Positions 1 to 64,000 of a DNA stretch of 64,000 nucleotides are shown piece by piece. Numbering within the stretch: the stretch's first letter is position 1; each line of letters starts with the position of its first letter. The stretch spans positions 2,976,001 through 3,040,000 of the forward strand of contig NC_019567.1 in assembly GCF_000317895.1 (NCBI RefSeq). The letters are read 5' to 3'. The stretch is from Bdellovibrio bacteriovorus str. Tiberius (GTDB lineage: Bacteria > Bdellovibrionota > Bdellovibrionia > Bdellovibrionales > Bdellovibrionaceae). The translations under genes and the position numbers were made by a program. The notes below the pieces were generated by a model, which made no database searches, had not been told where the DNA came from, and worked only from the letters and a program-made list of their open reading frames with translations.

Positions 1-304
1 CAATCTGAACAATGACCACTTTGCCCGCTTGGAAGGCAAAGGCGTCTTTATGAAGCGTAAAAATGCCGGCACAGGCGTTGTCCTGCAGTTTGAAGTCAAA
101 GAATTCCGTTCAATCCTGCAAAGCTGGAAGATGCTGCGCGAGATTGAAAAATGGAATGAAAAAGGCTTCGTCGACATGGACGAAAAAGAAGAAAAACCAA
201 AGAAAAAATCCAGTGGTCCTGCCTGCCCGGCTTGTAGTGCCGATGTTCAGGCCGGCGCCAAATTCTGCCACGAATGTGGCCATAAGATGACTGCGGCGGC
301 TTAA
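1..304 (+). CDS. zinc-ribbon protein, C-terminal part (start outside window)
   Basis: The reading frame is open from the first bases, so the gene begins upstream of the window; about 100 codons are visible. A basic/acidic Lys-Glu-rich linker is followed by a C-terminal zinc ribbon with two Cys-x2-Cys knuckles (CPAC and CHEC) about ten residues apart, a typical small structural zinc site. The upstream part cannot be judged. The stop lies one base before the ATG of the PilZ gene, so the two are probably co-transcribed. Function unknown; zinc ribbons of this form often mediate protein or nucleic acid contacts. Confidence 0.7.
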   Translation, partial: NLNNDHFARLEGKGVFMKRKNAGTGVVLQFEVKEFRSILQSWKMLREIEKWNEKGFVDMDEKEEKPKKKSSGPACPACSADVQAGAKFCHECGHKMTAAA

Positions 305-305
305 C

Positions 306-992
306 ATGAGTGAATCCCTGATCGTTTTTAAAGCCATTCACAATGAAGCCGAAAAACAGACCCTGTTGCAACGTCTGGTGAACAGCGGTGAAACGATCGT
401 CCTTAGAGACAAGTTCGATCGCAGCATCACCCTGCGCACCATGGGCGTGAACGACAAACTGCAGATCAAATGCCACCCGCCAGAATCCACGGCCATGAAC
501 ACCGAGGATTCTGCAAGGTTCACCGCCAGCTTTTCCATCAAAGGTGAAAAGTACCTGTTTGAAACCCACCCGGTGATCAACGAAACCAACATCACCCTGA
601 CGGTTCTGAACCTGTTCCATCTGCAAAAAAGAAAAAACTATCGCTATGTGATCCCGGCGGATTATTCCGCCGAGTTCGTGGTGACGTATTTGAATCAGTC
701 CGTGTGTTCACACACCTGCCGTCTGCTGGATTTATCCACGGAAGGCTGTGCCGTTGAAATCCCACAGACCGAAGCCAATCTTCATCTGGAAGACCTGGTG
801 GAAGCCGAAATTTTCCTGGGCGACCGTGACCCGATCGTGGTTCAGGGCCTTATTAAAAATATCCGCGTGAAGAATGATGAAACGCTGGTTCTGGGCGTTG
901 AGTTCAATCACATGGCCAATGCCAGCGAGGGTAAGATTGTGGCTTCCCTCACAGACTTGCAACGCGATATCTATTTCCGTCGCACGGGTTAA
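306..992 (+). CDS. PilZ domain protein
   Basis: A 228-residue soluble protein with the two c-di-GMP binding signatures of PilZ domains: the R-x3-R motif at Arg109-Arg113 and the D-x-S-x2-G motif at Asp142-Gly147. The ~100 residues before it look like a YcgR-N-type beta domain. In the family, such proteins bind cyclic di-GMP and change motility, secretion or surface behaviour. No membrane segment is seen. It starts one base after the zinc-ribbon gene stops, implying one operon. The 3' end overlaps the convergent DUF4337-like gene by 4 bp. The PilZ call is firm; the output is unknown. Confidence 0.88.
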   Translation: MSESLIVFKAIHNEAEKQTLLQRLVNSGETIVLRDKFDRSITLRTMGVNDKLQIKCHPPESTAMNTEDSARFTASFSIKGEKYLFETHPVINETNITLTVLNLFHLQKRKNYRYVIPADYSAEFVVTYLNQSVCSHTCRLLDLSTEGCAVEIPQTEANLHLEDLVEAEIFLGDRDPIVVQGLIKNIRVKNDETLVLGVEFNHMANASEGKIVASLTDLQRDIYFRRTG

Positions 993-1597
993 GCAACACC
1001 AAGGTAGGCCCACAGGGAAACTCCCGCGCCGACCATTCCCAAAACACACATGCCTGCAAAAAACACATTTTGCAGGCTTTCTTTTTTCAGAATCAAGCTC
1101 ATCGCCCCCAGCACCAGACACAGCTGGAAGAACAAACTGGACATATCAAAACGATCCCCGGCAACCGACAAAGTTGCCAGATGGGATTCCATCTCTTGTG
1201 CGCCGATGATTTTACCCATCTCGCCATTGATGTCCTGAACCCAGTTGTCCTGGCCGACGGTCTGCGACCCGCGAAGGATTTCATTCTTTTCTTTTTTATA
1301 GCGCACAATGCGTTTCTGCAAAGTGACCAGATGACTGTCGATGGCTTTTTCGGTCCCTGGCTTCAGGGCCCCGGCGTGCTTCAGGCTTTCCAGCAGGGAT
1401 TTTTCCCCTTCGACCAGCGTTTCCTTCACGCTTTTGGATTGGTACCACATGTAAGCTGCGGCTTTTTCATTGGTTCCGATGATCTCATCATCCCCGTACT
1501 TGCCCGCAACCAGATCACTCACCGCCATGACCGCCGCAAAAACAGCAATCACAACACCACAACGAATTTCAAAATTGGAAGATTTATCGTCTGACAT
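989..1597 (-). CDS. DUF4337-like membrane protein
   Basis: A 202-residue protein with one hydrophobic segment near the N-terminus (about residues 13-32) and two near the C-terminus (about 158-200), separated by a charged, probably coiled-coil region of about 110 residues. This arrangement and the N-terminal sequence recall DUF4337 proteins, a family of inner membrane proteins of unknown function. It is convergent with the PilZ gene. Family membership is from pattern memory and not certain; the coding call is good. Confidence 0.7.
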   Translation of the reverse strand: MSDDKSSNFEIRCGVVIAVFAAVMAVSDLVAGKYGDDEIIGTNEKAAAYMWYQSKSVKETLVEGEKSLLESLKHAGALKPGTEKAIDSHLVTLQKRIVRYKKEKNEILRGSQTVGQDNWVQDINGEMGKIIGAQEMESHLATLSVAGDRFDMSSLFFQLCLVLGAMSLILKKESLQNVFFAGMCVLGMVGAGVSLWAYLGVA

Positions 1598-1722
1598 GAC
1601 GAAAGATTTAAAAGCATTCCATCTGTGTCAGTCAACTTTTTCCTGAGCACACGAATGACAAAATACACCTCTGCGGTTTCAGCAAAAGAAATATCATTAG
1701 ACAAACCAACAAGGAGTTTTCC

Positions 1723-2136
1723 ATGAAAGTGAAAGACGTCATGCATGAACGTGCAGAGTATATCAACCGTGAACGGACCGTGCGCGAAGCCGCCGAGATG
1801 ATGGCGAAAGGTGATTACGGTTGTCTGCCCATCGAGGAAAACGACCGGATGATTGGCATGATCACCGACCGCGACATCACCCTGCGAGTGGTTGCCAAGG
1901 GCCTGGATCCCAACGTCACAAAAGTCAGCGAATGCATGAGCAAGGGCATTGAATATTGCTTTGAAGACGACAACCTGCTGGAAGTGGGCGAAATGATGGC
2001 GTCCCAGAAAATCCGTCGCATGCCGGTGATCAACGAAAGCAAACGACTGGTGGGAATGCTCAGCCTGGGTGACATCGCCAGCAAGGCCCGCGATCAAAGT
2101 CTTTCCCACGAAATCCTGTCCAACGTATCCCACTAA
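1723..2136 (+). CDS. CBS-domain pair protein
   Basis: A 137-residue protein made almost entirely of two CBS motifs (about residues 1-60 and 70-130), with the usual xGMITDRDI and VGMLSLGDIA strand-helix signatures. Stand-alone CBS pairs bind adenine nucleotides or related ligands and act as small regulatory modules on partner proteins. A strong ribosome binding site (AAGGAG) precedes the ATG. It is a single-gene unit ended by a hairpin terminator. The partner cannot be told from the context. Confidence 0.9.
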   Translation: MKVKDVMHERAEYINRERTVREAAEMMAKGDYGCLPIEENDRMIGMITDRDITLRVVAKGLDPNVTKVSECMSKGIEYCFEDDNLLEVGEMMASQKIRRMPVINESKRLVGMLSLGDIASKARDQSLSHEILSNVSH

Positions 2137-2140
2137 AACA

Positions 2141-2165
2141 AAAGGACCTCTGCATGAGGTCCTTT
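2141..2165. terminator. bidirectional intrinsic terminator
   Basis: A perfect 10-bp stem, AAAGGACCTC/GAGGTCCTTT, with a 5-nt loop. It sits between the convergent CBS gene and the LtaS-like gene and probably serves both. Confidence 0.8.
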
Positions 2166-2176
2166 CTTATGTTTCG

Positions 2177-4114
2177 TTATTTTGATGGATAATAAAGCTT
2201 ATTATCCCACATGCCTTCATTGAAATACTGGATGGTGGCTTTAAGCTTTTTTTCCAGAACCTGTCGGCGCGGCGAGGTGCCGGGTTGATCGGCCGGGATC
2301 TCGTGCTCGGTCGCACGGTCGGCCATGGCAAACATCTGCGGATCTCCATGCCCCGGAGTCCAACGCACAAAATAGTCCTTTGCAAACAGCAGATAGCGAC
2401 CATCGATGAAGTTCACCGCGGTCTTGTCACCCGGAATGAAAATAGAACTTCCCAGATAGTTCTGATCCTTGTCTGATATCCCCAGGAAATCCAAAACCGT
2501 CGGCAACACGTCGATCTGCTGCACGACCATCTTTGTATCCACTTCCGGGAACTTGTAACCCGGATGATACATGAACAGAGGAATGCGATAGCTGCCCTGC
2601 TCGTTTTCAAATTCGGGACGATAGTGCATGGACGCGTGATCAGCCGTCACAATGAACAGCGTATTTTTGAACCACGGTTTTTTCCCGGCTTCGGCAAAGA
2701 ACTTTTCCAGAGCAAAGTCGGTGTATTCCACCGTTTTCAAAATCTCGATCGGGCCTTCTTTGAAACGGTCCTGATACTGAGCCGGAATCTTGTATGGCTG
2801 ATGCGAGCTGAGCGTGAACACTGAAGTCATAAACGGCTGTGGCAACTGATCCACCTGGGTCAACATCCATTGCAGGAATGGTTCATCCCAGATGCCCCAG
2901 ACACCGTCATCATCCGCACCGTTACCGTATTCACGCGCACCGAAGTACTTTTCAACCCCGGCACTTTGCATGAAGGAATCAAAGTACATGGTCCCGTTGT
3001 GCCCGCCATGGAAGAAGCTCGTGGAATATTTCGCCGGAGTCAGAAGCGTGCCCAAGCCCAGGAAATAGTTCGAGGTAAAGTGCGAGGAAATAAACGGTTC
3101 GTTCATCAGCGCCGGAATCCCACCCATGATCGCCCCCACCCCTTCGATGGAACGGCGGCCATTGGCATAGGCATTTTCAAAGCTAAGCGACTTGGCTTTT
3201 AAAGAATCCAAAAACGGAGTGTAGGACTTGCCGTTCACCGGACCGATGTATTCTTCACCGAAGCTTTCAAGAATAATGATCACCACATTCTGCGGGGCCT
3301 TCGGGCGGCGGCCTTCCATCAGGGAGCCACGCAAAGATCCATTCAGCAGGGACAGCATTTCGTGCTGGTCTTCAAAGTATTTATCTTTGCTAAGCCCTTT
3401 GGCACCGTAACTTTTGATAAACGTGAAAGTGGAATTCAGCACCAGATTATTCAGCAAGGGCGCAGTGAAAACGTTGGCGTTCACAAAACTGACGGGTTTG
3501 GCCTGAAGCCCCCCGCGGATACCGATCACCGAAATCGCCAGCGCCACAAAACAAAGGAAACCATGAGCCAGCCACAGCCTGGCTTTTTCTTTTCCATCTT
3601 TGCCGCTCCATTGCAGCTTCTCAAAACCTGCCAGTGTCACCTTGCGCACCAGCAGCACGAACAACAGCACAATCAGGGTGTTCACCAAGAACAGCAGCCA
3701 GTAACTGCTGACGAAGTTCCAGACTTTGCCGGGGATTTCATTTACCACAAACAGGCTGTCAAAAGTGAAGCGGCGGCCGACGAAGTTGATGAACTCGGTG
3801 TCGCCCAGGTTCAGAATCAGGAAGGGCACCTGCAAAATACTGAAAACCACCCACGTCACTGTCGCCCAAAGTCCGTTCCAGGCCTTCGGCCACGGCACAA
3901 AAGCCAGTAGCAACAAAGGCGCCGTCAGACTGAGGATGGCCGCCACATCAAAGCGCAGACCCACAATAAAGGACCACAAAATGTCCTGGGCGGGTTTGTT
4001 TTTGAATAAACTCCAATTCCAAATAAGGAACTCGGCTCTTGCGAAGAAATAGAAGAGCACAGTCAGCAATACCAGAGAGAATATCTTAATCAGGCGGTAG
4101 GACGGTCCAAACAT
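2177..4114 (-). CDS. LtaS/MdoB-like membrane phosphoglycerol transferase (sulfatase fold)
   Basis: About 645 residues: an N-terminal block of about five membrane helices (residues 10-220), then an extracytoplasmic sulfatase/alkaline-phosphatase-fold domain. The metal-site pieces IILESFGEE, a HGGHNG segment and TADHASMHY are visible. The position that carries the catalytic Thr in LtaS aligns with Ser322 in NGRRSIEG. In the family these enzymes move glycerol- or ethanolamine-phosphate from lipids to glycans, such as osmoregulated periplasmic glucans or lipoteichoic acid. In a Gram-negative the acceptor is more likely a periplasmic glucan or lipid A. ATG at 4114 was chosen over GTG at 4129; neither has a clear ribosome site. 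It is divergent from bolA. Confidence 0.85.
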   Translation of the reverse strand: MFGPSYRLIKIFSLVLLTVLFYFFARAEFLIWNWSLFKNKPAQDILWSFIVGLRFDVAAILSLTAPLLLLAFVPWPKAWNGLWATVTWVVFSILQVPFLILNLGDTEFINFVGRRFTFDSLFVVNEIPGKVWNFVSSYWLLFLVNTLIVLLFVLLVRKVTLAGFEKLQWSGKDGKEKARLWLAHGFLCFVALAISVIGIRGGLQAKPVSFVNANVFTAPLLNNLVLNSTFTFIKSYGAKGLSKDKYFEDQHEMLSLLNGSLRGSLMEGRRPKAPQNVVIIILESFGEEYIGPVNGKSYTPFLDSLKAKSLSFENAYANGRRSIEGVGAIMGGIPALMNEPFISSHFTSNYFLGLGTLLTPAKYSTSFFHGGHNGTMYFDSFMQSAGVEKYFGAREYGNGADDDGVWGIWDEPFLQWMLTQVDQLPQPFMTSVFTLSSHQPYKIPAQYQDRFKEGPIEILKTVEYTDFALEKFFAEAGKKPWFKNTLFIVTADHASMHYRPEFENEQGSYRIPLFMYHPGYKFPEVDTKMVVQQIDVLPTVLDFLGISDKDQNYLGSSIFIPGDKTAVNFIDGRYLLFAKDYFVRWTPGHGDPQMFAMADRATEHEIPADQPGTSPRRQVLEKKLKATIQYFNEGMWDNKLYYPSK

Positions 4115-4181
4115 GGGCCCATAGTACACTGGCGGCGCGCGTCATTCAATCCGCCGTCGCTAAAGCTTTGGCGTGACGAGT

Positions 4182-4210
4182 CCTCTGCCTTGGCGAAGGC
4201 TGGACAGAGG
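4182..4210 (+). other. possible hairpin in the bolA leader
   Basis: CCTCTG and CAGAGG flank a nested CCTT-GGCG-AAGG stem just ahead of bolA, in the divergent spacer with the LtaS-like gene. It could be a leader structure or chance. Confidence 0.3.
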
Positions 4211-4237
4211 GAGGCCCCTCTGCTAGTTTCCCCTTCT

Positions 4238-4468
4238 ATGACAGCAGAACAAATGAAAGAACGTTTAGAGAAGCATTATCCTCAATCCACGATCGAAGTT
4301 TTCGATCTGACCGGAACTCAGGATCACTGGGAAGTATTCGTGGAAAGCACTGTATTTGCCGGCATGTCCCGCATTCAGCAGCACCAGAACGTGATGGCTT
4401 GCTTTGGTCCAGAATTGAAGACCGGCGAGGTTCATGCCCTGTCAATCAAGACTAAGATTAAATCATAA
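4238..4468 (+). CDS. BolA/YrbA family protein
   Basis: A 76-residue protein with the BolA fold signature: an N-terminal helix, a hydrophobic WEVFVES strand and a G-x-S-x2-QQHQ-type helix followed by VHALSIKT. BolA proteins pair with monothiol CGFS glutaredoxins to handle [2Fe-2S] clusters; exactly such a glutaredoxin gene follows 14 bp downstream, which supports the call. The ATG at 4238 begins the conserved domain; an upstream in-frame start would add 16 residues without family support. Confidence 0.88.
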   Translation: MTAEQMKERLEKHYPQSTIEVFDLTGTQDHWEVFVESTVFAGMSRIQQHQNVMACFGPELKTGEVHALSIKTKIKS

Positions 4469-4482
4469 AAAGGACCGTTAAA

Positions 4483-4788
4483 ATGGCAACGACACACGAA
4501 AGAATTGATCAGATTGTTAAAGGTAACAAAATCGTATTGTTCATGAAAGGGACCCAACAGTTCCCAATGTGCGGTTTCTCTGCACGTGCATGCGCAATCC
4601 TTCAGGATATGGGCGTTCAGTTCCACGATGTGAACGTACTTGATGACGACGAAATCCGTCAGGGCATCAAAGACTACGGCAACTGGCCGACAATTCCACA
4701 GCTTTACATCAACCACCAGTTGGTTGGCGGCAGCGACATCATGATGGAAATGTACCAGTCCGGTGAACTTCAGGAACTTCTGAAGTAA
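4483..4788 (+). CDS. grxD: monothiol glutaredoxin (Grx4/GrxD type)
   Basis: A 101-residue thioredoxin-fold protein with the active-site motif CGFS, the WPTIPQLYI cis-proline strand and the GG-S-D glutathione contact. CGFS glutaredoxins bind and pass on [2Fe-2S] clusters with glutathione and BolA partners and are not general dithiol reductases. The gene follows bolA by 14 bp and is followed within one base by a small membrane protein gene, forming a three-gene unit. Length matches the family (about 100-115 residues). Confidence 0.93.
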   Translation: MATTHERIDQIVKGNKIVLFMKGTQQFPMCGFSARACAILQDMGVQFHDVNVLDDDEIRQGIKDYGNWPTIPQLYINHQLVGGSDIMMEMYQSGELQELLK

Positions 4789-4789
4789 C

Positions 4790-4996
4790 ATGAGATGCAA
4801 TGTCGCCCTGTGGGACCGCATTCTAAGATTTCTGTTCGGCGTGGGTTTGACCGCTTACGCTGTGGCAGGCGGTCCTTTCTGGGCGTACATTGGGGTCTAT
4901 GGTCTGATCACGGCCGCTTGGGGCTTGTGTCCCGTCTATGCTTTCTTTAGAATCAGAACTCTGAAAGATTATCACCGCCCGATCAACGAAGAATAG
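4790..4996 (+). CDS. DUF2892-type small membrane protein
   Basis: A 68-residue protein with two hydrophobic segments (about residues 10-28 and 30-52) and a cysteine between helix end and tail (GLCPVYAFF). It resembles DUF2892 (YgaP membrane part), often found next to rhodanese or redox genes. It starts one base after grxD ends, so it is likely co-translated. The role is unknown; the redox/Fe-S neighbourhood is the only clue. Confidence 0.75.
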   Translation: MRCNVALWDRILRFLFGVGLTAYAVAGGPFWAYIGVYGLITAAWGLCPVYAFFRIRTLKDYHRPINEE

Positions 4997-5007
4997 GATT
5001 GTAGCCC

Positions 5008-6393
5008 ATGTCCACCACAGCTCTCCGCGACCTTGAAAGCATCTTGAAGAAAGACCAAATCAAAACCGACGAAGAGAGTCTGAAATACTGGGGCCGGGAC
5101 TGGACAACCTATTTCGATATCAAAGCCAGCGCCATTGTTTTTCCTCACTCCACCGCTGACGTGGTTGCGCTGGTTCAATGGGCCCGTCAAAACAAAATTG
5201 CTCTGATTCCTTCCGGGGGCCGCACCGGTCTTTCCGGCGCCGCGGTCGCCACCCAAGGCGAAGTGGTCGTGTCTTTTGATCAAATGAACAAAATCAAAGA
5301 GTTCAATTCCGTGGATCAAACCGTGGTGATTGAACCGGGTGTTGTGACTGAGGCTTTGCAACAGTTCGCGCATTCCAAACAGCTTTTCTATCCGGTGGAT
5401 TTTGCGGCACGCGGTTCTTCCCAAATGGGTGGCAACATCGCGACCAATGCCGGAGGCATCAAAGTCGTTCGTTACGGCCTGACTCGTGACTGGGTTGTGG
5501 GTCTGACTGTGGTGACTGGTACCGGTGAAGTTCTGGAGCTGAACAACGGCCTTGTGAAAAATGCCACGGGCTATGATCTGCGCCATCTGTTCATCGGTTC
5601 TGAAGGAACTTTGGGCTTTATCACTGAAGCCACCATCAAGCTTGCTGCCAATCCCCCGCCAATGAATGTTCTGGTGATGGGTGTGACCGGGCTTGATGCC
5701 GTGATGAAAATCTTTGCGGAATTCAAAACCAAAACTCCGCTGGTGGCGTTTGAGATGTTCTCAGACAAAGCTTTGAGCAAAGTTTTGGACAGCACAGGTT
5801 TGTCGGCTCCGCTGGCGACCGAGTGCCCGTTCTATGTTCTGGCGGAAGTTGAAACCCGCAACGAACAGGACCAGGAACACGCTTTGGGCGTGTTTGAAAA
5901 GTGCCTTGAAGAAGGCTGGGTTCTGGATGGCGTGATTTCGCAATCCGAAGTTCAAGCCAAGACCTTCTGGAGATACCGCGAGGACATCTCTGAATCTTTG
6001 GCGAAATATTCCCCATACAAAAACGACATCGCCGTGGCGATTTCCAAAGTTCCGCCATTCATGGAAGACCTGGACCAGGTCCTGTCCAAGGCTTATCCGA
6101 ACTGGGAAGTGGTCTGGTTCGGTCACATTGGCGACGGGAATCTGCACATCAATATCCTGCGCCCAGAGGGCATGACCAAGGAAGAATTCGTCAAAGAATG
6201 CCGCAAGGTCGACGTGATGGTCTTTGATGCAGTTAAAAAGTACAAAGGATCCATTTCTGCCGAACACGGCGTGGGCCTGACCAAAAAGACCTTCCTGAAT
6301 TACACTCGCTCTGAAGCTGAAATCCAGCTTATGCGCGGAATTAAGAAAGTCTTCGACCCGGACAACATCATCAATCCGGGCAAAGTTATCTAG
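5008..6393 (+). CDS. FAD-linked oxidase, GlcD / D-2-hydroxyacid dehydrogenase type
   Basis: 461 residues with an N-terminal PCMH-type FAD domain (PSGGRTGLSGAA and GGNIATNAGGIKV nucleotide contacts, about residues 50-220) and a C-terminal FAD-oxidase domain with the metal/substrate motif HIGDGNLHIN and the closing EHGVGLTKK. The family oxidises D-2-hydroxyacids such as D-lactate, glycolate or D-2-hydroxyglutarate and passes electrons to the respiratory chain. It is a single-chain form without the GlcE and GlcF partners nearby, so D-lactate or D-2-hydroxyglutarate seems more likely than a glycolate oxidase complex. It starts 11 bp after the DUF2892 gene. Confidence 0.88.
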   Translation: MSTTALRDLESILKKDQIKTDEESLKYWGRDWTTYFDIKASAIVFPHSTADVVALVQWARQNKIALIPSGGRTGLSGAAVATQGEVVVSFDQMNKIKEFNSVDQTVVIEPGVVTEALQQFAHSKQLFYPVDFAARGSSQMGGNIATNAGGIKVVRYGLTRDWVVGLTVVTGTGEVLELNNGLVKNATGYDLRHLFIGSEGTLGFITEATIKLAANPPPMNVLVMGVTGLDAVMKIFAEFKTKTPLVAFEMFSDKALSKVLDSTGLSAPLATECPFYVLAEVETRNEQDQEHALGVFEKCLEEGWVLDGVISQSEVQAKTFWRYREDISESLAKYSPYKNDIAVAISKVPPFMEDLDQVLSKAYPNWEVVWFGHIGDGNLHINILRPEGMTKEEFVKECRKVDVMVFDAVKKYKGSISAEHGVGLTKKTFLNYTRSEAEIQLMRGIKKVFDPDNIINPGKVI

Positions 6394-6418
6394 ACCCACC
6401 CTAGGACCTGCACCCATG

Positions 6419-6453
6419 GCTCTTTCCAGTCTGCACTGATAGACTGAAAGGGC
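6419..6453 (+). promoter_or_regulatory. strong hairpin covering the ribosome site of the next gene
   Basis: Arms 6419-6432 and 6441-6453 pair over 13 bp with one bulged C and an 8-nt loop. The 3' arm contains the AAAGGG that serves the GTG start at 6455. No T-run follows, so it is either a weak terminator of the flavoprotein gene or a structure limiting translation of the lipoprotein. Confidence 0.45.
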
Positions 6454-6454
6454 T

Positions 6455-9253
6455 GTGCGTAAGCTAATACTTCTTCTATTTTTATTGTGCGTTTCGTGTA
6501 CCAAACCCTTGGGCGAAGAAGATCCGTTGGATCAACCTTCCACCGAAGCACCGGGCGCATTCAACCTTGCGACCATTCAGCGATTTGATCACCAGCTGCT
6601 GGTTTCCTGGAGCACTTCCAAAGGTGCTTCTTCTTACGAATTAAAATACGGAACGACTGCCGGCACTTATACCAATTCAATCAAAGCCAGCAAGTCCCCG
6701 GTTGTGATTGAAAGCGGCCTTGTGCCGGGAACGACTTATTACTTCCGCGTCACTGCCAGCAATGAAATTGGTACAGTGGATTCTTCCTCTGAGAAAAGCT
6801 ATCCGTACATGGGCGCTCCGGGCGAATTTGCCCTGCTCACCGTCTTGCCTGGAAACAACCAGGTGGCTCTGACCTGGGAAGCCAGCCCCGAAGCTTCCTC
6901 TTACACGGTGATGTATGGCACCAGCGCAGGCAGCATGACAACCTCGGCCGGAAATTCACTGACCACGGCGAAAACAGTATCCACACTTGATAACGGCACG
7001 ACTTACTATTTCTCTGTCATCGCCAAGAACTCGGTTGGCAATGCCACTTCGACAAACACCCTGTCTGCCACACCAAGTCCTCCGCCGACAGCACCGCTGA
7101 ACCTGACGGCGACCGCCGCTTCCACGAAGTGCACGCTGACCTGGGAAGCTCCCGCCACTGGCACAGCGCCCTTCGTGTACACGGTCCGTCGTGTGACAGG
7201 TCCGGGCACCGATGTGGCTGTTTGCACCAACACTCCCCTTCTGGCTTGTGAAGAAACCATCGCCGCAGGCAACTATCAATATACCGTGGAAGCCACAAAT
7301 GCTTCTGGCACTGGAGCCAAATCAAGTGAGGTGTCCTGCCCGGTCGGACTGCCGGGAGCATTCCAAATGCTGACCGCGACGCCGGGTGATGGCCGTACAA
7401 CCCTGACTTGGGAAGCCAGCAGTCTTGCGACTGCCTACACCGTTCGTTATGGAACCAGTGTCGGCACTATAAACACAGTGGCCTCAACCACGGCGACATC
7501 CCCGTACATCGTCACCGGTCTGACCAACATGGTTCCGTACTATTTCTCGGTGACGGCAACAAATGCGGTGGGTTCGAAAATTTCCACCAACACGCTTAGC
7601 GCCACCCCGAACATTCCTCCAACGGTTCCCTTGACGCCGACTGTGACCGTGCCAGAGATCGGCAAGTGCACGCTGAACTGGATGCCGCCCGCCAGCGGGG
7701 CTCCACCCATCACTTACACCGTTCGCCGTATTGTGAATCCAAGTGTGAATGTAGTGATTTGCGAAAATATCGCCACCAGAACATGCTCTGAAGAAGGGCT
7801 TTCCGGCGGGACATACAACTACACGATCGAAGCCATCAATTCTGTCGGCACCGGTCCTGCCACTGGCAACATTGCCTGCAGCCTTGCCGTTCCTGTCGCC
7901 GCCACTTTTGGCGCACCGACCATGGGGAACAAGAAAGCAACTTTGACCTGGACCGGCGGAAGCGGCGCAAATTCTTTCACCGTGAAATACGGCACCACAA
8001 ATCCGCCGACCACCGTGGCCTCGGCATCTGCCACCTCCCCTTATGTGATTGAAAGTCTGACCAACGGAACTTTGTACAATTTCCGGGTTGAAGCTGTGAA
8101 CGCCTACGGAACCACCACATCGACGAATCGCACGGGAACTCCGGTCAGCAATCCACCGACACTGACCTGGACAGGGCAATTGACCACAACGATTGCCGCC
8201 CTGAACAGCATCACCACGCGTAATTTCACCATTGCTGATCCTGATCCCGAAGACAACGTGGATTGCGCTAGCTCTGTGACTGCGACGACTTCCGATCCCA
8301 CGATTGTTCCGCAGGGAAATATCGTCATTGGCGGCAGCGGATTAAACTGCAATATTTCTGTCACTCCGGCGGCAGGCTCTTCCGGATTTGCCACGGTTTC
8401 CATTGTTGTTTCTGACGGTCAGGCCAGCTCCACGACGAACTTGAGTGTGTACCGTCTGCCAGCGGCGCAAAGAATCTATTCCTGGAAAAAATACGGGTCT
8501 TACGGCGGCCCGGCCATTCGTGTTCGTCGCACAGCCGACAATGCTGAAGCAGACATTTATTTTGACAGCAACGGCCTGGTGAATAAAACCGCTTTCGACA
8601 CTTTCAGAAGCGGCGGCACGCCGACCCTGGTAAGATGGTATGATCAAAGTGGCAACGGCATTGATGCTGTCCAAACAACGGCGGCCTATCAGCCCAACGT
8701 CAGCATTACGACGGCGGGGATTTTAAATATCACCACCTCCACAGCAGCCCATGCGCTGACGGTGCCAAATTTCCCGGCGTCCACCGCGAACACGATTTAT
8801 ATGAATTTCTTCTATACGGCCGACAGTGTGCTTAAAGAGCTTTTCTCGTACGGAACACATGAAGCTGGTTCCCGATCCGGATTCCATCTGAGCAAGAACA
8901 CCGGCACCACCGGCACTTGGCTGGGCCTCACGGCCCTTGATGGCAACACCTGGGAAACCACGACAGGAGCAGCAAGCAGCGCCAGCGAACGGGGGCTTGC
9001 CCTTGTGGTCAACACTTCAACGATGAAACGAGATGTGATTACGGCAACGGTGGGAGCATCCGCCGCTGCAACAAGAGCCACCGGGAATATGACGGCCTAT
9101 GCTGCTCCGGCTGGAGGAACTCCCCTGCATGTCTTTGCCGGCGGGACAGCTGGTGCCAGCAATCCGATTCGCGGCATTACGAAAGAAATCCTGATCTGGA
9201 ATCAGGAACTTGCGAACGACCAAATCAAAGCTTTGGCCACTCAGAACAACTAA
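6455..9253 (+). CDS. fibronectin-III repeat lipoprotein with ConA-like C-terminal domain
   Basis: 932 residues, GTG start. A short signal peptide ends in the lipobox LCVSC, so Cys16 should be lipidated. Six fibronectin type III-like domains follow (roughly residues 33-570), two of them a variant with paired cysteines (for example TKCTLTWEAP). A beta-sandwich linker (about 575-670) and a C-terminal ConA/LamG-like domain (about 680-930) containing LVRWYDQSGNGIDA, a motif seen in arabinofuranosidase-B-like and lectin-like modules, complete it. I infer an outer-membrane surface protein for binding glycans or prey surfaces. No catalytic residues are recognised. It stands alone between hydroxyacid-related genes. 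Confidence 0.82.
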   Translation: MRKLILLLFLLCVSCTKPLGEEDPLDQPSTEAPGAFNLATIQRFDHQLLVSWSTSKGASSYELKYGTTAGTYTNSIKASKSPVVIESGLVPGTTYYFRVTASNEIGTVDSSSEKSYPYMGAPGEFALLTVLPGNNQVALTWEASPEASSYTVMYGTSAGSMTTSAGNSLTTAKTVSTLDNGTTYYFSVIAKNSVGNATSTNTLSATPSPPPTAPLNLTATAASTKCTLTWEAPATGTAPFVYTVRRVTGPGTDVAVCTNTPLLACEETIAAGNYQYTVEATNASGTGAKSSEVSCPVGLPGAFQMLTATPGDGRTTLTWEASSLATAYTVRYGTSVGTINTVASTTATSPYIVTGLTNMVPYYFSVTATNAVGSKISTNTLSATPNIPPTVPLTPTVTVPEIGKCTLNWMPPASGAPPITYTVRRIVNPSVNVVICENIATRTCSEEGLSGGTYNYTIEAINSVGTGPATGNIACSLAVPVAATFGAPTMGNKKATLTWTGGSGANSFTVKYGTTNPPTTVASASATSPYVIESLTNGTLYNFRVEAVNAYGTTTSTNRTGTPVSNPPTLTWTGQLTTTIAALNSITTRNFTIADPDPEDNVDCASSVTATTSDPTIVPQGNIVIGGSGLNCNISVTPAAGSSGFATVSIVVSDGQASSTTNLSVYRLPAAQRIYSWKKYGSYGGPAIRVRRTADNAEADIYFDSNGLVNKTAFDTFRSGGTPTLVRWYDQSGNGIDAVQTTAAYQPNVSITTAGILNITTSTAAHALTVPNFPASTANTIYMNFFYTADSVLKELFSYGTHEAGSRSGFHLSKNTGTTGTWLGLTALDGNTWETTTGAASSASERGLALVVNTSTMKRDVITATVGASAAATRATGNMTAYAAPAGGTPLHVFAGGTAGASNPIRGITKEILIWNQELANDQIKALATQNN

Positions 9254-9255
9254 AT

Positions 9256-10461
9256 CTAGTAAACCACACGTGTGCGGATGGAACGGGACAACTTCTCGAT
9301 ATCCGCCGCCAGCGTGTGCGCCTGACTGGAATGCAGATCCATCACCAGATAACCGATCTTTTCATCCGTCGACAGATATTGACCTTCGATATTGGCCCCG
9401 GCTTTGGAGATCAAACCGTTGATTTCACCCAAGACCCCCGGCTCGTTGCGGTGGACGTTCAAAATACGCGATGTCCCCTGCTTCACTGGCAGATCCACAT
9501 TCGGGAAATTCACTGCCCCCGGCGAAGAACCAATTTTCAAATAACGACGGAAGCTTTCCGCCACCTCAAGACCGATGGCATACTGGGCTTCCTCGGTGCT
9601 GCCCGCGATGTGCGGGGTCAGAATCACGTTGGGAATTCCCTGCAATGGGGATTTGAATTTTTCTTTGTTGGAAGCCGGCTCTTCCGGGAACACGTCGATC
9701 GCACAACCGCCCAGATGTTTTTCCTGAAGGGACTTTACCAGATCTTCAATCACCACCACGGTGCCGCGGCTGGCATTGATCAGGAAGCTGCCTTTTTTCA
9801 TCATCGACAGTTCTCGCGCACCGATCATGTCTTTCGTTTCCGGCGTTTCAGGCACGTGCAAGGTCACAAAGTCTGAACTGCGCAAAAGATCTTCCAGCGA
9901 GTTCTGTACCATGGCATTCCCCAGTGGAAGTTTCTTCAGTACATCATAGAACAGCACCTTCAAGCCCATGGATTCAGCTAGAATGCTGACCTGACTTCCG
10001 ATGTGACCATAACCCACGATCCCCAATGTTTTGCCACGGACTTCTTTCGAACCCACGGCAGACTTCACCCACTCGCCCAAATGAGCTTGGGTGTTTCGGT
10101 CGCCCAGTTGACGGGACAATGAAATCATTTCCGCGATGACCAGTTCCGCCACGGAACGAGTGTTGGAATGAGGAGCATTGAACACCGGAATACCCCGCTC
10201 GCGCGCGGTCAGAAGGTCCACTTGATTTGTTCCAATACAGAAGCAGCCAATGGTGACCAGATGCTTGTTGGAATCCAGAACTTTTTTGGTGACTTCCGTT
10301 TTAGAACGGATCCCCAGCACATCATAGTTCGGAAGAAGTTTCAGCAGTTCGTCTTCGGAAGGAGCATGTGTGATCAGATCGACTTTGTAGCCTTCTTCCT
10401 CCAGCCTTTCCTTCGCAACGGTGTGAATGTTTTCAACCAACAAGATTCTTTGAGCGCTCAT
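9256..10461 (-). CDS. serA: D-3-phosphoglycerate dehydrogenase
   Basis: 401 residues: a substrate domain, a Rossmann NAD domain with the GIVGYGHIGSQ fingerprint, catalytic elements typical of D-2-hydroxyacid dehydrogenases (SRGTVV and the LTPHIAGST His), and a C-terminal ACT domain (about 325-401) for serine feedback control. This matches the E. coli SerA layout and length. It oxidises 3-phosphoglycerate in the first step of serine synthesis. A GGAGG ribosome site precedes the ATG. The gene is monocistronic and divergent from the sigma-54 regulator. Confidence 0.93.
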   Translation of the reverse strand: MSAQRILLVENIHTVAKERLEEEGYKVDLITHAPSEDELLKLLPNYDVLGIRSKTEVTKKVLDSNKHLVTIGCFCIGTNQVDLLTARERGIPVFNAPHSNTRSVAELVIAEMISLSRQLGDRNTQAHLGEWVKSAVGSKEVRGKTLGIVGYGHIGSQVSILAESMGLKVLFYDVLKKLPLGNAMVQNSLEDLLRSSDFVTLHVPETPETKDMIGARELSMMKKGSFLINASRGTVVVIEDLVKSLQEKHLGGCAIDVFPEEPASNKEKFKSPLQGIPNVILTPHIAGSTEEAQYAIGLEVAESFRRYLKIGSSPGAVNFPNVDLPVKQGTSRILNVHRNEPGVLGEINGLISKAGANIEGQYLSTDEKIGYLVMDLHSSQAHTLAADIEKLSRSIRTRVVY

Positions 10462-10500
10462 AGGGCCTCCACTAGAAAATGGTAACTCTGTTCCCGTCCT

Positions 10501-10522
10501 TCGTCACTATTCACGGTGACGA
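10501..10522. promoter_or_regulatory. inverted repeat in the serA / regulator intergenic region
   Basis: TCGTCAC and GTGACGA, 7 bp each with an 8-nt spacer, lie between the divergent serA and response-regulator genes. It could be an operator for either; no other support. Confidence 0.3.
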
Positions 10523-10571
10523 GGCGTGCTAATGATGGCTAATTAAGGGCCGTCGGGTATGCTAAAGTCCT

Positions 10572-11930
10572 ATGGCAACAACTCGAGTATTCTCTCTACT
10601 TATCGTCGATGATGATCCACTGATCCATCAGTCGTTGAAGCTGTCCCTGCCGAACCATTGGAAGGTTTTCTCAGCTCCCACTTTGGAAGCCATTCAGTAC
10701 GAGCGTTTTTATCATGCGGCTTTCGTCGATATGCATTTGGAGCCGGGCTCTACCAAAGCCGTGGGTCCGACGGTGATCGAAAAGCTGGTCAAGCACAACA
10801 ATCAACTGGAAGTCGTCGCGATGTCCGGGGACCTGAGCCGTCCCCTGATGGAAAGCTGCCTTAAAGCCGGCGCGCAAAGATTTTTGGCCAAGCCCCTGAT
10901 GCCGGAAGAGACTCTGCTGGTGCTGGAAAAAATCGAAGCCCTGTGGGATCTGCGCAGTGTGGACCCTGCCTCCAACCGCAAATCCACGCGTTGGGTGGGA
11001 GCATCTGATGCTTCCCAAAAAATCAAAAAACGTATCGCGGATCTGCGAGGTGAAACCAGCCCCGTTTTGATCGAGGGTGAAACCGGCTGCGGTAAGGAAG
11101 TTGTTTCCCGCCTGCTGCATGAACAAGAAGGCGAACGCCCGTTCATCGCAGTGAACGTTGCCAGCATCCCGGACAATCTTTTTGAATCTGAAATGTTTGG
11201 TCATATCAAAGGCGCCTTCACGGGTGCTGATCAAAACAAAGTGGGTCTGACGGAAGCGGCCCACGGTGGGGATTTGTTCCTGGATGAAATCGAGGCTCTG
11301 CCTTTGACCCAACAGGCAAAACTTTTGCGCTTCCTGGAAACCGGCGAAGTTCGCAAAGTCGGCGCCAAAGAAACGACGCAGGTGAAAACCCGCGTGATCG
11401 TGGCCAGCAACAAACCGCTGGAAAAAATGGTGGCCCTTGGAGAATTCCGCGAAGACCTTTTGTATCGTCTGGCTTCCCAGCGCATTCAGCTGACCCCGTT
11501 GCGTGACCGTCTTGAAGACATCAACGAACTGGCCGCGCACTTTCTGGATGCTGAACGCCCGCGCCGTAACAAATCATTCACTGAAGACGGCCTGGAAGCT
11601 TTGAAAAAGTACAACTGGCCAGGAAACGTGCGCGAACTAAAGCGCGTGTGCGAACAGCTGAGCCTGACATCACCACTGCCGTTTATTCGCGGTGAAGACG
11701 TGGCCGCCTGGCTGAAGCCAGCAGCCACTGCAACCACGGCCCCGTCTTACACGGTCATTGATTTCAACAAAGGTTTAAACAATCTGGTCGAGGAGTTCGA
11801 AGCCCACGCCATCAAGACCTGCCTGAAACAGACCAAGGATATCGAAGAGGCTGCGCGTATTTTGCAAATCTCGCGCTCAAGCCTTTACAAGAAAATCAAA
11901 GACTACAAAATTGAAGAGGAACCTTCGTAA
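10572..11930 (+). CDS. sigma-54-dependent response regulator (NtrC family)
   Basis: 452 residues in the classical order: a receiver domain (about 1-125) with acidic pocket VDDD, phospho-acceptor Asp in AFVDMHL and Lys in AKPL; a AAA+ domain (about 140-375) with Walker A GETGCGKE, the sigma-54 contact loop GAFTGA and Walker B GGDLFLDE; and a Fis-type helix-turn-helix at the C-terminus (ARILQISRSSLYKK). It should activate RNA polymerase-sigma54 after phosphorylation. No sensor kinase lies beside it. The stop overlaps the start of the CdsA-like gene by one base (TAATG), so it is translationally coupled to lipid genes. Confidence 0.94.
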   Translation: MATTRVFSLLIVDDDPLIHQSLKLSLPNHWKVFSAPTLEAIQYERFYHAAFVDMHLEPGSTKAVGPTVIEKLVKHNNQLEVVAMSGDLSRPLMESCLKAGAQRFLAKPLMPEETLLVLEKIEALWDLRSVDPASNRKSTRWVGASDASQKIKKRIADLRGETSPVLIEGETGCGKEVVSRLLHEQEGERPFIAVNVASIPDNLFESEMFGHIKGAFTGADQNKVGLTEAAHGGDLFLDEIEALPLTQQAKLLRFLETGEVRKVGAKETTQVKTRVIVASNKPLEKMVALGEFREDLLYRLASQRIQLTPLRDRLEDINELAAHFLDAERPRRNKSFTEDGLEALKKYNWPGNVRELKRVCEQLSLTSPLPFIRGEDVAAWLKPAATATTAPSYTVIDFNKGLNNLVEEFEAHAIKTCLKQTKDIEEAARILQISRSSLYKKIKDYKIEEEPS

Positions 11931-12874
11931 TGGATTTTTTTGATCTGGATCTTCCCATCCGCATGGCCATGCCCACCGCCTGGGAAAACCACATTTACCG
12001 CCAGACAGTTCTGATCGTTCTGTCGATCATCTTTGCTTCCGGCCTGATCGTCTTTTTCTTCCGTCAGAAGAACTATTACTTCGTTCAATCCTGGGCCAGC
12101 ATCAAATCCTGGCTGATTGCCGCTCCGCTGATGTTCCTTGCCATGGGAATGCCGGAACCGTGGCCCTTGGTGGCTTTGACCGCCCTGGCGATTCTGGGGG
12201 CAAAGATTTTCTTCCAGATCATGGGGATGTTCCATCGCAGTTACTTCGTGATGATCTGTTATGCCGGCATTATCGGCCTGGGGGTCTGTGCTTGGTATGA
12301 CCGTCTGGATGTTTATAATGCCATGCCGATGGTGGTACTGGGGCTTTCCTGCCTGGTGCCGCTGGTGAAGAACTCGTACAAACGCATGATTCAGTATATT
12401 TCCCTGACCTTGCTGGCGTTCATCTTCCTGGGCTGGTCCTTCATGCACCTGGGTCTGATCATGAAAATGCCGAACGGCGTTTTCCAGGTTATGTACCTGG
12501 TGATCCTGACCGAGTTCTGCGACAACACCAACTTGGCGGTCAGCCGTTATATTGGTGGCTGGAAAATGTTCCCGGGCATCAACCCGCGCCGTACTGTCGG
12601 CAGTACCATCGTATCTGCTCTGCTGACTCTGTTCCTTGCGGGTTGTATGCGCTTCCTGTTGCCGGATGGATCTGAAAAGTACTGGTTGGCTTCAGGTCTT
12701 GTGGCTTCCATGGGTGGTTTCGTTGGGGATTACCTGATGACTGTGGTTCGCCGTGATGCCGGCATGAAAACCGTGGGCCCGTTCATCATTGGCCGTGGGG
12801 ACTTCCTTCACCGCATGGATCGTTTGATCTTTGTGGCGCCGATTTATTATTACGTGATGACGGTAATTCTATGA
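11930..12874 (+). CDS. CdsA-family phosphatidate cytidylyltransferase (YnbB-like)
   Basis: 314 residues with about eight membrane helices and the CdsA signature near the C-terminus (RRDAGMKTVGPF followed by GRGDFLHRMDRL). This is closer to the YnbB form than to the classic P-G-H-G-G-x2-D-R form. The family makes CDP-diacylglycerol from phosphatidic acid and CTP. It overlaps the regulator upstream by one base and the PlsC gene downstream by ATGA, a typical tightly coupled operon. Whether this is the housekeeping CdsA or an accessory one cannot be said from the window. Confidence 0.85.
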   Translation: MDFFDLDLPIRMAMPTAWENHIYRQTVLIVLSIIFASGLIVFFFRQKNYYFVQSWASIKSWLIAAPLMFLAMGMPEPWPLVALTALAILGAKIFFQIMGMFHRSYFVMICYAGIIGLGVCAWYDRLDVYNAMPMVVLGLSCLVPLVKNSYKRMIQYISLTLLAFIFLGWSFMHLGLIMKMPNGVFQVMYLVILTEFCDNTNLAVSRYIGGWKMFPGINPRRTVGSTIVSALLTLFLAGCMRFLLPDGSEKYWLASGLVASMGGFVGDYLMTVVRRDAGMKTVGPFIIGRGDFLHRMDRLIFVAPIYYYVMTVIL

Positions 12875-13641
12875 AGGATTGGAACTACGAAAACGAACAG
12901 TGGACGAAGCTTCCCACTTATCTGAAGCACCTGCCGCTTTTCACCCGCCACATTGACTTGTTCAGTGTGTGCATGCGTTTTCTGTGGTCTGTGATCCTGA
13001 AGAACATCCTGTACAAGTTCTATATCCGCCTGGAAGTTCGCGGCACCCCGTTTGCTGAAATTTACAGAACCCAGCCCAAGCTGATCATCATCAGCAATCA
13101 CGCCAGTCACCTGGATGCCGTGTCTATCGCAGCCTCCATCCCAAGACGTTACTGGCTGAATCTGTACATCGCGGCGGCGAAAGATTATTTTTTCAGCAAC
13201 CCGGTGTTCATGTTCTTTTCCCAGCACTGTTTGGGCGCCATTCCAATTGACCGCAAAGACCGTAAAGGTGAAGCCATCAATCTGATCCTGAAGCTTTTGA
13301 CTGAACTGCCCCGCATGTGGCTGATCATCTTCCCGGAAGGCACACGTTCCAAAGACGGTAAAATTCAGGAATTCAAACGTGGCGTATCTATATTTTCAGA
13401 GCGCACGCAAACACCGCTGTTGTTCACCTATCTGGATGGTGTGATGGAACTTTGGCCCAAAGGTCAATCCATGCCCCGCCCGGGAAAACTGATCCTGCAC
13501 GTAGGTCCGGTTCATCCCCCAGGCCCGATCCAAGAGGTGTATGCTGCTTATAAGAGCTGGGTGCTGACGATCAATCCGGATGCTTTCCCAGCCGTTCCCG
13601 TGGAGGAAAAACCCCATGAGCCAGACAACGATTCAAATTGA
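12871..13641 (+). CDS. 1-acyl-sn-glycerol-3-phosphate acyltransferase family
   Basis: 256 residues with the PlsC/LPLAT catalytic motif NHASHLD (His77 to Asp82) and the substrate motif FPEGTRSKDG. It would acylate lysophosphatidic acid to phosphatidic acid, the substrate of the CdsA-type enzyme encoded just upstream with a 4-base ATGA overlap. The C-terminus overlaps the next gene by 26 bp. Homologues can use other lysophospholipids, so exact specificity is open. Confidence 0.9.
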   Translation: MKDWNYENEQWTKLPTYLKHLPLFTRHIDLFSVCMRFLWSVILKNILYKFYIRLEVRGTPFAEIYRTQPKLIIISNHASHLDAVSIAASIPRRYWLNLYIAAAKDYFFSNPVFMFFSQHCLGAIPIDRKDRKGEAINLILKLLTELPRMWLIIFPEGTRSKDGKIQEFKRGVSIFSERTQTPLLFTYLDGVMELWPKGQSMPRPGKLILHVGPVHPPGPIQEVYAAYKSWVLTINPDAFPAVPVEEKPHEPDNDSN

Positions 13642-14521
13642 AAACAAGAAGCTGAAAATCGGGCCCTATGAGGTGTGCCCGATCCCCACGGGTCTTTTTG
13701 GCCTGGATGGCGGTGCGATGTTCGGCACAGTTCCCAAAGTCCTTTGGGAAAGAAGCAATCCCCCTGATGAGAAAAACCGCATTTCGATGGAAGCCCGCGG
13801 ATTGCTGTTAAAGTCCCCGGGATGCAATATCCTGATCGACACCGGTAACGGGGGTGACTTTATCGCCAAGTACGGCGACAAGATGGGCAGCAAGTTTGCG
13901 GACTTGTTCAATATCCAATCCGACGGCCCTTCCCTGCTGAAGTCTTTGCAGTTCCATGGCCTGAAGCCGGAAGACATTCATCACGTCGTTCTGACTCACC
14001 TGCATTTTGATCATGCCGGTGGCGCTACGACCGAAAAAAACGGCAAGCTTGTGCCAACCTTCCCGAATGCAAAATACTGGGTGCAAAAAGGCAATCTTGA
14101 AACCGCCAGCCATCCCAATGTGCGTGAAAAGGCCAGCTACTATGCTGCCAACTTCCAGCCCTTGATTGATGCCGGCGTACTGAACATCATGGACGGCGCC
14201 CAAGACAACTTCCTGCCGGGCATTTCCGCGATCATCAGCAACGGCCACACTCTGGCGCAACAGGTGGTGAAGATCACCGATGGATCCACGACACTGCTTT
14301 ATTGCGGTGACATGGTTCCCACCAGCACACACGTGAAACTGCCTTGGGTGATGGGTTACGACCTGCACCCGCTGATGCTGATCGAAGAAAAACAGAAGTA
14401 TCTAGGTGAAGCGGCCGACCAATCATGGTATCTTTTCTTTGAGCACGATCCTTACTGCGACGCTGCTCAGATCGAAAGACAAGGAAACGATTTTGCCGTT
14501 AAAACGAGATTTTGGCTTTAA
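13616..14521 (+). CDS. metallo-beta-lactamase-fold hydrolase
   Basis: 301 residues with the MBL metal motif THLHFDHAGG (first His of the motif at 128), a further GHT site and a late FEHDP segment, giving the two-metal set. This subgroup (quorum-quenching-lactonase/Zn-hydrolase like) hydrolyses esters, lactones or phosphodiesters. The ATG at 13616 has a GGAGG ribosome site inside the end of the acyltransferase gene; an upstream ATG at 13580 lacks support. Its place in the lipid operon suggests a lipid-linked substrate, which is inference. Confidence 0.85.
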   Translation: MSQTTIQIENKKLKIGPYEVCPIPTGLFGLDGGAMFGTVPKVLWERSNPPDEKNRISMEARGLLLKSPGCNILIDTGNGGDFIAKYGDKMGSKFADLFNIQSDGPSLLKSLQFHGLKPEDIHHVVLTHLHFDHAGGATTEKNGKLVPTFPNAKYWVQKGNLETASHPNVREKASYYAANFQPLIDAGVLNIMDGAQDNFLPGISAIISNGHTLAQQVVKITDGSTTLLYCGDMVPTSTHVKLPWVMGYDLHPLMLIEEKQKYLGEAADQSWYLFFEHDPYCDAAQIERQGNDFAVKTRFWL

Positions 14522-15363
14522 GCGCGTCCGCGCAGGATGTGCAGCGGGCAACCGCGGAACTGGACTTCATTTTGTTTAAACGACTTTGGAGTGTGCTCAA
14601 GGACACTATTCAACAAATGCGCGATGGCGAGCTGCAGCTGGTGGCCGCCTCCCTGTCTTTTTCAACTGCTCTGGCATTGGTTCCTTTTATCGCCGTAGTT
14701 CTGGCGACCTTTCAGTCCATCGGGGGCCTTGAGGCCTTTTACCCTAAAGTCGAAGCGTTGCTGCTTTCAAACATGAAAGAAGCCGCAGGCAGCGGATTCA
14801 CGAAAATGATGAAAGTCGTTTTGAAAAACGTGAACGCCGGCAAACTTGGTACCGCCGGTGCTGTGTTCCTGTTCATCACGTCCATCCGTCTGATCCACGA
14901 CATGGAGGTCGGTATTCACCGTGTGTGGAACCAGCGCAACACCCGACCGTTCTATAAACGCCTGATCTATCATTGGGGCCTTGTCCTGGCGATCCCGGTG
15001 TTCCTGGCTATTTACGTGGGCTTTACGTCGCTTGAACAGTTTCAGTTTGTGCACAGCCTGATTCCGGCAAAGGTTTCAAATTCGCTGGTGCTGGTCGGAA
15101 CGCTGTTTTTGGTTTACAAAATGGTTCCGGATGTTCATGTGCGAACCCGGGCGGCGTTTATCAGCGCGTTTCTAGCCTCTGTGACCCTGTTCGGAGTTCA
15201 CAAAGGCTATGTGCTTCTTGCTAAAAAGTTCTTCGCTTATAACAAGCTGTATGGCTCTTTTGCAGCCCTGCCGTTGTTGCTGTTGTGGATTCTGACATTG
15301 TGGTACGTGATTCTTGGCGGCGTTGCCTTGTGCGCTAGCCTACAGAAGAGGCACGTGGCCTAG
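14512..15363 (+). CDS. YihY/BrkB family membrane protein
   Basis: 283 residues with about six membrane helices and the YihY signature (AASLSFSTALALVPFIA near the N-terminus, a central Arg-rich loop and a conserved LYGSFAALPLLLLWI segment). The family was once named ribonuclease BN, now considered wrong; function in membrane physiology is unknown. A TTG start at 14512 overlaps the MBL gene; a second TTG at 14572 is also possible. It is the last gene of the overlapping chain before the AT-rich block. Confidence 0.85.
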   Translation: MALSASAQDVQRATAELDFILFKRLWSVLKDTIQQMRDGELQLVAASLSFSTALALVPFIAVVLATFQSIGGLEAFYPKVEALLLSNMKEAAGSGFTKMMKVVLKNVNAGKLGTAGAVFLFITSIRLIHDMEVGIHRVWNQRNTRPFYKRLIYHWGLVLAIPVFLAIYVGFTSLEQFQFVHSLIPAKVSNSLVLVGTLFLVYKMVPDVHVRTRAAFISAFLASVTLFGVHKGYVLLAKKFFAYNKLYGSFAALPLLLLWILTLWYVILGGVALCASLQKRHVA

Positions 15364-15469
15364 GGGCATTGGGTTTCCCCACGCTGCCATCAAATCTCAT
15401 ATATTTGATTTAATACCATCACGGCTCTTTAATATGTTATAATACTATAGATATAATATAAATAATATC

Positions 15470-15485
15470 AATATCTTACGATATT
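15470..15485. promoter_or_regulatory. inverted repeat, candidate operator
   Basis: AATATC-TTAC-GATATT lies about 95 bp before the winged-helix gene, in a 150-bp tract of very AT-rich sequence with related GATATTAT-type half sites. It could be the autoregulatory site of the winged-helix protein. Confidence 0.35.
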
Positions 15486-15553
15486 ATCGAACTTAATTTA
15501 CTGTCGAATAATATTAATTTAATGTTAATCATTACTGATTTAATGACGATAAC

Positions 15554-15562
15554 TGCTATAAT
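15554..15562 (+). promoter_or_regulatory. extended -10 promoter of the winged-helix operon
   Basis: TGCTATAAT matches a consensus extended -10 element (TGn-TATAAT). It lies 17 bp before the ATG, with the AGCAGGAG ribosome site between; the leader would be very short. Confidence 0.5.
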
Positions 15563-15579
15563 AAAAAGCAGGAGATTAT

Positions 15580-15939
15580 ATGATGTTAGATAAGCTATTC
15601 GGAAACCAGACTGCCGCATCTGCACTGCTTTTTCTAGCTCGCTATGAAGAGGCTGCGATAAGCGAAATGGCCAAAGCATTTCATGTTTCAAAAACTCAAC
15701 TCTACCAACAACTAACCAAACTAGAAGATGCAGGAATTCTTTCAAGCCGCGAGATTGGAAATTTACGCATTTACTTCTTCAACCCTCGCTCGCCTATCAA
15801 AAACGAACTGCGCGCATTGCTGGAAAAATACATCGACACAAATATGCCCAAAGAATCCAACCCTGACTTCTATCTCATTCGCAAAAGACCACGCAGTCGC
15901 GGGAAAAAATTAGGTGGAGCTTATGAGCGATCAAAATAA
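15580..15939 (+). CDS. winged-helix DNA-binding protein (nucleotidyltransferase partner)
   Basis: 119 residues. Residues 1-90 follow the common pattern of winged-helix proteins coupled to nucleotidyltransferases: an LFGN opening, a helix, then ISEMAKAFHVSKTQLYQQLTKLE as the recognition helix region and a wing GNLRIYFFNP. The C-terminal tail is basic (KRPRSRGKK). It overlaps the nucleotidyltransferase gene by 17 bp. In AbiE-like and MNT-like toxin-antitoxin pairs such proteins repress the operon and may restrain the enzyme; here that is inference. A second in-frame ATG follows immediately at 15583. Confidence 0.78.
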   Translation: MMLDKLFGNQTAASALLFLARYEEAAISEMAKAFHVSKTQLYQQLTKLEDAGILSSREIGNLRIYFFNPRSPIKNELRALLEKYIDTNMPKESNPDFYLIRKRPRSRGKKLGGAYERSK

Positions 15940-16519
15940 AATCGATGAAAACATCTCAATTGCAAAACTGGCCGTCATCATATCTGAACACCTCAAATCT
16001 CATGGAATCATATCGGTACTTTCTGGCGGCTCTGTTGTTACAATTTATACGGATACCAATTTTTATGAATCCAGAGATTTGGATTTCATAAGCCCTGCCG
16101 ATCACCAAAAAATTATGGAAGTAATGGCAATAATTGGATTCAAAAAAGCCAAACAGACACATAAGCATTTAACCCACCCTGATACAAAAATATTAGTCGA
16201 ATTTCCCACTGGCCCCGTAAATCTGGGTGGCTCTCCAATTCGATATGAACACATCCCAGAGCAACAAATAGAGGGTGGCGCTATTCGCATTTTGAGCCCA
16301 ACTCAATCCGTGATGGATCGCCTACTTCACTACATAGCAAGCAAAGATCCTCAAGGGCTGGATCAAGCCCGTGAAATCTGCGAAAGACGAATGGTAAATC
16401 TTAGTGCCATTGAGAAGTGGGCAAAGACTGAAGCTATGGCCAACGATGATCAGTATCAACGCATTATAAACACATGCAAGACCGCAATCGAGAAATACAA
16501 TAAGTCACAAGATAAATGA
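15923..16519 (+). CDS. nucleotidyltransferase-fold protein, AbiEii/DUF6036-like (putative toxin)
   Basis: 198 residues with the minimal nucleotidyltransferase motif: LSGGSVVT followed by the D-x-D pair in SRDLDFI, then a helical C-terminal part. This matches the polymerase-beta superfamily branch used by AbiEii/MenT-type toxins, which modify tRNA 3' ends or nucleotides. The ATG at 15923 has a GGTGGAGC ribosome site. The gene overlaps its winged-helix partner upstream and overlaps the next gene by ATGA. Toxicity is not shown by sequence; an enzyme acting on small molecules is the alternative. Confidence 0.72.
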   Translation: MSDQNKIDENISIAKLAVIISEHLKSHGIISVLSGGSVVTIYTDTNFYESRDLDFISPADHQKIMEVMAIIGFKKAKQTHKHLTHPDTKILVEFPTGPVNLGGSPIRYEHIPEQQIEGGAIRILSPTQSVMDRLLHYIASKDPQGLDQAREICERRMVNLSAIEKWAKTEAMANDDQYQRIINTCKTAIEKYNKSQDK

Positions 16520-17052
16520 TATTTGGCCTAAGGAAAAATGGTGATCCTAGATTCCCAATATCCGAACGTTTATATCCCATCGATACTATTAAGATTTTCT
16601 TTAAAGAAGATCCTCTAATTTCCCAAAAAGTCATCGAATCCTACCAAAATGGTCAATCCATCGCTGATATTGCGAAACTAATTGGGCGCTCAAAGTCTTT
16701 TGTCAGATTGCGCCTAGAGCGGGCAGGAATTGAGCCGCGTGAGAAGCTTTCCCAAGCGACACATGTGCGTCAAATCAAGCGGGGTAAGCAAGGCGCTCGT
16801 CCTTACTATGGCTTTTGTTATCTTGAAGGCGAGATCGTTAAAGATCCACGTGAGTTCCCGACGTTAGTTCTTATCCATGAACGCTGGGCCTCAAAGAAAA
16901 CCACTCATGAAATTGTTAAAGAGCTTAATCGTAAGGCAATACCATCGCGGAAAGGCAAGTCATGGAGTTGGGCTGCTTTGCAAAACATTGTGACTCGATT
17001 TGAAGAAGGCCATCTGAAAATTTCAAAAGGAGGAAAGTATGAATTTAGGTAA
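16516..17052 (+). CDS. recombinase-domain protein lacking a catalytic domain
   Basis: 178 residues. About residues 35-80 form a helix-turn-helix (ADIAKLIGRSKSFVRLRLER). About 90-170 match the Pfam 'Recombinase' DNA-binding domain of large serine recombinases: ARPYYGFCYLEGE, a DP-x-E-like step, EIVKELNRKAIPSRKG and SWAALQNIVTR. The N-terminal serine resolvase domain is absent, with no sign of a frameshifted remnant upstream because the preceding gene runs into it by ATGA overlap. It may be a DNA-binding regulator built from recombinase parts. It is the third gene of the operon. Confidence 0.7.
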   Translation: MIFGLRKNGDPRFPISERLYPIDTIKIFFKEDPLISQKVIESYQNGQSIADIAKLIGRSKSFVRLRLERAGIEPREKLSQATHVRQIKRGKQGARPYYGFCYLEGEIVKDPREFPTLVLIHERWASKKTTHEIVKELNRKAIPSRKGKSWSWAALQNIVTRFEEGHLKISKGGKYEFR

Positions 17053-17263
17053 TCTGATTTTTTGGAGTGCGAGTGTTATCACTGCGCTTGCTGGTGTTCA
17101 CAACATTGATTCTATTCAGCGAGCTATTTGGAAAGCTCAAGCGCGTATCATTTACGAATCGCGCACCGAAACATGGGGATCGCCGAATTTTTTGGAGAAT
17201 AACAATACTCGGCATGTGAAGAAGAGGCTTACTCGATTGGAAAACTCTTCAGATGTTCAATAA
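17039..17263 (+). CDS. small protein, last gene of the nucleotidyltransferase operon
   Basis: 74 residues with a hydrophobic N-terminal stretch (about residues 5-20) and a charged C-terminal half. A near-perfect ribosome site (AAAGGAGG) precedes the ATG, which lies inside the end of the previous gene. It overlaps the convergent LysR gene by 35 bp. I recognise no family. Confidence 0.55.
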   Translation: MNLGNLIFWSASVITALAGVHNIDSIQRAIWKAQARIIYESRTETWGSPNFLENNNTRHVKKRLTRLENSSDVQ

Positions 17264-18125
17264 AAACTCTTAGTTTTGGATGAACCTGCGAACGTTGAGG
17301 AAAATAGAGGTAATACCCTGAGCTTGTTGGTGCAAATTGATTTAGTACAACTTCCAACTTGCCAGAATTAAGTTTGTCGCTCACGGCATCCTCAGTGATA
17401 TATAGGAGGCCTGTTCCGTCAATCGCTGCATCCAAAGCAAGAATGGAATCATTCATGATGAGGGAGCCTTTCACTTCCACTCGCAATGCCTTCCCTCGGC
17501 TTTCAAATTCCCAGTTCCCATATATCCGTTCACCCACGCCCACGCGAATACAGTTATGAGATAACAGTTCTTTGGGATGTTTGGGTCGTCCCATTTTATC
17601 GAGATATTTGGGTGATCCCACAACAACAAAGCGGATGGGCCCAAACAATTTGATGGCGACGAGGTCTTTCGCAAGTATATCCGAAACCCTAATGCCAGCG
17701 TCGAAGCCACGCGCAAAAATATCAGTAGCGGCGTTCTCTAGACAGACTTCGACAGAGACATCCGGGTATTTTTTGGTAAAAGAGGCAATAATCTTTTTCA
17801 GATAATTCGGATAGATCATAGTAGGAACGTTTAGTCTCAATTTTCCTGTCGGTTTGCCTCCAAGGCTTCCCACTTCTTTCATAGCGGTCAAAATATGTTC
17901 CAGAGCGGGAGCCGCCTGGCTCAAAAAAGCTTCTCCAGCTTCTGTCGGACTGGTGCTTCTTGCAGTTCGGGTCAAGAGCGTCGTACCTAGTCTTTGCTCG
18001 AGCTGTTTGATCATTTTACTGATGGCCGGAGGTGAAACGCCTAGTTCTTTCGCGGCAGCCGTAAAATTTCGTTTCTCCGCTACCAGTTTGAGAGCTAAAA
18101 GCCCGTCTAGTTGGTTCCTATCCAT
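17229..18125 (-). CDS. LysR family transcriptional regulator
   Basis: 298 residues: an N-terminal winged helix-turn-helix (about residues 1-60, NFTAAAKELGVSPPAISKMI) and a periplasmic-binding-protein-like effector domain (about 90-295). Length and motifs are typical. A GGAGG site precedes the ATG. It is divergent from a hydrolase/SDR pair, the usual arrangement in which the LysR protein controls the neighbour from the shared spacer in response to a substrate-like ligand. Confidence 0.93.
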   Translation of the reverse strand: MDRNQLDGLLALKLVAEKRNFTAAAKELGVSPPAISKMIKQLEQRLGTTLLTRTARSTSPTEAGEAFLSQAAPALEHILTAMKEVGSLGGKPTGKLRLNVPTMIYPNYLKKIIASFTKKYPDVSVEVCLENAATDIFARGFDAGIRVSDILAKDLVAIKLFGPIRFVVVGSPKYLDKMGRPKHPKELLSHNCIRVGVGERIYGNWEFESRGKALRVEVKGSLIMNDSILALDAAIDGTGLLYITEDAVSDKLNSGKLEVVLNQFAPTSSGYYLYFPQRSQVHPKLRVFIEHLKSFPIE

Positions 18126-18136
18126 GATTAACCTCC

Positions 18137-18197
18137 AGTTAACGTAACATGAATATATACGCTATTTTAGGAAACCTCAACTGAGCGTAACCTTAAG
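18137..18197. promoter_or_regulatory. candidate LysR operator region
   Basis: The divergent spacer holds two copies of CGTAAC (in GTTAACGTAAC and GAGCGTAACC) about 45 bp apart, with AT-rich sequence between them. This fits the two-site layout of LysR targets, but the match is short. Confidence 0.3.
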
Positions 18198-18230
18198 CTA
18201 TAAGAAAACGTAAAAAACAAGGAGATCTCT

Positions 18231-19304
18231 ATGAAAACAAATAAGACAACGAAGGTTTTGACTATGCTTGGCGCATCTTTACTGAGCGTTGTAAGTATGG
18301 CGCAAAGTACCTCGAGTAAGAAGCAAGCTGTTGCGAGTTCTTCAATCATCGTCACCATGGCGGACTTTAATAAGGCCTTAAGCGAAGACACAAGCGTCAA
18401 GACAAGGGCAGTCACGTTCAAGAAGTTAAATTTGAAATTAGCGGGAATGCTTTACCTACCGTCGGATTTAGATGAATCAAAAAAGTATAGGGCTATCGTC
18501 GTCGTGCATCCTGGCGGCGGGATTAAAGAACAAACGGCTGGCCTTTACGCTTACAGATTGGCGCAACAAGGTTACGTGGCTCTGGCATTTGATGCTGCTT
18601 ATCAGGGCGCAAGTGAAGGTCAACCTAGAGGTTTGGAAGATCCAACTTCGAGAGTCGAAGACGTAAGAAGTGCCGTCGACTACATTTCATCTTTGTCTTT
18701 TGTTGATCAAAATAAAATCGGAGCATTGGGAATTTGCGCCGGCGGTGGGTACGCCGTAGGTGCCACTATAACAGAACACCGAATTAAAGCCGTTGCAACA
18801 GTGAGCGCCGTGGATATTGGAGCTGGCTTCCGTCAGGGTTGGCGCAATACTGAATCAGTAGCTACACAAATTAAGACGCTAGAGGCGGTGGCAAAGCAAC
18901 GCTCAGCAGAGGCCAATGGCTCTGAGGCGATGTTGATCCCTTACGTTCCTGACACTACTGATAAAGTGACAGAACCAGACATGATCGAAGCGAGCGAATA
19001 TTACAGATTGTCAAATCGCTGGTTGCATCCAAACTCAACGAACAGATTACTTTTCTCAAGCATTGATAAAATTTACGCCTTCTCTGCATTTGATCGAATC
19101 GGAACGTTATTAACTCAGCCTCTATTGATGATCGCAGGAAGTGAAGCCGGATCAAAATGGCATAGCGAACAAGGCGTAAAATTGGCGAAAGGTCCGAAGG
19201 AACTGTTCATAGTTAAGGGCGGCACTCATATGAGCCTTTATGACAAAGATGTCGTGAAGACGATGCCAAAAATCATCGAGTTTTTTAGTAAAAATATTAA
19301 ATAA
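18231..19304 (+). CDS. exported alpha/beta hydrolase, dienelactone-hydrolase-like
   Basis: 357 residues. An N-terminal signal peptide (to about residue 27, VVSMAQS) is followed by an alpha/beta-hydrolase domain. The nucleophile elbow is GICAGGGY, with Cys where serine is usual, as in dienelactone hydrolases; the catalytic His is probably in GGTHMSLYD near the end. An oxyanion HPGGG loop is visible. The substrate is unknown. It is followed 21 bp later by an SDR gene and is divergent from a LysR gene. Confidence 0.8.
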   Translation: MKTNKTTKVLTMLGASLLSVVSMAQSTSSKKQAVASSSIIVTMADFNKALSEDTSVKTRAVTFKKLNLKLAGMLYLPSDLDESKKYRAIVVVHPGGGIKEQTAGLYAYRLAQQGYVALAFDAAYQGASEGQPRGLEDPTSRVEDVRSAVDYISSLSFVDQNKIGALGICAGGGYAVGATITEHRIKAVATVSAVDIGAGFRQGWRNTESVATQIKTLEAVAKQRSAEANGSEAMLIPYVPDTTDKVTEPDMIEASEYYRLSNRWLHPNSTNRLLFSSIDKIYAFSAFDRIGTLLTQPLLMIAGSEAGSKWHSEQGVKLAKGPKELFIVKGGTHMSLYDKDVVKTMPKIIEFFSKNIK

Positions 19305-19325
19305 TAAATCAAACAGGAGACTTTT

Positions 19326-20171
19326 ATGAGCAACAAAAAAGTTTGGTTCATTACAGGTGCTGGGCGCGGAATGGGAATCGATATTGGTAAGGCGGCGCTC
19401 GCAGCAGGTTATTCTGTGGTCGCGACAGGTCGTGATATCAAACAAGTTGAGGAAGCATTGGGGAAATCTGAAAATCTGCTGGTTGTAGCATTGGATGTTA
19501 CGAAGCAATCTGATGCAAACGCAGCCGTTGAAAAGGCGGTTTCACGTTTCGGCAGAATTGATGTCTTAGTGAATAATGCCGGAAATTTCTACGCTGGTTA
19601 TTTTGAAGATCTTTCTCAAGCCGACATTGAAAGACAGATGAATACTAACTTCTATGGACCACTCAATGTTACGCGCGCGGTTCTTCCGGTTTTGCGCAAA
19701 CAAAAATCTGGGCATATCATCACGATCTCTTCGACTGCCGGATTGGTCGGAATAGAATTCGGATCAGCTTACGCGGCATCAAAATTTGCGGTGGAAGGTT
19801 GGATGTTGTCTTTACAATCTGAAGTAGCGCAATTCGGAATCAACACGACAATTGTGAATCCTGGATTCTTTAGAACGGATCTTCTGTCTAAAAAATCCAT
19901 GACTTTTGGTTCTAATCCTCAGGCGGCCTATAAAGAAAAAAGAGAACAAATGGAAACAGGGTGGAGTGGTATGGCAGGCACCCAAGGTGGCGATCCTAAA
20001 AAGCTCGCCAATGCTTTGATAGAAATCGCTAGGCAAACAATACCGCCAAAACGTTTTATGGCAGGCGCGGATGCTGTGGCGACATCAAAACAAGTTGCTG
20101 CGGAACTGTTGGCGCAGACTGCGGCTTTTGAAGAGTTATCGTCATCGCTAGCTTTGGATAACAAAAAATAA
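19326..20171 (+). CDS. short-chain dehydrogenase/reductase
   Basis: 281 residues with the classical SDR pattern: nucleotide motif TGAGRGMG, structural NNAG, catalytic Ser in ISSTAG and the Y-x3-K pair in YAASKF. The beta-2 end suggests NADP use (GRD). It is likely co-transcribed with the hydrolase upstream under LysR control. The pair may detoxify or degrade a small molecule; the substrate cannot be told. Confidence 0.9.
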   Translation: MSNKKVWFITGAGRGMGIDIGKAALAAGYSVVATGRDIKQVEEALGKSENLLVVALDVTKQSDANAAVEKAVSRFGRIDVLVNNAGNFYAGYFEDLSQADIERQMNTNFYGPLNVTRAVLPVLRKQKSGHIITISSTAGLVGIEFGSAYAASKFAVEGWMLSLQSEVAQFGINTTIVNPGFFRTDLLSKKSMTFGSNPQAAYKEKREQMETGWSGMAGTQGGDPKKLANALIEIARQTIPPKRFMAGADAVATSKQVAAELLAQTAAFEELSSSLALDNKK

Positions 20172-20200
20172 GTCTTCAATAAAATAGGGTGCTTAGTTTG

Positions 20201-20280
20201 CGGAATAATATTGTGGGAAGAGTTCGGACGGCAATCGACTGGTCCACTCTTCCTAATATCCGAACGAATTGGTGCGTTCG
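20201..20280. repeat. inverted repeats after the SDR gene
   Basis: GGAAGAGT (20216-20223) pairs with ACTCTTCC (20246-20253), with partly matching outer arms, and CGAACG (20261-20266) pairs with CGTTCG (20275-20280). No T-run follows. This may be a terminator of the hydrolase/SDR operon or a remnant at the border of the AT-rich block. Confidence 0.4.
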
Positions 20281-20354
20281 TGCAAGCTACTGAAATTTCT
20301 AAGTTTTTATTTGGGAAATATAATCAGTAGGTCTGACGTTCGGGCGAAAAAAAT

Positions 20355-20431
20355 TGGTGATTCCGGTACGACTCGAACGTACGACCCTCTCCTTAGAAGG
20401 GAGATGCTCTATCCAGCTGAGCTACGGAACC
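20355..20431 (-). tRNA. tRNA-Arg (anticodon TCT)
   Basis: Read on the minus strand: acceptor GGTTCCG pairing with CGGAATC (one G-T), D arm GCTC/GAGC, anticodon stem TCTCC/GGAGA around loop CTTCTAA giving anticodon TCT, T arm GTACG-TTCGAGT-CGTAC, discriminator A and an encoded CCA. It reads AGA codons. Confidence 0.95.
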
Positions 20432-20633
20432 ACGGTCTCACTTGAAGTGAGGTTCCTTTATAGGGGTTTTACCCCCTGTTTTCAAGTACTTCTTTGGACT
20501 TTCAGACTGCGGAGAAAACTTTTACCCTCACGCAGATGAGCCCAGGCCCAGCTCAGATGCCTTTATTGCGGGCATCACAAACATAAGTAATATCAATAAC
20601 TTGAGATCAAAACCAAGAATCCTTCTTTTCTGC

Positions 20634-21860
20634 TCAGCGAGCCGCCAGCAGGCAGATTTTCTCGGCCAGTTCATAGGACTTCACAAACGACGGAATGGGC
20701 AGGAACTCGTATTTGGAGTGAAAGTTTAAAGCACCGGTGAAGAAATTCGGAGTCAAAATTCCCTTGGCAGAAAGAGCTGCTCCATCCGTGCCCCCACGCA
20801 TGGGAATGACCTTGGGCTCGACGCCGATCTCTTTAAGACCCGCAAAAATCAGGTCAATCGCGCGGCGATCTTCGCCGATCGCGGAGCTGATATTGCTGTA
20901 GGTGTCGGTGATCTTAAGCTGCACCTGGGAGGTTGGATACTTGGCTTGAATCGATTCCGTGGCCTTTGCCAGCTTCTCTTTTCGTTTTGCAAAAGAGTTC
21001 ACATCAAAGTCCCGAATCGAAGCTGTCAGCTTGGCTTCCTGCTGGGTGGCGGTCATGCCGTTAAACCAGATGTAACCCTCGCGGCCGGCGGTGTTTTCCG
21101 GCGTCTCTGCCCGATCAAACAGCGCCATAAAATCCTGGGCCATCAAAATCGGATTTACCAAAACACCTTTGGCGGACATCGGATGCGCGGTCACGCCGGT
21201 GAACGTCATGTCGGCGGTTGCCGCATTGAAGTTTTCATACACCACTTCGCCCAGTTCGCAACAGTCAATGGTGTAGGCAAAATCCACTTCAAAGCGGGAC
21301 AGATCCATGGCTTTGGCACCCAACAGGCCGATTTCTTCGTCGGGTACAAAGGCCACAACGATGTCGCCATACTGTTGATCATCACGCAGGTTCGCCAGCA
21401 AGGTCATTACCACGCTGACAGCAGCTTTATTGTCGGCCCCCAGCACACTGGTGCCGTCGCTAAAGATAATATCCTGCCCTTGATAAGGTTTGATCTCGGG
21501 ATGCTCGGACACTTTCAAATAGATATTTTCTTTTTTGTTCAGGCAGACATCTTCGCCCGTGAATTTCAGAATCTGCGGATGAATATCAGGGCTCAAACCC
21601 ACATCCACCGTGTCGATATGGGTGATGAAGCCGATGCGCGGGCCACCTTTTTTCGTGCCCGGCTTCACGGCCGTCACCGTGGCATTCTGATCGACCACGA
21701 TATTCTGCAGTCCCAGATCTTTCAGTTCCTGCGCCAACAACTCTGCGAGCTTCTGTTGTCCCGGAGTGCTTGGCAACGCCAAAGCATTGTCATCACTTTG
21801 TGAGCTGACTGCCAGGTAACGAAAGAAACGATCGACCAGTTGTTTTTGAATTTGCATCAT
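20634..21860 (-). CDS. pepT: peptidase T (tripeptide aminopeptidase)
   Basis: 408 residues, the length of PepT. M20 zinc-peptidase features: GFITHIDTVD with the first metal His/Asp, GADNKAAVSV with the bridging Asp, VPDEEIGLLGA with the catalytic Glu pair, and a late metal His in GALNFHSKYEF. It removes N-terminal residues from tripeptides in the cytoplasm, which fits a bacterium that feeds on prey protein. Two adjacent ATGs (21860 and 21857) follow a GGAGG site; the second has the better spacing. Confidence 0.92.
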   Translation of the reverse strand: MMQIQKQLVDRFFRYLAVSSQSDDNALALPSTPGQQKLAELLAQELKDLGLQNIVVDQNATVTAVKPGTKKGGPRIGFITHIDTVDVGLSPDIHPQILKFTGEDVCLNKKENIYLKVSEHPEIKPYQGQDIIFSDGTSVLGADNKAAVSVVMTLLANLRDDQQYGDIVVAFVPDEEIGLLGAKAMDLSRFEVDFAYTIDCCELGEVVYENFNAATADMTFTGVTAHPMSAKGVLVNPILMAQDFMALFDRAETPENTAGREGYIWFNGMTATQQEAKLTASIRDFDVNSFAKRKEKLAKATESIQAKYPTSQVQLKITDTYSNISSAIGEDRRAIDLIFAGLKEIGVEPKVIPMRGGTDGAALSAKGILTPNFFTGALNFHSKYEFLPIPSFVKSYELAEKICLLAAR

Positions 21861-21995
21861 AGGCCTCCATTTTGACACAGGACTCGACCGAGCCGAAGCA
21901 TTATCTCGACATTTTCCCAAGCTAAATATTGAATCCCACCCTCGCCTGCTATCAGCTAGGGCTGAAGAGGTCATGGATGACCCGAGGAGAAACCA

Positions 21996-22496
21996 ATGAA
22001 AATAAAATTTATTCTATCCGCGATTGTATTTGTGGGCATGGCCGCTCCTGCCGCTCAGGCCTGCAATGCGCCCATTTCGTGTGTGATCAAAACCTATCTT
22101 GGCAACTACGTCACCGCTGTCGGCGGCGGAGGCCGGCTCACTGACGTCATTCACACGGATGCCACCAAGGTGGGCTCGTGGGAACGCTTCACTTTGGTGG
22201 ATTCCTGCGACGGAAACTCAGTGATCAACTATGGAATTAAAACAGCGACCGGCAACTATCTGACAGCCGTTGGCGGTGGCGGACGCATCACCGATGTGAT
22301 CCACTCTGATGCGACTCAACTGCAGGCTTGGGAAAAGTTCAAACTGATTTCGCTGGGCTATGGTGCTTATGCCATCCAGACCATCAGTGGTCACTACTTA
22401 ACAGCCGTGGGTGGTGGCGGCCGGATCACTGACACTATCCACAGCGATGCGACTCAAATAAGAAATTGGGAGAAATTCAGAGTTATCTGCAACTGA
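21996..22496 (+). CDS. secreted fascin-like beta-trefoil protein
   Basis: 166 residues: signal peptide (cut near AQA-C at about residue 22) and three near-identical repeats of about 47 residues carrying G-[NH]-Y-[LV]-TAVGGGGR and a [VT]IH-[ST]DAT...WE-[KR]F pattern, at residues 35-67, 85-115 and 131-161. Three such repeats make one complete beta-trefoil, as in fascin-like and ricin-like carbohydrate or actin binders. There is no enzyme domain, so it is a free-standing secreted binding module. The gene is monocistronic and divergent from pepT. Confidence 0.82.
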   Translation: MKIKFILSAIVFVGMAAPAAQACNAPISCVIKTYLGNYVTAVGGGGRLTDVIHTDATKVGSWERFTLVDSCDGNSVINYGIKTATGNYLTAVGGGGRITDVIHSDATQLQAWEKFKLISLGYGAYAIQTISGHYLTAVGGGGRITDTIHSDATQIRNWEKFRVICN

Positions 22497-22574
22497 TCAG
22501 GCACGCGATTTAACGGGCTTGCGATAAAGCTGCACGGCAATCAGCAGGCCCGGCGATCGCGAATAGTTAAGTGA

Positions 22575-23042
22575 TTATCGGCCCGCCTTAGCTGCCAATG
22601 AATCCATGGGCAAAGTCGCATTTTGCCGAGCCTGCTCATCTTGTTCCCGCAAGAATGCGGCACGATCCAGAGGCTCACCGTCAGTTCCCACAAAATCCTG
22701 TTCCGTCACGGCAAATTGCTCTTTCCAGTCAGTGCCCATTTCTCTTTGCAGGATCTCTTCACTGCTCATGGGACCTTCATCATTACCCGCCGCCGCTTCA
22801 GCGGCAAAGCGACGGGACTCTTCGCAATCGTGACCCGGCTCATGTTTATGATCGTGCCTCGGGCGGCTTTCAGAAGCAAAGCTTGCAAATTCCGTCATGG
22901 TTTCAGGCTCTTCAACCTGAGATTCCGCGGCAAAGGATTTGGTGGACTCAGCAGCCTTGGGTTCTTGCCCTGTCTGCAAAGGGCTGCACCAAAGCCAGCC
23001 CACCACAACCAATCCTGCAACAATCATCAGCTTAGAACGCAT
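22575..23042 (-). CDS. exported acidic protein paired with the metalloprotease
   Basis: 155 residues. A hydrophobic N-terminus (residues 5-20) acts as signal or anchor; the rest is polar, Ala/Glu-rich, with a His cluster (RHDHKHEPGHD) that could bind metal. Its start overlaps the end of the upstream metalloprotease gene by 11 bp, so the two are translationally coupled. It may be a chaperone, inhibitor or metal-loading partner of the protease, which is inference. No family recognised. Confidence 0.65.
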   Translation of the reverse strand: MRSKLMIVAGLVVVGWLWCSPLQTGQEPKAAESTKSFAAESQVEEPETMTEFASFASESRPRHDHKHEPGHDCEESRRFAAEAAAGNDEGPMSSEEILQREMGTDWKEQFAVTEQDFVGTDGEPLDRAAFLREQDEQARQNATLPMDSLAAKAGR

Positions 23043-24090
23043 AAGTCACCTTCACACCACCAACCTGTTTCAGATAATTCAACAAAGTGGAGCGGCCGTC
23101 ATTCAAGTTAAAGAAGTTATCTGTACAAAGGGTCTTCTGGTTTTTACCGCAATGATCCAGTCCCATGTTGTGTCCCAGCTCATGCAAGTAGATCTTGGCA
23201 GTGTTGTCGTAAGCCGAAGCTGTTGCATATTTAGCGGTGCTGGACCAGTCGTTGTACCTTGAGCGCATGGCAAAGTGCGGACGATAGTTCTTGCCCACCC
23301 AAGACAATCCGGAAGAACTTGTCGTACCCGGACCCGACACCACCGTCTGAATCTTGCTGCCACCCGAACCGCTTTGCGCTCTTTTCAGATGCGGCAACTG
23401 TGATTTGTCCTTGTAAAGTGAAGTTGAACGAATAGTCGAACGGGATTTCAAATCAAATCCCACGATATTCCCCAACACCTTCGCCGCGCGAGCCAGAACT
23501 TCACGGGAATAGAAGAATTTCTTCCATGCAGTATTGCCATTTCCGGCGTCATCGAAAGTCACAACCATATCAGTGCGAATACGCAGGATTTTGTCTGCAT
23601 CCAACAAAGCATACACACGGTTGCGATCCGGCACATTGCCGCCGATGGCTTCCAAGTGTTCGAAGAACCGACGACGCGCCTCTTGAAGGTAATTGCTGGC
23701 AAAACTGCCTTTGGCTGTGCGCACATAGACCGTGCGACCGGCATCAGCTTCCGAGCCCTTCATCGAAAATGTCACATGCAGCTTCGAACCCAGACAGAAT
23801 GCCTTTTGCTTTTTCAACGCACAGTACATGTCATAAGTGCGGTACAAAAAGTAACCCACAGAAATATCCGCCGAATTCGCCGGAGAACCCGTGTTATAGA
23901 CAAAAGTGAATTTGTTGCCGTAAAACCAGGCTTGGTTTCCAGTCGCACGCTTTGGGGTCTTGTCCCCCAGGATCCATTCCACTTCAGCATCAATCTTTGG
24001 CAGATGCGCTCTGGTGATATCCTCTTGTTCCGTAGCCGTTGCCGCTGAACAGATAAATACTGATGCCAGAGTTACCCACAACGCTTTCAT
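23032..24090 (-). CDS. secreted metzincin-type metalloprotease
   Basis: 352 residues with signal peptide (cut near ATA-TE, about residue 20). The zinc site HELGHNMGLDH (His303, Glu304, His307, His313) is the extended metzincin motif H-E-x2-H-x2-G-x2-H, and a Met-turn-like region should follow, although the protein ends only 39 residues later. The N-terminal 180 residues have no clear domain. It probably acts outside the cell or in the prey. A GGGGG ribosome site precedes the ATG. It is co-translated with the acidic His-rich protein downstream. Confidence 0.85.
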   Translation of the reverse strand: MKALWVTLASVFICSAATATEQEDITRAHLPKIDAEVEWILGDKTPKRATGNQAWFYGNKFTFVYNTGSPANSADISVGYFLYRTYDMYCALKKQKAFCLGSKLHVTFSMKGSEADAGRTVYVRTAKGSFASNYLQEARRRFFEHLEAIGGNVPDRNRVYALLDADKILRIRTDMVVTFDDAGNGNTAWKKFFYSREVLARAAKVLGNIVGFDLKSRSTIRSTSLYKDKSQLPHLKRAQSGSGGSKIQTVVSGPGTTSSSGLSWVGKNYRPHFAMRSRYNDWSSTAKYATASAYDNTAKIYLHELGHNMGLDHCGKNQKTLCTDNFFNLNDGRSTLLNYLKQVGGVKVTYAF

Positions 24091-24436
24091 CCATCCCCCT
24101 TGATCTCAAAATCCCCGAAAAGGCTCATTGCAAAAGAAAATCCAGCCTCTGCGCCTTCTTATTTCGCGCACAGCCCCCGTCAGGGTGTCGAGGGTTCACA
24201 GTCTTTACACTCTGTTCATAACCCCTCGCGATCTGTTGTGTTTTACCTTTTTCAGAGTGAAAAGCGTCAAGTGACTCTACAGTGGGATGCCTTATACGTG
24301 GCGTTGACCGAATTTCATGGGAGGAACGACATATTGAAATGTCAAAATATCTGACAGTCCGCAGTCCACTGATCTGCTGCACAGGACCTGCGCATACCAA
24401 AGGGTTCATGTTTTCATATTAACTACGGAGTGAAAC
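24091..24436. other. 346-bp non-coding spacer
   Basis: Divergent region between the metalloprotease and the secreted 432-residue protein. It must hold two promoters. I see no RNA gene or clear operator. Open frames here have no ribosome site and no family signal. Confidence 0.5.
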
Positions 24437-25735
24437 ATGAAACTAATGATGATACTTATCGCGACGATCATAATGGGCACAAAAGCCCAAGCCGCCGTGT
24501 GGGCTGACGTCAACCAGTGGTCTCAGGATTGGGAATCCCGATACTCGTCCTGGGTCAAGAATGAATGGAACAAATATTTTTTCTCACGCCAACTACTGCC
24601 CAACGGACAATCAAATCCCTATTACGGATTTCGCGTCGACTGCGCCGATGCCGTTTATTCGATGCGCCTGATATTCGCCTATGAAAACCGGCTGCCTTTC
24701 GTTATCAAAGATCCCACTTATTCAGGCGCAAGAATTTCAAACAAAATGAGCCGCTGGGACCGCCAACGGGAAATCGAGCGCGTGCGAAGCTTCCTGAACT
24801 ATATCCATGAAACCACCAGCACCCGTTCACTTCCCGGTGACACTTATCCGGTGGCCATCAACCGCAAAGCCATCCGTGCAGGCGGGGTCCTTGCCACCAC
24901 TGCCGTGAACCACCACTCTTGGACGATCAAAGAAATCCTGCCCATCGGAGTCCCCTATCTGGTTTACAATTCCGTCGTGGGATCACACTCCGGCTTCACC
25001 ATGCAGGAACGAAAGTCCTGGCCCAATCCCAACTGGGTCTTTGAAGGGGACTTCAGTTCTTCCAGCGGCGCGGGCTTTCGCTACTGGCGGCCGGCTTCAT
25101 ACTTAAGCAGACCGGTTTGGAAGGTCCCGGGATACAGCACTGAACAGTTCCAGATCTCTTTATCGAAGTGGACTAAAACGCTGCAGTCCCGCCTGGCCAC
25201 CCAGCAAGAGGACGACACCTCGATGATCTTGCGTCTGGTTGAAAACGTCTGTGTGGGGTTCAAAGACCGGGTGTCCTATGTTAACGAAGCTCTTTCCTAC
25301 AAACGCCAATACCCGTCTTGCATGTCCTATGAGGCTTTTGATATTTATTCTTCTCCCAGCCGGGACGAACGCATCTTTGACGACCTGATGCTGCTAAGAA
25401 GAACCTACAAAGAAATCCTTCAGCGCAACAATGGACAAAATCTGACAACAGATCAGAAGGCCGAATTGACCAAGATCTTTCCTTATATAAATCAAAGTGC
25501 CTCCAGTGAAACCCGCCAGATGCCGCAGCAAAGCATCACCGAGGACTCGGTCTGTGTTGTGAACTATCTTTCAAGTCGGACCATGGACATGGCCGAATTC
25601 AAACGCAGGCTGTTCGCGGGCTGGATTTCCAACAACCCCAACGAGCGCGGCGAATACCGCTGGGGCGTTCTGCGCGGCCCCTCGGACCATGCCCGCTACT
25701 GCCCATCCTGGGGAGGCTGGTCTCCGAACCTGTAA
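24437..25735 (+). CDS. secreted protein with papain/NlpC-like Cys-His arrangement
   Basis: 432 residues with a signal peptide (cut after QAA, about residue 20). FRVDCADAVY (Cys69) at the start of a helix and NHHSWTIKEI (His159/160) on a strand, followed by Asn-containing YLVYNSVVG, resemble the Cys-His-Asn order of papain-fold NlpC/P60 hydrolases. The C-terminal 170 residues are helical and contain several cysteines. If the fold is right, it may cut peptide or peptidoglycan bonds. No family is firmly recognised. The ribosome site is GGAG, 6 bases before the ATG. Confidence 0.62.
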   Translation: MKLMMILIATIIMGTKAQAAVWADVNQWSQDWESRYSSWVKNEWNKYFFSRQLLPNGQSNPYYGFRVDCADAVYSMRLIFAYENRLPFVIKDPTYSGARISNKMSRWDRQREIERVRSFLNYIHETTSTRSLPGDTYPVAINRKAIRAGGVLATTAVNHHSWTIKEILPIGVPYLVYNSVVGSHSGFTMQERKSWPNPNWVFEGDFSSSSGAGFRYWRPASYLSRPVWKVPGYSTEQFQISLSKWTKTLQSRLATQQEDDTSMILRLVENVCVGFKDRVSYVNEALSYKRQYPSCMSYEAFDIYSSPSRDERIFDDLMLLRRTYKEILQRNNGQNLTTDQKAELTKIFPYINQSASSETRQMPQQSITEDSVCVVNYLSSRTMDMAEFKRRLFAGWISNNPNERGEYRWGVLRGPSDHARYCPSWGGWSPNL

Positions 25736-25836
25736 ATTCTGCCTGTGGCTTCTGCCTGCGACCTCGCTTCTGCAATCTCATATTCCGTTTCCCCTGCTGC
25801 TGAGGTAGAAGCGCTTTATAAAGGCAGGAAGTCACC

Positions 25837-26217
25837 ATGAAAAAAAAGATGCTGATTGCGGGGCTGATTTTTGTATCCCAAAATGTCTGGGCTTTGAAAG
25901 ACTCCAAAGGTGTCCAGTGTGAAACCCGCGTGGCTCAGATCACCAGAGCCTATTTCAACGTGGTGGACACTTCCAACCGCTTCAACTTTGTTCTGAGTAA
26001 AAATGACAGGATTGAAGTAACCTCCTACGAGGTCATGACTCCGGGATCCTACAATCAGGAGTACATTGCGGAACTGGTGATCAAGTTTGACCGCTCCAAT
26101 TATCGTTCTCCGGAAAAAGATCACAAACTGCGACTTAAACTGACTGGCGAATTTGACTGTGACTATCTTAGAGTGCGCAGTATCAAATCCCTGGGCGAAG
26201 TTGAGCGCGTCAACTAA
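25837..26217 (+). CDS. small secreted protein of unknown function
   Basis: 126 residues with signal peptide (MKKKMLIAGLIFVSQNVWA) and a mature part predicted as beta strands with two cysteines (Cys28 and one near the C-terminus) that could form a disulfide. It stands after the papain-like gene with a 101-bp gap and ends at a terminator. No family recognised. Confidence 0.72.
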   Translation: MKKKMLIAGLIFVSQNVWALKDSKGVQCETRVAQITRAYFNVVDTSNRFNFVLSKNDRIEVTSYEVMTPGSYNQEYIAELVIKFDRSNYRSPEKDHKLRLKLTGEFDCDYLRVRSIKSLGEVERVN

Positions 26218-26234
26218 TCCCGATTGCACAAAAT

Positions 26235-26269
26235 AAAAAAGCCAGATCCCGAAAGATCCGGCTTTTTTA
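26235..26269. terminator. bidirectional intrinsic terminator
   Basis: AAAAAAGCC-A-GATC pairs with GATC-C-GGCTTTTTT across a CCGAAA loop (one mismatch). It lies between convergent genes. Confidence 0.85.
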
Positions 26270-26290
26270 TTTTCAGCGCATCCCAAGTTC

Positions 26291-27583
26291 TTAATAGAAC
26301 ATTGGGTGACCAAAAGTTTCTTCCGACAGGATATTCAGATAGCGCATCGCCACTGCCTGAGGGAACTCGTTGTTCGAGTTGTACTTCGCCTGATACTCGA
26401 CGATCAGCTGATACTTCTGCTCGATGTCCATCATTTTAACTTCCACCTTCAAGGCCTGCTCGGCAATCATGAACGCGTAAGCGCTCATGTTCTTGTTGGT
26501 GTCTTTCAGGAAATCGCCGTCTTTGCTGCCCACGTACATTTTATAGTACTTGGTACCTTCAGCATCAGCTTCACGGAAGGTCATGTTGGCCGCTGCCAAT
26601 TCCTTGCGATACTGATCCGGAGCATAGTCACGCACTTTGGACATCATTGTCGCAAACAGTGTACGACCGCGGGCATCTGCTGCCATGGACTGGTGCTTCT
26701 TCGCAAAATCCATCGCCATTTTGATCAGATCTGCACTTGGGAACTTTCTGCATGGCAACTCATTTTGGATGGAAACAATCAGCATGTCGTAGGTTCCGGT
26801 CAGAAGACCCTTATAGGCAGGTTCAGACACGCCACCACCACGAACCGCATTGTACTGATCCACGAAGAAGTTCATCAGCGTCAGGATATACGACGTCGAC
26901 GTATATGTGCCACCGGTGTTCATGGTCGCGATAAAGTCCTTTACCTGGTCACGCAACTGATTGCCCGCGAATTTTTCCTGGACAGAACCCGGAGCTGCCG
27001 CTTCCGCGCGTCCCACCCACAATTGCACCGGATCCAGCTTGTCTTTCAAGAGCGCATCAAGATTGCGCTTGCAGGAAAACGCCGGAATGCGGGATCCCAA
27101 CGCCAATCGTGGCGCTTCTTTGGTGGAAAACGCCTTGATTTCCAAAGCGGCCTCACCGCCCATGGCCTCGGTCAGGATCTCGATAGCCGTGATGCCGGTT
27201 TTGGTCTGGAAGATCTCGGAACTGATCGGTGCCATCGGCTCATCGACATTCACTCCCATCAACTGGCGCACCGGAACTTTTTCATTCTTGTCCGTCACCA
27301 GTGACACAGAATAGATTTTCATGCGACCCAGCTTGGATTTCGCCTCGATACGCACCAAAGGCAAAGTCTTGATCAGATCCAGACGATACAGATCCCCGCC
27401 TTTTTCACGTGTTACCTGATCAATACGCCCCACCCCCTCATACTGAGTCTCACCTGGAGGAGGTGCAGGCTGAGACGGAGGTGCCGGTGGTTTTGGAAGA
27501 TCCGGCTTATTACCCGCCTCGGGTGCCGCAAAGCTGAACTGCGCCCCTGCTAAAACGAACAAGAGTACTCTACTCAGTAACAT
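26291..27583 (-). CDS. secreted beta-sandwich/helical protein of unknown function
   Basis: 430 residues: signal peptide (to about residue 19), a Pro-rich linker (PKPPAPPSQPAPPPG), a beta-rich domain (about 50-165, including VRIEAKSKLGRMKI), then a mostly helical C-terminal half. No catalytic motif is visible. It lies downstream of a YcbB-like L,D-transpeptidase gene on the same strand with a 73-bp gap, so an envelope role is possible. GGGG ribosome site before the ATG. Confidence 0.65.
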   Translation of the reverse strand: MLLSRVLLFVLAGAQFSFAAPEAGNKPDLPKPPAPPSQPAPPPGETQYEGVGRIDQVTREKGGDLYRLDLIKTLPLVRIEAKSKLGRMKIYSVSLVTDKNEKVPVRQLMGVNVDEPMAPISSEIFQTKTGITAIEILTEAMGGEAALEIKAFSTKEAPRLALGSRIPAFSCKRNLDALLKDKLDPVQLWVGRAEAAAPGSVQEKFAGNQLRDQVKDFIATMNTGGTYTSTSYILTLMNFFVDQYNAVRGGGVSEPAYKGLLTGTYDMLIVSIQNELPCRKFPSADLIKMAMDFAKKHQSMAADARGRTLFATMMSKVRDYAPDQYRKELAAANMTFREADAEGTKYYKMYVGSKDGDFLKDTNKNMSAYAFMIAEQALKVEVKMMDIEQKYQLIVEYQAKYNSNNEFPQAVAMRYLNILSEETFGHPMFY

Positions 27584-27656
27584 TTCGAACCCCTTTCACT
27601 ATTGTGATATATCGTTGTTAAGTTTTCCTGCTTCTTTTCGCCCCAAACGGGCTTCT

Positions 27657-29192
27657 TTAAAAACGTCCATCCAAATACCGCAGAACCGCATTGTTCTGAC
27701 CATAGATATCATCTACAAACCGCACCACTTCGTCCGAGTTCATCATCGACGTTAAATACGCCGTATACACCGGCAAGCGCTTGTAAGATGGCACCGGAAT
27801 CTCGGTGGGCTTTGCCACCACTTCCCCCGGCCGCGCCATCATCGATGCGATCGTCTGCCGGTCCCACGGAGTGTCCTCCAAAAGGTATTCGGCCAGATCC
27901 AGTGGCTTTTCCAAACGTACACATCCGGAACTAAGCTGGCGCATCGGCGTATCAAACAGCTCCCGCTGATTCGTGTCATGCAGATAGATCGCAAAGCTGT
28001 TGGTCAGATCAAACTTAAGCACTCCCAGGGCATTTCCCAGATGCGGCAGCTGACGGATGATAATATCCGGATCCACCGTCCCGTCCGCGATCCCCTTCCA
28101 GTCAATCGTGGTCGGATCCACCTTGCGGCGGAAGCCACCCACCCAGGCCTCATAGTGGTGGGAATCAAAGTATTCCCGAATCTGCTCACTGGTCAGATCT
28201 TTCAGGTCATTGACCTTATCTTCATAAAAGATCGTAGGTGGCACCACCCAGTAAGGGTTGATAATCACATTGGTGATCTCATCACGCATCGTTGGAGACT
28301 TGCGCGCCGGACGACCATTGATCGTGCGGAAGCTCATCACCCGGGGCCATTCGGTCGCCACATCCATCATGATGAAATACGACATCGCCAAGTTCACGAA
28401 GATGTACTTTTTTTCGAAGTACTGCGGGAACCAGCGCATTTTTTCCAGATCCACCTGAATCTGACGGACACGATCCATGCACGACACACTTAAGAACGAC
28501 CAGACTTTACCCTTGGGCGAAATCTCGCCATCAGGACGAATGCGCATGTTCCACTGAATATCTGTCACAGCCTTCAGCAGATCGCCGTCGAAGCGATCAT
28601 CGAGGTTGTTCATCGGATAGCCCAGCAAAGCCAGACGGCTCTTGATCTGACGAATCACCGGATGAATCGAATACAAACGCAACGGCGTCGTCAGCGGCAC
28701 AATTTCCTGCCAGGTGCCATCAATACAGTGGGGATATATTTTCTGCATCGCCGCCTGCACACCTATATAAGGAGCGTTTTGCGGAGCCACCAGATTTACA
28801 AAGCTCTGAGCATCATTTCCCGCTGCCAAAGCGATCATTTGAAACTGCTTGGGCGTTAAAAAATCCCGTCGCACCAATTTGACATCGCGACCGACGTTCA
28901 CCGGATCAACACTGCCAATTTGCAGGTCCCGCAGCATGCGCAAGAAAGCCTGATTGGCCTGCGGGCGCAGGGTCTTTTCAAGATTTCCCCCGCTGCGATA
29001 CAAAGTTTCCAGACGGTCAGTCCAATAGGTCTTCGGATTCATTCCATGTTTCCAAATTCCCAATGCAGCCTGGCGCATTTCCGAAAGACTCAGTTGGCTT
29101 AATGCCGAACTGTAGTCGACGGCAGCGGCGTTGGCTGTCGTGGAGACAAGTACAAATAAAGTCAGAACCAGTGACGACACTGCCACTCGCAT
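27657..29192 (-). CDS. YcbB/LdtD-like L,D-transpeptidase
   Basis: 511 residues with signal peptide (cut after ANA, about residue 23), a peptidoglycan-binding-like segment (HPVIRQIKSRLALLGYP, about 155-215) and a YkuD catalytic domain with HDTNQRELF and the nucleophile loop SSGCVRL (Cys424). The large insertion before the catalytic cysteine is as in YcbB. Such enzymes make 3-3 crosslinks or attach proteins or D-amino acids to peptidoglycan. In predators, L,D-transpeptidases are known to alter prey wall as well as own wall; which applies here cannot be told. GGAGG ribosome site. Confidence 0.9.
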   Translation of the reverse strand: MRVAVSSLVLTLFVLVSTTANAAAVDYSSALSQLSLSEMRQAALGIWKHGMNPKTYWTDRLETLYRSGGNLEKTLRPQANQAFLRMLRDLQIGSVDPVNVGRDVKLVRRDFLTPKQFQMIALAAGNDAQSFVNLVAPQNAPYIGVQAAMQKIYPHCIDGTWQEIVPLTTPLRLYSIHPVIRQIKSRLALLGYPMNNLDDRFDGDLLKAVTDIQWNMRIRPDGEISPKGKVWSFLSVSCMDRVRQIQVDLEKMRWFPQYFEKKYIFVNLAMSYFIMMDVATEWPRVMSFRTINGRPARKSPTMRDEITNVIINPYWVVPPTIFYEDKVNDLKDLTSEQIREYFDSHHYEAWVGGFRRKVDPTTIDWKGIADGTVDPDIIIRQLPHLGNALGVLKFDLTNSFAIYLHDTNQRELFDTPMRQLSSGCVRLEKPLDLAEYLLEDTPWDRQTIASMMARPGEVVAKPTEIPVPSYKRLPVYTAYLTSMMNSDEVVRFVDDIYGQNNAVLRYLDGRF

Positions 29193-29355
29193 GATGTATC
29201 CCTCCTTGGATGATCAAGTTGATAGGCCCTTGGTGCCGTTTGATTCTGAACGTTTTATTATTGGTTGCTAAAGAGAATATGAGACAGTTGCCCAAAATCA
29301 GTCGGACAACGAATGGATGCGTGGCGCTCGGCACGGGTGACGAGCGGTGGCGATG

Positions 29356-29550
29356 TTATTGTTCGGTATTCTTCTGTGGACGCAGATCTTCGACCGAGGT
29401 TTTGGTTTCGCGGCGAACGGCCTTGCGGCGGGGTTCTTTTTCCTCGTAAAAATCACCTAACAGGCGGCGCATGGGCATTTCATCCATGGCCTTGAGGAAA
29501 TCATAAAACTGCACCACACGATTCTTCAGTAGACTGAGCTTTCGGATCAT
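29356..29550 (-). CDS. small basic protein
   Basis: 64 residues, hydrophilic and Lys/Arg/Glu-rich, with an N-terminal helix (LSLLKNRVVQFYDFLKAMDE). A good ribosome site (AAGGGG, five bases before the ATG) supports it as real. No family recognised; could be a small regulator. Confidence 0.5.
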   Translation of the reverse strand: MIRKLSLLKNRVVQFYDFLKAMDEMPMRRLLGDFYEEKEPRRKAVRRETKTSVEDLRPQKNTEQ

Positions 29551-29653
29551 TCTTACCCCTTCATGGAAAGGAACGTCCTCTCAGCTTAACTGTCGCCGGG
29601 CACTTTCTGTGAATTACATCTGGCAAGACACAGGAACTGGACTCTTTTCAGGA

Positions 29654-30604
29654 TCAAAGACCGAAGTAATCAAACACCCGGTAAACAAAGAAGAATTCAG
29701 AATCCTCAAAGTCCAGCGGATCTTCCGGCAAATACAAAGCATCTTCTGTTGAGTCGGCATGCATTTTTTGAAGCTTGGTCGACGCCGTCTGCCAGTAACG
29801 ATCCTGCCACAAGGGATTGGTGACCCGGGTGAAAAGCTCACTCAGCTCAAGCCCGCGGCGAACGGCGTCTTTGTTCCTCTTTTTCTGACCCGGCAAAACA
29901 TAGTCAACGGCTTTCAGAATGTCTTCGGGATTGATCATTTCCAGCAGATAGTAAGTTGAAACAAACATCGCCAGCAGATATTGACGGTATTCCGCCTTGG
30001 ACTTTTGCATCCAGGTGTCTTCCCCGCCCGAACGATAGATCACTTTCATGCGCTCATAAACCGGCGAGACCTTTTTACCCAGCTGATCTCCCAAGGCCAG
30101 ATCCAGGGTTACGACCAGACTTTCCGCGAAATTCAGATAGCGGCTGATATCCCGCTGTTCTGTCGGGGCTGGTGGCAATAGACGCCAGATCACGCGGTGA
30201 TTTTGTTCATGGAAAAGAGATATTTCATTAAAGCGCATCAAGGACTGAATCTCATTCAACGGATCGGCCACCTCGTGGTGGAAGTCCCGAAACCATACAA
30301 GCTCTGCCGCTGTCGGCGTGAACTCGATATTGTCCTTGAAAAGATCCTGCGCACTTAAAGAACGCATCGTCGAACACACACGGGCAGTGAACGTGCCACC
30401 CAATGAAAGATAAAGCTCGCGGCTTTTGCGGTAAACTGCGCTGGCATTCAGCATCGCACCATCAAAAGGATAATCTTCCAGCAGCAGTTTTGCATGCTTG
30501 CGGGAAACAGGCTGCTCGCCCAGGATTTGCAGATCCTTGACGAAGTGATTGACCTCTATTTGCGCCTCGGTCAGAGGCTTTTTTGTGCTTCTGCGTTTTG
30601 CCAT
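29654..30604 (-). CDS. conserved-looking cytoplasmic protein of unknown function
   Basis: 316 residues, no signal peptide, mostly helical and charged, with a basic N-terminus (MAKRRSTKK). No motif I recognise. The ribosome site before the ATG is weak, but codon use and length support a real gene. It stands between a small basic protein gene and the HdeD-like gene on the same strand. Confidence 0.6.
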   Translation of the reverse strand: MAKRRSTKKPLTEAQIEVNHFVKDLQILGEQPVSRKHAKLLLEDYPFDGAMLNASAVYRKSRELYLSLGGTFTARVCSTMRSLSAQDLFKDNIEFTPTAAELVWFRDFHHEVADPLNEIQSLMRFNEISLFHEQNHRVIWRLLPPAPTEQRDISRYLNFAESLVVTLDLALGDQLGKKVSPVYERMKVIYRSGGEDTWMQKSKAEYRQYLLAMFVSTYYLLEMINPEDILKAVDYVLPGQKKRNKDAVRRGLELSELFTRVTNPLWQDRYWQTASTKLQKMHADSTEDALYLPEDPLDFEDSEFFFVYRVFDYFGL

Positions 30605-30641
30605 GAGGCTACATTAATGCAGCCCCCGGTCTTTTTTCAAC

Positions 30642-31262
30642 TTAATGTAGCGGCGGCGTGCGAGAATCCTCGTCGCGGTCCCGTTCATAGTGACGTCGAT
30701 CCGCCTTGGTCATCTTGGAACTGTTATAACCCGCTTCACGCAGGTCTTCGCGTATCTCTTTGATCGAAATACCAAGGCCCATGGTGGCAATCCCTGCCGC
30801 GACCAAATCCACACCCACCAGCGTTCCAATAGTCCAGAACGCCGACACCGGGAACGTCGCCAGTATCAATCCACCCAAAAGAAGCGAGATCAAGCCACTG
30901 CCCGCGAACCACCCCCAGCCCAACGAACGCTCGGTTACGGCACCGATAAACTTCGTCAGCCCACTGGCGATCAGCAGAAAGCTGACAGCCAAGGTCAGTC
31001 CTAAAGTGTTTTCAATCGGGTTGCGAGCAATCAAGGCAGCACACACCAGCGCCAGACATCCCAACCCCAAATGAGGCCACAGCTGCCCTTCCTTGCGCCC
31101 TTGGATCCCGTACACGATCTGGGCAACACCCACGCAGAACAAAACCACCCCCAGGACCATCACTGATGCCAAGGTCGCCGCCGAAGCAAATGCCAGGGCG
31201 GTGGCCCCGAGAATCAGATAGACACATCCCAAAAAAATAAGCTGAGTTGATATTCTTCTCAT
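30642..31262 (-). CDS. HdeD/DUF308-like membrane protein
   Basis: 206 residues with six membrane helices arranged as three repeated hairpins, GxxxL-rich, as in HdeD (DUF308) proteins linked to acid and membrane stress. A polar tail of about 35 residues follows. GGGAGG ribosome site before the ATG. The mode of action is unknown for the family. Confidence 0.85.
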   Translation of the reverse strand: MRRISTQLIFLGCVYLILGATALAFASAATLASVMVLGVVLFCVGVAQIVYGIQGRKEGQLWPHLGLGCLALVCAALIARNPIENTLGLTLAVSFLLIASGLTKFIGAVTERSLGWGWFAGSGLISLLLGGLILATFPVSAFWTIGTLVGVDLVAAGIATMGLGISIKEIREDLREAGYNSSKMTKADRRHYERDRDEDSRTPPLH

Positions 31263-31453
31263 CGCAGACCTCCCGCTTTTTCCTCAATATAACAATGGCC
31301 GAGAGCGGGGTATTGCAGATTGTTGACACTGTCCCCGGACGAAGACGCGCCAGATGAAAACCGACTGAAACACAGATGAGAAATCAGCACCATTTAGGTC
31401 CCGCGAATGTGAACCTATTGACAGTTTTTTGGCCTTCAGATCAAAGTTCAGCA

Positions 31454-32137
31454 ATGAAAAACTTCGACACTGCCGTAGCTCAGGATTATGACCAGGACAT
31501 TCGCCGCAAGATCCCCGGATACGATCTGATCCAGGACCTGCTGGCTTCTGTACTGCACACCGAGTTTGCCTCGGCCCCTCATTTGCTGGTGGCTGGCAGT
31601 GGCACCGGTGAAGAGATGTTACGCTTGGGCACACAGCACCCAGACTGGCGCATGGATGGGATTGAACCTTCCGCCGCCATGATCGCCACAGCGGTCAGTC
31701 GTACACAAAAAACAAAGTTCAAAAGCAATCTGCGTTTCTTCGAATCAACCATCCAGGATTACCACACTGACGAAATGTACGACGGAGCCTTGTCCGTTTT
31801 GGTGTCACATTTTCTGCCCGATGACGGCCAAAAAGAAAAGTATTTCGCCGCACTGGCGGGAATGCTGAAACTAGGCGCACCATTAATTGTCATTGATATG
31901 ATGAAACAAGCCGACCCGGTAGGCGACAAACACATCGCTTCCACTTACTTCTGGGCCAAATACAACGGCATGCCCGAAGACGCTTTAAGAAATTTCCCCT
32001 TAAGACTGCGCTCCATGTTCTTTCCGATTACTGAAGACCGCCTCAGAGAAATCTGCGCCCCCTACGGTTTGATAGTAGAAGGCAAATTCGTGCAGTCCCT
32101 CTCTACCCAAGGCTTCATCCTCAGAAAAATCACCTAA
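31454..32137 (+). CDS. class I SAM-dependent methyltransferase
   Basis: 227 residues from the ATG at 31454; an upstream in-frame start at 31376 would add 26 non-conserved residues. Motif I LLVAGSGTGEEMLRLG and the acidic strand MDGIEPSAAM bind SAM; a later ALSVLVSHFLPD matches motif IV. The domain resembles ubiquinone/menaquinone or trans-aconitate type methyltransferases, but the substrate is unclear. Stand-alone gene. Confidence 0.85.
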   Translation: MKNFDTAVAQDYDQDIRRKIPGYDLIQDLLASVLHTEFASAPHLLVAGSGTGEEMLRLGTQHPDWRMDGIEPSAAMIATAVSRTQKTKFKSNLRFFESTIQDYHTDEMYDGALSVLVSHFLPDDGQKEKYFAALAGMLKLGAPLIVIDMMKQADPVGDKHIASTYFWAKYNGMPEDALRNFPLRLRSMFFPITEDRLREICAPYGLIVEGKFVQSLSTQGFILRKIT

Positions 32138-32347
32138 ACCCAAAATGGAAACGGGCCCCGACCCTTCGGCCAAGTCCCGTCTCGGACGATCCCTTTTGGA
32201 TTGAAAACTTAAGCTATACAAATCAAGAAAAATCCAAATTTGCGCTTCAACTCCAAAAGTACCGTTTCATTCATAGTATAGCTGAAAACAGTCTTCATAG
32301 TGCCTGTGATGCCAACAAGCACTGCTTTTTACCCGAGAAAATTCGGA

Positions 32348-34180
32348 TCAGACTTCATCTACCTTTATACCTTCAGCGGCCATAATTCTTAGGGCGTTGG
32401 TCGTAGGACATGGGCCTTGATTCAGATGATAATGGAAAACCATTTTACCGGAGCTGTCGATGTCTTCACGGAAGTGCAGATTCATCACCGACGGACTGCT
32501 TTGTTCCAAAACGGTCAGTTCCAGATCGTGAGTGGAAATAAAGCCCAAAGAAGTCTTTTCATTGGCCAAAGTTTGAATCACTGCACGCGAACCAATCTGA
32601 CGTTCGCGGTTGTTGGTTCCGCGGAAGATTTCGTCAATCAGATACAGCACCGGCGTGTTCGTGGCTGCGGTCTGCAGAATATCGCGCAGGCGACGAACTT
32701 CCGCATAGAAATACGAATATCCATCACGCAGGGAATCGCTGACTTCAATACAGGTTTCCACTTTCATCGGCACAGTCTGATAGCTGTCGGCAAAGACCGG
32801 CGCCCCCATATTGGCCAGAATCTGATTGATCCCCATAGTACGCAGGAAGGTCGACTTGCCTGACATATTCGATCCCGTCAAAAGACCCAGCGATTTGCTG
32901 TGCGGGAACCCAAAATCATTGGCCACAGCTTTGTTGCGATCCAAAAGAGGATGGAACACCTGCTTGCACTGCAGATTCATCGCTCCGTTTAAGACCGGAT
33001 AAGTTTGTGTCTGATACTTATCAAAAATCAACAGGGATCCCAGCACTTCAAACTCGGAAAGCTCTTCCACACACTGCGGGAAGTCCTTCACCATTTTCTG
33101 GCGCAGGCGTTCCAGGAAAAAAACCGAGGTCACTGTCCACGGCAACATCGCATTCAAAATGAAATGCAAAATCGGATTGGTCTGCGTTCCCACGAACCCC
33201 AGAACAGTATCGAGCTTTTGGGAAGTTCGTGAAGGGCGAACTTTATAAATTTGTGCGCACAACTGTGCCAGAGCCGGGCTGCTTTCGCATTTCTTTTCAA
33301 TGGACAAAAACAATGGCGCCAAGGCCGACAGGTGATGGGAAAGACCCGTTCCCTGCATGAACGCACGCCCCACCGACCCCAGGCTGAACAAACTTAGCAG
33401 TGGGAATGCCGCAAACAGAATCGTCGGCAGGGCAGTTTTGGTGGTCACGGCAAAAACCAGCAACAACACCGTCAGAACCCACAATACAAGATTGGCCACG
33501 AACAGTTTCACAAACTGGGGACCCACGAAAGAGTTTTTCAAAAATTCCTGAATCTGCAGGGTTGAAAGATTCAGTTCGTTGGAGTTGGCCTGAATCCCCA
33601 GACGGGTAAAGAACCACGATTGCGGACGCAGGGCCTGAATCTGCTGCTGTCTTTTCTGCAATAAGTCCGGAGTTAACGGCGCAACACTCATCCAGTGCAA
33701 AAGGCGGCGCAAGCCACCCTCCGAGAAAGTTTCATCCAGTACCGTCCACAGGGAATGAGACCCCACCAACCCCAGATCGCGAATCAGGGGATATTCCGCG
33801 GAAGCGTCAAGCGCCTGCTTCCAACTGCGCCCGGACATTTGCCCCTGACAGCGCTTTTTCTGGCGCCCCACGAACTGTTGCAGTCTTTGTAAATGCAGTA
33901 AATGGCGGCCGATATTGCGGGTGCGAATCACCAGATAAATGAAAACCAAAAGAACAACTGCGGGAACTGCAAAGCCGACACGAGCCTCGGCATTCATTGA
34001 CAATGGAATTAAGCTGGCAAAGAACAGCAGTCCAGAAACCAGGCGCCCGCTTTGATGACGTTGCAGTTTCGCCTGCCATCTTGTCAGAAGCAGATTCAAA
34101 CGCTGCTCTTTCCGATGAAGGGCCTGGGCGTTATTCAAAGACTTGGTCAGGGTGCCGGGAATGGATGCTGTGTCTGTCAT
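32348..34180 (-). CDS. membrane-anchored MutS-family ATPase
   Basis: 610 residues. Two pairs of hydrophobic segments (about residues 45-85 and 225-265) flank a helical region like the MutS lever/core. The C-terminal ATPase has Walker A TGSNMSGKST (Lys442), a Walker B in LYLIDEIFRGTNN and the STHDLELT signature. The N-terminal mismatch-recognition domain of MutS is missing. Related membrane MutS-like proteins occur in several phyla and their function is unknown. It is a single gene followed closely by none of the usual mismatch-repair partners. Confidence 0.85.
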   Translation of the reverse strand: MTDTASIPGTLTKSLNNAQALHRKEQRLNLLLTRWQAKLQRHQSGRLVSGLLFFASLIPLSMNAEARVGFAVPAVVLLVFIYLVIRTRNIGRHLLHLQRLQQFVGRQKKRCQGQMSGRSWKQALDASAEYPLIRDLGLVGSHSLWTVLDETFSEGGLRRLLHWMSVAPLTPDLLQKRQQQIQALRPQSWFFTRLGIQANSNELNLSTLQIQEFLKNSFVGPQFVKLFVANLVLWVLTVLLLVFAVTTKTALPTILFAAFPLLSLFSLGSVGRAFMQGTGLSHHLSALAPLFLSIEKKCESSPALAQLCAQIYKVRPSRTSQKLDTVLGFVGTQTNPILHFILNAMLPWTVTSVFFLERLRQKMVKDFPQCVEELSEFEVLGSLLIFDKYQTQTYPVLNGAMNLQCKQVFHPLLDRNKAVANDFGFPHSKSLGLLTGSNMSGKSTFLRTMGINQILANMGAPVFADSYQTVPMKVETCIEVSDSLRDGYSYFYAEVRRLRDILQTAATNTPVLYLIDEIFRGTNNRERQIGSRAVIQTLANEKTSLGFISTHDLELTVLEQSSPSVMNLHFREDIDSSGKMVFHYHLNQGPCPTTNALRIMAAEGIKVDEV

Positions 34181-34220
34181 GCCCTAATGATGCCGACGCC
34201 ATTTCATGCAGGCAACCCCA

Positions 34221-34254
34221 AAAGAAAAAACCCACCTTCCGAAGAAGGTGGGTT
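34221..34254 (-). terminator. intrinsic terminator of the DUF4382 gene
   Basis: AACCCACCTTC/GAAGGTGGGTT 11-bp stem with a CGAA loop; on the minus strand it is followed by TTTTTTCTTTT. Confidence 0.88.
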
Positions 34255-34265
34255 CACACATATTT

Positions 34266-35165
34266 TTACAGAAGCTGGCCCAGTTCATCCTGGGTCACAA
34301 CAGGATAGTCCTCACCATCGACAATTGGCGTATAATCCCAACCATCGTCTGAAGGATCATTCTGCTCCGGTTCAGTGACAAGCTCTTCACCTTCAGATGA
34401 CTCACCACCGGATTCTTCATTGCTGCCGGTTTCTTCTCCAACTGCAGGTTGTTCAGGCTGCACCGGTTCTTCAACAACAGGCTCAGATGGCTCTTCACCA
34501 CTGCCACTGTCTTCACCACCAGAACCGGTGTCACCACCGTTATCAACTGGAGGTTCGGGTTGAACGATCGGAGTTTTGAAAGCCGACTTCAGTTTCAAAA
34601 CAGGCTTCAGCAGACAGCCGCCATTTCCCTGCACAACTACGGATTTAAGCGCATCGAAGTCCACCACAATATTGTAGTGATGACCAGCCTCGAACTGCAC
34701 TTTGTTAGTCAGGATGATTTTCACACCCGTTTTCTGGGCGCTGGGCGTTTTCAATTCACAGACAGAATCGTCACCTTTCACGGCATAGTGTCCGGATGGT
34801 TTCAGAACCAGGCGAATCTGCTGAATGCGAATCCCGGCTGGCGCTTCCACATCCTGCAAAGGCAGGGTCACCCCGTTTTGCAGAGTCAGCAAATCCACAG
34901 GCCCCAGCCCCTGGGCCAAAATAAGCCTTCCGGCTTTGCCTGCCCCGGCGACCACAACCTCCATGTGATCAATATCGACCACCACGGATTTCAAGTCCTT
35001 GTTCGGCGCATCTGTCAGGTTGAAGCTGACGACAGCCTTTTCAGCATTGCTTTGTCCCAGCCCTGAGGCTGACGAGTCCGACGGGGACTCTGACACTTTC
35101 TGACTGCAAGCGGCGATCACCACCATCGCGCCAAGACTTACTGTCTTTAAGAACATATTTTTCAT
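34266..35165 (-). CDS. DUF4382 lipoprotein with acidic tail
   Basis: 299 residues from the ATG at 35165, which has a GGAGGG site. The signal peptide ends with lipobox VIAAC, so the mature Cys is lipidated. A DUF4382 beta-sandwich (about residues 45-200, with FNLTDAPNKDLKSVVV at its start) is followed by a low-complexity acidic Glu/Gly/Ser/Pro tail of about 95 residues. DUF4382 lipoproteins occur in many Gram-negatives without known function. The tail may be a flexible surface spacer or bind cations. Confidence 0.85.
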   Translation of the reverse strand: MKNMFLKTVSLGAMVVIAACSQKVSESPSDSSASGLGQSNAEKAVVSFNLTDAPNKDLKSVVVDIDHMEVVVAGAGKAGRLILAQGLGPVDLLTLQNGVTLPLQDVEAPAGIRIQQIRLVLKPSGHYAVKGDDSVCELKTPSAQKTGVKIILTNKVQFEAGHHYNIVVDFDALKSVVVQGNGGCLLKPVLKLKSAFKTPIVQPEPPVDNGGDTGSGGEDSGSGEEPSEPVVEEPVQPEQPAVGEETGSNEESGGESSEGEELVTEPEQNDPSDDGWDYTPIVDGEDYPVVTQDELGQLL

Positions 35166-35423
35166 ACTACCCTCCTGGCAGAATCTTTCCCTAAATGTAC
35201 ACCCGGGATCCGAAATACCCAAAATTACCCAAAGTGGTTCAGTCATTCTGAGAGTGCTGTCAACGACCTGGACAGTTTTCCATAGATTTAAGCCTTCCGT
35301 AGGATTGAAGAAAATGCCCCCAATCCCCCCGGTGGATTTCGTAGATCCATTCATATTCCAACCTATCGTTTGCCAAGCTGAAGTTTTAGTCCTACTGTGG
35401 CCGCAAAACGTATCGGAGACGCC

Positions 35424-36917
35424 ATGGCCCTTTTACTCGTGAGCATCTGTCTAGCCGCCGTCATCTTTCTGTATTTCAATAACAACCCTCTGAATCACTC
35501 GAAAAAATTTATCTTCAGGCGCTTCGTCAACTGGTTCCCACTGGGCATGAGCTATGCCTTCCTGTACATGGCCCGCTACAATCTGAATGTGTCAAAGAAC
35601 GCCATGGGCGACATGATGACCAAAGAACAGTTCGGGATCATCTTTGCCGCCGGCACCATCGTTTACGGTTTGTCATTTCTGATTAACGGCCCTCTGGTGG
35701 ATCGCATCGGCGGAAAAAAAGGAATCATCATTGCCACCCTGGGTTCAGCGTTGATGAATCTGTTGATGGGTGGCGCTACTTATCTTTATCTTATGGGCCG
35801 CTTGAAAACCAATATGGTCGTGGCCTTCTCGGTTCTGTATGCCTTGAACATGTTCTTTCAAAGTTACGGTGCCGTTTCCATCATCAAAGTGAAAGCTTAT
35901 TGGTTCCACGTGCGCGAGCGCGGGATCTTTGGCGCCATCTTCGGCACTTTGATTTCTTTCGGTGTCTATTTTGCCTTCGACTGGGGTCAGGCGATTGTGG
36001 ATGCCTCAAAACTGAATCCCGAAGGGCCTCGCACCGCCTTCCAGGATTTCATCCAGCATATCTTCGCCATTGATACCGGGGCCACCGATGCAACCTGGCT
36101 GGTCTTTACCATTCCGGCCTTTATCCTGATCGTGTGGGCCCTGATTGACATGGTCCTGTTGAAGGACTCCCCCAAAGAAGCCAACTTCGATGAATTTGAC
36201 ACCGCCGACGCCTCTTCTGGTGATGATGACGATGTCAAAATCACCATGGGTTTGATCTTCAAGAAAGTTTTTGCCAACCCTGTCATGATCACGATTGCTC
36301 TGGTGGATTTCACCTCGGGTGTTTTACGTAACGGCATCATGCAATGGTACTTAATCTTCGCCAATGAAACCAAAGAAACAAATCCGGCATTCTATGCAGG
36401 ATCTGAGTTCTTTATCAAAAACTGGGGTCTGTTGCTGTGCCTGACCGGGGTTCTGGGCGGCTTTATCGCAGGACTTGTTTCAGACAAAATGTTCCAGTCC
36501 CGTCGCGGGCCTCCAGCGGCAATCAACAATTTCATCATGATTTTCCTTTTGATCGCGATGTGTTTCTTCCTGACAAAGAATCCAACCATGTTCGGCCTGG
36601 CAGCCGTGCTGATGACCCTGGCGGTGATCGGCGTGCATTCACTGATGTCGGGAACTGCCGCTGCTGACTTTGGCGGCAAAAAAATGACTGCCACCGCATC
36701 GGGTATTGTGGATGGCTGCGTGTATCTTGGATCAGGCCTGCAATCTCTTTCAATTGGGTATCTGTCAGCAAAGAACTGGCACTACTGGCCTCTGTTCCTG
36801 ATCCCGTTTGCGGGACTGGGGTTGATCCTGGCTTTGCGTATGTGGAAAGAGCTTCCGGAAGCCACCAAGAAATACATTCTGGAAGTCGAAAAGGCGGAAG
36901 CCCAGAAACAGCATTGA
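35424..36917 (+). CDS. MFS transporter, GlpT/UhpT (organophosphate antiporter) type
   Basis: 497 residues, twelve membrane helices, and the organophosphate:phosphate antiporter pattern at the N-terminal half (FLYMARYNLNVSKNAMGD, including the substrate Arg). Family members swap sugar phosphates or glycerol-3-phosphate for inorganic phosphate; import of prey-derived phosphorylated compounds is plausible. The ATG at 35424 follows CGGAG by five bases; an upstream GTG would add 9 residues. No sensor genes (uhpABC) adjoin. Confidence 0.87.
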   Translation: MALLLVSICLAAVIFLYFNNNPLNHSKKFIFRRFVNWFPLGMSYAFLYMARYNLNVSKNAMGDMMTKEQFGIIFAAGTIVYGLSFLINGPLVDRIGGKKGIIIATLGSALMNLLMGGATYLYLMGRLKTNMVVAFSVLYALNMFFQSYGAVSIIKVKAYWFHVRERGIFGAIFGTLISFGVYFAFDWGQAIVDASKLNPEGPRTAFQDFIQHIFAIDTGATDATWLVFTIPAFILIVWALIDMVLLKDSPKEANFDEFDTADASSGDDDDVKITMGLIFKKVFANPVMITIALVDFTSGVLRNGIMQWYLIFANETKETNPAFYAGSEFFIKNWGLLLCLTGVLGGFIAGLVSDKMFQSRRGPPAAINNFIMIFLLIAMCFFLTKNPTMFGLAAVLMTLAVIGVHSLMSGTAAADFGGKKMTATASGIVDGCVYLGSGLQSLSIGYLSAKNWHYWPLFLIPFAGLGLILALRMWKELPEATKKYILEVEKAEAQKQH

Positions 36918-37029
36918 CTCTCTGGTCCAAAGCCGCTTTTTGTTACCTTTGTGCTAGTGATTGTGAAGCCCGTCTCTGGTAAAAAGCTCTGAACTGTTCT
37001 ATATTGAAGGCAGCAAAAGGAGCTTTATC

Positions 37030-37212
37030 ATGGAATTATGGTTTGTACTTGGATTTTTGGCAGTTGCCGGAATCTCCGTGATCATCTACTTCTGCCTTAT
37101 GGTGTTCTTCCCTGAATGGGTTGGTATCACAGGCAAGATCGCCCTGCGTGCCGAACAAAGCCACCGCGAAGGTGAATCAGAAGACCCTGGCAACACTCCT
37201 ATCAAAGGCTAG
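37030..37212 (+). CDS. small single-pass membrane protein
   Basis: 60 residues: one membrane helix (residues 3-28) and a charged tail. A strong ribosome site (AAAGGAGC) precedes the ATG and a terminator follows directly; the stop codon lies in its stem. Function unknown. Confidence 0.7.
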   Translation: MELWFVLGFLAVAGISVIIYFCLMVFFPEWVGITGKIALRAEQSHREGESEDPGNTPIKG

Positions 37213-37240
37213 GTCGCAGTCCTTGCGACCTAGTTGTTTT
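37209..37240 (+). terminator. intrinsic terminator overlapping two stop codons
   Basis: CTAGGTCGCA/TGCGACCTAG, 10 bp, followed by TTGTTTTT. Stops of the small membrane gene (plus) and the AraC gene (minus) both lie in the stem arms. Confidence 0.88.
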
Positions 37241-38069
37241 TATCCCTGAAGGCCCCCGGACTGAATCCTGTTTTCGCCTTAAAAAACCGACTGAAATAAT
37301 TCGGATCCTGAAACCCCAAAGTAAGACCCACTTCAGCTACCGGCATGGATGTGTATCCCAGATAGCGCTGCGCCTCCAGCAAACAGCGATCGTGAATCAT
37401 TTCGCGTGCTGACTTTCCCAACAATCGATGCACCCGCATGGTCAGTGCTTTGGGTGAAAGCCCCAAAGCCTTGGCATAAAATTCGACGTTGTGCTGACGA
37501 TTGAAATTCAATTCAATCAATCGTTCAAAATCACCGAGGAAAGCCCCCTCACTTTTTTTGACCGCTGTTCTGCCAGAAAGACGAAACAGGGACAGAATCA
37601 GAATATTCAAATGACTCTTCAAAGCACTGCCGTACCCGCGATCACGCGAGACGAACTCGCCGCACATCTTTTCACAATGGAAATAGAATTCTTTCTGCTG
37701 AGCCGCTGAAGACAGCTTCAAATGTTCTGGCAATTCATGCAGGCTTTGGAACAATTCCCGGTCCATGGCATCAAGACTTAAGGATTCGACGTAAAACTCA
37801 ATGACATAGCCCTTGGCGCCTTGCAGATCCCAACGGTGCACCTGCCCCGGCTTTACTACAAAGACCGCTCCTGCCTTGATCGGATAGGTTTCAAAGTCGC
37901 TCTCGTGCTGACCTCGGCCCCCAGCCACAACGACGACCTGAAAGAAATCATGACGATGAGGAAATGGCACCGCTGGTTTCACGCGGCCTTCCAGACGCTC
38001 GGCGCGAATGTCACCGCGTTCAGCTTTGACTACTCCCAATGACTTCATGGGATGAAGTGTGTTTACCAT
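37230..38069 (-). CDS. AraC family transcriptional regulator
   Basis: 279 residues: an N-terminal cupin ligand domain (about 15-110, with PHRHDFFQVVVV) and a C-terminal double helix-turn-helix (about 180-278) ending LGFQDPNYFSRFFKAKTGFSPGAFR, the AraC signature. The ATG at 38069 has an AGGAG site nine bases upstream. Target and ligand are unknown; the divergent gene encodes a small exported protein. Confidence 0.93.
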   Translation of the reverse strand: MVNTLHPMKSLGVVKAERGDIRAERLEGRVKPAVPFPHRHDFFQVVVVAGGRGQHESDFETYPIKAGAVFVVKPGQVHRWDLQGAKGYVIEFYVESLSLDAMDRELFQSLHELPEHLKLSSAAQQKEFYFHCEKMCGEFVSRDRGYGSALKSHLNILILSLFRLSGRTAVKKSEGAFLGDFERLIELNFNRQHNVEFYAKALGLSPKALTMRVHRLLGKSAREMIHDRCLLEAQRYLGYTSMPVAEVGLTLGFQDPNYFSRFFKAKTGFSPGAFRDKNN

Positions 38070-38173
38070 GTCAAATCACTCCTCATTGTAAAACCTCACA
38101 GATCCGGGTTTTATTTTGTCCGACTTATCATAACCCCGGTATAAAAACTCATCAACCAATGGAGGGTATCACA

Positions 38174-38620
38174 ATGAAAAAGTATTTTTTATCTGCAGCA
38201 ATGATTTTAAGCGCGGCAAACCCCGCTTGGGCCGCCGAACTGACACCGGGAAATCTGGTGGGACGCTACAAAGTGGAGGCCCGCGCCGGGTTCCAGAAAG
38301 TTTATGCGAATTTCCGCGTCGTCAATACAACCGAATTCGAAGTGCAACGAACTTATCCCAATGGAAATGTGGATGAGGTCTGCAACGGCACCTTCAACCT
38401 GCTCAGCAGCGTCAGCTGGGATGAAGAATTCCTGATCATGGCGGCTAAAAAGAACTTCAAAGGCTCTTTCACCTGCCCAAGCGACCGTTCCAAGGAAATC
38501 AGCTTTAATATCGACTTTGGCACCACCACCACGGACGATCTGGCTCGCGGCACGAGCGTCAGTCTGACCAGCTCTATCGCACCGGGCATGCGTTTGAATG
38601 CTTACGTGAAGAAGCAATAA
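38174..38620 (+). CDS. small secreted protein of unknown function
   Basis: 148 residues with signal peptide (cut after WAA, about residue 21), then a beta-rich domain with two cysteines. Strong GGAGGG ribosome site; the ATG at 38174 starts the signal peptide. Lies divergent from the AraC gene, so possibly its target. Unknown family. Confidence 0.72.
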   Translation: MKKYFLSAAMILSAANPAWAAELTPGNLVGRYKVEARAGFQKVYANFRVVNTTEFEVQRTYPNGNVDEVCNGTFNLLSSVSWDEEFLIMAAKKNFKGSFTCPSDRSKEISFNIDFGTTTTDDLARGTSVSLTSSIAPGMRLNAYVKKQ

Positions 38621-38640
38621 TCCTAAAAACCCAACAAATA

Positions 38641-38676
38641 AAAAAGGCGCTCTCTTTCGAGAAGCGCCTTTTCTTT
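38641..38676. terminator. bidirectional intrinsic terminator
   Basis: AAGGCGC-TCTC stem with GAGA-AGCGCCTT (one bulge), T-runs on both sides, between convergent genes. Confidence 0.85.
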
Positions 38677-38691
38677 TAAGCCTGTCTGATA

Positions 38692-39237
38692 TTAGATTGG
38701 CTCAACTTCCGGCTCTGAGATCGCTTCGATGTATAGCTTATCCACACCGACTTGCACTCCGATACCTTTCAACAATTGCAAAGAGATATTCATCGCCAGT
38801 TGTGGCAGGCCCACTTTCACAGCTGTGAATGCGCCCACGCCACCGATGATAGCTGCTTCACCTTGCGCCACCAGGTATTTACCCAGGATCACGTCTGGAT
38901 TGGAGTTGAACAGACTGATTTCAGAAGAAACACCTTTAAGCTTGAAATAGCCGATTCCCGCCGTTGCGCCAATCCAATGATGTCCGATCGTCACCATCAC
39001 ATCCTGTGTATAGCGAGTCCCCTTGATGCTCTTACAATGAAGTGTCCCGTAGGCCACAGTTTTGAAATGCCCGACAATAACTTTGATACCTTTGGATGTC
39101 CCTTTAAAGGTCATGCCGCAACCCCACAGGCGATTTCCCATGATGCTGGCATCATTATCCATTGTCACCGCATCCGTGCTGGCCTGGGCAAATGCTCCTG
39201 TCAGACCGATCGCCAAAAACAGAATCAACTTTTTCAT
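38692..39237 (-). CDS. secreted glycine-rich beta protein of unknown function
   Basis: 181 residues: signal peptide (cut after AQA, about residue 18), then alternating Gly-rich and hydrophobic strands with a Cys pair (Cys in LWGCGMTF and TLHCKSIKG). GGAGGAAG ribosome site. Single gene. It may be a small beta-barrel or lipid-binding protein; that is guesswork. Confidence 0.68.
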   Translation of the reverse strand: MKKLILFLAIGLTGAFAQASTDAVTMDNDASIMGNRLWGCGMTFKGTSKGIKVIVGHFKTVAYGTLHCKSIKGTRYTQDVMVTIGHHWIGATAGIGYFKLKGVSSEISLFNSNPDVILGKYLVAQGEAAIIGGVGAFTAVKVGLPQLAMNISLQLLKGIGVQVGVDKLYIEAISEPEVEPI

Positions 39238-39447
39238 ACTTTCTTCCTCCTTGTTTCGTACAATAAATTGTCCGTGTTCTCTATTCGGAGGTAATTCGCG
39301 GAACTAGGCAAGCCGTCGGACGAAACACATATCTTTACCGACAAACCCCTGCATTTTCCCATACTTCCCATGGTAACAGCGGGCTGGACTCCTGTTGGCA
39401 GACAGGATATTGTGAACGCTCACATCTAGTTACATTCTGAGGTACTT

Positions 39448-40578
39448 ATGGTTGAAAACTGCAAGAACTGGCTTTCAAAAGACGTCCTTCCTCTTTGGTT
39501 GAACAAAGGGGTTGATTGGGAACGCGGCGGCTTCGTTGAATCATTTTCTTTGGAAGGCGAACCTCAGGATGTTCCACGTCGCTCGATGGTTCAAGCCCGC
39601 CAGATCTACAGTCTGCGTCTGGGTATGGAACTGGGCCTTTGCGATCCGGAAAAATCCCGTAAAGCCATCGACATCGGGGCCGCGGTTTTGATCAAAAACT
39701 ATTCTCTGCCTTCCGGTGGTTTCATCCACTCTGCAACCAAAGAGGGCGAGGCGAAAAACACCACACCAGATCTGTATGCTCAGGCCTTTGCCCTGTTCGG
39801 ACTGGCACACGCTTATGCCGTGAACCCACTTCCGCAATACAAAGAGCGTTCCCGCCAGTTGGTTCAGTATCTTTACAACGAACGCCACCTGACCCAAGGG
39901 GGTTTCACCGAACTGACCGACAAAGGTGTGCAGTACGAAGCCAATCCGCACATGCACATGTTTGAATCCGCGGTTGCGTGGATGGCCGTGGACAATGATC
40001 CTCTTTGGAAAAAGCTGGCCGACGAAATTCTGAATCTGTGCCTGACGAAATTCATTGATCCTGAATCCGGCACCCTGGCTGAACACTTCAACGCCGACTG
40101 GTCCCCGATTCTGGAAAACGGCAAGTTCGTGTTTGAACCCGGCCACCAGTATGAATGGGCGTGGTTGATGGGACTTTATCAGGGCCTGACCGGCAAAGAT
40201 CTGACGGCCGTGCGTGAAAATCTGATCGTGCTGAGTGAAAAGCATGGCATCTGGAACGAGCGTAAATCCGTGATCGATGAAGTGTGGAATGATCTGTCTG
40301 CCAAAACAAAAACATCCCGCTTCTGGCCTCAGTGTGAACGCATCAAAGCGGTTCTGCAGATGGGTCTGGAAAAGAAAGACCAGCGCGCGCAGTATGCACA
40401 GGCGGCCGATGAAGCCATGGCGACATTGTTTAAGTTCTTTGAAACTCCACAAAAAGGTCTGTGGTTTGATACCTGGCAGGAAAGCGGTGAATTCCGAATT
40501 CAGCCAGCCAAGGCCAGCTCGCTTTATCACATTATCGGCGCCATCAACGAATACGTGCGCTATCGCCCAAAACTGTAA
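39448..40578 (+). CDS. AGE-family sugar epimerase/isomerase
   Basis: 376 residues with the alpha6/alpha6-barrel pattern of N-acylglucosamine 2-epimerases and related mannose/cellobiose isomerases: WERGGFVESF near the start, PHMHMFESAVAW with paired active-site His in the middle, EPGHQYEWAWL, and RxxPAKASSLYHIIGA at the end. It interconverts sugars such as GlcNAc/ManNAc or mannose/fructose. Because no sialic acid genes adjoin, a mannose or glucosamine type reaction is as likely. GAGG ribosome site. Confidence 0.87.
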   Translation: MVENCKNWLSKDVLPLWLNKGVDWERGGFVESFSLEGEPQDVPRRSMVQARQIYSLRLGMELGLCDPEKSRKAIDIGAAVLIKNYSLPSGGFIHSATKEGEAKNTTPDLYAQAFALFGLAHAYAVNPLPQYKERSRQLVQYLYNERHLTQGGFTELTDKGVQYEANPHMHMFESAVAWMAVDNDPLWKKLADEILNLCLTKFIDPESGTLAEHFNADWSPILENGKFVFEPGHQYEWAWLMGLYQGLTGKDLTAVRENLIVLSEKHGIWNERKSVIDEVWNDLSAKTKTSRFWPQCERIKAVLQMGLEKKDQRAQYAQAADEAMATLFKFFETPQKGLWFDTWQESGEFRIQPAKASSLYHIIGAINEYVRYRPKL

Positions 40579-40590
40579 GGCGAAACGAAA

Positions 40591-40611
40591 ACCGCCCTTT
40601 CTAAGGGCGGT
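40591..40611 (-). terminator. terminator hairpin with embedded stop codon
   Basis: ACCGCCCTT/AAGGGCGGT, 9 bp with a TCT loop, T-rich on the minus side. The stop of the minus-strand ferredoxin-like gene lies in the loop and arm. Confidence 0.7.
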
Positions 40612-40882
40612 CAATTCTGATCAGGATGTCGTCGACGATACTTTCCACCGTCGATCCCCGGGTCATGCCCATGCGGTTTAAAACCACAATGCTGAGTCGG
40701 TTTTCAGGACAAAGACGCATACAAGAAACAGTGCTCAGATTCCACTCCACGTCCGGTCGACGCGCAGTCAGCGCCTCTTGAACTTCAGCCAGAAAAAGTT
40801 TGCGGGATTCAACAGCGCTTTCAGCTCTGGATTCCGTGGATCTGGCGATGCACCCTGAACAAATTTCAATATTCTGTTTCAA
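40601..40882 (-). CDS. thioredoxin-like [2Fe-2S] ferredoxin-type protein
   Basis: 93 residues with four cysteines in the order C8-x2-C11 and C54-x3-C58 (CSGC and CMRLC), as in small thioredoxin-like ferredoxins (DUF1636 type). It would bind one [2Fe-2S] cluster for electron transfer. Single gene, divergent from the amidotransferase. Family assignment is from the cysteine spacing only. Confidence 0.62.
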   Translation of the reverse strand: MKQNIEICSGCIARSTESRAESAVESRKLFLAEVQEALTARRPDVEWNLSTVSCMRLCPENRLSIVVLNRMGMTRGSTVESIVDDILIRIDRP

Positions 40883-40926
40883 AAAAATCGTCCCCTTTTC
40901 CTGAGTTTCTGACTATAGTGCGCCCC

Positions 40927-41592
40927 ATGCAAGATCTTCTTATTATCCAGCACGAAAATGACACTCCTCCGGGCACCGTTCTGCTTTGGGCGAAACAACA
41001 GGGACTAAAACCCCACGTCTGGAATATTGCCACAGAACCGGCTCCGTTCAAACCTGAAGACATCAAAGCTTTGGTGATTTGCGGTGGTACGATGGACACC
41101 TTCGAAGAAGACAAGCACCCTTGGTTGATTGACGAAAAAGTCTTTATCAAAAAATGCGTGAAGCTGGGCATGCCCGTCTTCGGCCTTTGCCTGGGCAGCC
41201 AGTTGCTGGCGGAAGTTCTGGGCGGACGTGTGTACGCTGCCGGAAAATGGGAAGTTGGCTTTGTGCCGGTGACCATGAAAGATCAGACGAGTCCGTACAC
41301 CCTGAATGTCTTCCACTGGCATCAATGCACTTTCGATCTGCCTCCGGGTGGCGAGCTGATGGCGACGAACGACTTTTTCCCGAATCAGGCTTTCCGCTGG
41401 GGCACCAACGTGGTGGCCACCCAGTTCCATCCCGAATCCACCTTGGAATGGATCCACGAATGCGCCGATTCCGTGACACCGGAACAAGCAGGCCTGGTCC
41501 AAACAAAAAAGGAGATGCTCGAAAGCATCCCCTTGCAACAGCCCATGCAGGACTGGTTCTTTAAAACTTTGACTCAATGGTACCAAGTCTAG
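40927..41592 (+). CDS. class I glutamine amidotransferase-like protein
   Basis: 221 residues with the GATase nucleophile elbow GLCLGSQ (Cys88) and the catalytic His/Glu in TQFHPEST. This is the stand-alone GMP-synthase-like amidotransferase class, which hydrolyses glutamine or related gamma-glutamyl compounds. ATG at 40927 was chosen; an in-frame GTG nine bases earlier is possible. No synthase partner is nearby. Confidence 0.87.
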   Translation: MQDLLIIQHENDTPPGTVLLWAKQQGLKPHVWNIATEPAPFKPEDIKALVICGGTMDTFEEDKHPWLIDEKVFIKKCVKLGMPVFGLCLGSQLLAEVLGGRVYAAGKWEVGFVPVTMKDQTSPYTLNVFHWHQCTFDLPPGGELMATNDFFPNQAFRWGTNVVATQFHPESTLEWIHECADSVTPEQAGLVQTKKEMLESIPLQQPMQDWFFKTLTQWYQV

Positions 41593-42920
41593 TGATTGAA
41601 CACGCGGCCGCACAGTCGTGCTGCACCCGTTTCGCGCTGTTTATCCAACGAAACCATTTTCAGGAATCCGTTATCCACTGACAGCAATTTGTAATCACGC
41701 GTGAAGTAACCCATCTTGTGCTTCACTTTGGTTTCCGGATCTTCATAGATACTGCGATCAATAACCGTACGAGCCGGAATATCAACACCCGTCTGGCGTT
41801 TCACTTCGGATTCAAATTCTGCAAAGAAGTCACGGCCCCATCTATCGTAGCTGTCGGCAGAGGCCTTGTCGTTGCGATAGTCGATCCAGCTGGGTGGCTT
41901 GTTACCATGCAGGATACCCACGGTCATACCCATGTCACCCTTCATGATGTTGCCCTTTTCCCAGATATCAATGATATCGGTGCGTTTGATGGCCTTGAAG
42001 AATTTTTCGTACAGATAAGAATCACCGAAGTCGCGTAGGACAATCTTGCCCGTCGGCTTGTTACGCTCATCCAGTTCCACCAGAAAGTTCTGAGAGTGCG
42101 GGGAATCATAACGAATCCCTGTCGCCACAAAGAATTCCGCCAGCGCACGCGCCAGAGGTTTGTTGTAGTTTTCATTCCAATAATTTGCCGGATCAGAAGA
42201 ACCGTTGGCTTTTGCCAGCTCGCGCCCCAGATTTTCGTGCATGATTGAGAAGCCCGGCACATAGCGCTTGCCCGTGCCCGGAAGCTCTTCGTAAGAACGC
42301 ACGATCATACCCATATCAAAACGTTTGATACCAAAAGCAATCGGTTCATCCAAGACGATGGAATGCTGCAAAGGCGGCTGAGACTTCAGACGCTCAATCA
42401 CGTAATCAGAAATTTTGCGGATCTGGGAAGCATCATCCCAGGTTTGTTTCTTGTCGGCCCAGTAACCGCCCGTGCGGTTCGTGGAGGTCTTCAAAGAAAA
42501 CTCGGCCCCCGTCACCGGGTCCACCAGGATATAACTGCGTGAAGCGGTCATATAACCTTCAAAATAGGCTTTCTTAACTGGCTCAATGCCATTGCGAAGC
42601 AGGAATACGCGCACGGCTTTTTCCCAGCGGGTGTCTTCCGGGTTCAGCACCCAGCGCACATACTTTTCGCCGGCACGTTCAAAGGTCAAAGCTTTGACGT
42701 AACCGGCATTGGCGTCGATCTTCAGATCGGATTCCAGGATTTTAAGTGGAATTTCGTAGTGATGAATGACTTTCTTTTCATTACTTCGGGTCGCCACGGC
42801 ATTGGCTTTGGTTTCATACAAAACCAAATCCCGCATTTCATCAGTGATGGCCAGCGCCAGCTGGGACCACAACATCGATGCCACAACTGCGGAACCCACA
42901 AAAGTCTTAAACACTTTCAT
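41589..42920 (-). CDS. secreted protein with IucC/kinase-like H-x-Q-N...RD motif
   Basis: 443 residues from the ATG at 42920 (GGAGG site). Signal peptide to about residue 24. In the middle, SPHSQNFLVE followed by KIVLRDFGDSY recalls the H-x-Q-N and L-R-D-[FL] elements of IucA/IucC siderophore synthetases and the catalytic loop of kinase-like folds. An exported enzyme of that fold would be unusual because ATP is scarce in the periplasm. No close family recognised. It overlaps the amidotransferase end by 4 bp in convergent orientation. Confidence 0.65.
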   Translation of the reverse strand: MKVFKTFVGSAVVASMLWSQLALAITDEMRDLVLYETKANAVATRSNEKKVIHHYEIPLKILESDLKIDANAGYVKALTFERAGEKYVRWVLNPEDTRWEKAVRVFLLRNGIEPVKKAYFEGYMTASRSYILVDPVTGAEFSLKTSTNRTGGYWADKKQTWDDASQIRKISDYVIERLKSQPPLQHSIVLDEPIAFGIKRFDMGMIVRSYEELPGTGKRYVPGFSIMHENLGRELAKANGSSDPANYWNENYNKPLARALAEFFVATGIRYDSPHSQNFLVELDERNKPTGKIVLRDFGDSYLYEKFFKAIKRTDIIDIWEKGNIMKGDMGMTVGILHGNKPPSWIDYRNDKASADSYDRWGRDFFAEFESEVKRQTGVDIPARTVIDRSIYEDPETKVKHKMGYFTRDYKLLSVDNGFLKMVSLDKQRETGAARLCGRVFNH

Positions 42921-42992
42921 TTCGAAATCCTCCAAGAATGGTTCAGATCTTAAGGATTTCAAAGGGTGTTCCAGCTCAGGAACAAAAAGAAA

Positions 42993-43020
42993 CGGGGAAA
43001 GAACATGAGCTCTTTCCCCG
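42993..43020 (-). terminator. intrinsic terminator of the trypsin-like gene
   Basis: CGGGGAAAGA/TCTTTCCCCG, 10 bp, followed on the minus strand by TTTCTTTTT. Confidence 0.85.
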
Positions 43021-43072
43021 CAGAAGTTTTTTGCTATACAGATGTCAGGAAACTGACAGTCTCAGAATGAGA

Positions 43073-43969
43073 CTATCGCATTTTTGGCATCGTGGATTTG
43101 ATCCAGTCCGCATAGTAAACAGCATTGGTGTAAACACCCACGCTGTCACACAAAGCGCTGCCACGGCTGGTAACGCCGAACAAGAAGAGCTCACCTTTGA
43201 TTTCCACATACGCTGGGCCGCCAGAATCACCAGCACAAGTGCCGGAACCTTTGGATTCATCCAGACGCACTTCTGTTTCCTGGACAGAAGAAATCGGAGC
43301 TTTGGTTTGGCGCAAAACCCCATCGCCGGACATGTCCACTTTCAGGCAGTTTTTCAGATCGTCATCACAGATGACTTCGCCATATTCCAGGGCTTCATCC
43401 AGATCTTTGACTTTTCTTGCGTCCACAGGCTCTACATCCACCTGAGAAACGCCATAACCCGCCAAGGTCACTGACAGACCACGACGCAGAATCGTGTCGT
43501 CTTTCAACATCTGAACCGGCTTGTAACCCGGAGGCAAAGCACCGTGGAACTTGATCAAAGCGATGTCGCCCCAGTCAGATTGCTTTTCTTCCTGGTCCGC
43601 TTCGTTGTAAGTGGAATGAATTTTATAGTCAGACACTGAACGAGTGTACATCTGAACGATGTCCTGCTCGCGCGCACCCATCAGTTCGTCCACATCAAGA
43701 CCGAAGACCAAACGCAACTTGCCTGGTTTCAGACCAATCACACAGTGAGCAGCCGTCAGAATGTAGTTTTCAGCGATAATGGAACCCGTGCAGATACCAT
43801 TGCTCTGCAAGTCCATGATTCCCACGATTCCAGATGCGATTTTCGCATTTTCAGCCACCAAAGTGCCGCCCATAATACCCGCGGAATCCTTGGTATCCAC
43901 CTGAGGACGATTAGAAAGTCCACAGGAAGCCAAAACAATGGCCACCAATGCCAGTAGAATACGATTCAA
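43073..43969 (-). CDS. lipoprotein trypsin-like serine protease
   Basis: 298 residues from a TTG start at 43969 with GGAGG five bases upstream. The signal peptide carries lipobox VLASC. A chymotrypsin-fold (S1) domain follows: activation-type IxGG start (IMGG), LTAAHC with the catalytic His, DIALIKF with Asp, and GDSGGP with Ser249. Cysteine pairs fit the family disulfides. It is anchored at the envelope, with an apparent propeptide of about 20 residues. Prey protein digestion is plausible. Longer upstream frames lack a signal peptide. Confidence 0.9.
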   Translation of the reverse strand: MNRILLALVAIVLASCGLSNRPQVDTKDSAGIMGGTLVAENAKIASGIVGIMDLQSNGICTGSIIAENYILTAAHCVIGLKPGKLRLVFGLDVDELMGAREQDIVQMYTRSVSDYKIHSTYNEADQEEKQSDWGDIALIKFHGALPPGYKPVQMLKDDTILRRGLSVTLAGYGVSQVDVEPVDARKVKDLDEALEYGEVICDDDLKNCLKVDMSGDGVLRQTKAPISSVQETEVRLDESKGSGTCAGDSGGPAYVEIKGELFLFGVTSRGSALCDSVGVYTNAVYYADWIKSTMPKMR

Positions 43970-44095
43970 ATGTGCCTCCCCCAAAAGAGCGGCTCTTATA
44001 TGTAGGACGTTACCAAACGGCAACACTTTTTTAAAAAAAGGCGAGGTGCCCGACATGTTCTTGAGTTCTCCCTATGAAAGAATAAAATTCATGGT

Positions 44096-45610
44096 ATGAA
44101 AAACTTTTACCAAGACGGCCCCCAGCTTTCGAATACCTTCCGCTCCGATGAAGCCCTTCAGAAGATCCTGAAGTCCCTGTTGCCAGTAGAAGCTCAGAAA
44201 GTGGCTCTTCCTCACCTTGAACGTCTCGGTGAACGAGCCGTCACTGACATGCTGACTTGGGCCCAAGAAGCTGAATCCCAGCCTCCGGTTCACGTTCCTT
44301 TTGACCCATGGGGTCGAAGAATCGATGACATCAAGACATCTCACGGCTGGAAAGCTCTGGAAAAAGTCGCCGCCGAAGAAGGCATCGTTGCCACCGCCTA
44401 CGACCGCCGCTTTGGCGCAGCTTCACGAGTCTATCAGATGGCGTTGCTGTATTTGTATTCTCCAAGCTCAGCGATCTTCTCTTGCCCTTTGGCGATGACG
44501 GACGGAGCGGCCCGTGCGCTGGAGCTTTACGCCGATGACGACCTGAAAGCCCGCGTGCTGCCTCACCTGCTGTCCCGTGATCCAAAGACTTTCTGGACGG
44601 CCGGCCAATGGATGACGGAAAGAACCGGCGGCTCTGATGTCAGTGGCACTTCCACTGATGCACACCCATTCACTGGCACCAGCGAATTTGGCGCGACCCA
44701 TTCCCTGCATGGGACCAAATGGTTTACTTCCGCGACGACGTCACAGATGGCGCTGACTTTGGCCCGTCCTGATGGCGCGGCGGCCGGTTCCCGCGGTTTA
44801 AGTTTGTTTTTCCTGGAACTTCGCAATGACAAGGGCGAGCTTAATCACATCCAGATTCACCGCCTGAAAGACAAACTGGGCACCAAAGCCCTGCCGACCG
44901 CCGAGCTGAGTCTGCAGGGAACTCCCGCCCGTATTATCGGCGGCGTGGGCGAAGGTGTGAAACGCATCGCCAGTGTTTTGAATATCACCCGTATTTATAA
45001 TTCCATCTGCGCTGTCGGTCACATGCGACGCGCTTTGGATCTGGCGCAGGATTACTCCGGCAAACGCCAGGCATTCGGAAAGCTTTTGAAAGACCATCCC
45101 CTGCACCTTTCAACGTTGAATGCATTAGAAGCGGACTTCCGCAAGTGCATCGCCTTTAGCTTCTTTGTGGCAAATCTTTTGGGGAAAGAGGAAGTCGGTG
45201 AAGCCTCGGCTTCTGAAAAGATCCTGCTGCGGGTTCTGACGCCGATCCTGAAGTTATATACCGCAAAGAAATCCATCCATATTTCCAGTGAAGTCGTCGA
45301 GATGTTCGGCGGTGCAGGCTATGTGGAGGACACCGGCATTCCCCGCCTGCTGCGTGACGCGCAGGTGTTTTCTATCTGGGAAGGCACCACGAATGTGCTG
45401 TCGCTGGATATGCTGCGTGCCTTTGAACGCGATCAGGCCGGACAGATTCTGGAACAGTTCCTGGAGCGCTCTGCGGCTGGGGTTGAGGGACTGGGTCGCT
45501 TAAAAGCACTAATGGCCCTGAGTCCTGAAGAAAAAGAAACGCATGCCCGCGACATTGCTTTCCTGATTGCCGATTTGACAGCAGGATTCGCAGTAAAAAG
45601 TTATTTATAG
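44096..45610 (+). CDS. acyl-CoA dehydrogenase
   Basis: 504 residues with the ACAD order: helical N-terminal domain, beta domain (WMTERTGGSDVSGT, FAD site), and C-terminal helical domain with a Glu in EMFGGAGYVEDTGI and the RDAQVFSIWEGTTNV motif. The long form with VSGT resembles the AidB/IBR3 or very-long-chain branch. It oxidises acyl-CoAs in fatty acid breakdown or, in the AidB branch, takes part in alkylation response. Single gene; no electron-transfer partner adjoins. Confidence 0.9.
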   Translation: MKNFYQDGPQLSNTFRSDEALQKILKSLLPVEAQKVALPHLERLGERAVTDMLTWAQEAESQPPVHVPFDPWGRRIDDIKTSHGWKALEKVAAEEGIVATAYDRRFGAASRVYQMALLYLYSPSSAIFSCPLAMTDGAARALELYADDDLKARVLPHLLSRDPKTFWTAGQWMTERTGGSDVSGTSTDAHPFTGTSEFGATHSLHGTKWFTSATTSQMALTLARPDGAAAGSRGLSLFFLELRNDKGELNHIQIHRLKDKLGTKALPTAELSLQGTPARIIGGVGEGVKRIASVLNITRIYNSICAVGHMRRALDLAQDYSGKRQAFGKLLKDHPLHLSTLNALEADFRKCIAFSFFVANLLGKEEVGEASASEKILLRVLTPILKLYTAKKSIHISSEVVEMFGGAGYVEDTGIPRLLRDAQVFSIWEGTTNVLSLDMLRAFERDQAGQILEQFLERSAAGVEGLGRLKALMALSPEEKETHARDIAFLIADLTAGFAVKSYL

Positions 45611-45620
45611 GACTCAAAGA

Positions 45621-45650
45621 AAACAAGGCTCACATAGAGCCTTGTTTTTT
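45621..45650. terminator. bidirectional terminator containing a stop codon
   Basis: AACAAGGCTC/GAGCCTTGTT stem, T-run on the plus side, A-run for the minus side. The last six codons and the stop of the 282-residue gene lie in it. Confidence 0.82.
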
Positions 45651-46478
45651 AATAGACAAACTTCCGTTGAATGACGTTGTCGCCAAAGCATCGCGTTTCA
45701 AATCCTTGCCAGAACGTTCTTTAAAGCGGACTTCCACCACACAGAAGCGAGGGACTTCGTGGGCCACCTGATTCAGAGGCATTCTAATCTTTTGATAACC
45801 GATTTCCTTCGAGCTTCTTTCATCCACCCGCTTATAAACTGTCTCGGTACGGATGAAATCAGAATACAAGTCGCCATAATTAGGACTGGAGTTCGGCTGA
45901 CGAGGACTTCCGCTTTGCCCACGATATCTCAGATCGCAGGCATACTTGATTTCCACTGAATCCAAGGCGACCGCGTAAGCACTTCCCTGCAAAGTGAAAT
46001 CCAAACCGTAAGTCCCCAATGACTGATCAGTTCCTGAAGTCGCAAAAGGCCCTTTATAGCAGTAGGTAAAACCATACTCTGCGCCCAGAATCTCGCTTCC
46101 CAGTTGCACTTCCAGACTGTTCAGCTTGCCTCCGAATAAGTTTCCGTCATCCACAAACTGCTTCCACTGCGAAGTGCTGTGAATGGCTTGAGCCGCTCCG
46201 TCTGAATGAGTGGCCACTATCTGATTTCCTATCATTTCTTTGGAATAGCACTGACAGGGACCATCCGTTGGCCCGACGCGGGTCGGATCGCAGGATTCTC
46301 CGGTGCCCAGGTTCAGACAAATCTGCTCTGTGGATGACGAAGAGCTGCGAATTTTGGCATTGCAGGCATAAAGCTCCTCTCCCGTCGTCGGATTCAATGA
46401 CGAGCCCATGATACTGCCAGTACTGGCTCCGGAACTAAGCGAAAAAAGAAACAACAGAGCAAAAACAGAGTTCTTCAT
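45630..46478 (-). CDS. secreted cysteine-rich protein, last gene of the fibre operon
   Basis: 282 residues with signal peptide (cut near GASTGS, about residue 20). Cysteines in the pattern ACNAKI, ICLNLG, SCDPT, CQCYS are followed by a beta-rich region with LGSE, CYKG and FCVVEVRFKE. The same landmarks in the same order occur in the 426-residue protein two genes upstream, so the two are diverged paralogues. The start is four bases after the previous gene ends. Unknown family; likely extracellular or outer-membrane. Confidence 0.72.
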   Translation of the reverse strand: MKNSVFALLFLFSLSSGASTGSIMGSSLNPTTGEELYACNAKIRSSSSSTEQICLNLGTGESCDPTRVGPTDGPCQCYSKEMIGNQIVATHSDGAAQAIHSTSQWKQFVDDGNLFGGKLNSLEVQLGSEILGAEYGFTYCYKGPFATSGTDQSLGTYGLDFTLQGSAYAVALDSVEIKYACDLRYRGQSGSPRQPNSSPNYGDLYSDFIRTETVYKRVDERSSKEIGYQKIRMPLNQVAHEVPRFCVVEVRFKERSGKDLKRDALATTSFNGSLSIKKQGSM

Positions 46479-46482
46479 ACTT

Positions 46483-48075
46483 CTATCTTTCGCACTTCAA
46501 AGTGGCAAAACCGCTGGTTTTATTATCATAATTTCCGCCCAGAACACCTCGTTTGGAAATGGACAGGTTCAACAGTTTCTGCGCACCGGTTTCGGGATCT
46601 TTTTCCCCGACGACAAATTCCACAACGTACTTTTGATGAAACTTCTTGTTTCCGACCTTCAAGCAGGTGGTTTTGTCATCGCAGACACGGTCATAGTACG
46701 GAGGCCATATCTGGCTCTTAATAATGCCATCCAAGCCACGAACAATCTCTCCCAGGGATACGCCCTGATTGTGTCGTACCAAAGAGCCCACTCCACCGAA
46801 GGAAGGCAAAACCCCCAGATTACTCAAAGAGGAAATATTCGGGAAAATGTCGATTCCAACCTCTGCGTCTTCTGTCGCATACATATTCAGAAGCATTTGT
46901 CTGAAACCGCTCAGGAAGATAGCATAGTCATCTGTCGGATTCTGCATTGTAACGACAACTTTATAGCGCCCCCCTTTTACCAAAGGCCCTTCTGACAGTC
47001 TGAACTTCATTCCAGGCACAAGCCCCTGCCAGTTTGGCGGCACCAAGCCGCCATCCCACCATTCATCAATCAAAGTCTGTTTGGTTTTCCCAACCTGATA
47101 AAGCTCCACCTGACCGAAGAAAGGCTGGGTATAATTCGAGGCACTGGCGCACTCGTTCCCCACACATTTTTCAGGTGCGAAGTTGGAAACCAGGAACTTC
47201 AACTGCAATTCGGAGGTGTCGGACTGTTGTTTGATCTCAATATCAGAAATATCGGATTCGACGCTATAGTCTGTGACAAATCGCGGAGTCGTGGGACCGT
47301 AGTCCTCCGTTAACTTCAAAGTTTTCGAATCTGGTGCAATATTCAAATGAAGCAGGCGACTTCCGATATGAGTCAGGTCCTGACTGTTTCCGGTATCGTC
47401 CCCGGCAATCAAAGTATTTAATTTTGCATACATATCCTGGGGTTCGATCCCCAGTTCCTGCAAATACAACGGATCAAGACATTTGCCTTTGAAAACCGGT
47501 TGGATTGCGAATTTATTTCTGCCGCGAACCTTTAAGAAGCACATATCGCCAATCAAGGTCACTGCCCCGTCTTCTTCACGACGGATTTGGCAGAATTCCT
47601 GATTTTCTTTGGCAATGATAGGTTCACCACCGACATCAACTACCCGGACGTCGAAGCATGATCTGATAAACTTGTACTGACGCAGTAGACTGGCCGTAGC
47701 CCTGTCCTGCTTAAAATCTCCCAAGACCTGGGAGTTATTGATACTGCAATTTCTTGCCGCATGATCACCAAAGATACTGGTATTAATGCCCGTGTTGGTT
47801 GTATCCCAAAACGCCGAGCCCAAGGAAATCATTAAAAAACGGCCCGCATCCTTTTCACATTTATCCACCAGGGTCGATGGAATCAGCTGTCGGCCTGTAT
47901 AATCCCCCCAGCTTTGATTCGCCGGGGAGATTTGAATCTCGATCTTTTCATCAGTATCAGCCACGCATCCGCCGGATGCGTGAACTGATTCTGCCATAGT
48001 TAAAGATACAATCAGAAGGAGCAGACGTCCCAAGATTCGTAACTCATTTTTCATAGAACCACCAATTTTAGTCAT
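46483..48075 (-). CDS. secreted protein of unknown function in the fibre operon
   Basis: 530 residues from the ATG at 48075 (AAGGA site). Signal peptide ends near VHASGG (about residue 32). Numerous cysteines (about 15) suggest a disulfide-stabilised extracytoplasmic fold with mostly beta structure. No motif recognised. It sits 25 bp after the 426-residue gene and 4 bp before the 282-residue gene. Confidence 0.72.
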   Translation of the reverse strand: MTKIGGSMKNELRILGRLLLLIVSLTMAESVHASGGCVADTDEKIEIQISPANQSWGDYTGRQLIPSTLVDKCEKDAGRFLMISLGSAFWDTTNTGINTSIFGDHAARNCSINNSQVLGDFKQDRATASLLRQYKFIRSCFDVRVVDVGGEPIIAKENQEFCQIRREEDGAVTLIGDMCFLKVRGRNKFAIQPVFKGKCLDPLYLQELGIEPQDMYAKLNTLIAGDDTGNSQDLTHIGSRLLHLNIAPDSKTLKLTEDYGPTTPRFVTDYSVESDISDIEIKQQSDTSELQLKFLVSNFAPEKCVGNECASASNYTQPFFGQVELYQVGKTKQTLIDEWWDGGLVPPNWQGLVPGMKFRLSEGPLVKGGRYKVVVTMQNPTDDYAIFLSGFRQMLLNMYATEDAEVGIDIFPNISSLSNLGVLPSFGGVGSLVRHNQGVSLGEIVRGLDGIIKSQIWPPYYDRVCDDKTTCLKVGNKKFHQKYVVEFVVGEKDPETGAQKLLNLSISKRGVLGGNYDNKTSGFATLKCER

Positions 48076-48100
48076 ATCTGTTCCTTCTGATATCAATTAA

Positions 48101-49381
48101 CTATTTGCAGTTAGGGCAGTTTCCATCAAGATCTGCCATTTCGATTTTCGTGTGAGTGCAGATGTTTGCACCGTGTTTTTGCCATTTGCGCAGTTTAGGA
48201 TAGTGACCCAGACCGTCTTTTTCCTTGAAGATGTAGCGAACTTTACAGAATTTCGCTGCTGCACCTTTGTTGTACTTATCAAGATAGATCGGAGTGTTTT
48301 TATCGATCGTCTGCACGAAGTTCGCACCGCTGATCAGATCTTTGATATCACCAGCAAGATACTTGGTGTGATTGCTTACTGGATCGTCAATGTCAGTGAT
48401 GTCGTTGTCGAACTGAGGAGTGTTGCTTCCGTTTGGATGCTCATCAGTGTCGCTGCAGTTGCCGTTTTCACAGTTTTGAGTCTGAGAAGTACAGATCAAG
48501 TGTGCTTGAACTTCAAGGTCTGCGAAGTCGCTGTAACCTTTACCGTTGTACTTGTGACCGATGTCTGTCAAAGAGGCTTCAGCGATGACTTTGTAAGCCG
48601 CTTTGTAGTGGCTGTAGTCAATCTGAGAACCGCGGTAGCAGATATCCACGAAGTATGCCGCATTGTATGTTTCACTGCCCAGATTGAAGGACAATTTATC
48701 CAATACTCTGTCGAACGCATCAACTTCACCGAATAGTGTCGCGAAGTAAGGGCTTACACCGGAAACTTTGTCAGTGTGAGGATCTTGACGGTCTTCCCAC
48801 TTAGTCCAGCTTGCGTGAACGTAGTTACCGAATTTACGACCTTCTTGAGTGGAGCACACGCAAGTGTTGCCGTTGCCGCCACCGTTACCGCCACCTGGAT
48901 TGGAACAAGTTCTGTCCTGAGAATTGAACGTGTGACCAGATGTTTTACAGGAAACATCGCAATAAACGAATTTGCCAGGACCAGCCTGATCTTTTTCGTT
49001 ACCCAAAACGCCCGGAGGTACGTTGCTTGCGTGAGTCGGAGTGCTAACCCAGTTACGACCTGCAGCCTCACAGCTGGATTTCGTATTCAGTGGTGTATTG
49101 GACCACGTAGCCAGGTTCTGGATAAACTGCGGAGTTGGCTTAGAGCCGCCTTCACAATCCAAGCCATCACACTTAGGCGTACACGCCGTGTTCGTGCCTT
49201 CATAGTAACAGATCTTTTTATCGCCATAGGTGTCGCCTTTAGTCAGCAAACCCGCATTACAGGGATAGATGCTTGGACCCGAGCTGTTCACTCGGAAGCT
49301 ATAGTTGACCTGGATGGCGTTTGCCTGCATCGCCACCAAGGTGACGGCTGTAGTAGCCATCGCTTTTAACAAACGTTTCAT
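48101..49381 (-). CDS. secreted cysteine-rich protein, paralogue of the 282-residue protein
   Basis: 426 residues: signal peptide (cut after ANA, about residue 22), an N-terminal Cys-rich part (CNAG, ICYYEG, ACTPKCDG, CVCST) with an inserted Gly/Asn-rich loop (GGGNGGGNG), a central LGSETYN...CYRG region and FCKVRYIFKEKDG near the end, then a CPNC close to the stop. The landmarks match those of the last gene of the operon. GGAG ribosome site. Function unknown; secreted. Confidence 0.75.
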   Translation of the reverse strand: MKRLLKAMATTAVTLVAMQANAIQVNYSFRVNSSGPSIYPCNAGLLTKGDTYGDKKICYYEGTNTACTPKCDGLDCEGGSKPTPQFIQNLATWSNTPLNTKSSCEAAGRNWVSTPTHASNVPPGVLGNEKDQAGPGKFVYCDVSCKTSGHTFNSQDRTCSNPGGGNGGGNGNTCVCSTQEGRKFGNYVHASWTKWEDRQDPHTDKVSGVSPYFATLFGEVDAFDRVLDKLSFNLGSETYNAAYFVDICYRGSQIDYSHYKAAYKVIAEASLTDIGHKYNGKGYSDFADLEVQAHLICTSQTQNCENGNCSDTDEHPNGSNTPQFDNDITDIDDPVSNHTKYLAGDIKDLISGANFVQTIDKNTPIYLDKYNKGAAAKFCKVRYIFKEKDGLGHYPKLRKWQKHGANICTHTKIEMADLDGNCPNCK

Positions 49382-49417
49382 GTTGTCTCCTTCCCATTTA
49401 AGGGTGTTGTTGTAGTA

Positions 49418-49433
49418 AACTGATAAATCAGTT
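49418..49433. repeat. palindrome at an operon junction
   Basis: AACTGAT-AA-ATCAGTT overlaps the stop of the 200-residue gene, in the widest spacer of the operon. It could be an RNA processing hairpin or an operator. No T-run. Confidence 0.35.
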
Positions 49434-50030
49434 CATTTTAAAAATTAAAGGTGCACTTAAAGGACGCTGACCGAAGCCTGGCTGTCGAGGCTGAACCTCG
49501 AAGGCAGAAGTCTGGCCGACATTGTTGCGACAAAGCACATAGCTCAGTGCCATCGGCTGATGAACATCATCCAGTTTCACAGCCAGCAGAGTGTTTTCGC
49601 CGGTCTCGCCACAGAAAAAGCGAAGTTCCTTGGTAAAGGCTTCTCCGCCGACGGGGCTGTAATAGTTAAAGACGCTTTTCAGATCCAGCATCACGTACTT
49701 TTCAGTCCCCAGAAAGCGAATCAGATCCTTGCGGTCGTTCACTTCTCTGGAAATGGCATAGACTCTGGAAATCTCGGTGAAAAGCTGGCGCAGTAGTGGC
49801 GATGTTGTCCCCGCACAGTTACGGCAGTAAGGCTCGGGTCTTTGGCAGGCCGTCGCGTTCTGGCAAAGGCTTTGACAATCCCCTGATGATGCCGTGTCGC
49901 AAGTGACTTTGGTCACTTTTGCATACTGCCCGCCTGGCTGTTTGGCGTAAGTGCTTTCGACCAAAAACGCGTGGGCGGAAAATGATAGAAGTAAAATCAA
50001 TGTCGCAATGGTTCCAATCAACTTTTTCAC
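49428..50030 (-). CDS. secreted small protein in the fibre operon
   Basis: 200 residues with GTG start that shares one base with the stop of the previous gene (TAGTG). Signal peptide to about residue 21, a Cys cluster (TCDTASSGDCQSLCQ, then C-x5-C-x2-C), then a beta/helical part. No family recognised. Translational coupling ties it to the 914-residue protein. Confidence 0.7.
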   Translation of the reverse strand: MKKLIGTIATLILLLSFSAHAFLVESTYAKQPGGQYAKVTKVTCDTASSGDCQSLCQNATACQRPEPYCRNCAGTTSPLLRQLFTEISRVYAISREVNDRKDLIRFLGTEKYVMLDLKSVFNYYSPVGGEAFTKELRFFCGETGENTLLAVKLDDVHQPMALSYVLCRNNVGQTSAFEVQPRQPGFGQRPLSAPLIFKMN

Positions 50031-52774
50031 TAGAAGCCCCAGAAGTTATGTCCGATGGTTTGACGACAGTCTTTGCTCATGCCGTACATGCCCCCGAACT
50101 TTTCATAAGTTTTGAACTTCTTCCCATCTTCAGAGCAGCTGTACTTCACGCGCACTTTACCGTCGCAGTAGTCGGACTGAATGATCACGGCAGAAGACGG
50201 CGTGGTGTTGCCATTGGCATCTGTCAGCTCTTCAAGCTCCAGATGCTTCACTTTGTTGCCTGTGTATCTTTCGAAGTAATCAGCGGCCTTGGCGGCGCAG
50301 ACATTCTGATAACAACCCACACCAGCAGCCAATTGGTCCACACAGTGATCCGGGATCGTGCCGTACTTTTTATAGGTCTCGACCACTCTGTTCACATCCA
50401 CTTCCTGCAGACGAGGAATATTGACCTTGTCTTTTTTGGCAGTGATGTAGCGATGAATGCTGCGGAACAGGTAAACACCCAGTTTGATCGGATTCAAAGG
50501 CAGGCCGCCTGTTGACACTGCCGCCCCCCCGGCAACACCCACAAAATTGATGGAACAACCACCGCAATAGGACTTGCTTACGTGAGGGCTGGTCTGAAGA
50601 CTGCCATTGGATTCACCAATCACCGTCCCGTTGTCGCGGATCTTACAGTAGTTCACCGAGATCCCGTTAAAGGCATAGAAGCTGAAGTCTTTGGCACTGT
50701 TCGGAGCAATAGACACCGCACACGGAGCACCCAGCAATGGACCGAAGTCCGCCAAAAGAGCCACTTCCATTTTTTCTTTCTGAATCTTAGGGTCAAATTT
50801 TACAGCCCCGTTTTTGATCATCGCGTTCAGGCTTGTGACCTTGGGTGGCTTGAAGTCCACATCTATATATAGAGGCAAAGCATTCCAGCCAAACAAAGCC
50901 GTGCTGGCCAAATCAGCCATCAGACGCTTGTTCGCACGACGGGTCTGATACCAGGGATCATATACCTTACATGCTTTCAGATCGGCGTAAGGGTTGAAAA
51001 CGTCAGGCGTAGAAACCGTCGAATTGACCGGCAGGAACGCATCCGCGTACTTAGCGACAGCATAAAGATCTACCATGGACTTAATAAGACGACGTGTGCA
51101 ATCAATCGCAGAAGCACAGATGGAGTTCCCTGGATCGCTGACACGAGTGGCATCCCACACCAGCAACGGCGCCCCAAACTTCATCGGCTGAATATCAGCA
51201 GCAATCGTCGCCGGAGGCGCCACACCCAAAAGCTCACGCGCCCACGCATGGAAGCCGCTTCTGTTCACTGTGTATCCAGCCGCATTCCAGATCTTTTCAC
51301 GTTCCAGTGAATCACAGAATGCAACCACGGTTTCACTGACTTTATCAAAGTACCGGGTGGCATCTGCCAACTGAACTTGGGAACCTTGAAACGAACGCTG
51401 CATGACATCCAGCTGTTGAACCTTATCAATGCCAGTTTTCATAAAGTCCAGACGCTGGTCCCCTGCCAGACGTGCCTCAGTACACAGGTAGTAAAGTTCA
51501 TCACGGTGCTGGTTGGAATAGGTTTTGGCAAAAGCCAGTGGTTTTACAAACTCCCCCAGTTCAACTGGAGTCATAGCGCCGGCCACGATGTTCAGGAACT
51601 GGATGGCGCTTTGCACACGATTTTTCATCGATCCGCGGGCTGTCACGTAATTCTTGCGGAAGTTCTCGACCCAGTCCGAGGCATCTTCGTAGCTGCGGGT
51701 TCCCAGGAAGTCATCATTCACATCACGGGGACCACGATTCACAACATCGTCTTCAGGACCTTTCGGAACTTCTTTGCGATGCTCGGTTTCATTGCCGTCC
51801 GGACGCGCCAGTTCGCGAATGCTGTTCATAGAAAGAGTGGCGGCATCGCACTCGGGCTTTTCAATGCTTTTACAGCCGTTGGGAATCATCATAATGGATT
51901 CTTCAAGGGCGATGGAACGGAACATCTGACCGTACTCAGGCGCCACCTGAAGCGGGATATTGGAATATCTCCAGGCAAAAGAAAGATAGATTTTTACGCT
52001 GTTCCAGAAATCGAATCCGACAGAGCCGAATTCCACAGCACGAGGAATTTTTAAATCAAGCTGGATAATGGAATTACGCGAATCCAGGGTCGCATCAGCA
52101 CTTTCACAGTCCGTGATGTACTTGTCTTTAGTGATTGCCGCCTGGGCCACAGAAAGAAGGACTGACTTGTCCACCTCTACTGAATTCAACTGCTCTTGAA
52201 GGGCCGAGAACCTTTTTACATAGAAGCAGGCCACACGATCTGTCTTTTTCATGGACATAAAGTGGGTGCCATTGAACTTATCCAGACTTTCCCAGCGCAG
52301 TCCGGCCCCTTCCGAGTTATCCCAGAGTTTGGAAAGATAGCCGTTCAACTCAGGACAATAGGTCTTGTTCTGACATTTTTCAGCAATGGCATTATAGCCG
52401 GTCAATGCCGAAGTCTTCAGATTGGTCGGAAGAAGTGGAAGCTGTCCGGCCATCAGCTTGTTCATAATCACTTTGGTAAGACGGGTTACTGCAATACGAA
52501 ACTGCTGCATGCCCTCGGCGCTCATCGCTTCAGCATTGGAGCCGATATTTTTACCAAGGGAATAAACCATCTTTCCCGCATTGTATCCATCCACCACGAT
52601 AAATGCGGACTCGGTCGGAATCTCAGAGTCTACGGCGCATTGCGCACGATTTGTAATTCTCAATTTATTCAACTGAACCTGAGATGTGGAAGTCGTTTGT
52701 GCATCGGCACCCACCGCCATCATCCAGATCACTGTCATCAACACAATTTTGCCCATAGACCCTGCATTATTCAT
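50030..52774 (-). CDS. large secreted protein of unknown function in the fibre operon
   Basis: 914 residues with signal peptide (cut near ADAQT, about residue 26). The long helical middle (about 180-600) is followed by a Cys-containing region (PHVSKSYCGGCSI, about 750) that includes a hydrophobic Gly-rich stretch (INFVGVAGGAAV), and a C-terminal domain with several cysteines. It is the largest member of the six-gene operon. Size and lack of enzyme motifs suggest a scaffold, usher-like or receptor part; this is inference. AGAGG site before the ATG. Confidence 0.72.
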   Translation of the reverse strand: MNNAGSMGKIVLMTVIWMMAVGADAQTTSTSQVQLNKLRITNRAQCAVDSEIPTESAFIVVDGYNAGKMVYSLGKNIGSNAEAMSAEGMQQFRIAVTRLTKVIMNKLMAGQLPLLPTNLKTSALTGYNAIAEKCQNKTYCPELNGYLSKLWDNSEGAGLRWESLDKFNGTHFMSMKKTDRVACFYVKRFSALQEQLNSVEVDKSVLLSVAQAAITKDKYITDCESADATLDSRNSIIQLDLKIPRAVEFGSVGFDFWNSVKIYLSFAWRYSNIPLQVAPEYGQMFRSIALEESIMMIPNGCKSIEKPECDAATLSMNSIRELARPDGNETEHRKEVPKGPEDDVVNRGPRDVNDDFLGTRSYEDASDWVENFRKNYVTARGSMKNRVQSAIQFLNIVAGAMTPVELGEFVKPLAFAKTYSNQHRDELYYLCTEARLAGDQRLDFMKTGIDKVQQLDVMQRSFQGSQVQLADATRYFDKVSETVVAFCDSLEREKIWNAAGYTVNRSGFHAWARELLGVAPPATIAADIQPMKFGAPLLVWDATRVSDPGNSICASAIDCTRRLIKSMVDLYAVAKYADAFLPVNSTVSTPDVFNPYADLKACKVYDPWYQTRRANKRLMADLASTALFGWNALPLYIDVDFKPPKVTSLNAMIKNGAVKFDPKIQKEKMEVALLADFGPLLGAPCAVSIAPNSAKDFSFYAFNGISVNYCKIRDNGTVIGESNGSLQTSPHVSKSYCGGCSINFVGVAGGAAVSTGGLPLNPIKLGVYLFRSIHRYITAKKDKVNIPRLQEVDVNRVVETYKKYGTIPDHCVDQLAAGVGCYQNVCAAKAADYFERYTGNKVKHLELEELTDANGNTTPSSAVIIQSDYCDGKVRVKYSCSEDGKKFKTYEKFGGMYGMSKDCRQTIGHNFWGF

Positions 52775-52783
52775 TTAAAACCT

Positions 52784-53317
52784 CTAATTAAGACCGGTGC
52801 CGCAAGAGCTGACTTTGTTCAACATGGTTGTATAGAACAAAACCACTGTCTGATCCGCTGGAGAGAAGTTTCTCTTCACAGAGCCATCAGAGTTCACCAT
52901 GTTGTACAGGTACGTATTTACGAAGCGATAAACTGCAGGTGTGACCAGAAGATTGGAACGGCACTTGTAGTTTTTGTAGGTCACTGTGATGTTTGCATAG
53001 CCATTGCTGTTGTTGTTATTGCCGTTGTCATAGTCGCCAATGTAGATTGTATCCCCTTCGCCGCCGTTCGCCCGACCGTAGCCAACCTGGAACTGCACAG
53101 TCCATCCGGATCCACTGCTGTCCTGCCCGACGATTTTACAAAGATTGCCTGAACAGGCGATCGCCATTTCATTCTCAATTTTCTTCTGCAGTTCTGCTTC
53201 AGAGTATTGAGGAAGTGGACGTGGATCGAATTCTCCAGTGCCATCATCAAATTCATTCGCAGTCGCCTGCATCGTTGTCGCCAACAAAACCCCTGCAAGA
53301 AGCGCCTTGAGTTTCAT
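52784..53317 (-). CDS. secreted protein, first gene of the six-gene operon
   Basis: 177 residues: signal peptide (to about residue 20), an acidic linker, a Cys pair (ACSGNLCKI), a Gly/Asn-rich stretch (NGNNNNSNGYAN) and a C-terminal part with two more cysteines. It could be a small fibre or cap subunit. AAGGGAAG ribosome site; next gene follows after 9 bp. No family recognised. Confidence 0.72.
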   Translation of the reverse strand: MKLKALLAGVLLATTMQATANEFDDGTGEFDPRPLPQYSEAELQKKIENEMAIACSGNLCKIVGQDSSGSGWTVQFQVGYGRANGGEGDTIYIGDYDNGNNNNSNGYANITVTYKNYKCRSNLLVTPAVYRFVNTYLYNMVNSDGSVKRNFSPADQTVVLFYTTMLNKVSSCGTGLN

Positions 53318-53451
53318 AACTTCCCTTTCCCATTCCGTGATTGGAATTTGTTTTTTGGTGCGAAATAATTTTTACCAACTTGATAAAAGTAAATTCAAAC
53401 TACAGATCAGCAATTAAACAGAATGTAATTCTCGCCCGCAGATGTTCGGCG

Positions 53452-53492
53452 AAAAAAAAGAAAAGGCCGCTGGTGTTCACCAACGGCCTTTT
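53452..53492 (-). terminator. intrinsic terminator of the collagen-like gene
   Basis: AAAAGGCCGTTGGTG pairs with CACC-AGCGGCCTTTT around a short loop; then TTCTTTTTTTT on the minus strand. It separates the fibre gene from the six-gene operon, which must have its own promoter in 53318-53451 or rely on read-through. Confidence 0.88.
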
Positions 53493-53517
53493 GCGAGAAC
53501 ACTTGTCTAACCGGGGG

Positions 53518-56439
53518 CTAGAAAGTGACTGGCATCATGTGCGGAATTTTTCCTGCATCGGAGTTTCCGATGATCATACCGCGCACTTTGGAGTGACGTG
53601 TAGCTGGCTGGAACGGAAGGCCTTTGTAGTTCGGGGATTGAACTGCAGGGACCCAGCGTCCGGAACCGTCCACCATCCATTCACGGAAGTACATGTTGAT
53701 GTGAGTACCTTCAACCAAGTAATCAATGGTGGTGCCCGCACCCGCAAGGGCCATCGCCGCGCGGAATGTGAACAGATTCTCTGCCATACCTTCACCGAAT
53801 GCGCCATAAGCGGCCGCAAACGCCTTAGCATCGGAGTTCATCGTTTTGTACATGGTTTTCAAAGCATAGTACATTTTGCTTGCAGCCTCGGCCGTTTTCT
53901 TGGTCGTGACGTTCACGCAAGAACCCGGAATACGAGATCCGCCATCCATCATGCACAGATCGTAAGGATCGTTGCGCTCGTTGAAGTAGGAGTAGATCTG
54001 ATCCGTGGACTTGTCGATGAAGGCATCCTGACTCATGGTCTGAGCCGCTCTCATCAGTCTCATGGTGTTTTCGTCACTGAAGTTCACGTTGAATTCAATG
54101 CCGGTATAACCCAGATCTGCATCAGGCACGCCCACCATCAGGGAATCCAGGCCGGTCTTTTTAACCAAAGCATAGATGCCGGATCTTAGACGCTTGCCGT
54201 TGGCGCTTTCATGCTTGAAGGCATAAGAATAAGTACCAAACATGCTTTCCATGCGTGCTTTGCTGTCCCAGTTCTCAACCGAGTATTTCGCTCCGTAGAA
54301 CATGAAGTCTTTTTCTTTGTGCTTGAACCAGAAGCGGCTGTCTTCGGAATCAGAATAGATACCGTAGTTCACAACTGCTGTATTGCGGTCCAGATGCATT
54401 TCAGAAGTGGTGTAAGAATTGATCTTACCTTTGCTGTACGTTTTGTCCCAAATGATCGGCAAAGCCAAAGATTTGCTGACAACACGGCCCGTCGCAACGG
54501 ATCTGAAGGTTTCAACTTTTACCACCGGTGCGCGCTCAACCAAGTTTCTTGGTTTGTCGGCTGACAGTGTTTCTGACGCCAGAACGTTACCACGGATCAC
54601 GTCTTCGTAAGCTTTGCGGCCAGTATCGGTCGTCAAATCAAACAAGAACGAGAACCCATCGTCTGAAGATCTGAACTCACTCAAGCTTAAAGTCAGGATG
54701 GATACGTTGGTGAACATCGAGAAGCTGTTCAGCTTACCTTTGGACATTTTTACGTAAGCACGCTCAGAGCCGACTTTTTCCACGTAAGTTTCCCAAGTAC
54801 CGTTCGCCAGTTTCGCCACCCCTGCACCGATTGGACCGAAGCCCGCGCCTGCAGAGAAGATGATTCCTCCGTGACCGATGTAGGTGATGCTGTCACCTGG
54901 ATCCCAAGTGTCCAGATCTGCTGCATCCTTAGGTACAGACCAGCGACCACCCATATTACGGGCTTTGTCCAGAGTGCTCACATAGCGAACAGACTCTGTC
55001 TCTTTGCCCATGATTGGCAGAACGCCGACATAACCCCAGAAGTGCTGACGCAAACCTGTCGCATTGTCGAACCAGAAACGCACCTGAGCACCCAGACCCA
55101 CTTCGATTGCGCCGTAGACAGTTTTTTGGAAACCATCACGGTAATCGCCATAGATCAATGTATCGGAAGTCGGACGGTAGTCATACTTCACGATGGATGT
55201 CGGCTGCACATTTCTGAAGTGCGGAGTCAGATTCACGATGTACTGACCATAATCGAAGCTCAGATGGAACAGAGGCTTCAATTTTGCTCTGAGTTTGTTT
55301 TTCTCTTCTTCTTTGAATCCAGTCGAGCTGGAGGACGTCGCTGTGGACTCTCCGGTCGTTGATGTCGAAGTGGAGGTTGAAGACGAGGAAGAACTGGATG
55401 ACGTTGTCACTTCACCTGTCGTGGACGTTGTCACAGAAGTCGACGTTGCCGTCGTTACTGTGGTCGCCGTATCAGGATTGTAAGTGGTGGCCGTCGAAGT
55501 TGGTCCATAAGTACTTGTGCTTGGACCATAAGTCGTTGCAGTCGTATAACCAGTGGACTGATGACCTGTTGTGTAGCCAGTGCTGTAACCCGTACTGTAA
55601 CCCGTGGAATAGCCAGTTGTGTAGCCGGTGCTGTATCCAGTTGTATAACCAGTGGAATACCCAGTCGTGTCACCTTTATGGCCGTTAGTGCCATAATTGC
55701 CCTTGTGACCATTGTCACCTTTATGACCGTTATCGCCTTTATGACCATTGTCTCCACGGTCCCCATTGTTACCGTAGTTGCCCTTACTGCCTTTATCGCC
55801 GTGATCACCGTTGTCGCCGTTGTTGCCATAATTGCCTTTAGAGCCTTTTTCACCACGGTCCCCGTTGTTACCGTAGTTGCCTTTACTGCCCTTATCGCCG
55901 TGATCACCATTGTCGCCGTTGTTGCCGTAATTGCCTTTAGAGCCTTTCTCACCACGGTCACCATTGTTGCCGTAATTGCCTTTATCACCATGGTCACCAT
56001 TATTACCATAGTTGCCTTTACTGCCCTTATCGCCGTGATCACCGTTGTTGCCGTAATTACCTTTATCACCATGGTCACCATTGTTACCATAGTTGCCTTT
56101 ATCGCCCTTGTTCCCAAGAATGCCGTGGTTTCCTAGAACACCATGATCACCGTTATCTCCGTGGTCACCATTGTTGCCATAGTTGCCTTTGCTACCTTTG
56201 TCACCATGGTCACCGTTGTTCCCATAGTTGCCCTTGTCCCCTTTGTTGCCGTTGCCGATGATCCCTTTGGTACCATTGCCCCCAGGCGTTGAATTCCAAT
56301 TTACGAATCCGCCTTGGCCTCCGGTTTGGATCAATTGAGTATTTTTCGTGACGGTTTCAGATGGTGCATTCGCAAAAGCGACGTTTGCAACCATTGTCAT
56401 TCCCGCCAGGAAAATCACCTTCCCTGACTTCCCACCCAT
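53518..56439 (-). CDS. collagen-like repeat surface fibre protein
   Basis: 973 residues. Signal peptide (cut near AFA-NA, about residue 24). Residues 64-258 are 65 uninterrupted Gly-X-Y triplets built from GNY, GNN, GDH, GDK, GSK and similar, with no proline. Residues 259-300 repeat Gly-Tyr-Ser/Thr-Thr; 300-374 are almost only Ser and Thr. A globular domain of about 600 residues follows, with aromatic and charged strands and few cysteines. Collagen-like triplets trimerise into rods in bacteria; the layout suggests a stalked trimeric fibre with a large tip domain. AAGGAG site. It belongs to no family I know outside the repeats. Confidence 0.85.
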   Translation of the reverse strand: MGGKSGKVIFLAGMTMVANVAFANAPSETVTKNTQLIQTGGQGGFVNWNSTPGGNGTKGIIGNGNKGDKGNYGNNGDHGDKGSKGNYGNNGDHGDNGDHGVLGNHGILGNKGDKGNYGNNGDHGDKGNYGNNGDHGDKGSKGNYGNNGDHGDKGNYGNNGDRGEKGSKGNYGNNGDNGDHGDKGSKGNYGNNGDRGEKGSKGNYGNNGDNGDHGDKGSKGNYGNNGDRGDNGHKGDNGHKGDNGHKGNYGTNGHKGDTTGYSTGYTTGYSTGYTTGYSTGYSTGYSTGYTTGHQSTGYTTATTYGPSTSTYGPTSTATTYNPDTATTVTTATSTSVTTSTTGEVTTSSSSSSSSTSTSTSTTGESTATSSSSTGFKEEEKNKLRAKLKPLFHLSFDYGQYIVNLTPHFRNVQPTSIVKYDYRPTSDTLIYGDYRDGFQKTVYGAIEVGLGAQVRFWFDNATGLRQHFWGYVGVLPIMGKETESVRYVSTLDKARNMGGRWSVPKDAADLDTWDPGDSITYIGHGGIIFSAGAGFGPIGAGVAKLANGTWETYVEKVGSERAYVKMSKGKLNSFSMFTNVSILTLSLSEFRSSDDGFSFLFDLTTDTGRKAYEDVIRGNVLASETLSADKPRNLVERAPVVKVETFRSVATGRVVSKSLALPIIWDKTYSKGKINSYTTSEMHLDRNTAVVNYGIYSDSEDSRFWFKHKEKDFMFYGAKYSVENWDSKARMESMFGTYSYAFKHESANGKRLRSGIYALVKKTGLDSLMVGVPDADLGYTGIEFNVNFSDENTMRLMRAAQTMSQDAFIDKSTDQIYSYFNERNDPYDLCMMDGGSRIPGSCVNVTTKKTAEAASKMYYALKTMYKTMNSDAKAFAAAYGAFGEGMAENLFTFRAAMALAGAGTTIDYLVEGTHINMYFREWMVDGSGRWVPAVQSPNYKGLPFQPATRHSKVRGMIIGNSDAGKIPHMMPVTF
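55318..55539 (-). repeat. Ser/Thr-rich low-complexity stalk
   Basis: Encodes residues 301-374 of the fibre protein: TYGPST-type units, then runs of Ser and Thr including eight consecutive serines. Probable flexible or glycosylated stalk. Confidence 0.75.
55540..55665 (-). repeat. 12-bp tandem repeats coding Gly-Tyr-Ser/Thr-Thr
   Basis: About nine tetrapeptide units of GYST or GYTT plus one GHQST variant, residues 259-300 of the fibre protein. In-frame gain or loss of units is possible. Confidence 0.85.
55666..56250 (-). repeat. collagen-like Gly-X-Y coding repeats
   Basis: 65 triplets, arranged in larger blocks of 15-24 residues (GNYGNNGDHGDKGSK type) that recur with small changes. The pattern shows expansion by block duplication. 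Confidence 0.92.
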
Positions 56440-56737
56440 TGCATTCTCCTTTGTAACCCCGTCCGCAAAAATTGAAGATGTTCAATCTTCGCAGGCAAGA
56501 TCGGTTAAATTCTGTTCGAGCTGACAAAATTTTTAGAATGCAGGAATTATTATTGGCACTTTAATAAATCATAATTTCAGCCATTTAATTAACACATTTT
56601 GAAAGTGTCATACGACATCCGCCGTTTCGTTTTTTATTTGAAACAACAATTTTCTTTCAAATCCGTAAAGAACTTTTGCAAAAGAACTATGTTAATAACC
56701 ACAAGAACCAACTGACTCCAATGAAGGAAAAAGCCTT
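56440..56737. other. AT-rich divergent spacer
   Basis: 298 bp between the fibre gene and the first HTTM module, clearly AT-rich, with tracts such as TTTATTTGAAACAAC. It must hold two divergent promoters. No RNA gene or clear operator is seen. Confidence 0.5.
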
Positions 56738-57352
56738 ATGAAATTGAAGGAAGACCTGAAATTCATCTTCAAACAAGGAAAGAAGATTCTGATAATGAGC
56801 TTCTTCACGTTGAATGTCGGCATCATGATTGTCGATGGACTGCCCGATCAAAGCACACTCGGTGAGCGATTCATCAAAGCCGTGCGTCGCTATCAGGCCA
56901 TGGTGATGCTTTACCAGCCCTGGGCCATGTTTGCCCCAAACCCGATGAACACCAACGCCCATATCGAAGCTGACCTGATCTTTGAAGACGGTTCAACCGG
57001 CGTCTGGAAAATGCCTCGCCCGACAATCATGCAGGGACCGCGAAAAGTGCTGACCGGAGATCGCTATCGTCTGTTCGGTCAGGAAACCCTGCTGCCGAAA
57101 GAAAATGAACTGGTTTGGTTTGATGTGTCCCGATTTATCACCCGCGAAGTGATGGAAGCTGAAACACACGGAAAAAACCGAGTTCTGAAAGAAGTTGTCT
57201 TCAAAAGATATCAAAGCCGCGTGCGACCTCCGCCAGAGGCGCCGTTGATTCCTCACGGGACTATGAGCACCAAATATGACACTGAAACCTTGTTCGTCTA
57301 TAAACCGACCTTCGAAAGGATTCGCCATGAAGCTAAAAACGATCTTCAATAA
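56738..57352 (+). CDS. QPWxMFAPNP-motif membrane protein, HTTM partner (copy 1)
   Basis: 204 residues: one N-terminal membrane helix (about residues 20-40), then an extracytoplasmic domain that opens with QPWAMFAPNP and ends IPHGTMSTKYD. The same landmarks are in the minus-strand copy. Proteins with this motif (DUF5819-like by my recollection) often adjoin HTTM genes. It overlaps the HTTM gene by 26 bp. AAGGA site. Function unknown. Confidence 0.75.
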   Translation: MKLKEDLKFIFKQGKKILIMSFFTLNVGIMIVDGLPDQSTLGERFIKAVRRYQAMVMLYQPWAMFAPNPMNTNAHIEADLIFEDGSTGVWKMPRPTIMQGPRKVLTGDRYRLFGQETLLPKENELVWFDVSRFITREVMEAETHGKNRVLKEVVFKRYQSRVRPPPEAPLIPHGTMSTKYDTETLFVYKPTFERIRHEAKNDLQ

Positions 57353-58271
57353 TTTCGAAGAATTTTTGTTCAAACCCCAGCCTGTCTATAGTGTTGCCCT
57401 GATGCGAATCGGCCTGGGTCTGATCTTATTGTTCAACTGGCTTATGCTTTATGCGGATCTGGATATCCTTTTCGGCCCCGATGGGATGGTTTCACTGCAG
57501 ACCGCTCAACAATACGGAAATCCCTTCCGCTATTCTTTATTTGATTATATGCCGAACACGTCGAAGGTGACTCACACCCTGGCCTTCATCAATCTGCTGG
57601 CCGTTCTGGCCATGACGTTTGGTGCCTGGACCCGCACCGCCATCTTTGTTGCCTTTGTGACTTTGATTTCATTTCACCACCGCAATGGCTTTGTCATGAA
57701 CAGCGCCGACTCGGTTTTAAGAAACTTTCTGTTTCTGCTGATGTTCACCCCCTGCGGCGATGCCTTCGCTATTGACCGCTGGCGTTTGCGCCTAAAAGGT
57801 CAGGCCCCTGAGGTGCCTGCAGAAAAAGCTCCTTGGGCCCTGCGCATGATCCAAATCCAATTCTGCGTTATCTATCTGGCCACGGTGATGTTCAAAATTA
57901 AAGGCGATCGGTGGGTCGACGGCACGGCCGTATATATCGCCACCCGACTGGATGACTTTGTCCGCTTTGAACTTCCACTGCTGAACAATATGATCTTTAT
58001 CAAATACCTGACCTGGTCCACGCTGCTGGTGGAATTTGCCTTGGGAACTTTGGTGTGGATCAAAGACCTTCGTTACTGGATTCTGCTGGCCGGAGTCGGA
58101 TTGCATCTGGGAATTGAGTACACCATGTCGATCCCCGTCTTTGAATGGGCGATGATTGTGGTGATGGTCAGCATGGTGGATTCACGGGATATCGAGCGCT
58201 GGATGGAAAAACTTCGCAAGTACCGCCAGCAAGCCCGCACGGCACAGACTCCCCAACCACAAACCACATAA
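57327..58271 (+). CDS. HTTM (gamma-carboxylase-like) membrane protein (copy 1)
   Basis: 314 residues with about seven membrane helices and HTTM landmarks: FKPQPVYSVALMRIGLGL at the start, HHRNGFVMNSAD and FTPCGDAFAIDRW, then QIQFCVIYLATVMFKIKGDRW. The domain is shared with vitamin K-dependent gamma-glutamyl carboxylase; bacterial members have no proven reaction. The ATG at 57327 lies inside the end of the partner gene. A close paralogue is encoded convergently. Confidence 0.85.
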   Translation: MKLKTIFNNFEEFLFKPQPVYSVALMRIGLGLILLFNWLMLYADLDILFGPDGMVSLQTAQQYGNPFRYSLFDYMPNTSKVTHTLAFINLLAVLAMTFGAWTRTAIFVAFVTLISFHHRNGFVMNSADSVLRNFLFLLMFTPCGDAFAIDRWRLRLKGQAPEVPAEKAPWALRMIQIQFCVIYLATVMFKIKGDRWVDGTAVYIATRLDDFVRFELPLLNNMIFIKYLTWSTLLVEFALGTLVWIKDLRYWILLAGVGLHLGIEYTMSIPVFEWAMIVVMVSMVDSRDIERWMEKLRKYRQQARTAQTPQPQTT

Positions 58272-58282
58272 AATCAGGACAT

Positions 58283-58313
58283 AAAAAAAGCCGCTGTTCC
58301 CAGCGGCTTTTTA
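58283..58313. terminator. bidirectional terminator between the two HTTM genes
   Basis: AAAAAAAGCCGCTG, loop TTCC, CAGCGGCTTTTT; runs on both sides. It is the symmetry centre of the inverted module pair. Confidence 0.92.
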
Positions 58314-58314
58314 T

Positions 58315-59268
58315 TTATTTGGATTTAACCAGGATCAGCGGTCTCCAGGCCAGAATGCTTGAAAACAGTCTGCCCTCTTTCGCCAGGGTCAGCCAGTCTT
58401 TCAGATCTTTTGGGTCCACCATGCAGATCATCGTGATAATCATGATCCATTCAAACATCGGGATATTCATCGAAAGCTCAATCCCCAGATGCAGTCCAAT
58501 CCCGGCCAGAATCACCCAGTACCGCAGCTCGCGAATCCAGATCAGCGTCCCCAAGGCAAACTCCACCAGCAGCGTGGACCAGGTCAGGAACTTGATCACC
58601 ACAAGACTGTTCAAAAGCCCCAGCGGCATTCGGACAAACTCATCAAGGCGTGTGGCGACATACACCGCTGTACCATCCGCCCATAAGGGCCCCTTCATCT
58701 TGAACATCACCGTGGCGATATAAATGACGCTGAATTGAATCTGCATCAACCGCAGCCCCCAGGGGGCCTTTTCCAAAGGCTCTGCCGGGGCCATCCCCTT
58801 GCGCACCTGCCACCAACGATCCAAGGACAGCCAGTCCCCACACGGAGTCAGGAACAACAAAAACAGGAAATTACGAATCACGATATCTGAACTGTTCAAA
58901 ACAAAGACGTTGCGGTTATGAAACGAGATCAGGGTGAAAAACGCCAAAGCAATCGAGGTGCGGGTGAAAACTCCGAACAACACCCCTATCACCGCCCCCA
59001 GATGAACCAAGGCAACCAATGCCGGCACACGTGGGTCTGGCGGAAGCAGATCAAACAGACTAAAACGGAACGCCCCTGCCATCTTCAAAGAGCTTTCCAA
59101 AGAGAAAATCCCCTCGACTCCCCAGAAGGTGTCCAGATGACTCCACACCATAAACCAATTAATCAGCAGCACCACCCCGAATAAAACCCGCAACAAAGCC
59201 ACGGTATGCACCGGCTGGGGCTTAAAGAAAAAATCATTCAAACCATTAGTGAGCGTTGTTAGCTTCAT
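58315..59268 (-). CDS. HTTM (gamma-carboxylase-like) membrane protein (copy 2)
   Basis: 317 residues, clear paralogue of copy 1: FFFKPQPVHTVALLRVLFG, HNRNVFVLNSSD, LTPCGDWLSLDRW, QIQFSVIYIATVMFKMKGPLW. About seven membrane helices. The ATG at 59268 overlaps the end of its partner gene by 23 bp, just as in copy 1. The DNA of the two copies is similar enough in places (for example the segment coding LTWSTLLVEFALGTL) to act as an inverted repeat. Confidence 0.85.
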   Translation of the reverse strand: MKLTTLTNGLNDFFFKPQPVHTVALLRVLFGVVLLINWFMVWSHLDTFWGVEGIFSLESSLKMAGAFRFSLFDLLPPDPRVPALVALVHLGAVIGVLFGVFTRTSIALAFFTLISFHNRNVFVLNSSDIVIRNFLFLLFLTPCGDWLSLDRWWQVRKGMAPAEPLEKAPWGLRLMQIQFSVIYIATVMFKMKGPLWADGTAVYVATRLDEFVRMPLGLLNSLVVIKFLTWSTLLVEFALGTLIWIRELRYWVILAGIGLHLGIELSMNIPMFEWIMIITMICMVDPKDLKDWLTLAKEGRLFSSILAWRPLILVKSK

Positions 59269-59821
59269 AACGAGGCCCTCCAGTCGGCTTAAAGTGGAAA
59301 ACACTTTCGCTGTTATAATCCTTGCTCATCTGACCATGAGGTATGAACACCTGGGTCGGCGGTTGAACAGTGCTGGTATGACGATAGAAATAAAGCTGTT
59401 CAAATTCACGCTTGCACCCGAACTGTTCCAGCTTAGCCACCTCGCGCGCCACATAGCGGGAAAGATCAAACCACAGCTCTGACTTTTCCATCGGCAACAG
59501 ATTGTCCTGCTGGTACTTGCGATAACGTTCACCGGCCGTGAAACGATCCCAGCCATCCAGCTGTGACGCCCGCGGGAATGTCCATTGTTCTGTCGAGCCA
59601 TCTTTGAATGTGATCGTGGCCGTTAGATACGAGTTCACTGAGGCTGGATTGGGAGCAAACATGCTCCAGGGTTGATCCAACCCAAAGAAAACCTGATACG
59701 GAGAAAGAGCCTGCAGAATGCGGTCACCGACTGCACTCCGGTCTGGCAATGCCGCCGTGACCATCATCACGATGTGACCAGTAATAAAGGCTGAAATCAG
59801 AACCTTCTTGAGTGCCGCCAT
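59246..59821 (-). CDS. QPWxMFAPNP-motif membrane protein, HTTM partner (copy 2)
   Basis: 191 residues from the ATG at 59821 (GGGGG site six bases upstream). N-terminal membrane helix, then QPWSMFAPNP, FKDGST, WFDLSRYVAREV and FIPHGQMSKDYNSE, each with a counterpart in copy 1. An exported soluble domain anchored by one helix is predicted. Overlaps the HTTM gene. Confidence 0.75.
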   Translation of the reverse strand: MAALKKVLISAFITGHIVMMVTAALPDRSAVGDRILQALSPYQVFFGLDQPWSMFAPNPASVNSYLTATITFKDGSTEQWTFPRASQLDGWDRFTAGERYRKYQQDNLLPMEKSELWFDLSRYVAREVAKLEQFGCKREFEQLYFYRHTSTVQPPTQVFIPHGQMSKDYNSESVFHFKPTGGPRYEANNAH

Positions 59822-59952
59822 GGCGAACCCCCTGTTGTTGTTGACCAACATCAGGGTTTATCCGAGCCGCCCCGCCTGACACAACAGCATTCAAGCGCAT
59901 CTAAATTAAGAATTCATCAGCTAGATTTCAGCCCTTTAAGACAAGACAAAAA

Positions 59953-60210
59953 CTACTTCTTTTTGCTGTCGCTTTTGATTTCCACCGTGTCTGCGGCCAT
60001 CGTGTATTCAATCGTCACCTTCTGACCGACCTTCAAATCACCCGTCACTTTGGTGTTCGGGTTTCTTTCAATCTCCCAGCGGTCGCTGCCTTTCTGCACG
60101 ATAATGCGGGAATCAGAAAGCTCAACAATCGGACCCGTCACCTGATAGGTCTTCGCCGCAAAAGCACTCATTGAAAACAACATTGCGCCCAGTACAACTA
60201 TGAATTTCAT
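59953..60210 (-). CDS. small exported beta protein
   Basis: 85 residues with signal peptide (cut after AFA, about residue 18), a short beta domain of about 60 residues resembling small OB/SH3-like periplasmic proteins (VTGPIVELSDSRIIVQKG, KVGQKVTIEY), and a Lys-rich end (KSDSKKK). AAGGAG site. Unknown function; likely periplasmic. Confidence 0.72.
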   Translation of the reverse strand: MKFIVVLGAMLFSMSAFAAKTYQVTGPIVELSDSRIIVQKGSDRWEIERNPNTKVTGDLKVGQKVTIEYTMAADTVEIKSDSKKK

Positions 60211-60489
60211 GTCAGCTCCTTGTAAGAGTCGTGTTTGATTATTATTAGAATCACCCTTGGAAAAACCTCAATTCCGAACCCCTAAAAGTGCCTAAGAGCA
60301 GAGAAAATGGGGCTATTCTGGAACGTCACCGAACACGCGTCTATTTTATATACAGGGGGACTTTTAGCGGCACCATGCTCCCGTTCAGATCAAATTTAGG
60401 ACACTAAAACAGGTAAAAAAGCTGGCACATGCCTTGTAAGGAAGGTTCATGGAATTATTGAATCCTCACGTAATTGAAAGTTGGAAAGC

Positions 60490-61362
60490 ATGAAGAAACT
60501 TGTGACCGCCCTTATCATCACCCTTGCCAGCATCCAAAGCTATGCTGACAGCCTGTATGACAAGAAAATCAAAGACGTGCGCATTTACGACATGTTTAAA
60601 AAGCAAGGCGTGCCTGAGGCGGCTTTGCAAAGAACTTTCGAATTCCTGGATGTCAACGCCGGCAAAACCGTCAAAATGAAGGCGAAGATCCGCGGTCGCG
60701 AAAAGACTTACATGAGCACTCGCGATGTCACTATCAAATCTGAATTTGTCGCAGTTATTGATTTCTCAAAACCTTCCAGCGAAAGACGCCTTTATATCAT
60801 GAACATGCAGACCGGTGGCGTAACCAAGCACTTCGTGGCTCACGGCAAAGGCTCTGGCGTAAATGTGGCGGCGAAGTTCTCTAACATCGATGGTTCCAAG
60901 ATGTCTTCCCTGGGTCTGTACCTTGGTGGCAACACGTACTATGGTGGTCACGGTGAATCTTTGAATCTGTACGGTTTGGAAGCTTCCAACAGCAATGCGG
61001 CTGAACGTGACATTGTCGTTCATGCAGCAAGCTACGTTTCTGAAGACTACGTAAAAAGCCAGGGCCGTCTGGGCCGTAGCTGGGGTTGCCCGGCAGTTGC
61101 TCCCGGCATTATCAAAAGAATGCTGACGAACTTCAAAGACGGTGGCCTGGTTTACGCCTACCATAAAGATCTGACAGCCAGCACCCAGAAGGATCCAACC
61201 CTGCAAGTCGTGCAAGAGCACGTGGAAGAGGTAGACATCGATCTTCCGGAAGAAGAAGAAAGCGTTCGTAAAAATCCAACGGCAGCAGCTCCAAACACCA
61301 GCGGCCTGCCAACCGGAAATGCCGAAATTCTTTCAGTCCCACTGGAAGATTCCAGAGACTAA
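60490..61362 (+). CDS. YkuD_2-type murein L,D-transpeptidase
   Basis: 290 residues from the ATG at 60490; a TTG nine bases upstream is less likely. Signal peptide (cut near SYADS, about residue 18). The catalytic domain carries HAASYVS and GRSWGCPAV (Cys200), the pattern of the YkuD_2 class (PF13645), distinct from the YcbB class encoded at 27657. These act on the peptide stems of peptidoglycan. An acidic tail of about 50 residues is extra. Monocistronic. Confidence 0.88.
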   Translation: MKKLVTALIITLASIQSYADSLYDKKIKDVRIYDMFKKQGVPEAALQRTFEFLDVNAGKTVKMKAKIRGREKTYMSTRDVTIKSEFVAVIDFSKPSSERRLYIMNMQTGGVTKHFVAHGKGSGVNVAAKFSNIDGSKMSSLGLYLGGNTYYGGHGESLNLYGLEASNSNAAERDIVVHAASYVSEDYVKSQGRLGRSWGCPAVAPGIIKRMLTNFKDGGLVYAYHKDLTASTQKDPTLQVVQEHVEEVDIDLPEEEESVRKNPTAAAPNTSGLPTGNAEILSVPLEDSRD

Positions 61363-61366
61363 AAAA

Positions 61367-61400
61367 CAAAAAGGGCTGCAACCGCAGCCCTTTCTTTTTT
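61367..61400. terminator. bidirectional intrinsic terminator
   Basis: AAAGGGCTGC-AACC-GCAGCCCTTT with T-runs on both sides, between convergent L,D-transpeptidase and manC genes. Confidence 0.9.
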
Positions 61401-61428
61401 CCTAAATCCAATCTCAAATTTTCAATAT

Positions 61429-62829
61429 CTAATTTCTGCTGTAATCGTCCTGATAACGGACGATATCGTCTTCACCAAAGTAGGTTCCCAATTGAACCTC
61501 TACAAACTCCAGCATCTCGCCGGAATTATTGCGCATGCGGTGCTTCGCCCCCAGTGGGATATGAATGTGACTGCCAGCCTTCACCGGGATCACCTGATCA
61601 TTCAGAACCACTTCGCCGGATCCCTGAGTGATCGTCCAGTGCTCTTCACGTTTGGCGTGAGACTGATATGACAACTGGGAATGCGGGTTCACGCGAATAA
61701 CCTTGGATTTGAAGTTTTCCGTATCCTTCAGGATTTCGAAATAACCCCAAGGACGATACTCATAGACATGCTCTTTCACCAGTGGGGATTTGGCTTGAGT
61801 CAAAGTCTCAACCACATGGCGCACATCCTGAGACTGGCCTTTTTTAACCAGCATCAGGGCGTCCTTGGTATCCACGACGATCACATCTTCCAAACCAATC
61901 ATGGAATAGTTCTTATTCGGATCGCCAAAGACAAAGTTATCCTGTCCTTTGACATTGATGATGTCCTGCCCTTTTTGCAAAGCAGCCACGGCATCCCAAG
62001 AACCCACATCACTCCAACCAAAGTCCGCCGGCACACAAGCCAGTTCCGCTTCGCTCAGTTTTTCCATGATCGCATAGTCAATAGAAATGCTTTGAACCTG
62101 AGCATAGATATCACCCAGGTTGGAAGCATCGGCCTTCAAGGCTGAAATCTGATTCCACAAAGTCGGCTGATGTTTTTCAAACAGACCCGCCATATGAGAA
62201 ACTTTGAAAACAAAGATCCCCGCATTCCAGCTGAAACCACCTTGAGAGATAAATTCTTCCGCTTTTTTCAGATCCGGCTTTTCATGGAATTTCACCACGG
62301 AATAAGCCTTCAACCCCATTTGATCTTTTAAGCTGGTCGTCTTGGTCTGAATATAGCCATAGCCAGTTTCTGGATATGAAGGCGTGATGCCCAAAGTAAC
62401 CACGCGGTTTTCTTTCGCCACGGTGGAAGCAAATTCCACAACTTTCAGGAAAGCATCTTCTTTGGTGATCAGGTGATCTGACGGGAAGACCCCGACGATC
62501 TCGTCCCCTTTACCCTGATCCAGTAAAAGCTTGCACAGGGCCGCCACGGCAGGAGCGGTGTTTTTGCCCGTTGGCTCGTAAACAACCTGAACGGCTTCGC
62601 CTTGGTTGGCCTTAACACCTTCGCCTTGGTTGGCTTTCAGATTCAGTTCAGTCAACGTCTGCAGGGCCTTGGAGGTTACGATCCAGGGGCTTCCCATACG
62701 CATACATCTTTTCAGGGTCAGAGTTTGTAAAGGCTCCCCGAAAATGTCGCAAAATTGTTTGGGCATCTGCTGACGGGATACGGGCCACAATCGTGTTCCG
62801 CTTCCTCCCGATAATATAACCGGTATCAA
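61429..62829 (-). CDS. manC: mannose-1-phosphate guanylyltransferase / mannose-6-phosphate isomerase
   Basis: 466 residues, TTG start with GGAGG five bases upstream. The nucleotidyltransferase domain opens with VILSGGSGTRLWPVSRQQMPKQF-like motif; the C-terminal cupin (about 345-466) is the isomerase domain, with the metal motif in LSYQSHAKREEHW and SHIHIPLGAKHRM. It makes GDP-mannose for LPS, capsule or glycoprotein sugars. A duplicated KANQGE(G/A)V unit lies at about residues 63-78, a surface loop in relatives. The gene is divergent from the UPF0104 gene. Confidence 0.92.
   Translation of the reverse strand: MIPVILSGGSGTRLWPVSRQQMPKQFCDIFGEPLQTLTLKRCMRMGSPWIVTSKALQTLTELNLKANQGEGVKANQGEAVQVVYEPTGKNTAPAVAALCKLLLDQGKGDEIVGVFPSDHLITKEDAFLKVVEFASTVAKENRVVTLGITPSYPETGYGYIQTKTTSLKDQMGLKAYSVVKFHEKPDLKKAEEFISQGGFSWNAGIFVFKVSHMAGLFEKHQPTLWNQISALKADASNLGDIYAQVQSISIDYAIMEKLSEAELACVPADFGWSDVGSWDAVAALQKGQDIINVKGQDNFVFGDPNKNYSMIGLEDVIVVDTKDALMLVKKGQSQDVRHVVETLTQAKSPLVKEHVYEYRPWGYFEILKDTENFKSKVIRVNPHSQLSYQSHAKREEHWTITQGSGEVVLNDQVIPVKAGSHIHIPLGAKHRMRNNSGEMLEFVEVQLGTYFGEDDIVRYQDDYSRN
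62596..62643 (-). repeat. 24-bp in-frame tandem duplication in manC
   Basis: TTCGCCTTGGTTGGC-CTT at 62596 recurs at 62620 with one change, coding two copies of KANQGE(G/A)V. Confidence 0.85.
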
Positions 62830-63029
62830 AACTACCTCCGAGATCAGTCCTCAATCTATATCACCAAAGGCAGTTTCTGAGTAATTAAGACCTTACAATG
62901 GCTCAATTCGTCAAAAAACTGAGGCTTTTTAGCTGCTTAAAAGGCCGCCTCAAATCGAATTTAAGCCCCCCTAAATCTTTGCACACCTTTACTTCGAGGT
63001 AGAGTTCCGCCCCAAATTCAAGTAAGACA

Positions 63030-64000
63030 ATGCCCATGGTTAAACACACCAAAAAGCTTTTGGTTCAGTCCTCTAAGATTCTTTTTTCAGCCGGCATCAT
63101 CTACTGGCTGATCCAATCCGGAAAGCTGAACTTCTCTGCCCTTAAAAATCTGCTGACTCCGACCACGGCGTCCGTTGCATTGCTTTTGGTTTTGCTGAAC
63201 CTGTTCCTGGCCAGCGAAAGATGGCGCACCCTGATCCGTTCCCAAGGCATGAATGCGGGTCCTTTGAAGGTCTTTAAGCTCAGCCTGATTGGTTCATTCT
63301 TTAACTTTGCCATGCCCGGCGGGGTCGGCGGCGATGTTATCAAAGCTTACTATTTCACCCGGGCCAATCCCGGTTCCAAAGTCATTGCCGTGACCAGCGT
63401 CCTGATGGACCGGGTGCTGGGACTGTTTGCCATGGTTCTATTGGCGCTGCTGGTGATGCTTTATGACCTGAACCACATCATGACCATCCCGACCCTGACG
63501 ACATTGTTCTGGTTCATTCTGGCGCTGTTCTTTGCGTTTGTGATTGCTCTGGCCCTGATCTTTTCGCCAAAGATCTACAAGACCTCGCTGCTAAAGCGCG
63601 TGATCAACAAACTGCCTTTGTCTGAAAAGTTCATGAAGCTTTATGAAAGCATGCACCTTTACGGCAAAGACGGAAAACGCTTCATGCTGGTGCTGTTCCT
63701 AAGCCTTCTGTCCCAGGGCTGCTCGATTGTGTTTTTGATCATTGCCGGCAATGCGGCAGGCTTCACGGAGGTCGCAGCGAAAACCTATTTCCTGGTGGCG
63801 CCACTGGGGTATATGGCGACGGCGATCCCGATTTCTCCAGCCGGTGTCGGTGTCGGTCAGGCGGCATTCTATTTCCTGTTTAATATCTATAACGGATCAA
63901 CATCTGAAGTCGGTCCAACTGTGATCACGGCCTTCCAAGTCACCACCTTCGTGGTGAGCTTGCTGGGTGCCTTCTTCTATCTGCGTATTAAAGAACGCGT
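63030..64000 (+). CDS. UPF0104 / LPG-synthase-type membrane protein (3' end outside window)
   Basis: At least 323 residues; open at the window end. ATG at 63030 or 63036. About eight membrane helices, with the UPF0104/lysylphosphatidylglycerol-synthetase TM-region landmarks ASERWRTLIRSQG, FFNFAMPGGVGGDVIKAYY, DRVLGLFAM and PISPAGVGVGQAAFY. Stand-alone members without the GNAT domain are flippase-like or of unknown function in lipid transport. Divergent from manC with a 200-bp spacer. Confidence 0.85.
   Translation, partial: MPMVKHTKKLLVQSSKILFSAGIIYWLIQSGKLNFSALKNLLTPTTASVALLLVLLNLFLASERWRTLIRSQGMNAGPLKVFKLSLIGSFFNFAMPGGVGGDVIKAYYFTRANPGSKVIAVTSVLMDRVLGLFAMVLLALLVMLYDLNHIMTIPTLTTLFWFILALFFAFVIALALIFSPKIYKTSLLKRVINKLPLSEKFMKLYESMHLYGKDGKRFMLVLFLSLLSQGCSIVFLIIAGNAAGFTEVAAKTYFLVAPLGYMATAIPISPAGVGVGQAAFYFLFNIYNGSTSEVGPTVITAFQVTTFVVSLLGAFFYLRIKER

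Follow-up and report, generated by a model that had tools for sequence, protein, structure and literature searches.

The surface structures by which bdellovibrios choose and enter their prey are only partly known. In B. bacteriovorus, the MAT (mosaic adhesive trimer) proteins form single-chain trimeric fibres with phage-tail-fibre-like parts; the superfamily is one of trimeric beta-prism fibres, often with an S74 chaperone/protease domain, and 8 of 21 members lack that domain (PMC10769870). Another exported adhesion factor of the predator is Bd0875, which represents a single family of MIDAS adhesins (PMC11003981).

Here, we describe a six-gene operon, A to F, of B. bacteriovorus str. Tiberius (Table 1), contained in a window of 64,000 nucleotides at positions 2,976,001-3,040,000 of the 3,988,594-bp genome. 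Like the MAT fibres, its products would be variable exported predator proteins for diverse prey that evolve as mosaics (in MAT, mosaics of binding parts), but they are six separate Cys-rich proteins without a match to such families, and here whole genes are exchanged. A-F have no Pfam match, unlike the single adhesin family of Bd0875; this includes the S74 domain, which MAT members do not always carry. Chaperone-usher and spore-coat-U pili resemble the locus as an operon of exported proteins, with D and F as two homologous beta-sandwich members. However, the Pfam usher and periplasmic chaperone families gave no match to A-F, and a role for B as usher was dropped because its model is mostly helical, not a barrel. 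With regard to type IV or Tad pili and type II secretion, searches of Pfam and NCBIfam found no pilin, secretion ATPase or secretin family in the set, nor an usher. F-type conjugation systems make several exported, Cys-rich proteins together (TraN, TraU, TrbC and TraW), a likeness that serves as a lead only: A-F have no sequence match to TraN, TraU, TraW or TrbC in Pfam or NCBIfam, and no conjugation ATPase or pilin is among them. The "rose-like complexes" seen by tomography were not linked to A-F; they have been compared to efflux or type I systems (PMC10225642). The original prediction knew of no described system of this make-up, and indeed none of the six proteins gave a match to a described family of secretion or pilus components. 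The novelty of A-F rests on the absent family or fold match; once a function is shown, they could still turn out to belong to a familiar type of appendage or secreted assembly.

The operon had been proposed from six minus-strand reading frames with particular lengths and spacings, and ORFs were found at exactly those coordinates. The gaps are 9, -1, 46, 25 and 4 bp (A-B, B-C, C-D, D-E and E-F, respectively), and an alternative TTG start for E is possible 21 bp upstream of its ATG. At a GC content of 0.485 compared to 0.498 for the window, the base composition of the operon is not foreign. An Rfam search of the region returned no match.

Table 1. The A-F operon and its flanking features, in window coordinates.
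Feature	Start	End	Strand	Description
Acyl-CoA dehydrogenase gene	44096	45610	+	Outside the module; orthologue of HD100 Bd2924 (PDB 6SD8)
Exchangeable D-E-F block	45570	49250	-	Supported by DNA identity profile and trees
Gene F	45630	46478	-	282 aa; predicted exported; 8 Cys; paralogue of D
Gene E	46483	48075	-	530 aa from ATG; predicted exported; 12 conserved Cys; no family match
Gene D	48101	49381	-	426 aa; predicted exported; homologous to F
Gene C	49428	50030	-	200 aa; GTG start; 1-bp overlap with B; predicted exported; 8 practically invariant Cys
Gene B	50030	52774	-	914 aa; predicted exported; 22 conserved Cys
Gene A	52784	53317	-	177 aa; predicted exported; 4 invariant Cys
Intrinsic-terminator-like hairpin	53461	53492	-	Strong; 14 pairs plus T run; between Z and A
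Gene Z, collagen-like	53518	56439	-	Outside the module; 973 aa; Pfam match to collagen only

Each gene was expected to start with a signal peptide and most to encode Cys-rich proteins, and both features extend to the families. By a simple sequence rule that includes a hydrophobicity limit, 81-97% of the members of each family A-F have a Sec-signal-like N-terminus, compared to 37% of the other ORFs of the same loci, which served as the control. The N-terminus of the window's D (MKRLLKAMATTAVTLVAMQANA) falls just below the hydrophobicity limit of the rule, and the D family passes at 91%. Cysteine density in the module families is 2.4-4.6 per 100 aa, compared to 1.1 in other signal-bearing ORFs on the same loci. 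This richness is not due to chance, since the cysteines are conserved: the Cys columns are invariant in A (4/4; 36 sequences) and conserved at 95-100% in B (22/22; 21 sequences), 97-100% in C (8/8; 34 sequences) and 89-100% in E (12/12; 35 sequences). The even number of invariant cysteines in A, B, C and E points to an oxidising compartment. In the D family, the count for the mature part is exactly 11 Cys in 22 of the 43 sequences, an odd number that leads us to speculate that one Cys may link subunits; the D protein of the window has 19 Cys and an extra insert of ~100 residues.

None of A-F matched Pfam, NCBIfam, PHROGs or PADLOC above background, and the same held for profiles of A, B, D/F, E and the accessory protein G (see below) against PDB sequences. 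Members of the B family gave no match in Pfam or NCBIfam either. The absence of enzyme families from the A-F matches (Pfam, NCBIfam) agrees with the earlier reading, in which no enzyme motif had been recognised. A role in defence was dropped; A-G had no match among the PADLOC models of anti-phage defence systems. Within the set, hhalign detected homology between D and F (probability 99.9%, E 3.5e-37) and none that was convincing for any other pair. The monomer model of F (pLDDT 81.5) is a beta-sandwich that resembles carbohydrate-binding modules and adhesins through weak, generic matches, and the model of B (pLDDT 77) has a cystatin-like C-terminal domain (~823-905), likewise a generic resemblance. 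Foldseek and VIA returned no confident PDB match for either model, nor a viral one for B: the best Foldseek E values were 1.3 (B) and 1.3e-3 (F), and the best VIA Z scores, 6.5 and 7.4, both lie inside the tool's stated background range. Searches of phage and plasmid collections and of IMG/VR did not return B, so no carrier element was identified. Among open-licence full texts, we found none on the operon genes, with only the neighbour Bd2924 described.

The module is inherited as a set. Of 59 relatives, 25 carry B and, across 368 Bdellovibrionota genomes, A is present in 76 and B and E in 75 each. According to lists compared by hand, all three occur together in 73 genomes and are all absent from 290. 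The five exceptions, four of them fragmented assemblies, hold A and B without E (G100), A and E without B (G332), B only (G165), E only (G135) or a lone A (G017). The B-E co-occurrence has a Fisher p of 4e-72, a statistic that ignores shared ancestry. In almost every locus read, the module families sit together, in the order A-B-C-D-E-F-(G) in the Bdellovibrionaceae and D-E-(D2)-A-B-C in the Bacteriovoracaceae and Halobacteriovorax. A second complete copy, which includes G, lies in the Tiberius genome at ~728.7-737.2 kb. Near all-or-none inheritance and retained adjacency uphold the idea of a dedicated, co-inherited set of exported proteins. Envelope housekeeping or stress proteins that share an operon and form no joint structure would be compatible with the patchy distribution, which suits accessory roles. 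However, A, B and E are inherited all-or-none over the phylum, and linkage is retained even as location varies and order is rearranged, so we consider such an explanation quite improbable. Several Bdellovibrio species do not have the module, which is thus inessential for the genus. The lone A of G017, a genome without the operon, is divergent (52% identity; L108 8567-8962).

More broadly, one conserved B pattern was searched in ~85,000 species genomes and matched only Bdellovibrio, Bacteriovorax, Halobacteriovorax, Oligoflexia and one "Proteobacteria" metagenome-assembled genome, in a scan limited to this pattern that distant homologues outside Bdellovibrionota could escape. The "Proteobacteria" genome falls in the window's own family. 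So far, the module has been found only in Bdellovibrionota.

The original prediction tied the operon to the collagen-like gene Z, and its proposed neighbourhood check covered seven genes. The six operon genes do stay together; the fibre gene does not belong with them. It is tempting to suppose that the operon assembles or decorates the fibre, because in Tiberius, HD100, G023 and kdesi Z lies next to the operon and shares its strand. However, the terminator-like hairpin lies between Z and A, the Z C-terminal domain is found in most Bdellovibrio species, including those without the operon, and in genomes with both, the two are mostly far apart. Four relatives (G020, G017, G012 and G004) keep an empty site, at which Z comes immediately after the dehydrogenase gene with no operon between them, and no fibre gene lies alongside the second Tiberius copy. 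The adjacency is therefore local to the four strains in which it is seen, Z was dropped from the unit, and the fibre-assembly explanation is largely refuted, with hardly any probability left to it. The other flank of the empty site is the dehydrogenase gene, downstream of the operon; in HD100, the operon adjoins Bd2924.

The flanks have features of their own. The collagen-like repeats of Z vary strongly by strain, being GDKGNYGNNGDHG-type in Tiberius and forming long runs of GNN in both HD100 and kdesi (compared between the window's Z and L029 13298-16390). By contrast, Tiberius and HD100 share 98% identity over the C-terminal domain of Z. Beside Z, at 56738-59851 of the window, are two inverted, facing copies of a gene pair (~200 aa and a ~330 aa membrane protein), with identities of roughly 40% and 54-59%, compared across strains. 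Next to the dehydrogenase gene, a trypsin-like serine protease gene (43073-44056) belongs to the older gene context around the empty site.

Across 23 loci, the operon occupies about ten different gene contexts. The many contexts and the empty site fit movement as a unit, although the pattern may also stem from several ancient copies that were lost repeatedly. The site that holds a full operon in G019 is occupied in strain kdesi by B alone; this gene is intact (922 aa; L026 9149-11917 / L048) and is either a remnant or a B that acts by itself.

The distal genes also differ in history from the rest of the operon. Protein identity between Tiberius and HD100 is 94% for A, the slowest-evolving module family within the genus, and 93% for B, followed by 76% for C, 58% for D, 43% for E and 41% for F. 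DNA identity between these strains is about 52% over most of the D-E-F block, F and E included, and climbs back through D. Within the dehydrogenase gene it is about 84-94%; the flanks of the block are at about 84-90% towards that gene and at 76-89% towards A and B. Between Tiberius and kdesi, identity shows no drop over the block (about 66-85%). The B tree groups HD100 with Tiberius and G023 (support 100/100), whereas in the E, D and F trees Tiberius and G023 join kdesi. The HD100 grouping is rejected by E, D and F with p-AU values of 3e-54, 8e-9 and 7e-5, which are somewhat optimistic, as the tested group had been suggested by the identity table and long-branch warnings apply to the trees of D and F. 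This indicates that D, E and F have been swapped between strains as a block, in one direction or the other.

In many copies of the operon, a further gene, G, lies 3' of F. It encodes a separate, signal-bearing, enzyme-like protein with an invariant DCAD...GH pattern and invariant C53 and H155, and it matches no family above the cut-off, with a weak hit to DUF4846. The resemblance of this pattern to Cys-His hydrolases could make A-G a secreted complex for attack or digestion, delivered to prey or used against competitors, with G, where it occurs, acting as a papain/NlpC-like hydrolase and the D-E-F trio setting substrate specificity. The module is present in many predators, disulfide-rich proteins are suited to the extracellular space, and D-E-F variation could track variation in prey. 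However, the operon in the window and several others do not have G, A-F have no enzyme family match, and the DUF4846 match is not an assignment. The tie of G to the operon is also loose, given that a stand-alone paralogue lies in the window at 24437-25735 and the genome contains additional G-like sites. Altogether, we regard an attack complex as unlikely. The gene beside the lone G paralogue encodes a signal-bearing, zinc-metalloprotease-like protein (23032-24090; HELGHNMGLDHC).

Several points are supported directly: the genes stay linked and co-occur almost perfectly, their cysteines are conserved, D and F are homologous, the set is present or absent en bloc at many chromosomal sites, and D-E-F have been exchanged. 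From these we tentatively favor a reading in which the six genes are one movable unit, and their products most likely one extracellular or outer-surface complex with an A-B(-C) core and exchangeable D-E-F outside. Judging from their N-termini, the products would be exported by Sec; they would then fold with many disulfides and assemble into a single complex, perhaps crossing the outer membrane through the general type II system, which is a guess. It counts against this reading that the set itself includes no usher, pilin family or secretion ATPase to account for that passage. A and B, with C, would form the conserved base, and the paralogous beta-sandwiches D and F, together with E, an outward-facing, variable exterior that may contact prey, competitors or phage. 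Whole-allele exchange in exported proteins is typical for exposed recognition parts, as is a conserved core with exchangeable distal parts, and it is this resemblance that leads us to place D, E and F on the exterior.

A conserved core with variable distal parts, all of which look exported, might also belong to a periplasmic or outer-membrane apparatus that exports or assembles some other substrate, such as a surface polymer or protein, with the large, conserved B as scaffold and the small, conserved A as cofactor. We give this little credence, as A-F match no transport family, be it of ushers, ATPases or others, and no cargo gene is constant, the collagen-like Z being unlinked elsewhere. Returning to the surface complex, a bolder version in which we have somewhat less confidence is that A-F may be an undescribed extracellular machine of Bdellovibrionota, movable and made of new, disulfide-locked families, in which swaps of the D-E-F tip alter recognition or escape. 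The HD100 operon next to Bd2924 is amenable to deletion and allele-swap tests. Whatever the function proves to be, unnamed orphan exported families would gain a name, and the all-or-none inheritance, varied sites and three-gene exchange within one species point to a dedicated, selected structure.

Follow-up and report, generated by a model that had tools for sequence, protein, structure and literature searches.

The gene at positions 53518–56439 (minus strand) of the window, the 64,000-nucleotide stretch of the Bdellovibrio bacteriovorus str. Tiberius genome that we analysed, encodes a 973-residue protein in which a proline-free collagen-like repeat precedes a large conserved C-terminal domain. 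The domain is kept among relatives and the repeat changes quickly; structure models predict that the domain folds as an outer-membrane barrel. We propose, with a probability of about 0.5, that the protein is an outer-membrane barrel protein whose N-terminal repeat would be shown outside the cell, in the manner of an autotransporter passenger.

Gene anatomy and the Gly-X-Y stalk

The reading frame starts with an ATG at 56439, and its parts, all on the minus strand, follow each other as the preliminary description had laid them out, coordinates included. The signal peptide (residues 1–23, MGGKSGKVIFLAGMTMVANVAFA; 56371–56439), recognised by inspection from its n-region, h-region and AFA c-region, has a similar counterpart in most complete orthologues and supplies the export signal expected of an outer-membrane protein. 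Sequence comparison delimits an N-terminal segment (residues 24–63; 56251–56370) with a GGxGGF(V/I)N motif that is common to several members of the genus despite their differing repeats. It is followed by the Gly-X-Y triplets (residues 64–258; 55666–56250), a Gly-Tyr-Ser/Thr-Thr repeat (GYST/GYTT, residues 259–302; 55534–55665), a Ser/Thr-rich linker (residues 303–374; 55318–55533) and the C-terminal domain of about 599 residues (residues 375–973; 53521–55317). Just past the stop lies a hairpin of 14 pairs with a T-rich tail (53461–53492, minus strand) that resembles an intrinsic terminator, found in a scan in which such sites were overall no commoner than in shuffled sequence. Because the domain and the layout are kept in orthologues, and because this hairpin stands just past the stop, we take the reading frame to be real. 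The host genome, a single contig of 3,988,594 bases, holds one copy of the C-terminal domain.

A role in a conserved operon was considered and dropped; the gene was handled as its own unit because its neighbours are inconstant and the terminator-like hairpin lies in between. The order of the downstream genes at 52784–53317 and 50030–52774 is kept in three close relatives, and in other relatives these genes were not found adjoining the fibre gene. They fall within a group of six tightly packed genes (45630–53317, minus strand) with apparently exported products of 282, 537, 426, 200, 914 and 177 residues, several of them cysteine-rich, which gave no convincing match in Pfam or NCBIfam and whose order is conserved in close relatives. 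The genes at 46483–49381 (minus strand) are 43–60% identical in one relative (G003), in which the fibre domain is 98% identical, and 97–98% identical in another (G006), a pattern suggestive of allelic replacement in this downstream region. On its other side, the fibre gene is adjoined by two convergent paralogous pairs, 56738–57352 and 57276–58271 on the plus strand and 58315–59304 and 59246–59851 on the minus strand. Each consists of a small protein, one of them weakly like DUF5819, and an HTTM protein with a weak, sub-cut-off resemblance to SdpB (TIGR04033), so that the pairs look like a duplicated SdpA/SdpB-type pair.

By sequence, the protein is collagen-like. The triplet scan found a longest unbroken Gly-X-Y run of exactly 65 triplets with no proline at all, and Pfam Collagen (PF01391) matches this long uninterrupted run far above chance (E 4e-29; 100.6 bits against a family cut-off of 27.2). 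Asp (26) and Asn (24) dominate the X position, followed by Ser (6) and His (4), and the Y position is mostly Lys (22), Asn (17), Tyr (11) and His (9). Elsewhere the host genome encodes another glycine-rich protein (L006, C1:1620496-1620639; 415 residues), part of which is Gly-X-Y and which has an apparent signal peptide. Our literature search turned up no publication about collagen-like proteins in Bdellovibrio.

A triple helix, a polyglycine-II-like bundle and a disordered brush are all candidates for the form of the stalk. The view that no collagen helix forms, that the segment is a brush or a bundle and that the triplets are a by-product of short DNA repeats, is compatible with every reading of the domain considered below, and we put it at a little under even odds. 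Asn, Tyr and His, all frequent here in the Y position, are poor Y residues in host-guest collagen peptides. The stalk is encoded by diverged, tandemly repeated DNA whose copies step by multiples of 9 bases, and orthologues put non-triplet repeats in place of the triplets; both observations agree with a brush or bundle. Against it, the 65 unbroken triplets here and the 112 in one orthologue (L054) hint that selection acts on the three-residue frame, and a proline-free (Gly-Ala-Ser)n segment of variable length among isolates, that of Bucl8 from Burkholderia, adopts a triple-helical fold (PMC7682875). Bacterial triple helices that lack proline are thus not new. Nor is the lack of proline the oddity for which it was first taken: among the relatives' Gly-X-Y runs of at least 5 triplets nearly all are proline-free, the exceptions being one short run (L028) and one at the end of a partial contig (L092), and in this comparison a proline-free stalk is typical of its family.

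A conserved domain behind a changing repeat

We compared the protein with its orthologues in two close relatives and found that its parts differ widely in conservation. The C-terminal domain is 98% identical and the Ser/Thr linker 92–95%, and the triplet cassette reaches 57–58% over aligned positions, or 44–46% of the longer cassette, its length being 199 residues here versus 159 and 257 in the two relatives. In other orthologues of the genus the same place is taken by GNN, GVAGNQ (112 triplets), DTGHH or SNGN repeats or by Asp/His stretches. Across the wider family the domain is preceded by Gly/Ser, Pro/Thr or DTGGG repeats, by Pentapeptide_2 arrays (E down to 1e-140) or only by a signal peptide, and the repeats ahead of it reach about 1200 residues. 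In other Bdellovibrionota families (L082, L083, L084, L089 and L098), XNXGX pentapeptide arrays (Pentapeptide_2) precede the domain in frames of up to 1715 residues. A second subfamily of the genus (L044–L049; about 950–984 residues) has an N-terminal part of the VPVTTTT or EETRTETHDEERTGTR type and no glycine repeats. As judged from these alignments, the domain is the conserved part of the protein and the repeat is the part that has been replaced repeatedly by unrelated ones.

The domain is carried by 29 of the 66 genomes in the family, 33 of the 141 in the order and 87 of the 291 sampled Bdellovibrionota genomes, some of these being short partial matches, and several relatives have two or more copies. 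Named relatives found belong to Bdellovibrio and the Pseudobdellovibrionaceae, the closest being Bdellovibrio bacteriovorus strain kdesi, whose domain is 87% identical. Two cysteines, which bound a segment of residues 829–841 (53917–53955, minus strand), are invariant in all 62 family members aligned, as are several glycines, one proline and one phenylalanine. The two cysteines are likely to form a disulfide, and their invariance fits an exported fold.

In complete genomes of two relatives the orthologue appears in two far-apart halves that break inside the GNN repeat (L059/L105 in G009; L015/L106 in G021). Phase variation or rearrangement was considered for these genes and set aside as less likely, since the breaks run on into unrelated sequence; the split orthologues probably reflect misassembly at the repeat.

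As first described, the domain is not recognised by sequence: HMM searches with residues 375–973 gave nothing in Pfam or NCBIfam, and searches of PDB sequences with the single sequence and a profile found no match. Weak Pfam rows on the domain, such as RRM_10, fall below cut-off and were read as chance, and the tail-fibre hits in PHROG, which fall mostly on the repeat and linker, were put down to composition.

A predicted outer-membrane barrel and its proposed passenger

We modelled the domain with AlphaFold2 from 42 family sequences (pLDDT 83.3, pTM 0.82) and, from an alignment of 55, a stalkless homologue that is 27% identical to it (pLDDT 89.0, pTM 0.85). Both monomer predictions contain the same elements; they share alignment rows and are thus not fully independent. 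The model of the window domain predicts about 13–15 long antiparallel strands, 14 main ones and a short 15th, with a helical insertion of about 116 residues before strand 14. The last 50 or so residues are of low confidence, and the final strand is not C-terminal, unlike in classical barrels.

The best solved match of both models is CymA (Z 15.0 over 250 residues at 5.2 Å for the window domain; Z 15.3 over 272 residues at 6.0 Å for the homologue), and OmpG (Z 13.7 and 13.9) and the autotransporter barrels of EspP, NalP and Hbp (Z about 12–13) also match. These matches head the list of the second of two structural aligners, nearly all of whose listed rows are membrane barrels. Foldseek returned no PDB match at E <= 0.001 for either model and its TM-scores were low; a single BFVD match to a TonB-dependent receptor (E 1.1e-4, TM 0.17) was set aside as not meaningful alone. 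Because the best solved matches of both models are outer-membrane barrels, the domain is probably a membrane anchor and not the tip of a fibre, as the preliminary description had it. That description had named the prediction of a well-known non-fibre fold as an outcome that would speak against it, and at the level of models this is what was obtained. Of its picture of a surface fibre, an exported protein with an elongated repeat segment is supported; the C-terminal residues are modelled as a barrel.

The connections between strands are asymmetric, as in outer-membrane barrels. In the model of the window domain the loops from S1–2 and S3–4 onwards measure 33, 29, 3, 37, 4, 5 and 116 residues and the opposite turns 8, 2, 2, 3, 2, 27 and 4. 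Over both models, loops total 217–227 residues on one side versus 48–56 on the other (rank test on 13 gaps, p about 0.02, uncorrected), both chain ends lie on the short-turn side, and the one exception is the S12–S13 connection of 27–32 residues. Alternating hydrophobicity averages 1.87 hits per 100 residues in the first 400 residues of the domains, 3.18 in OMP_b-brl proteins of the same genome and 1.62 in other proteins of the window. These values do not set the domain apart from ordinary proteins, and the test does not distinguish a face turned to the membrane from one turned to the core of a soluble sheet. The family profile shows a clearly hydrophobic outer face for only about 8 of the 14 strands, at heights that do not line up into a single belt. 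Because the hydrophobicity test gave no confirmation, we treat membrane insertion as a prediction. No Pfam autotransporter or porin family matched the protein or 42 family members, PF03797 matched neither these nor anything in the whole genome, and the predicted secondary structure has no helix through the barrel before strand 1.

In the reading that we prefer, the C-terminal domain would fold, after Sec export, as a barrel of about 14 strands in the outer membrane with its two ends on the short-turn, periplasmic side. The Gly-X-Y, Gly-Tyr-Thr and Ser/Thr segment would be carried outside like an autotransporter passenger and displayed as a thin polar fibre or brush. Selection would keep the barrel, and the passenger, acting as a spacer or contact surface, would evolve fast and allow its sequence to be exchanged. 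A role in prey contact would be conjecture, given that relatives pair the domain with quite different repeats or with none.

The same barrel could instead keep the repeat on the periplasmic side, where it would act under the outer membrane as a tether or spacer, either disordered or fibrous. The position of the barrel's N-terminus on the short-turn side and the lack of a lumen helix in the predicted secondary structure both suit this arrangement, as does the existence of stalkless members, for which export through the barrel is not required. We nevertheless consider it unlikely: Ser/Thr-rich, quickly changing repeats of up to about 1200 residues are more usual on surfaces, and Pfam recognised no peptidoglycan-binding domain in the protein. 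Least probable of all is the original proposal of a water-soluble tip, perhaps trimeric, that touches prey; the order of stalk and domain, the weak membrane-type hydrophobicity pattern and the conserved helical, cysteine-bearing part would fit it, but the fold prediction and the highest-ranking structural hits both point to membrane barrels, nothing else in the sequence looks like a membrane anchor, the signal peptide having an ordinary AFA site at its end, and a conserved domain with a variable repeat is the opposite of what a prey-specific tip would lead one to expect.

If display through the barrel is correct, the domain, present in about a third of the sampled Bdellovibrionota genomes, would serve predatory bacteria and their relatives as a platform for surface display. 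It would also constitute a natural experiment in which one barrel is combined with many unrelated repeat polymers, and the long proline-free collagen-like stretches among the passengers are of interest for biomaterials. The predator's variable surface would thereby gain a concrete candidate that can be put to the test. More tentatively, and with the odds somewhat against it, we suggest that these proteins are a class of their own among surface proteins, one whose members display themselves and have so far been met in Bdellovibrionota. Their barrel of about 14 strands, marked by a helical insertion that bears cysteines, would both export and anchor fibres made of interchangeable repeats (collagen-like, GNN, pentapeptide or Pro/Thr), and the surface coat would change by passenger exchange while the barrel is kept.

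Comparison with known systems

CymA and OmpG are 14-stranded monomeric porins; the domain is 3–8% identical to them, and they have neither a repeat passenger nor a large helical insertion. The Bdellovibrio MAT fibres come from the same genus and are likewise elongated surface proteins of about 1000 residues, but they are phage-tail-fibre-like trimers with adhesive C-terminal regions (PMC10769870). In a comparison that covered Pfam and PHROG, no such domain was recognised in our protein, and Pfam found no S74 chaperone domain in it.

Bucl8, like our protein, joins an outer-membrane barrel (here predicted) to a collagen-like segment that lacks proline and varies in length from strain to strain; in Bucl8 this segment extends outside the barrel (PMC7682875). 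However, Bucl8 is an efflux component of the TolC type, and its collagen part follows the barrel. In our protein the repeat comes first, the predicted barrel represents a different family that lacks annotation, and the neighbouring genes that we examined included none recognised as efflux genes.

In order of parts the protein resembles autotransporters. The trimeric VtaA autotransporters of Haemophilus parasuis carry collagen-like repeats in the passenger (PMC6755704), N-terminal to a C-terminal barrel as predicted here. Each VtaA chain contributes a short anchor segment, and three such segments build one barrel; in place of the short four-stranded YadA-type anchor per chain that defines type Vc, for which Pfam gave no match, our domain has about 600 residues and some 14 predicted strands per chain. 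The classical type Va autotransporters EspP, NalP and Hbp share the signal peptide, the N-terminal passenger and the C-terminal barrel, the last being a prediction here; the PF03797 translocator that marks the type is absent from our protein. Their barrels have 12 strands and end at the C-terminus, in contrast to the 14–15 strands and the 116-residue helical, cysteine-bearing insertion predicted here. For Bdellovibrio, a TamAB-like system with a possible role at the invasive pole, in handling outer-membrane proteins or autotransporters, has been proposed (PMC3983030), and to link it with this protein would be speculation. By family models, the protein is neither a classical nor a trimeric autotransporter; it may nonetheless work like one.

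What the first reader, a model, noticed from the sequence alone, without database searches (positions are those of the whole stretch)
56738..59821. Convergent duplicated two-gene module with HTTM proteins
Two modules, each a QPWxMFAPNP-motif protein overlapping an HTTM protein by 26 or 23 bp, point at each other around one terminator. The conserved overlap shows that the whole module was duplicated and inverted. HTTM relates to vitamin K-dependent carboxylase, and the partner's function is unknown; two copies in a bacterium suggest two substrates or two conditions.
Basis: partly seen in the sequence, partly recalled or inferred. Interest (0 to 1): 0.66.

Follow-up and report, generated by a model that had tools for sequence, protein, structure and literature searches.

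The report
Split vitamin-K-carboxylase-like maturase by collagen-like gene
A predatory bacterium carries two copies of a two-part membrane protein resembling the blood-clotting vitamin K enzyme, next to a gene for a collagen-like protein that may be what it modifies.

Summary
Two convergent PART–HTTM modules (overlaps 26 and 23 nt) flank one terminator. They are sister paralogues: the whole module was duplicated before the sampled genus diversified. Convergence occurs in 6 of 11 two-copy genomes.

(1) The "unknown partner" is half of an enzyme: in relatives the same domain is fused C-terminally to HTTM in one chain (hhalign E 3e-13), and in 38 of 40 sampled standalone HTTM genes a PART gene lies directly upstream. 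(2) The HTTM model matches the membrane domain of human GGCX (residues 42–329, Z 22.9). The catalytic lysine (K218) is kept, but the Glu-site histidine (H160) is not, so γ-carboxylation is unsupported. The PART–GGCX match is weak (Z 5.4; profile tests negative). (3) An exported collagen-like gene (53518–56439) is the immediate neighbour of module A or B in 18 of 18 module-bearing genomes. A homologous C-terminal domain, often with Gly-X-Y repeats, also sits beside fused versions in other families.

Best explanation: a two-subunit, VKGC-like periplasmic maturase whose likely substrate is the neighbouring collagen-like protein. Subunit pairing is well supported; the substrate is a genomic inference; the chemistry is unknown.

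The parts
56738..57352 (+). PA: PART subunit of module A (one N-terminal TM helix, QPWxMFAPNP motif, beta/alpha domain)
   Evidence: same domain fused to HTTM in relatives
57327..58271 (+). HA: HTTM subunit of module A (GGCX-like membrane domain, K190 = GGCX K218)
58285..58312 (.). intrinsic terminator between the convergent modules
   Evidence: 12-pair stem with T tail; sequence
58315..59268 (-). HB: HTTM subunit of module B
59246..59821 (-). PB: PART subunit of module B
53518..56439 (-). COLL: exported collagen-like protein, proposed substrate (signal-like N-terminus, Gly-X-Y repeats about 55666-56250, ~500-aa conserved C-terminal domain)
   Evidence: PF01391 E 4e-29; repeats; neighbour of A or B in 18 of 18 module-bearing genomes; domain found beside fused HTTM-PART elsewhere

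Best explanation
Each module encodes the two halves of one membrane enzyme of the HTTM/VKGC superfamily. HTTM is the multi-helix catalytic membrane domain, and PART supplies one TM helix, the linker that would close the quinone pocket (W-x-M-F), and a small periplasmic domain. The enzyme is proposed to act in the periplasm on the neighbouring exported collagen-like protein, using the conserved lysine and probably a quinol, to make a covalent modification that is not classical Glu gamma-carboxylation. The genus holds two paralogous enzymes, A and B. B is the copy at the ManC/LDT locus; A, where present, is mostly the one that stands next to the collagen-like gene. Shown: module anatomy, duplication, predicted HTTM fold, PART-HTTM pairing and fusion, linkage to the collagen-like gene. 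Inferred: physical complex, substrate, quinol use, chemistry. My step estimates: one two-subunit enzyme 0.85; collagen-like protein is the substrate 0.5; lysine/quinol chemistry 0.5; gamma-carboxylation as such 0.15.
For: PART is the C-terminal domain of single-chain HTTM proteins: 15 ORFs of 439-637 aa hold both in one frame (one is cut by a contig end); hhalign of PART vs the fused family E 3.3e-13 over 140 columns. Of 40 standalone HTTM genes picked without reference to the partner, 38 have PART directly upstream. HTTM model vs GGCX 42-329: Z 22.9, 281 residues, 3.5 A; Foldseek E 2e-7; hmmsearch E 7e-5. The PART model's best matches are GGCX 408-491, the stretch that follows GGCX's TMD-PBD linker (Z 5.4). 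K190 is conserved 20/20 here, 9/9 fused, 12/13 true VKGC (one gap), and H260 in all. Linkage: the collagen-like gene is adjacent in 18 of 18 genomes of the genus with a module; 16 of 18 PF01391 loci in the genus lie within 4 kb of a module. Outside the genus 10 of 59 places of its C-terminal domain lie within 3 kb of an HTTM/PART place, 0.45 expected. In the Bacteriovoracaceae genus g110, 6 of 17 PF01391 loci are adjacent. G005, G008 and G011 carry A with the collagen-like gene (G011 cut by a contig end) and B elsewhere.
Against: Sequence profiles do not join PART to the true VKGC lumenal domain or to any solved structure; the fused profile A4 found none either. The PART model is poor (pLDDT 69), Foldseek found nothing significant, and Z 5.4 lies in the range of common arrangements. 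Many collagen-like genes are not near a module: 23 of 35 loci in the 19 genomes searched. G169 has 55 collagen matches and no listed HTTM match. Paralogues of the C-terminal domain also stand away from any listed module (49 of 59). One linked protein, in G289, has no Gly-X-Y repeat. H160 and the NH motif are absent. None of the 40 standalone HTTM loci, most of them of the WNFFSPDP type, showed this neighbour in the short stretches read.
Confidence: 0.45

Rival explanations
1. A bona fide bacterial vitamin K-dependent gamma-glutamyl carboxylase split into two chains, making Gla (or beta-carboxy-Asp) residues in the periplasm.
For: GGCX fold of HTTM; catalytic Lys and pocket residues W196, H260 and F272 conserved in the window's HTTM family.
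Against: No His in the NSxD segment that aligns with GGCX H160 in 20 of 20 window-type sequences. No PF22777 lumenal domain in this genome; the phylum has separate true VKGCs with it in 14 of 290 genomes. The repeats of the neighbour are rich in Asn, Asp, Lys and Ser, with few Glu in the window's protein.
Confidence: 0.15
2. An SdpAB-like machine that processes a secreted peptide or protein precursor into an active, perhaps antibacterial, product.
For: HA and HB hit the SdpB family model (44.7 and 42.9 bits). SdpA and SdpB are needed to process the exported SdpC of the same operon (passages of PMC6818787). Layout here: partner, HTTM, exported neighbour.
Against: Scores are far below the SdpB cut-off of 178.4. 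No SdpA match in the PART families. The neighbour is a 973-aa collagen-like protein, not a small precursor.
Confidence: 0.2
3. The neighbourhood is coincidental or structural: the modules act on lipids, quinones or many exported proteins, and the collagen-like gene is a passenger of the same surface locus (with ManC and an L,D-transpeptidase).
For: HTTM-PART modules of other types occur without such a neighbour in the stretches read. Collagen-like genes exist without modules.
Against: The same C-terminal domain sits beside HTTM-PART genes in seven other genera with other gene context, and A stands with the collagen-like gene away from the ManC locus in G005 and G008.
Confidence: 0.25

Closest known systems
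Human gamma-glutamyl carboxylase GGCX / bacterial VKGC (HTTM + VKGC_lumenal_dom)
   Same: Membrane domain fold (Z 22.9), active-site Lys, conserved His on the later helix, soluble domain outside the membrane (inferred for PART)
   Different: Two chains instead of one; NSxD instead of the NH motif; PART not detectably homologous in sequence to the lumenal domain; much smaller
SdpA/SdpB of the sdpABC operon (Bacillus)
   Same: Two adjacent genes, HTTM-family SdpB, exported neighbour as substrate
   Different: SdpB score below cut-off; no SdpA match; neighbour is a large collagen-like protein
DUF5819 (PF19136)
   Same: Matches the stretch of PA and PB that holds W-x-M-F-A-P; an own-genome paralogue scores over the cut-off (37.4 bits; 38.4 bits)
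   Different: PA and PB score 19.3 and 21.0, under the cut-off 27.1; family has no known function
HTTM proteins of linaridin clusters (CrdG of corynaridin)
   Same: HTTM domain encoded beside a peptide to be matured (passage of PMC9927463)
   Different: RiPP cluster; no PART partner is mentioned in the passage seen
Bacterial collagen-like proteins (Scl, Lcl)
   Same: Gly-X-Y repeats (one search hits, all below cut-off)
   Different: Own ~500-aa C-terminal domain, Asn/Asp-rich repeats, and linkage to HTTM-PART

Membership tests
HTTM (PF05090) | curated score over 27.7 bits across the domain | tested here: met
   48.9 and 54.8 bits
Vitamin K-dependent carboxylase (VKGC/GGCX) | HTTM-type membrane domain with GGCX fold | tested here: met
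   Z 22.9 over 281 residues of GGCX 42-329; hhalign vs bacterial VKGC E 5e-8
Vitamin K-dependent carboxylase (VKGC/GGCX) | catalytic base K218 | tested here: met
   K190, 20 of 20
Vitamin K-dependent carboxylase (VKGC/GGCX) | Glu-site His H160 (NH motif) | tested here: not met
   N-S-(A/S/G)-D in 20 of 20, NH in 13 of 13 true VKGC
Vitamin K-dependent carboxylase (VKGC/GGCX) | VKGC lumenal domain PF22777 | tested here: not met
   no match in G000; hhalign PART vs VKGC not significant
Vitamin K-dependent carboxylase (VKGC/GGCX) | PART equivalent to the GGCX linker and propeptide-binding domain by fold | tested here: inconclusive
   best VIA-align rows are GGCX 408-491 at Z 5.4, Foldseek none
Vitamin K-dependent carboxylase (VKGC/GGCX) | carboxylation of Glu coupled to vitamin K epoxidation | not testable with these tools
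   needs biochemistry
SdpAB system | SdpB family score (TIGR04033, 178.4 bits) | tested here: not met
   44.7 and 42.9 bits
SdpAB system | SdpA partner | tested here: not met
   no SdpA model among NCBIfam hits of the PART families
DUF5819 (PF19136) | score over 27.1 bits | tested here: not met
   PA 19.3, PB 21.0; weak match in 21 of 21 members of A1
Collagen-like protein (the neighbour) | PF01391 over cut-off | tested here: met
   100.6 bits

The most novel reading that the evidence does not exclude
Bdellovibrio and its relatives make a collagen-like surface protein whose Gly-X-Y repeats are covalently modified in the periplasm by a dedicated two-subunit, quinol-dependent relative of the vitamin K carboxylase: a bacterial counterpart of collagen maturation built from the clotting-factor enzyme fold.
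Probability: 0.22. Interest if true: 0.88.

Novelty: new variant of a known kind. Interest (0 to 1): 0.62.

Why it matters
Bacterial HTTM proteins are numerous and mostly without known function; GGCX is the best understood relative, with recent structures. Showing that the usual form in this phylum is a two-gene enzyme whose second half (PART, DUF5819-like) had gone unrecognised, and that one branch stands beside collagen-like exported proteins in predatory bacteria, gives a named candidate substrate and a direct experiment. If true, it would explain how some bacterial collagens are matured and suggest what the VKGC fold does outside clotting.

Tried and rejected
Recent duplication: rejected, because both clades run through the genus with long branches. 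The A/B duplication being shared with the tandem modules of Bacteriovoracaceae: not supported; in the rooted HTTM tree Bdellovibrio A+B form one clade (98) apart from them. The PART tree resolves A and B worse, with A nested among B rows on weak branches, and its A+B clade has support 85. PART as a VKGC lumenal domain by sequence: not supported. SdpA identity: no match. Viral carriers of PB: none. The Foldseek list for PART held nothing significant; absence there proves nothing. Papers: searches of the open PMC library listed nothing that, by title and abstract start, links HTTM or DUF5819 to collagen-like proteins or describes this Bdellovibrio locus; subscription papers are not held.

Selection effects to keep in mind: the 40 standalone HTTM places were picked by hand from the listed part. 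The 19 genomes were chosen because they carry modules, ten of them because a linked collagen-domain gene was already known, so only the nine Bacteriovoracaceae g110 genomes (6 of 17 loci; in G292 the module lies at a contig end) are a cleaner test. The HTTM list used was truncated, so 10 of 59 is a lower bound. Binomial expectations ignore relatedness.

Full report
WHERE. The window lies in a single-contig genome of 3,988,594 bases. That G000 and G003 have the lengths of strains Tiberius and HD100 is recalled, not looked up.

WHAT IS THERE. PA (204 aa) runs into HA (314 aa) with a 26-nt overlap, and PB (191 aa) into HB (317 aa) with a 23-nt overlap. The modules converge on a terminator at 58285-58312. 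HA/HB are 57% and PA/PB 42% identical. HA and HB are HTTM proteins. PA and PB give only a sub-threshold DUF5819 match, but another PART gene of this genome, at 438 kb, passes that family's cut-off. The genome holds five HTTM places: A, B, two more split modules (L064, L066) and one 469-aa single chain.

DUPLICATION. Among 66 genomes of the family, close relatives of the partner occur only in the genus, in 18 of its 24 genomes. Both modules: 11 genomes (G000, G003, G005, G006, G008, G009, G010, G011, G021, G023, G025). A only: G004, whose HTTM frame is interrupted. B only: 6 (G012, G014, G015, G016, G017, G022). The two trees put A and B apart (PART: one branch, 100/99; HTTM: one branch each once rooted; in the unrooted HTTM tree a distant G007 row that I had labelled A breaks the count). 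With distant modules as outgroup, HTTM A (91) and B (99) are sisters (98). The frame of the overlap is invariant: 23 nt in every B module read whole, 23/26/32 in A. Both copies are under purifying selection (dN/dS 0.05-0.10 for all four genes, G000 vs G003, with dS high). Of the 11 two-copy genomes 6 are convergent, 1 tandem, 4 have the modules at separate loci.

THE PARTNER IS HALF AN ENZYME. A profile of PA/PB found, in the phylum, both standalone genes and matches inside frames of 440-640 aa. Fifteen frames hold HTTM at the N-terminus and PART at the C-terminus; some carry a DCC1-like thiol-disulfide domain in between (one over, one under the cut-off). hhalign of the partner family against nine fused proteins gives E 3.3e-13. 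In split modules PART is upstream of HTTM, in fused ones downstream. To avoid bias I took 40 standalone HTTM genes from a search with HTTM alone. In 38 the ORF directly upstream is PART; two of these (L201, L207) are weak by profile but keep W-x-M-F. Of the two misses one ends near a contig end (L189) and one has an unrelated gene upstream (L182). Myxobacteria carry a fused gene and a split pair side by side.

STRUCTURE AND ACTIVE SITE. The HTTM model (pLDDT 84) superposes on GGCX residues 42-329 (Z 22.9, 3.5 A, 281 residues, 16% identity). The PART model is mediocre (pLDDT 69). Its best structural matches are GGCX chains, residues 408-491 (Z 5.4), the part right after GGCX's TMD-PBD linker, but Foldseek alone finds nothing and the Z is low. 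By sequence PART does not match 13 true VKGCs of the phylum. So homology of PART to the GGCX domain is a lead, not shown. In the GGCX paper (PMC12589487, text parts 1 and 2 of 3 read) K218 is the base that deprotonates vitamin K hydroquinone, H160 and N159 hold the Glu, and M401/M402 of the linker line the pocket. Here K190 aligns with K218 and is invariant; H260 is shared by all; the NH motif of true VKGC is replaced by N-S-x-D. The enzyme may thus keep the quinol half of the reaction and have lost or changed the Glu site.

THE NEIGHBOUR. Directly beside the modules lies 53518-56439 (-): signal-like start, 65 uninterrupted Gly-X-Y triplets, then a conserved C-terminal domain. A gene of this kind is the immediate neighbour of A (11 genomes) or B (7) in all 18 module-bearing genomes. 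Fifteen of 18 keep the C-terminal domain next to the module; G009 and G021 have a truncated neighbour and an intact gene elsewhere, and G011 is cut by a contig end. In B-only genomes read beyond the module the order is ManC, (LDT), (DUF5666), PB, HB, collagen-like; the window is the same with A inserted, inverted, between HB and the collagen-like gene. In G005 and G008 the collagen-like gene is with A, away from B. In the genus 16 of 18 PF01391 loci lie within 4 kb of a module (from; G014 and G016 gave no PF01391 match though they have the neighbour).

OUTSIDE THE GENUS. The C-terminal domain has relatives in 77 of 290 genomes of the phylum, 20 of them in the genus. Of 59 strong places outside the genus, 10 (seven genera) lie within 3 kb of an HTTM/PART place, 0.45 expected; 49 do not. 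Six of the linked ones are placed head-to-tail with a fused HTTM-PART gene, their reading frames 7-74 nt apart, and in these six the linked gene carries PF01391 repeats. In the tandem-module genus of Bacteriovoracaceae an exported Asn/Gly-repeat protein with a different N-terminus lies just upstream; 6 of 17 PF01391 loci of its nine genomes are module-adjacent. Against: 23 of 35 collagen loci in the 19 genomes are not near a module, and some collagen-rich genomes (G169) have no listed HTTM hit.

INTERPRETATION. The best reading is a two-subunit, VKGC-like periplasmic maturase with a dedicated exported substrate encoded next to it, in layout like SdpAB-SdpC (passages of PMC6818787) but in neither family by membership test. 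Its "two substrates or two conditions" remains open: there is one collagen-like gene at the locus and two enzymes.

Noticed in passing
L159-L172 (14 of 290 phylum genomes): True single-chain VKGCs with the lumenal domain PF22777 and an intact NH and Lys site occur in this phylum, separate from HTTM-PART.
   Followed up: partly
L223, L224, L226, L229, L231, L232, L235, L236, L238, L239: Myxobacteria (Nannocystis and relatives) encode a fused HTTM-PART of 850-1040 aa next to a split PART + HTTM pair.
   Followed up: no
L128-L131, L137: Tandem PART-HTTM-PART-HTTM arrays in Bacteriovoracaceae, an independent doubling of the module.
   Followed up: partly
L087 (G004) 8411-9345: Module A HTTM is interrupted (stop/frame change near residue 252) in the one A-only genome.
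   Followed up: no
own genome 2,050 kb, 1,775 kb, 437 kb: Three further HTTM genes: two split modules (a W-N-F-F-S-P type and a DUF5819 type) and a 469-aa single chain without the W-x-M-F motif.
   Followed up: partly
one search places: The C-terminal domain of the collagen-like protein is a ~500-aa family with no Pfam match over cut-off and varied low-complexity N-termini (Pro-Thr, Gly-Asn, Gly-Asp-Met).
   Followed up: partly
L140 5137-6540: An exported Cys- and Ser/Thr-rich low-complexity protein abuts a PART-HTTM pair in another family.
   Followed up: no
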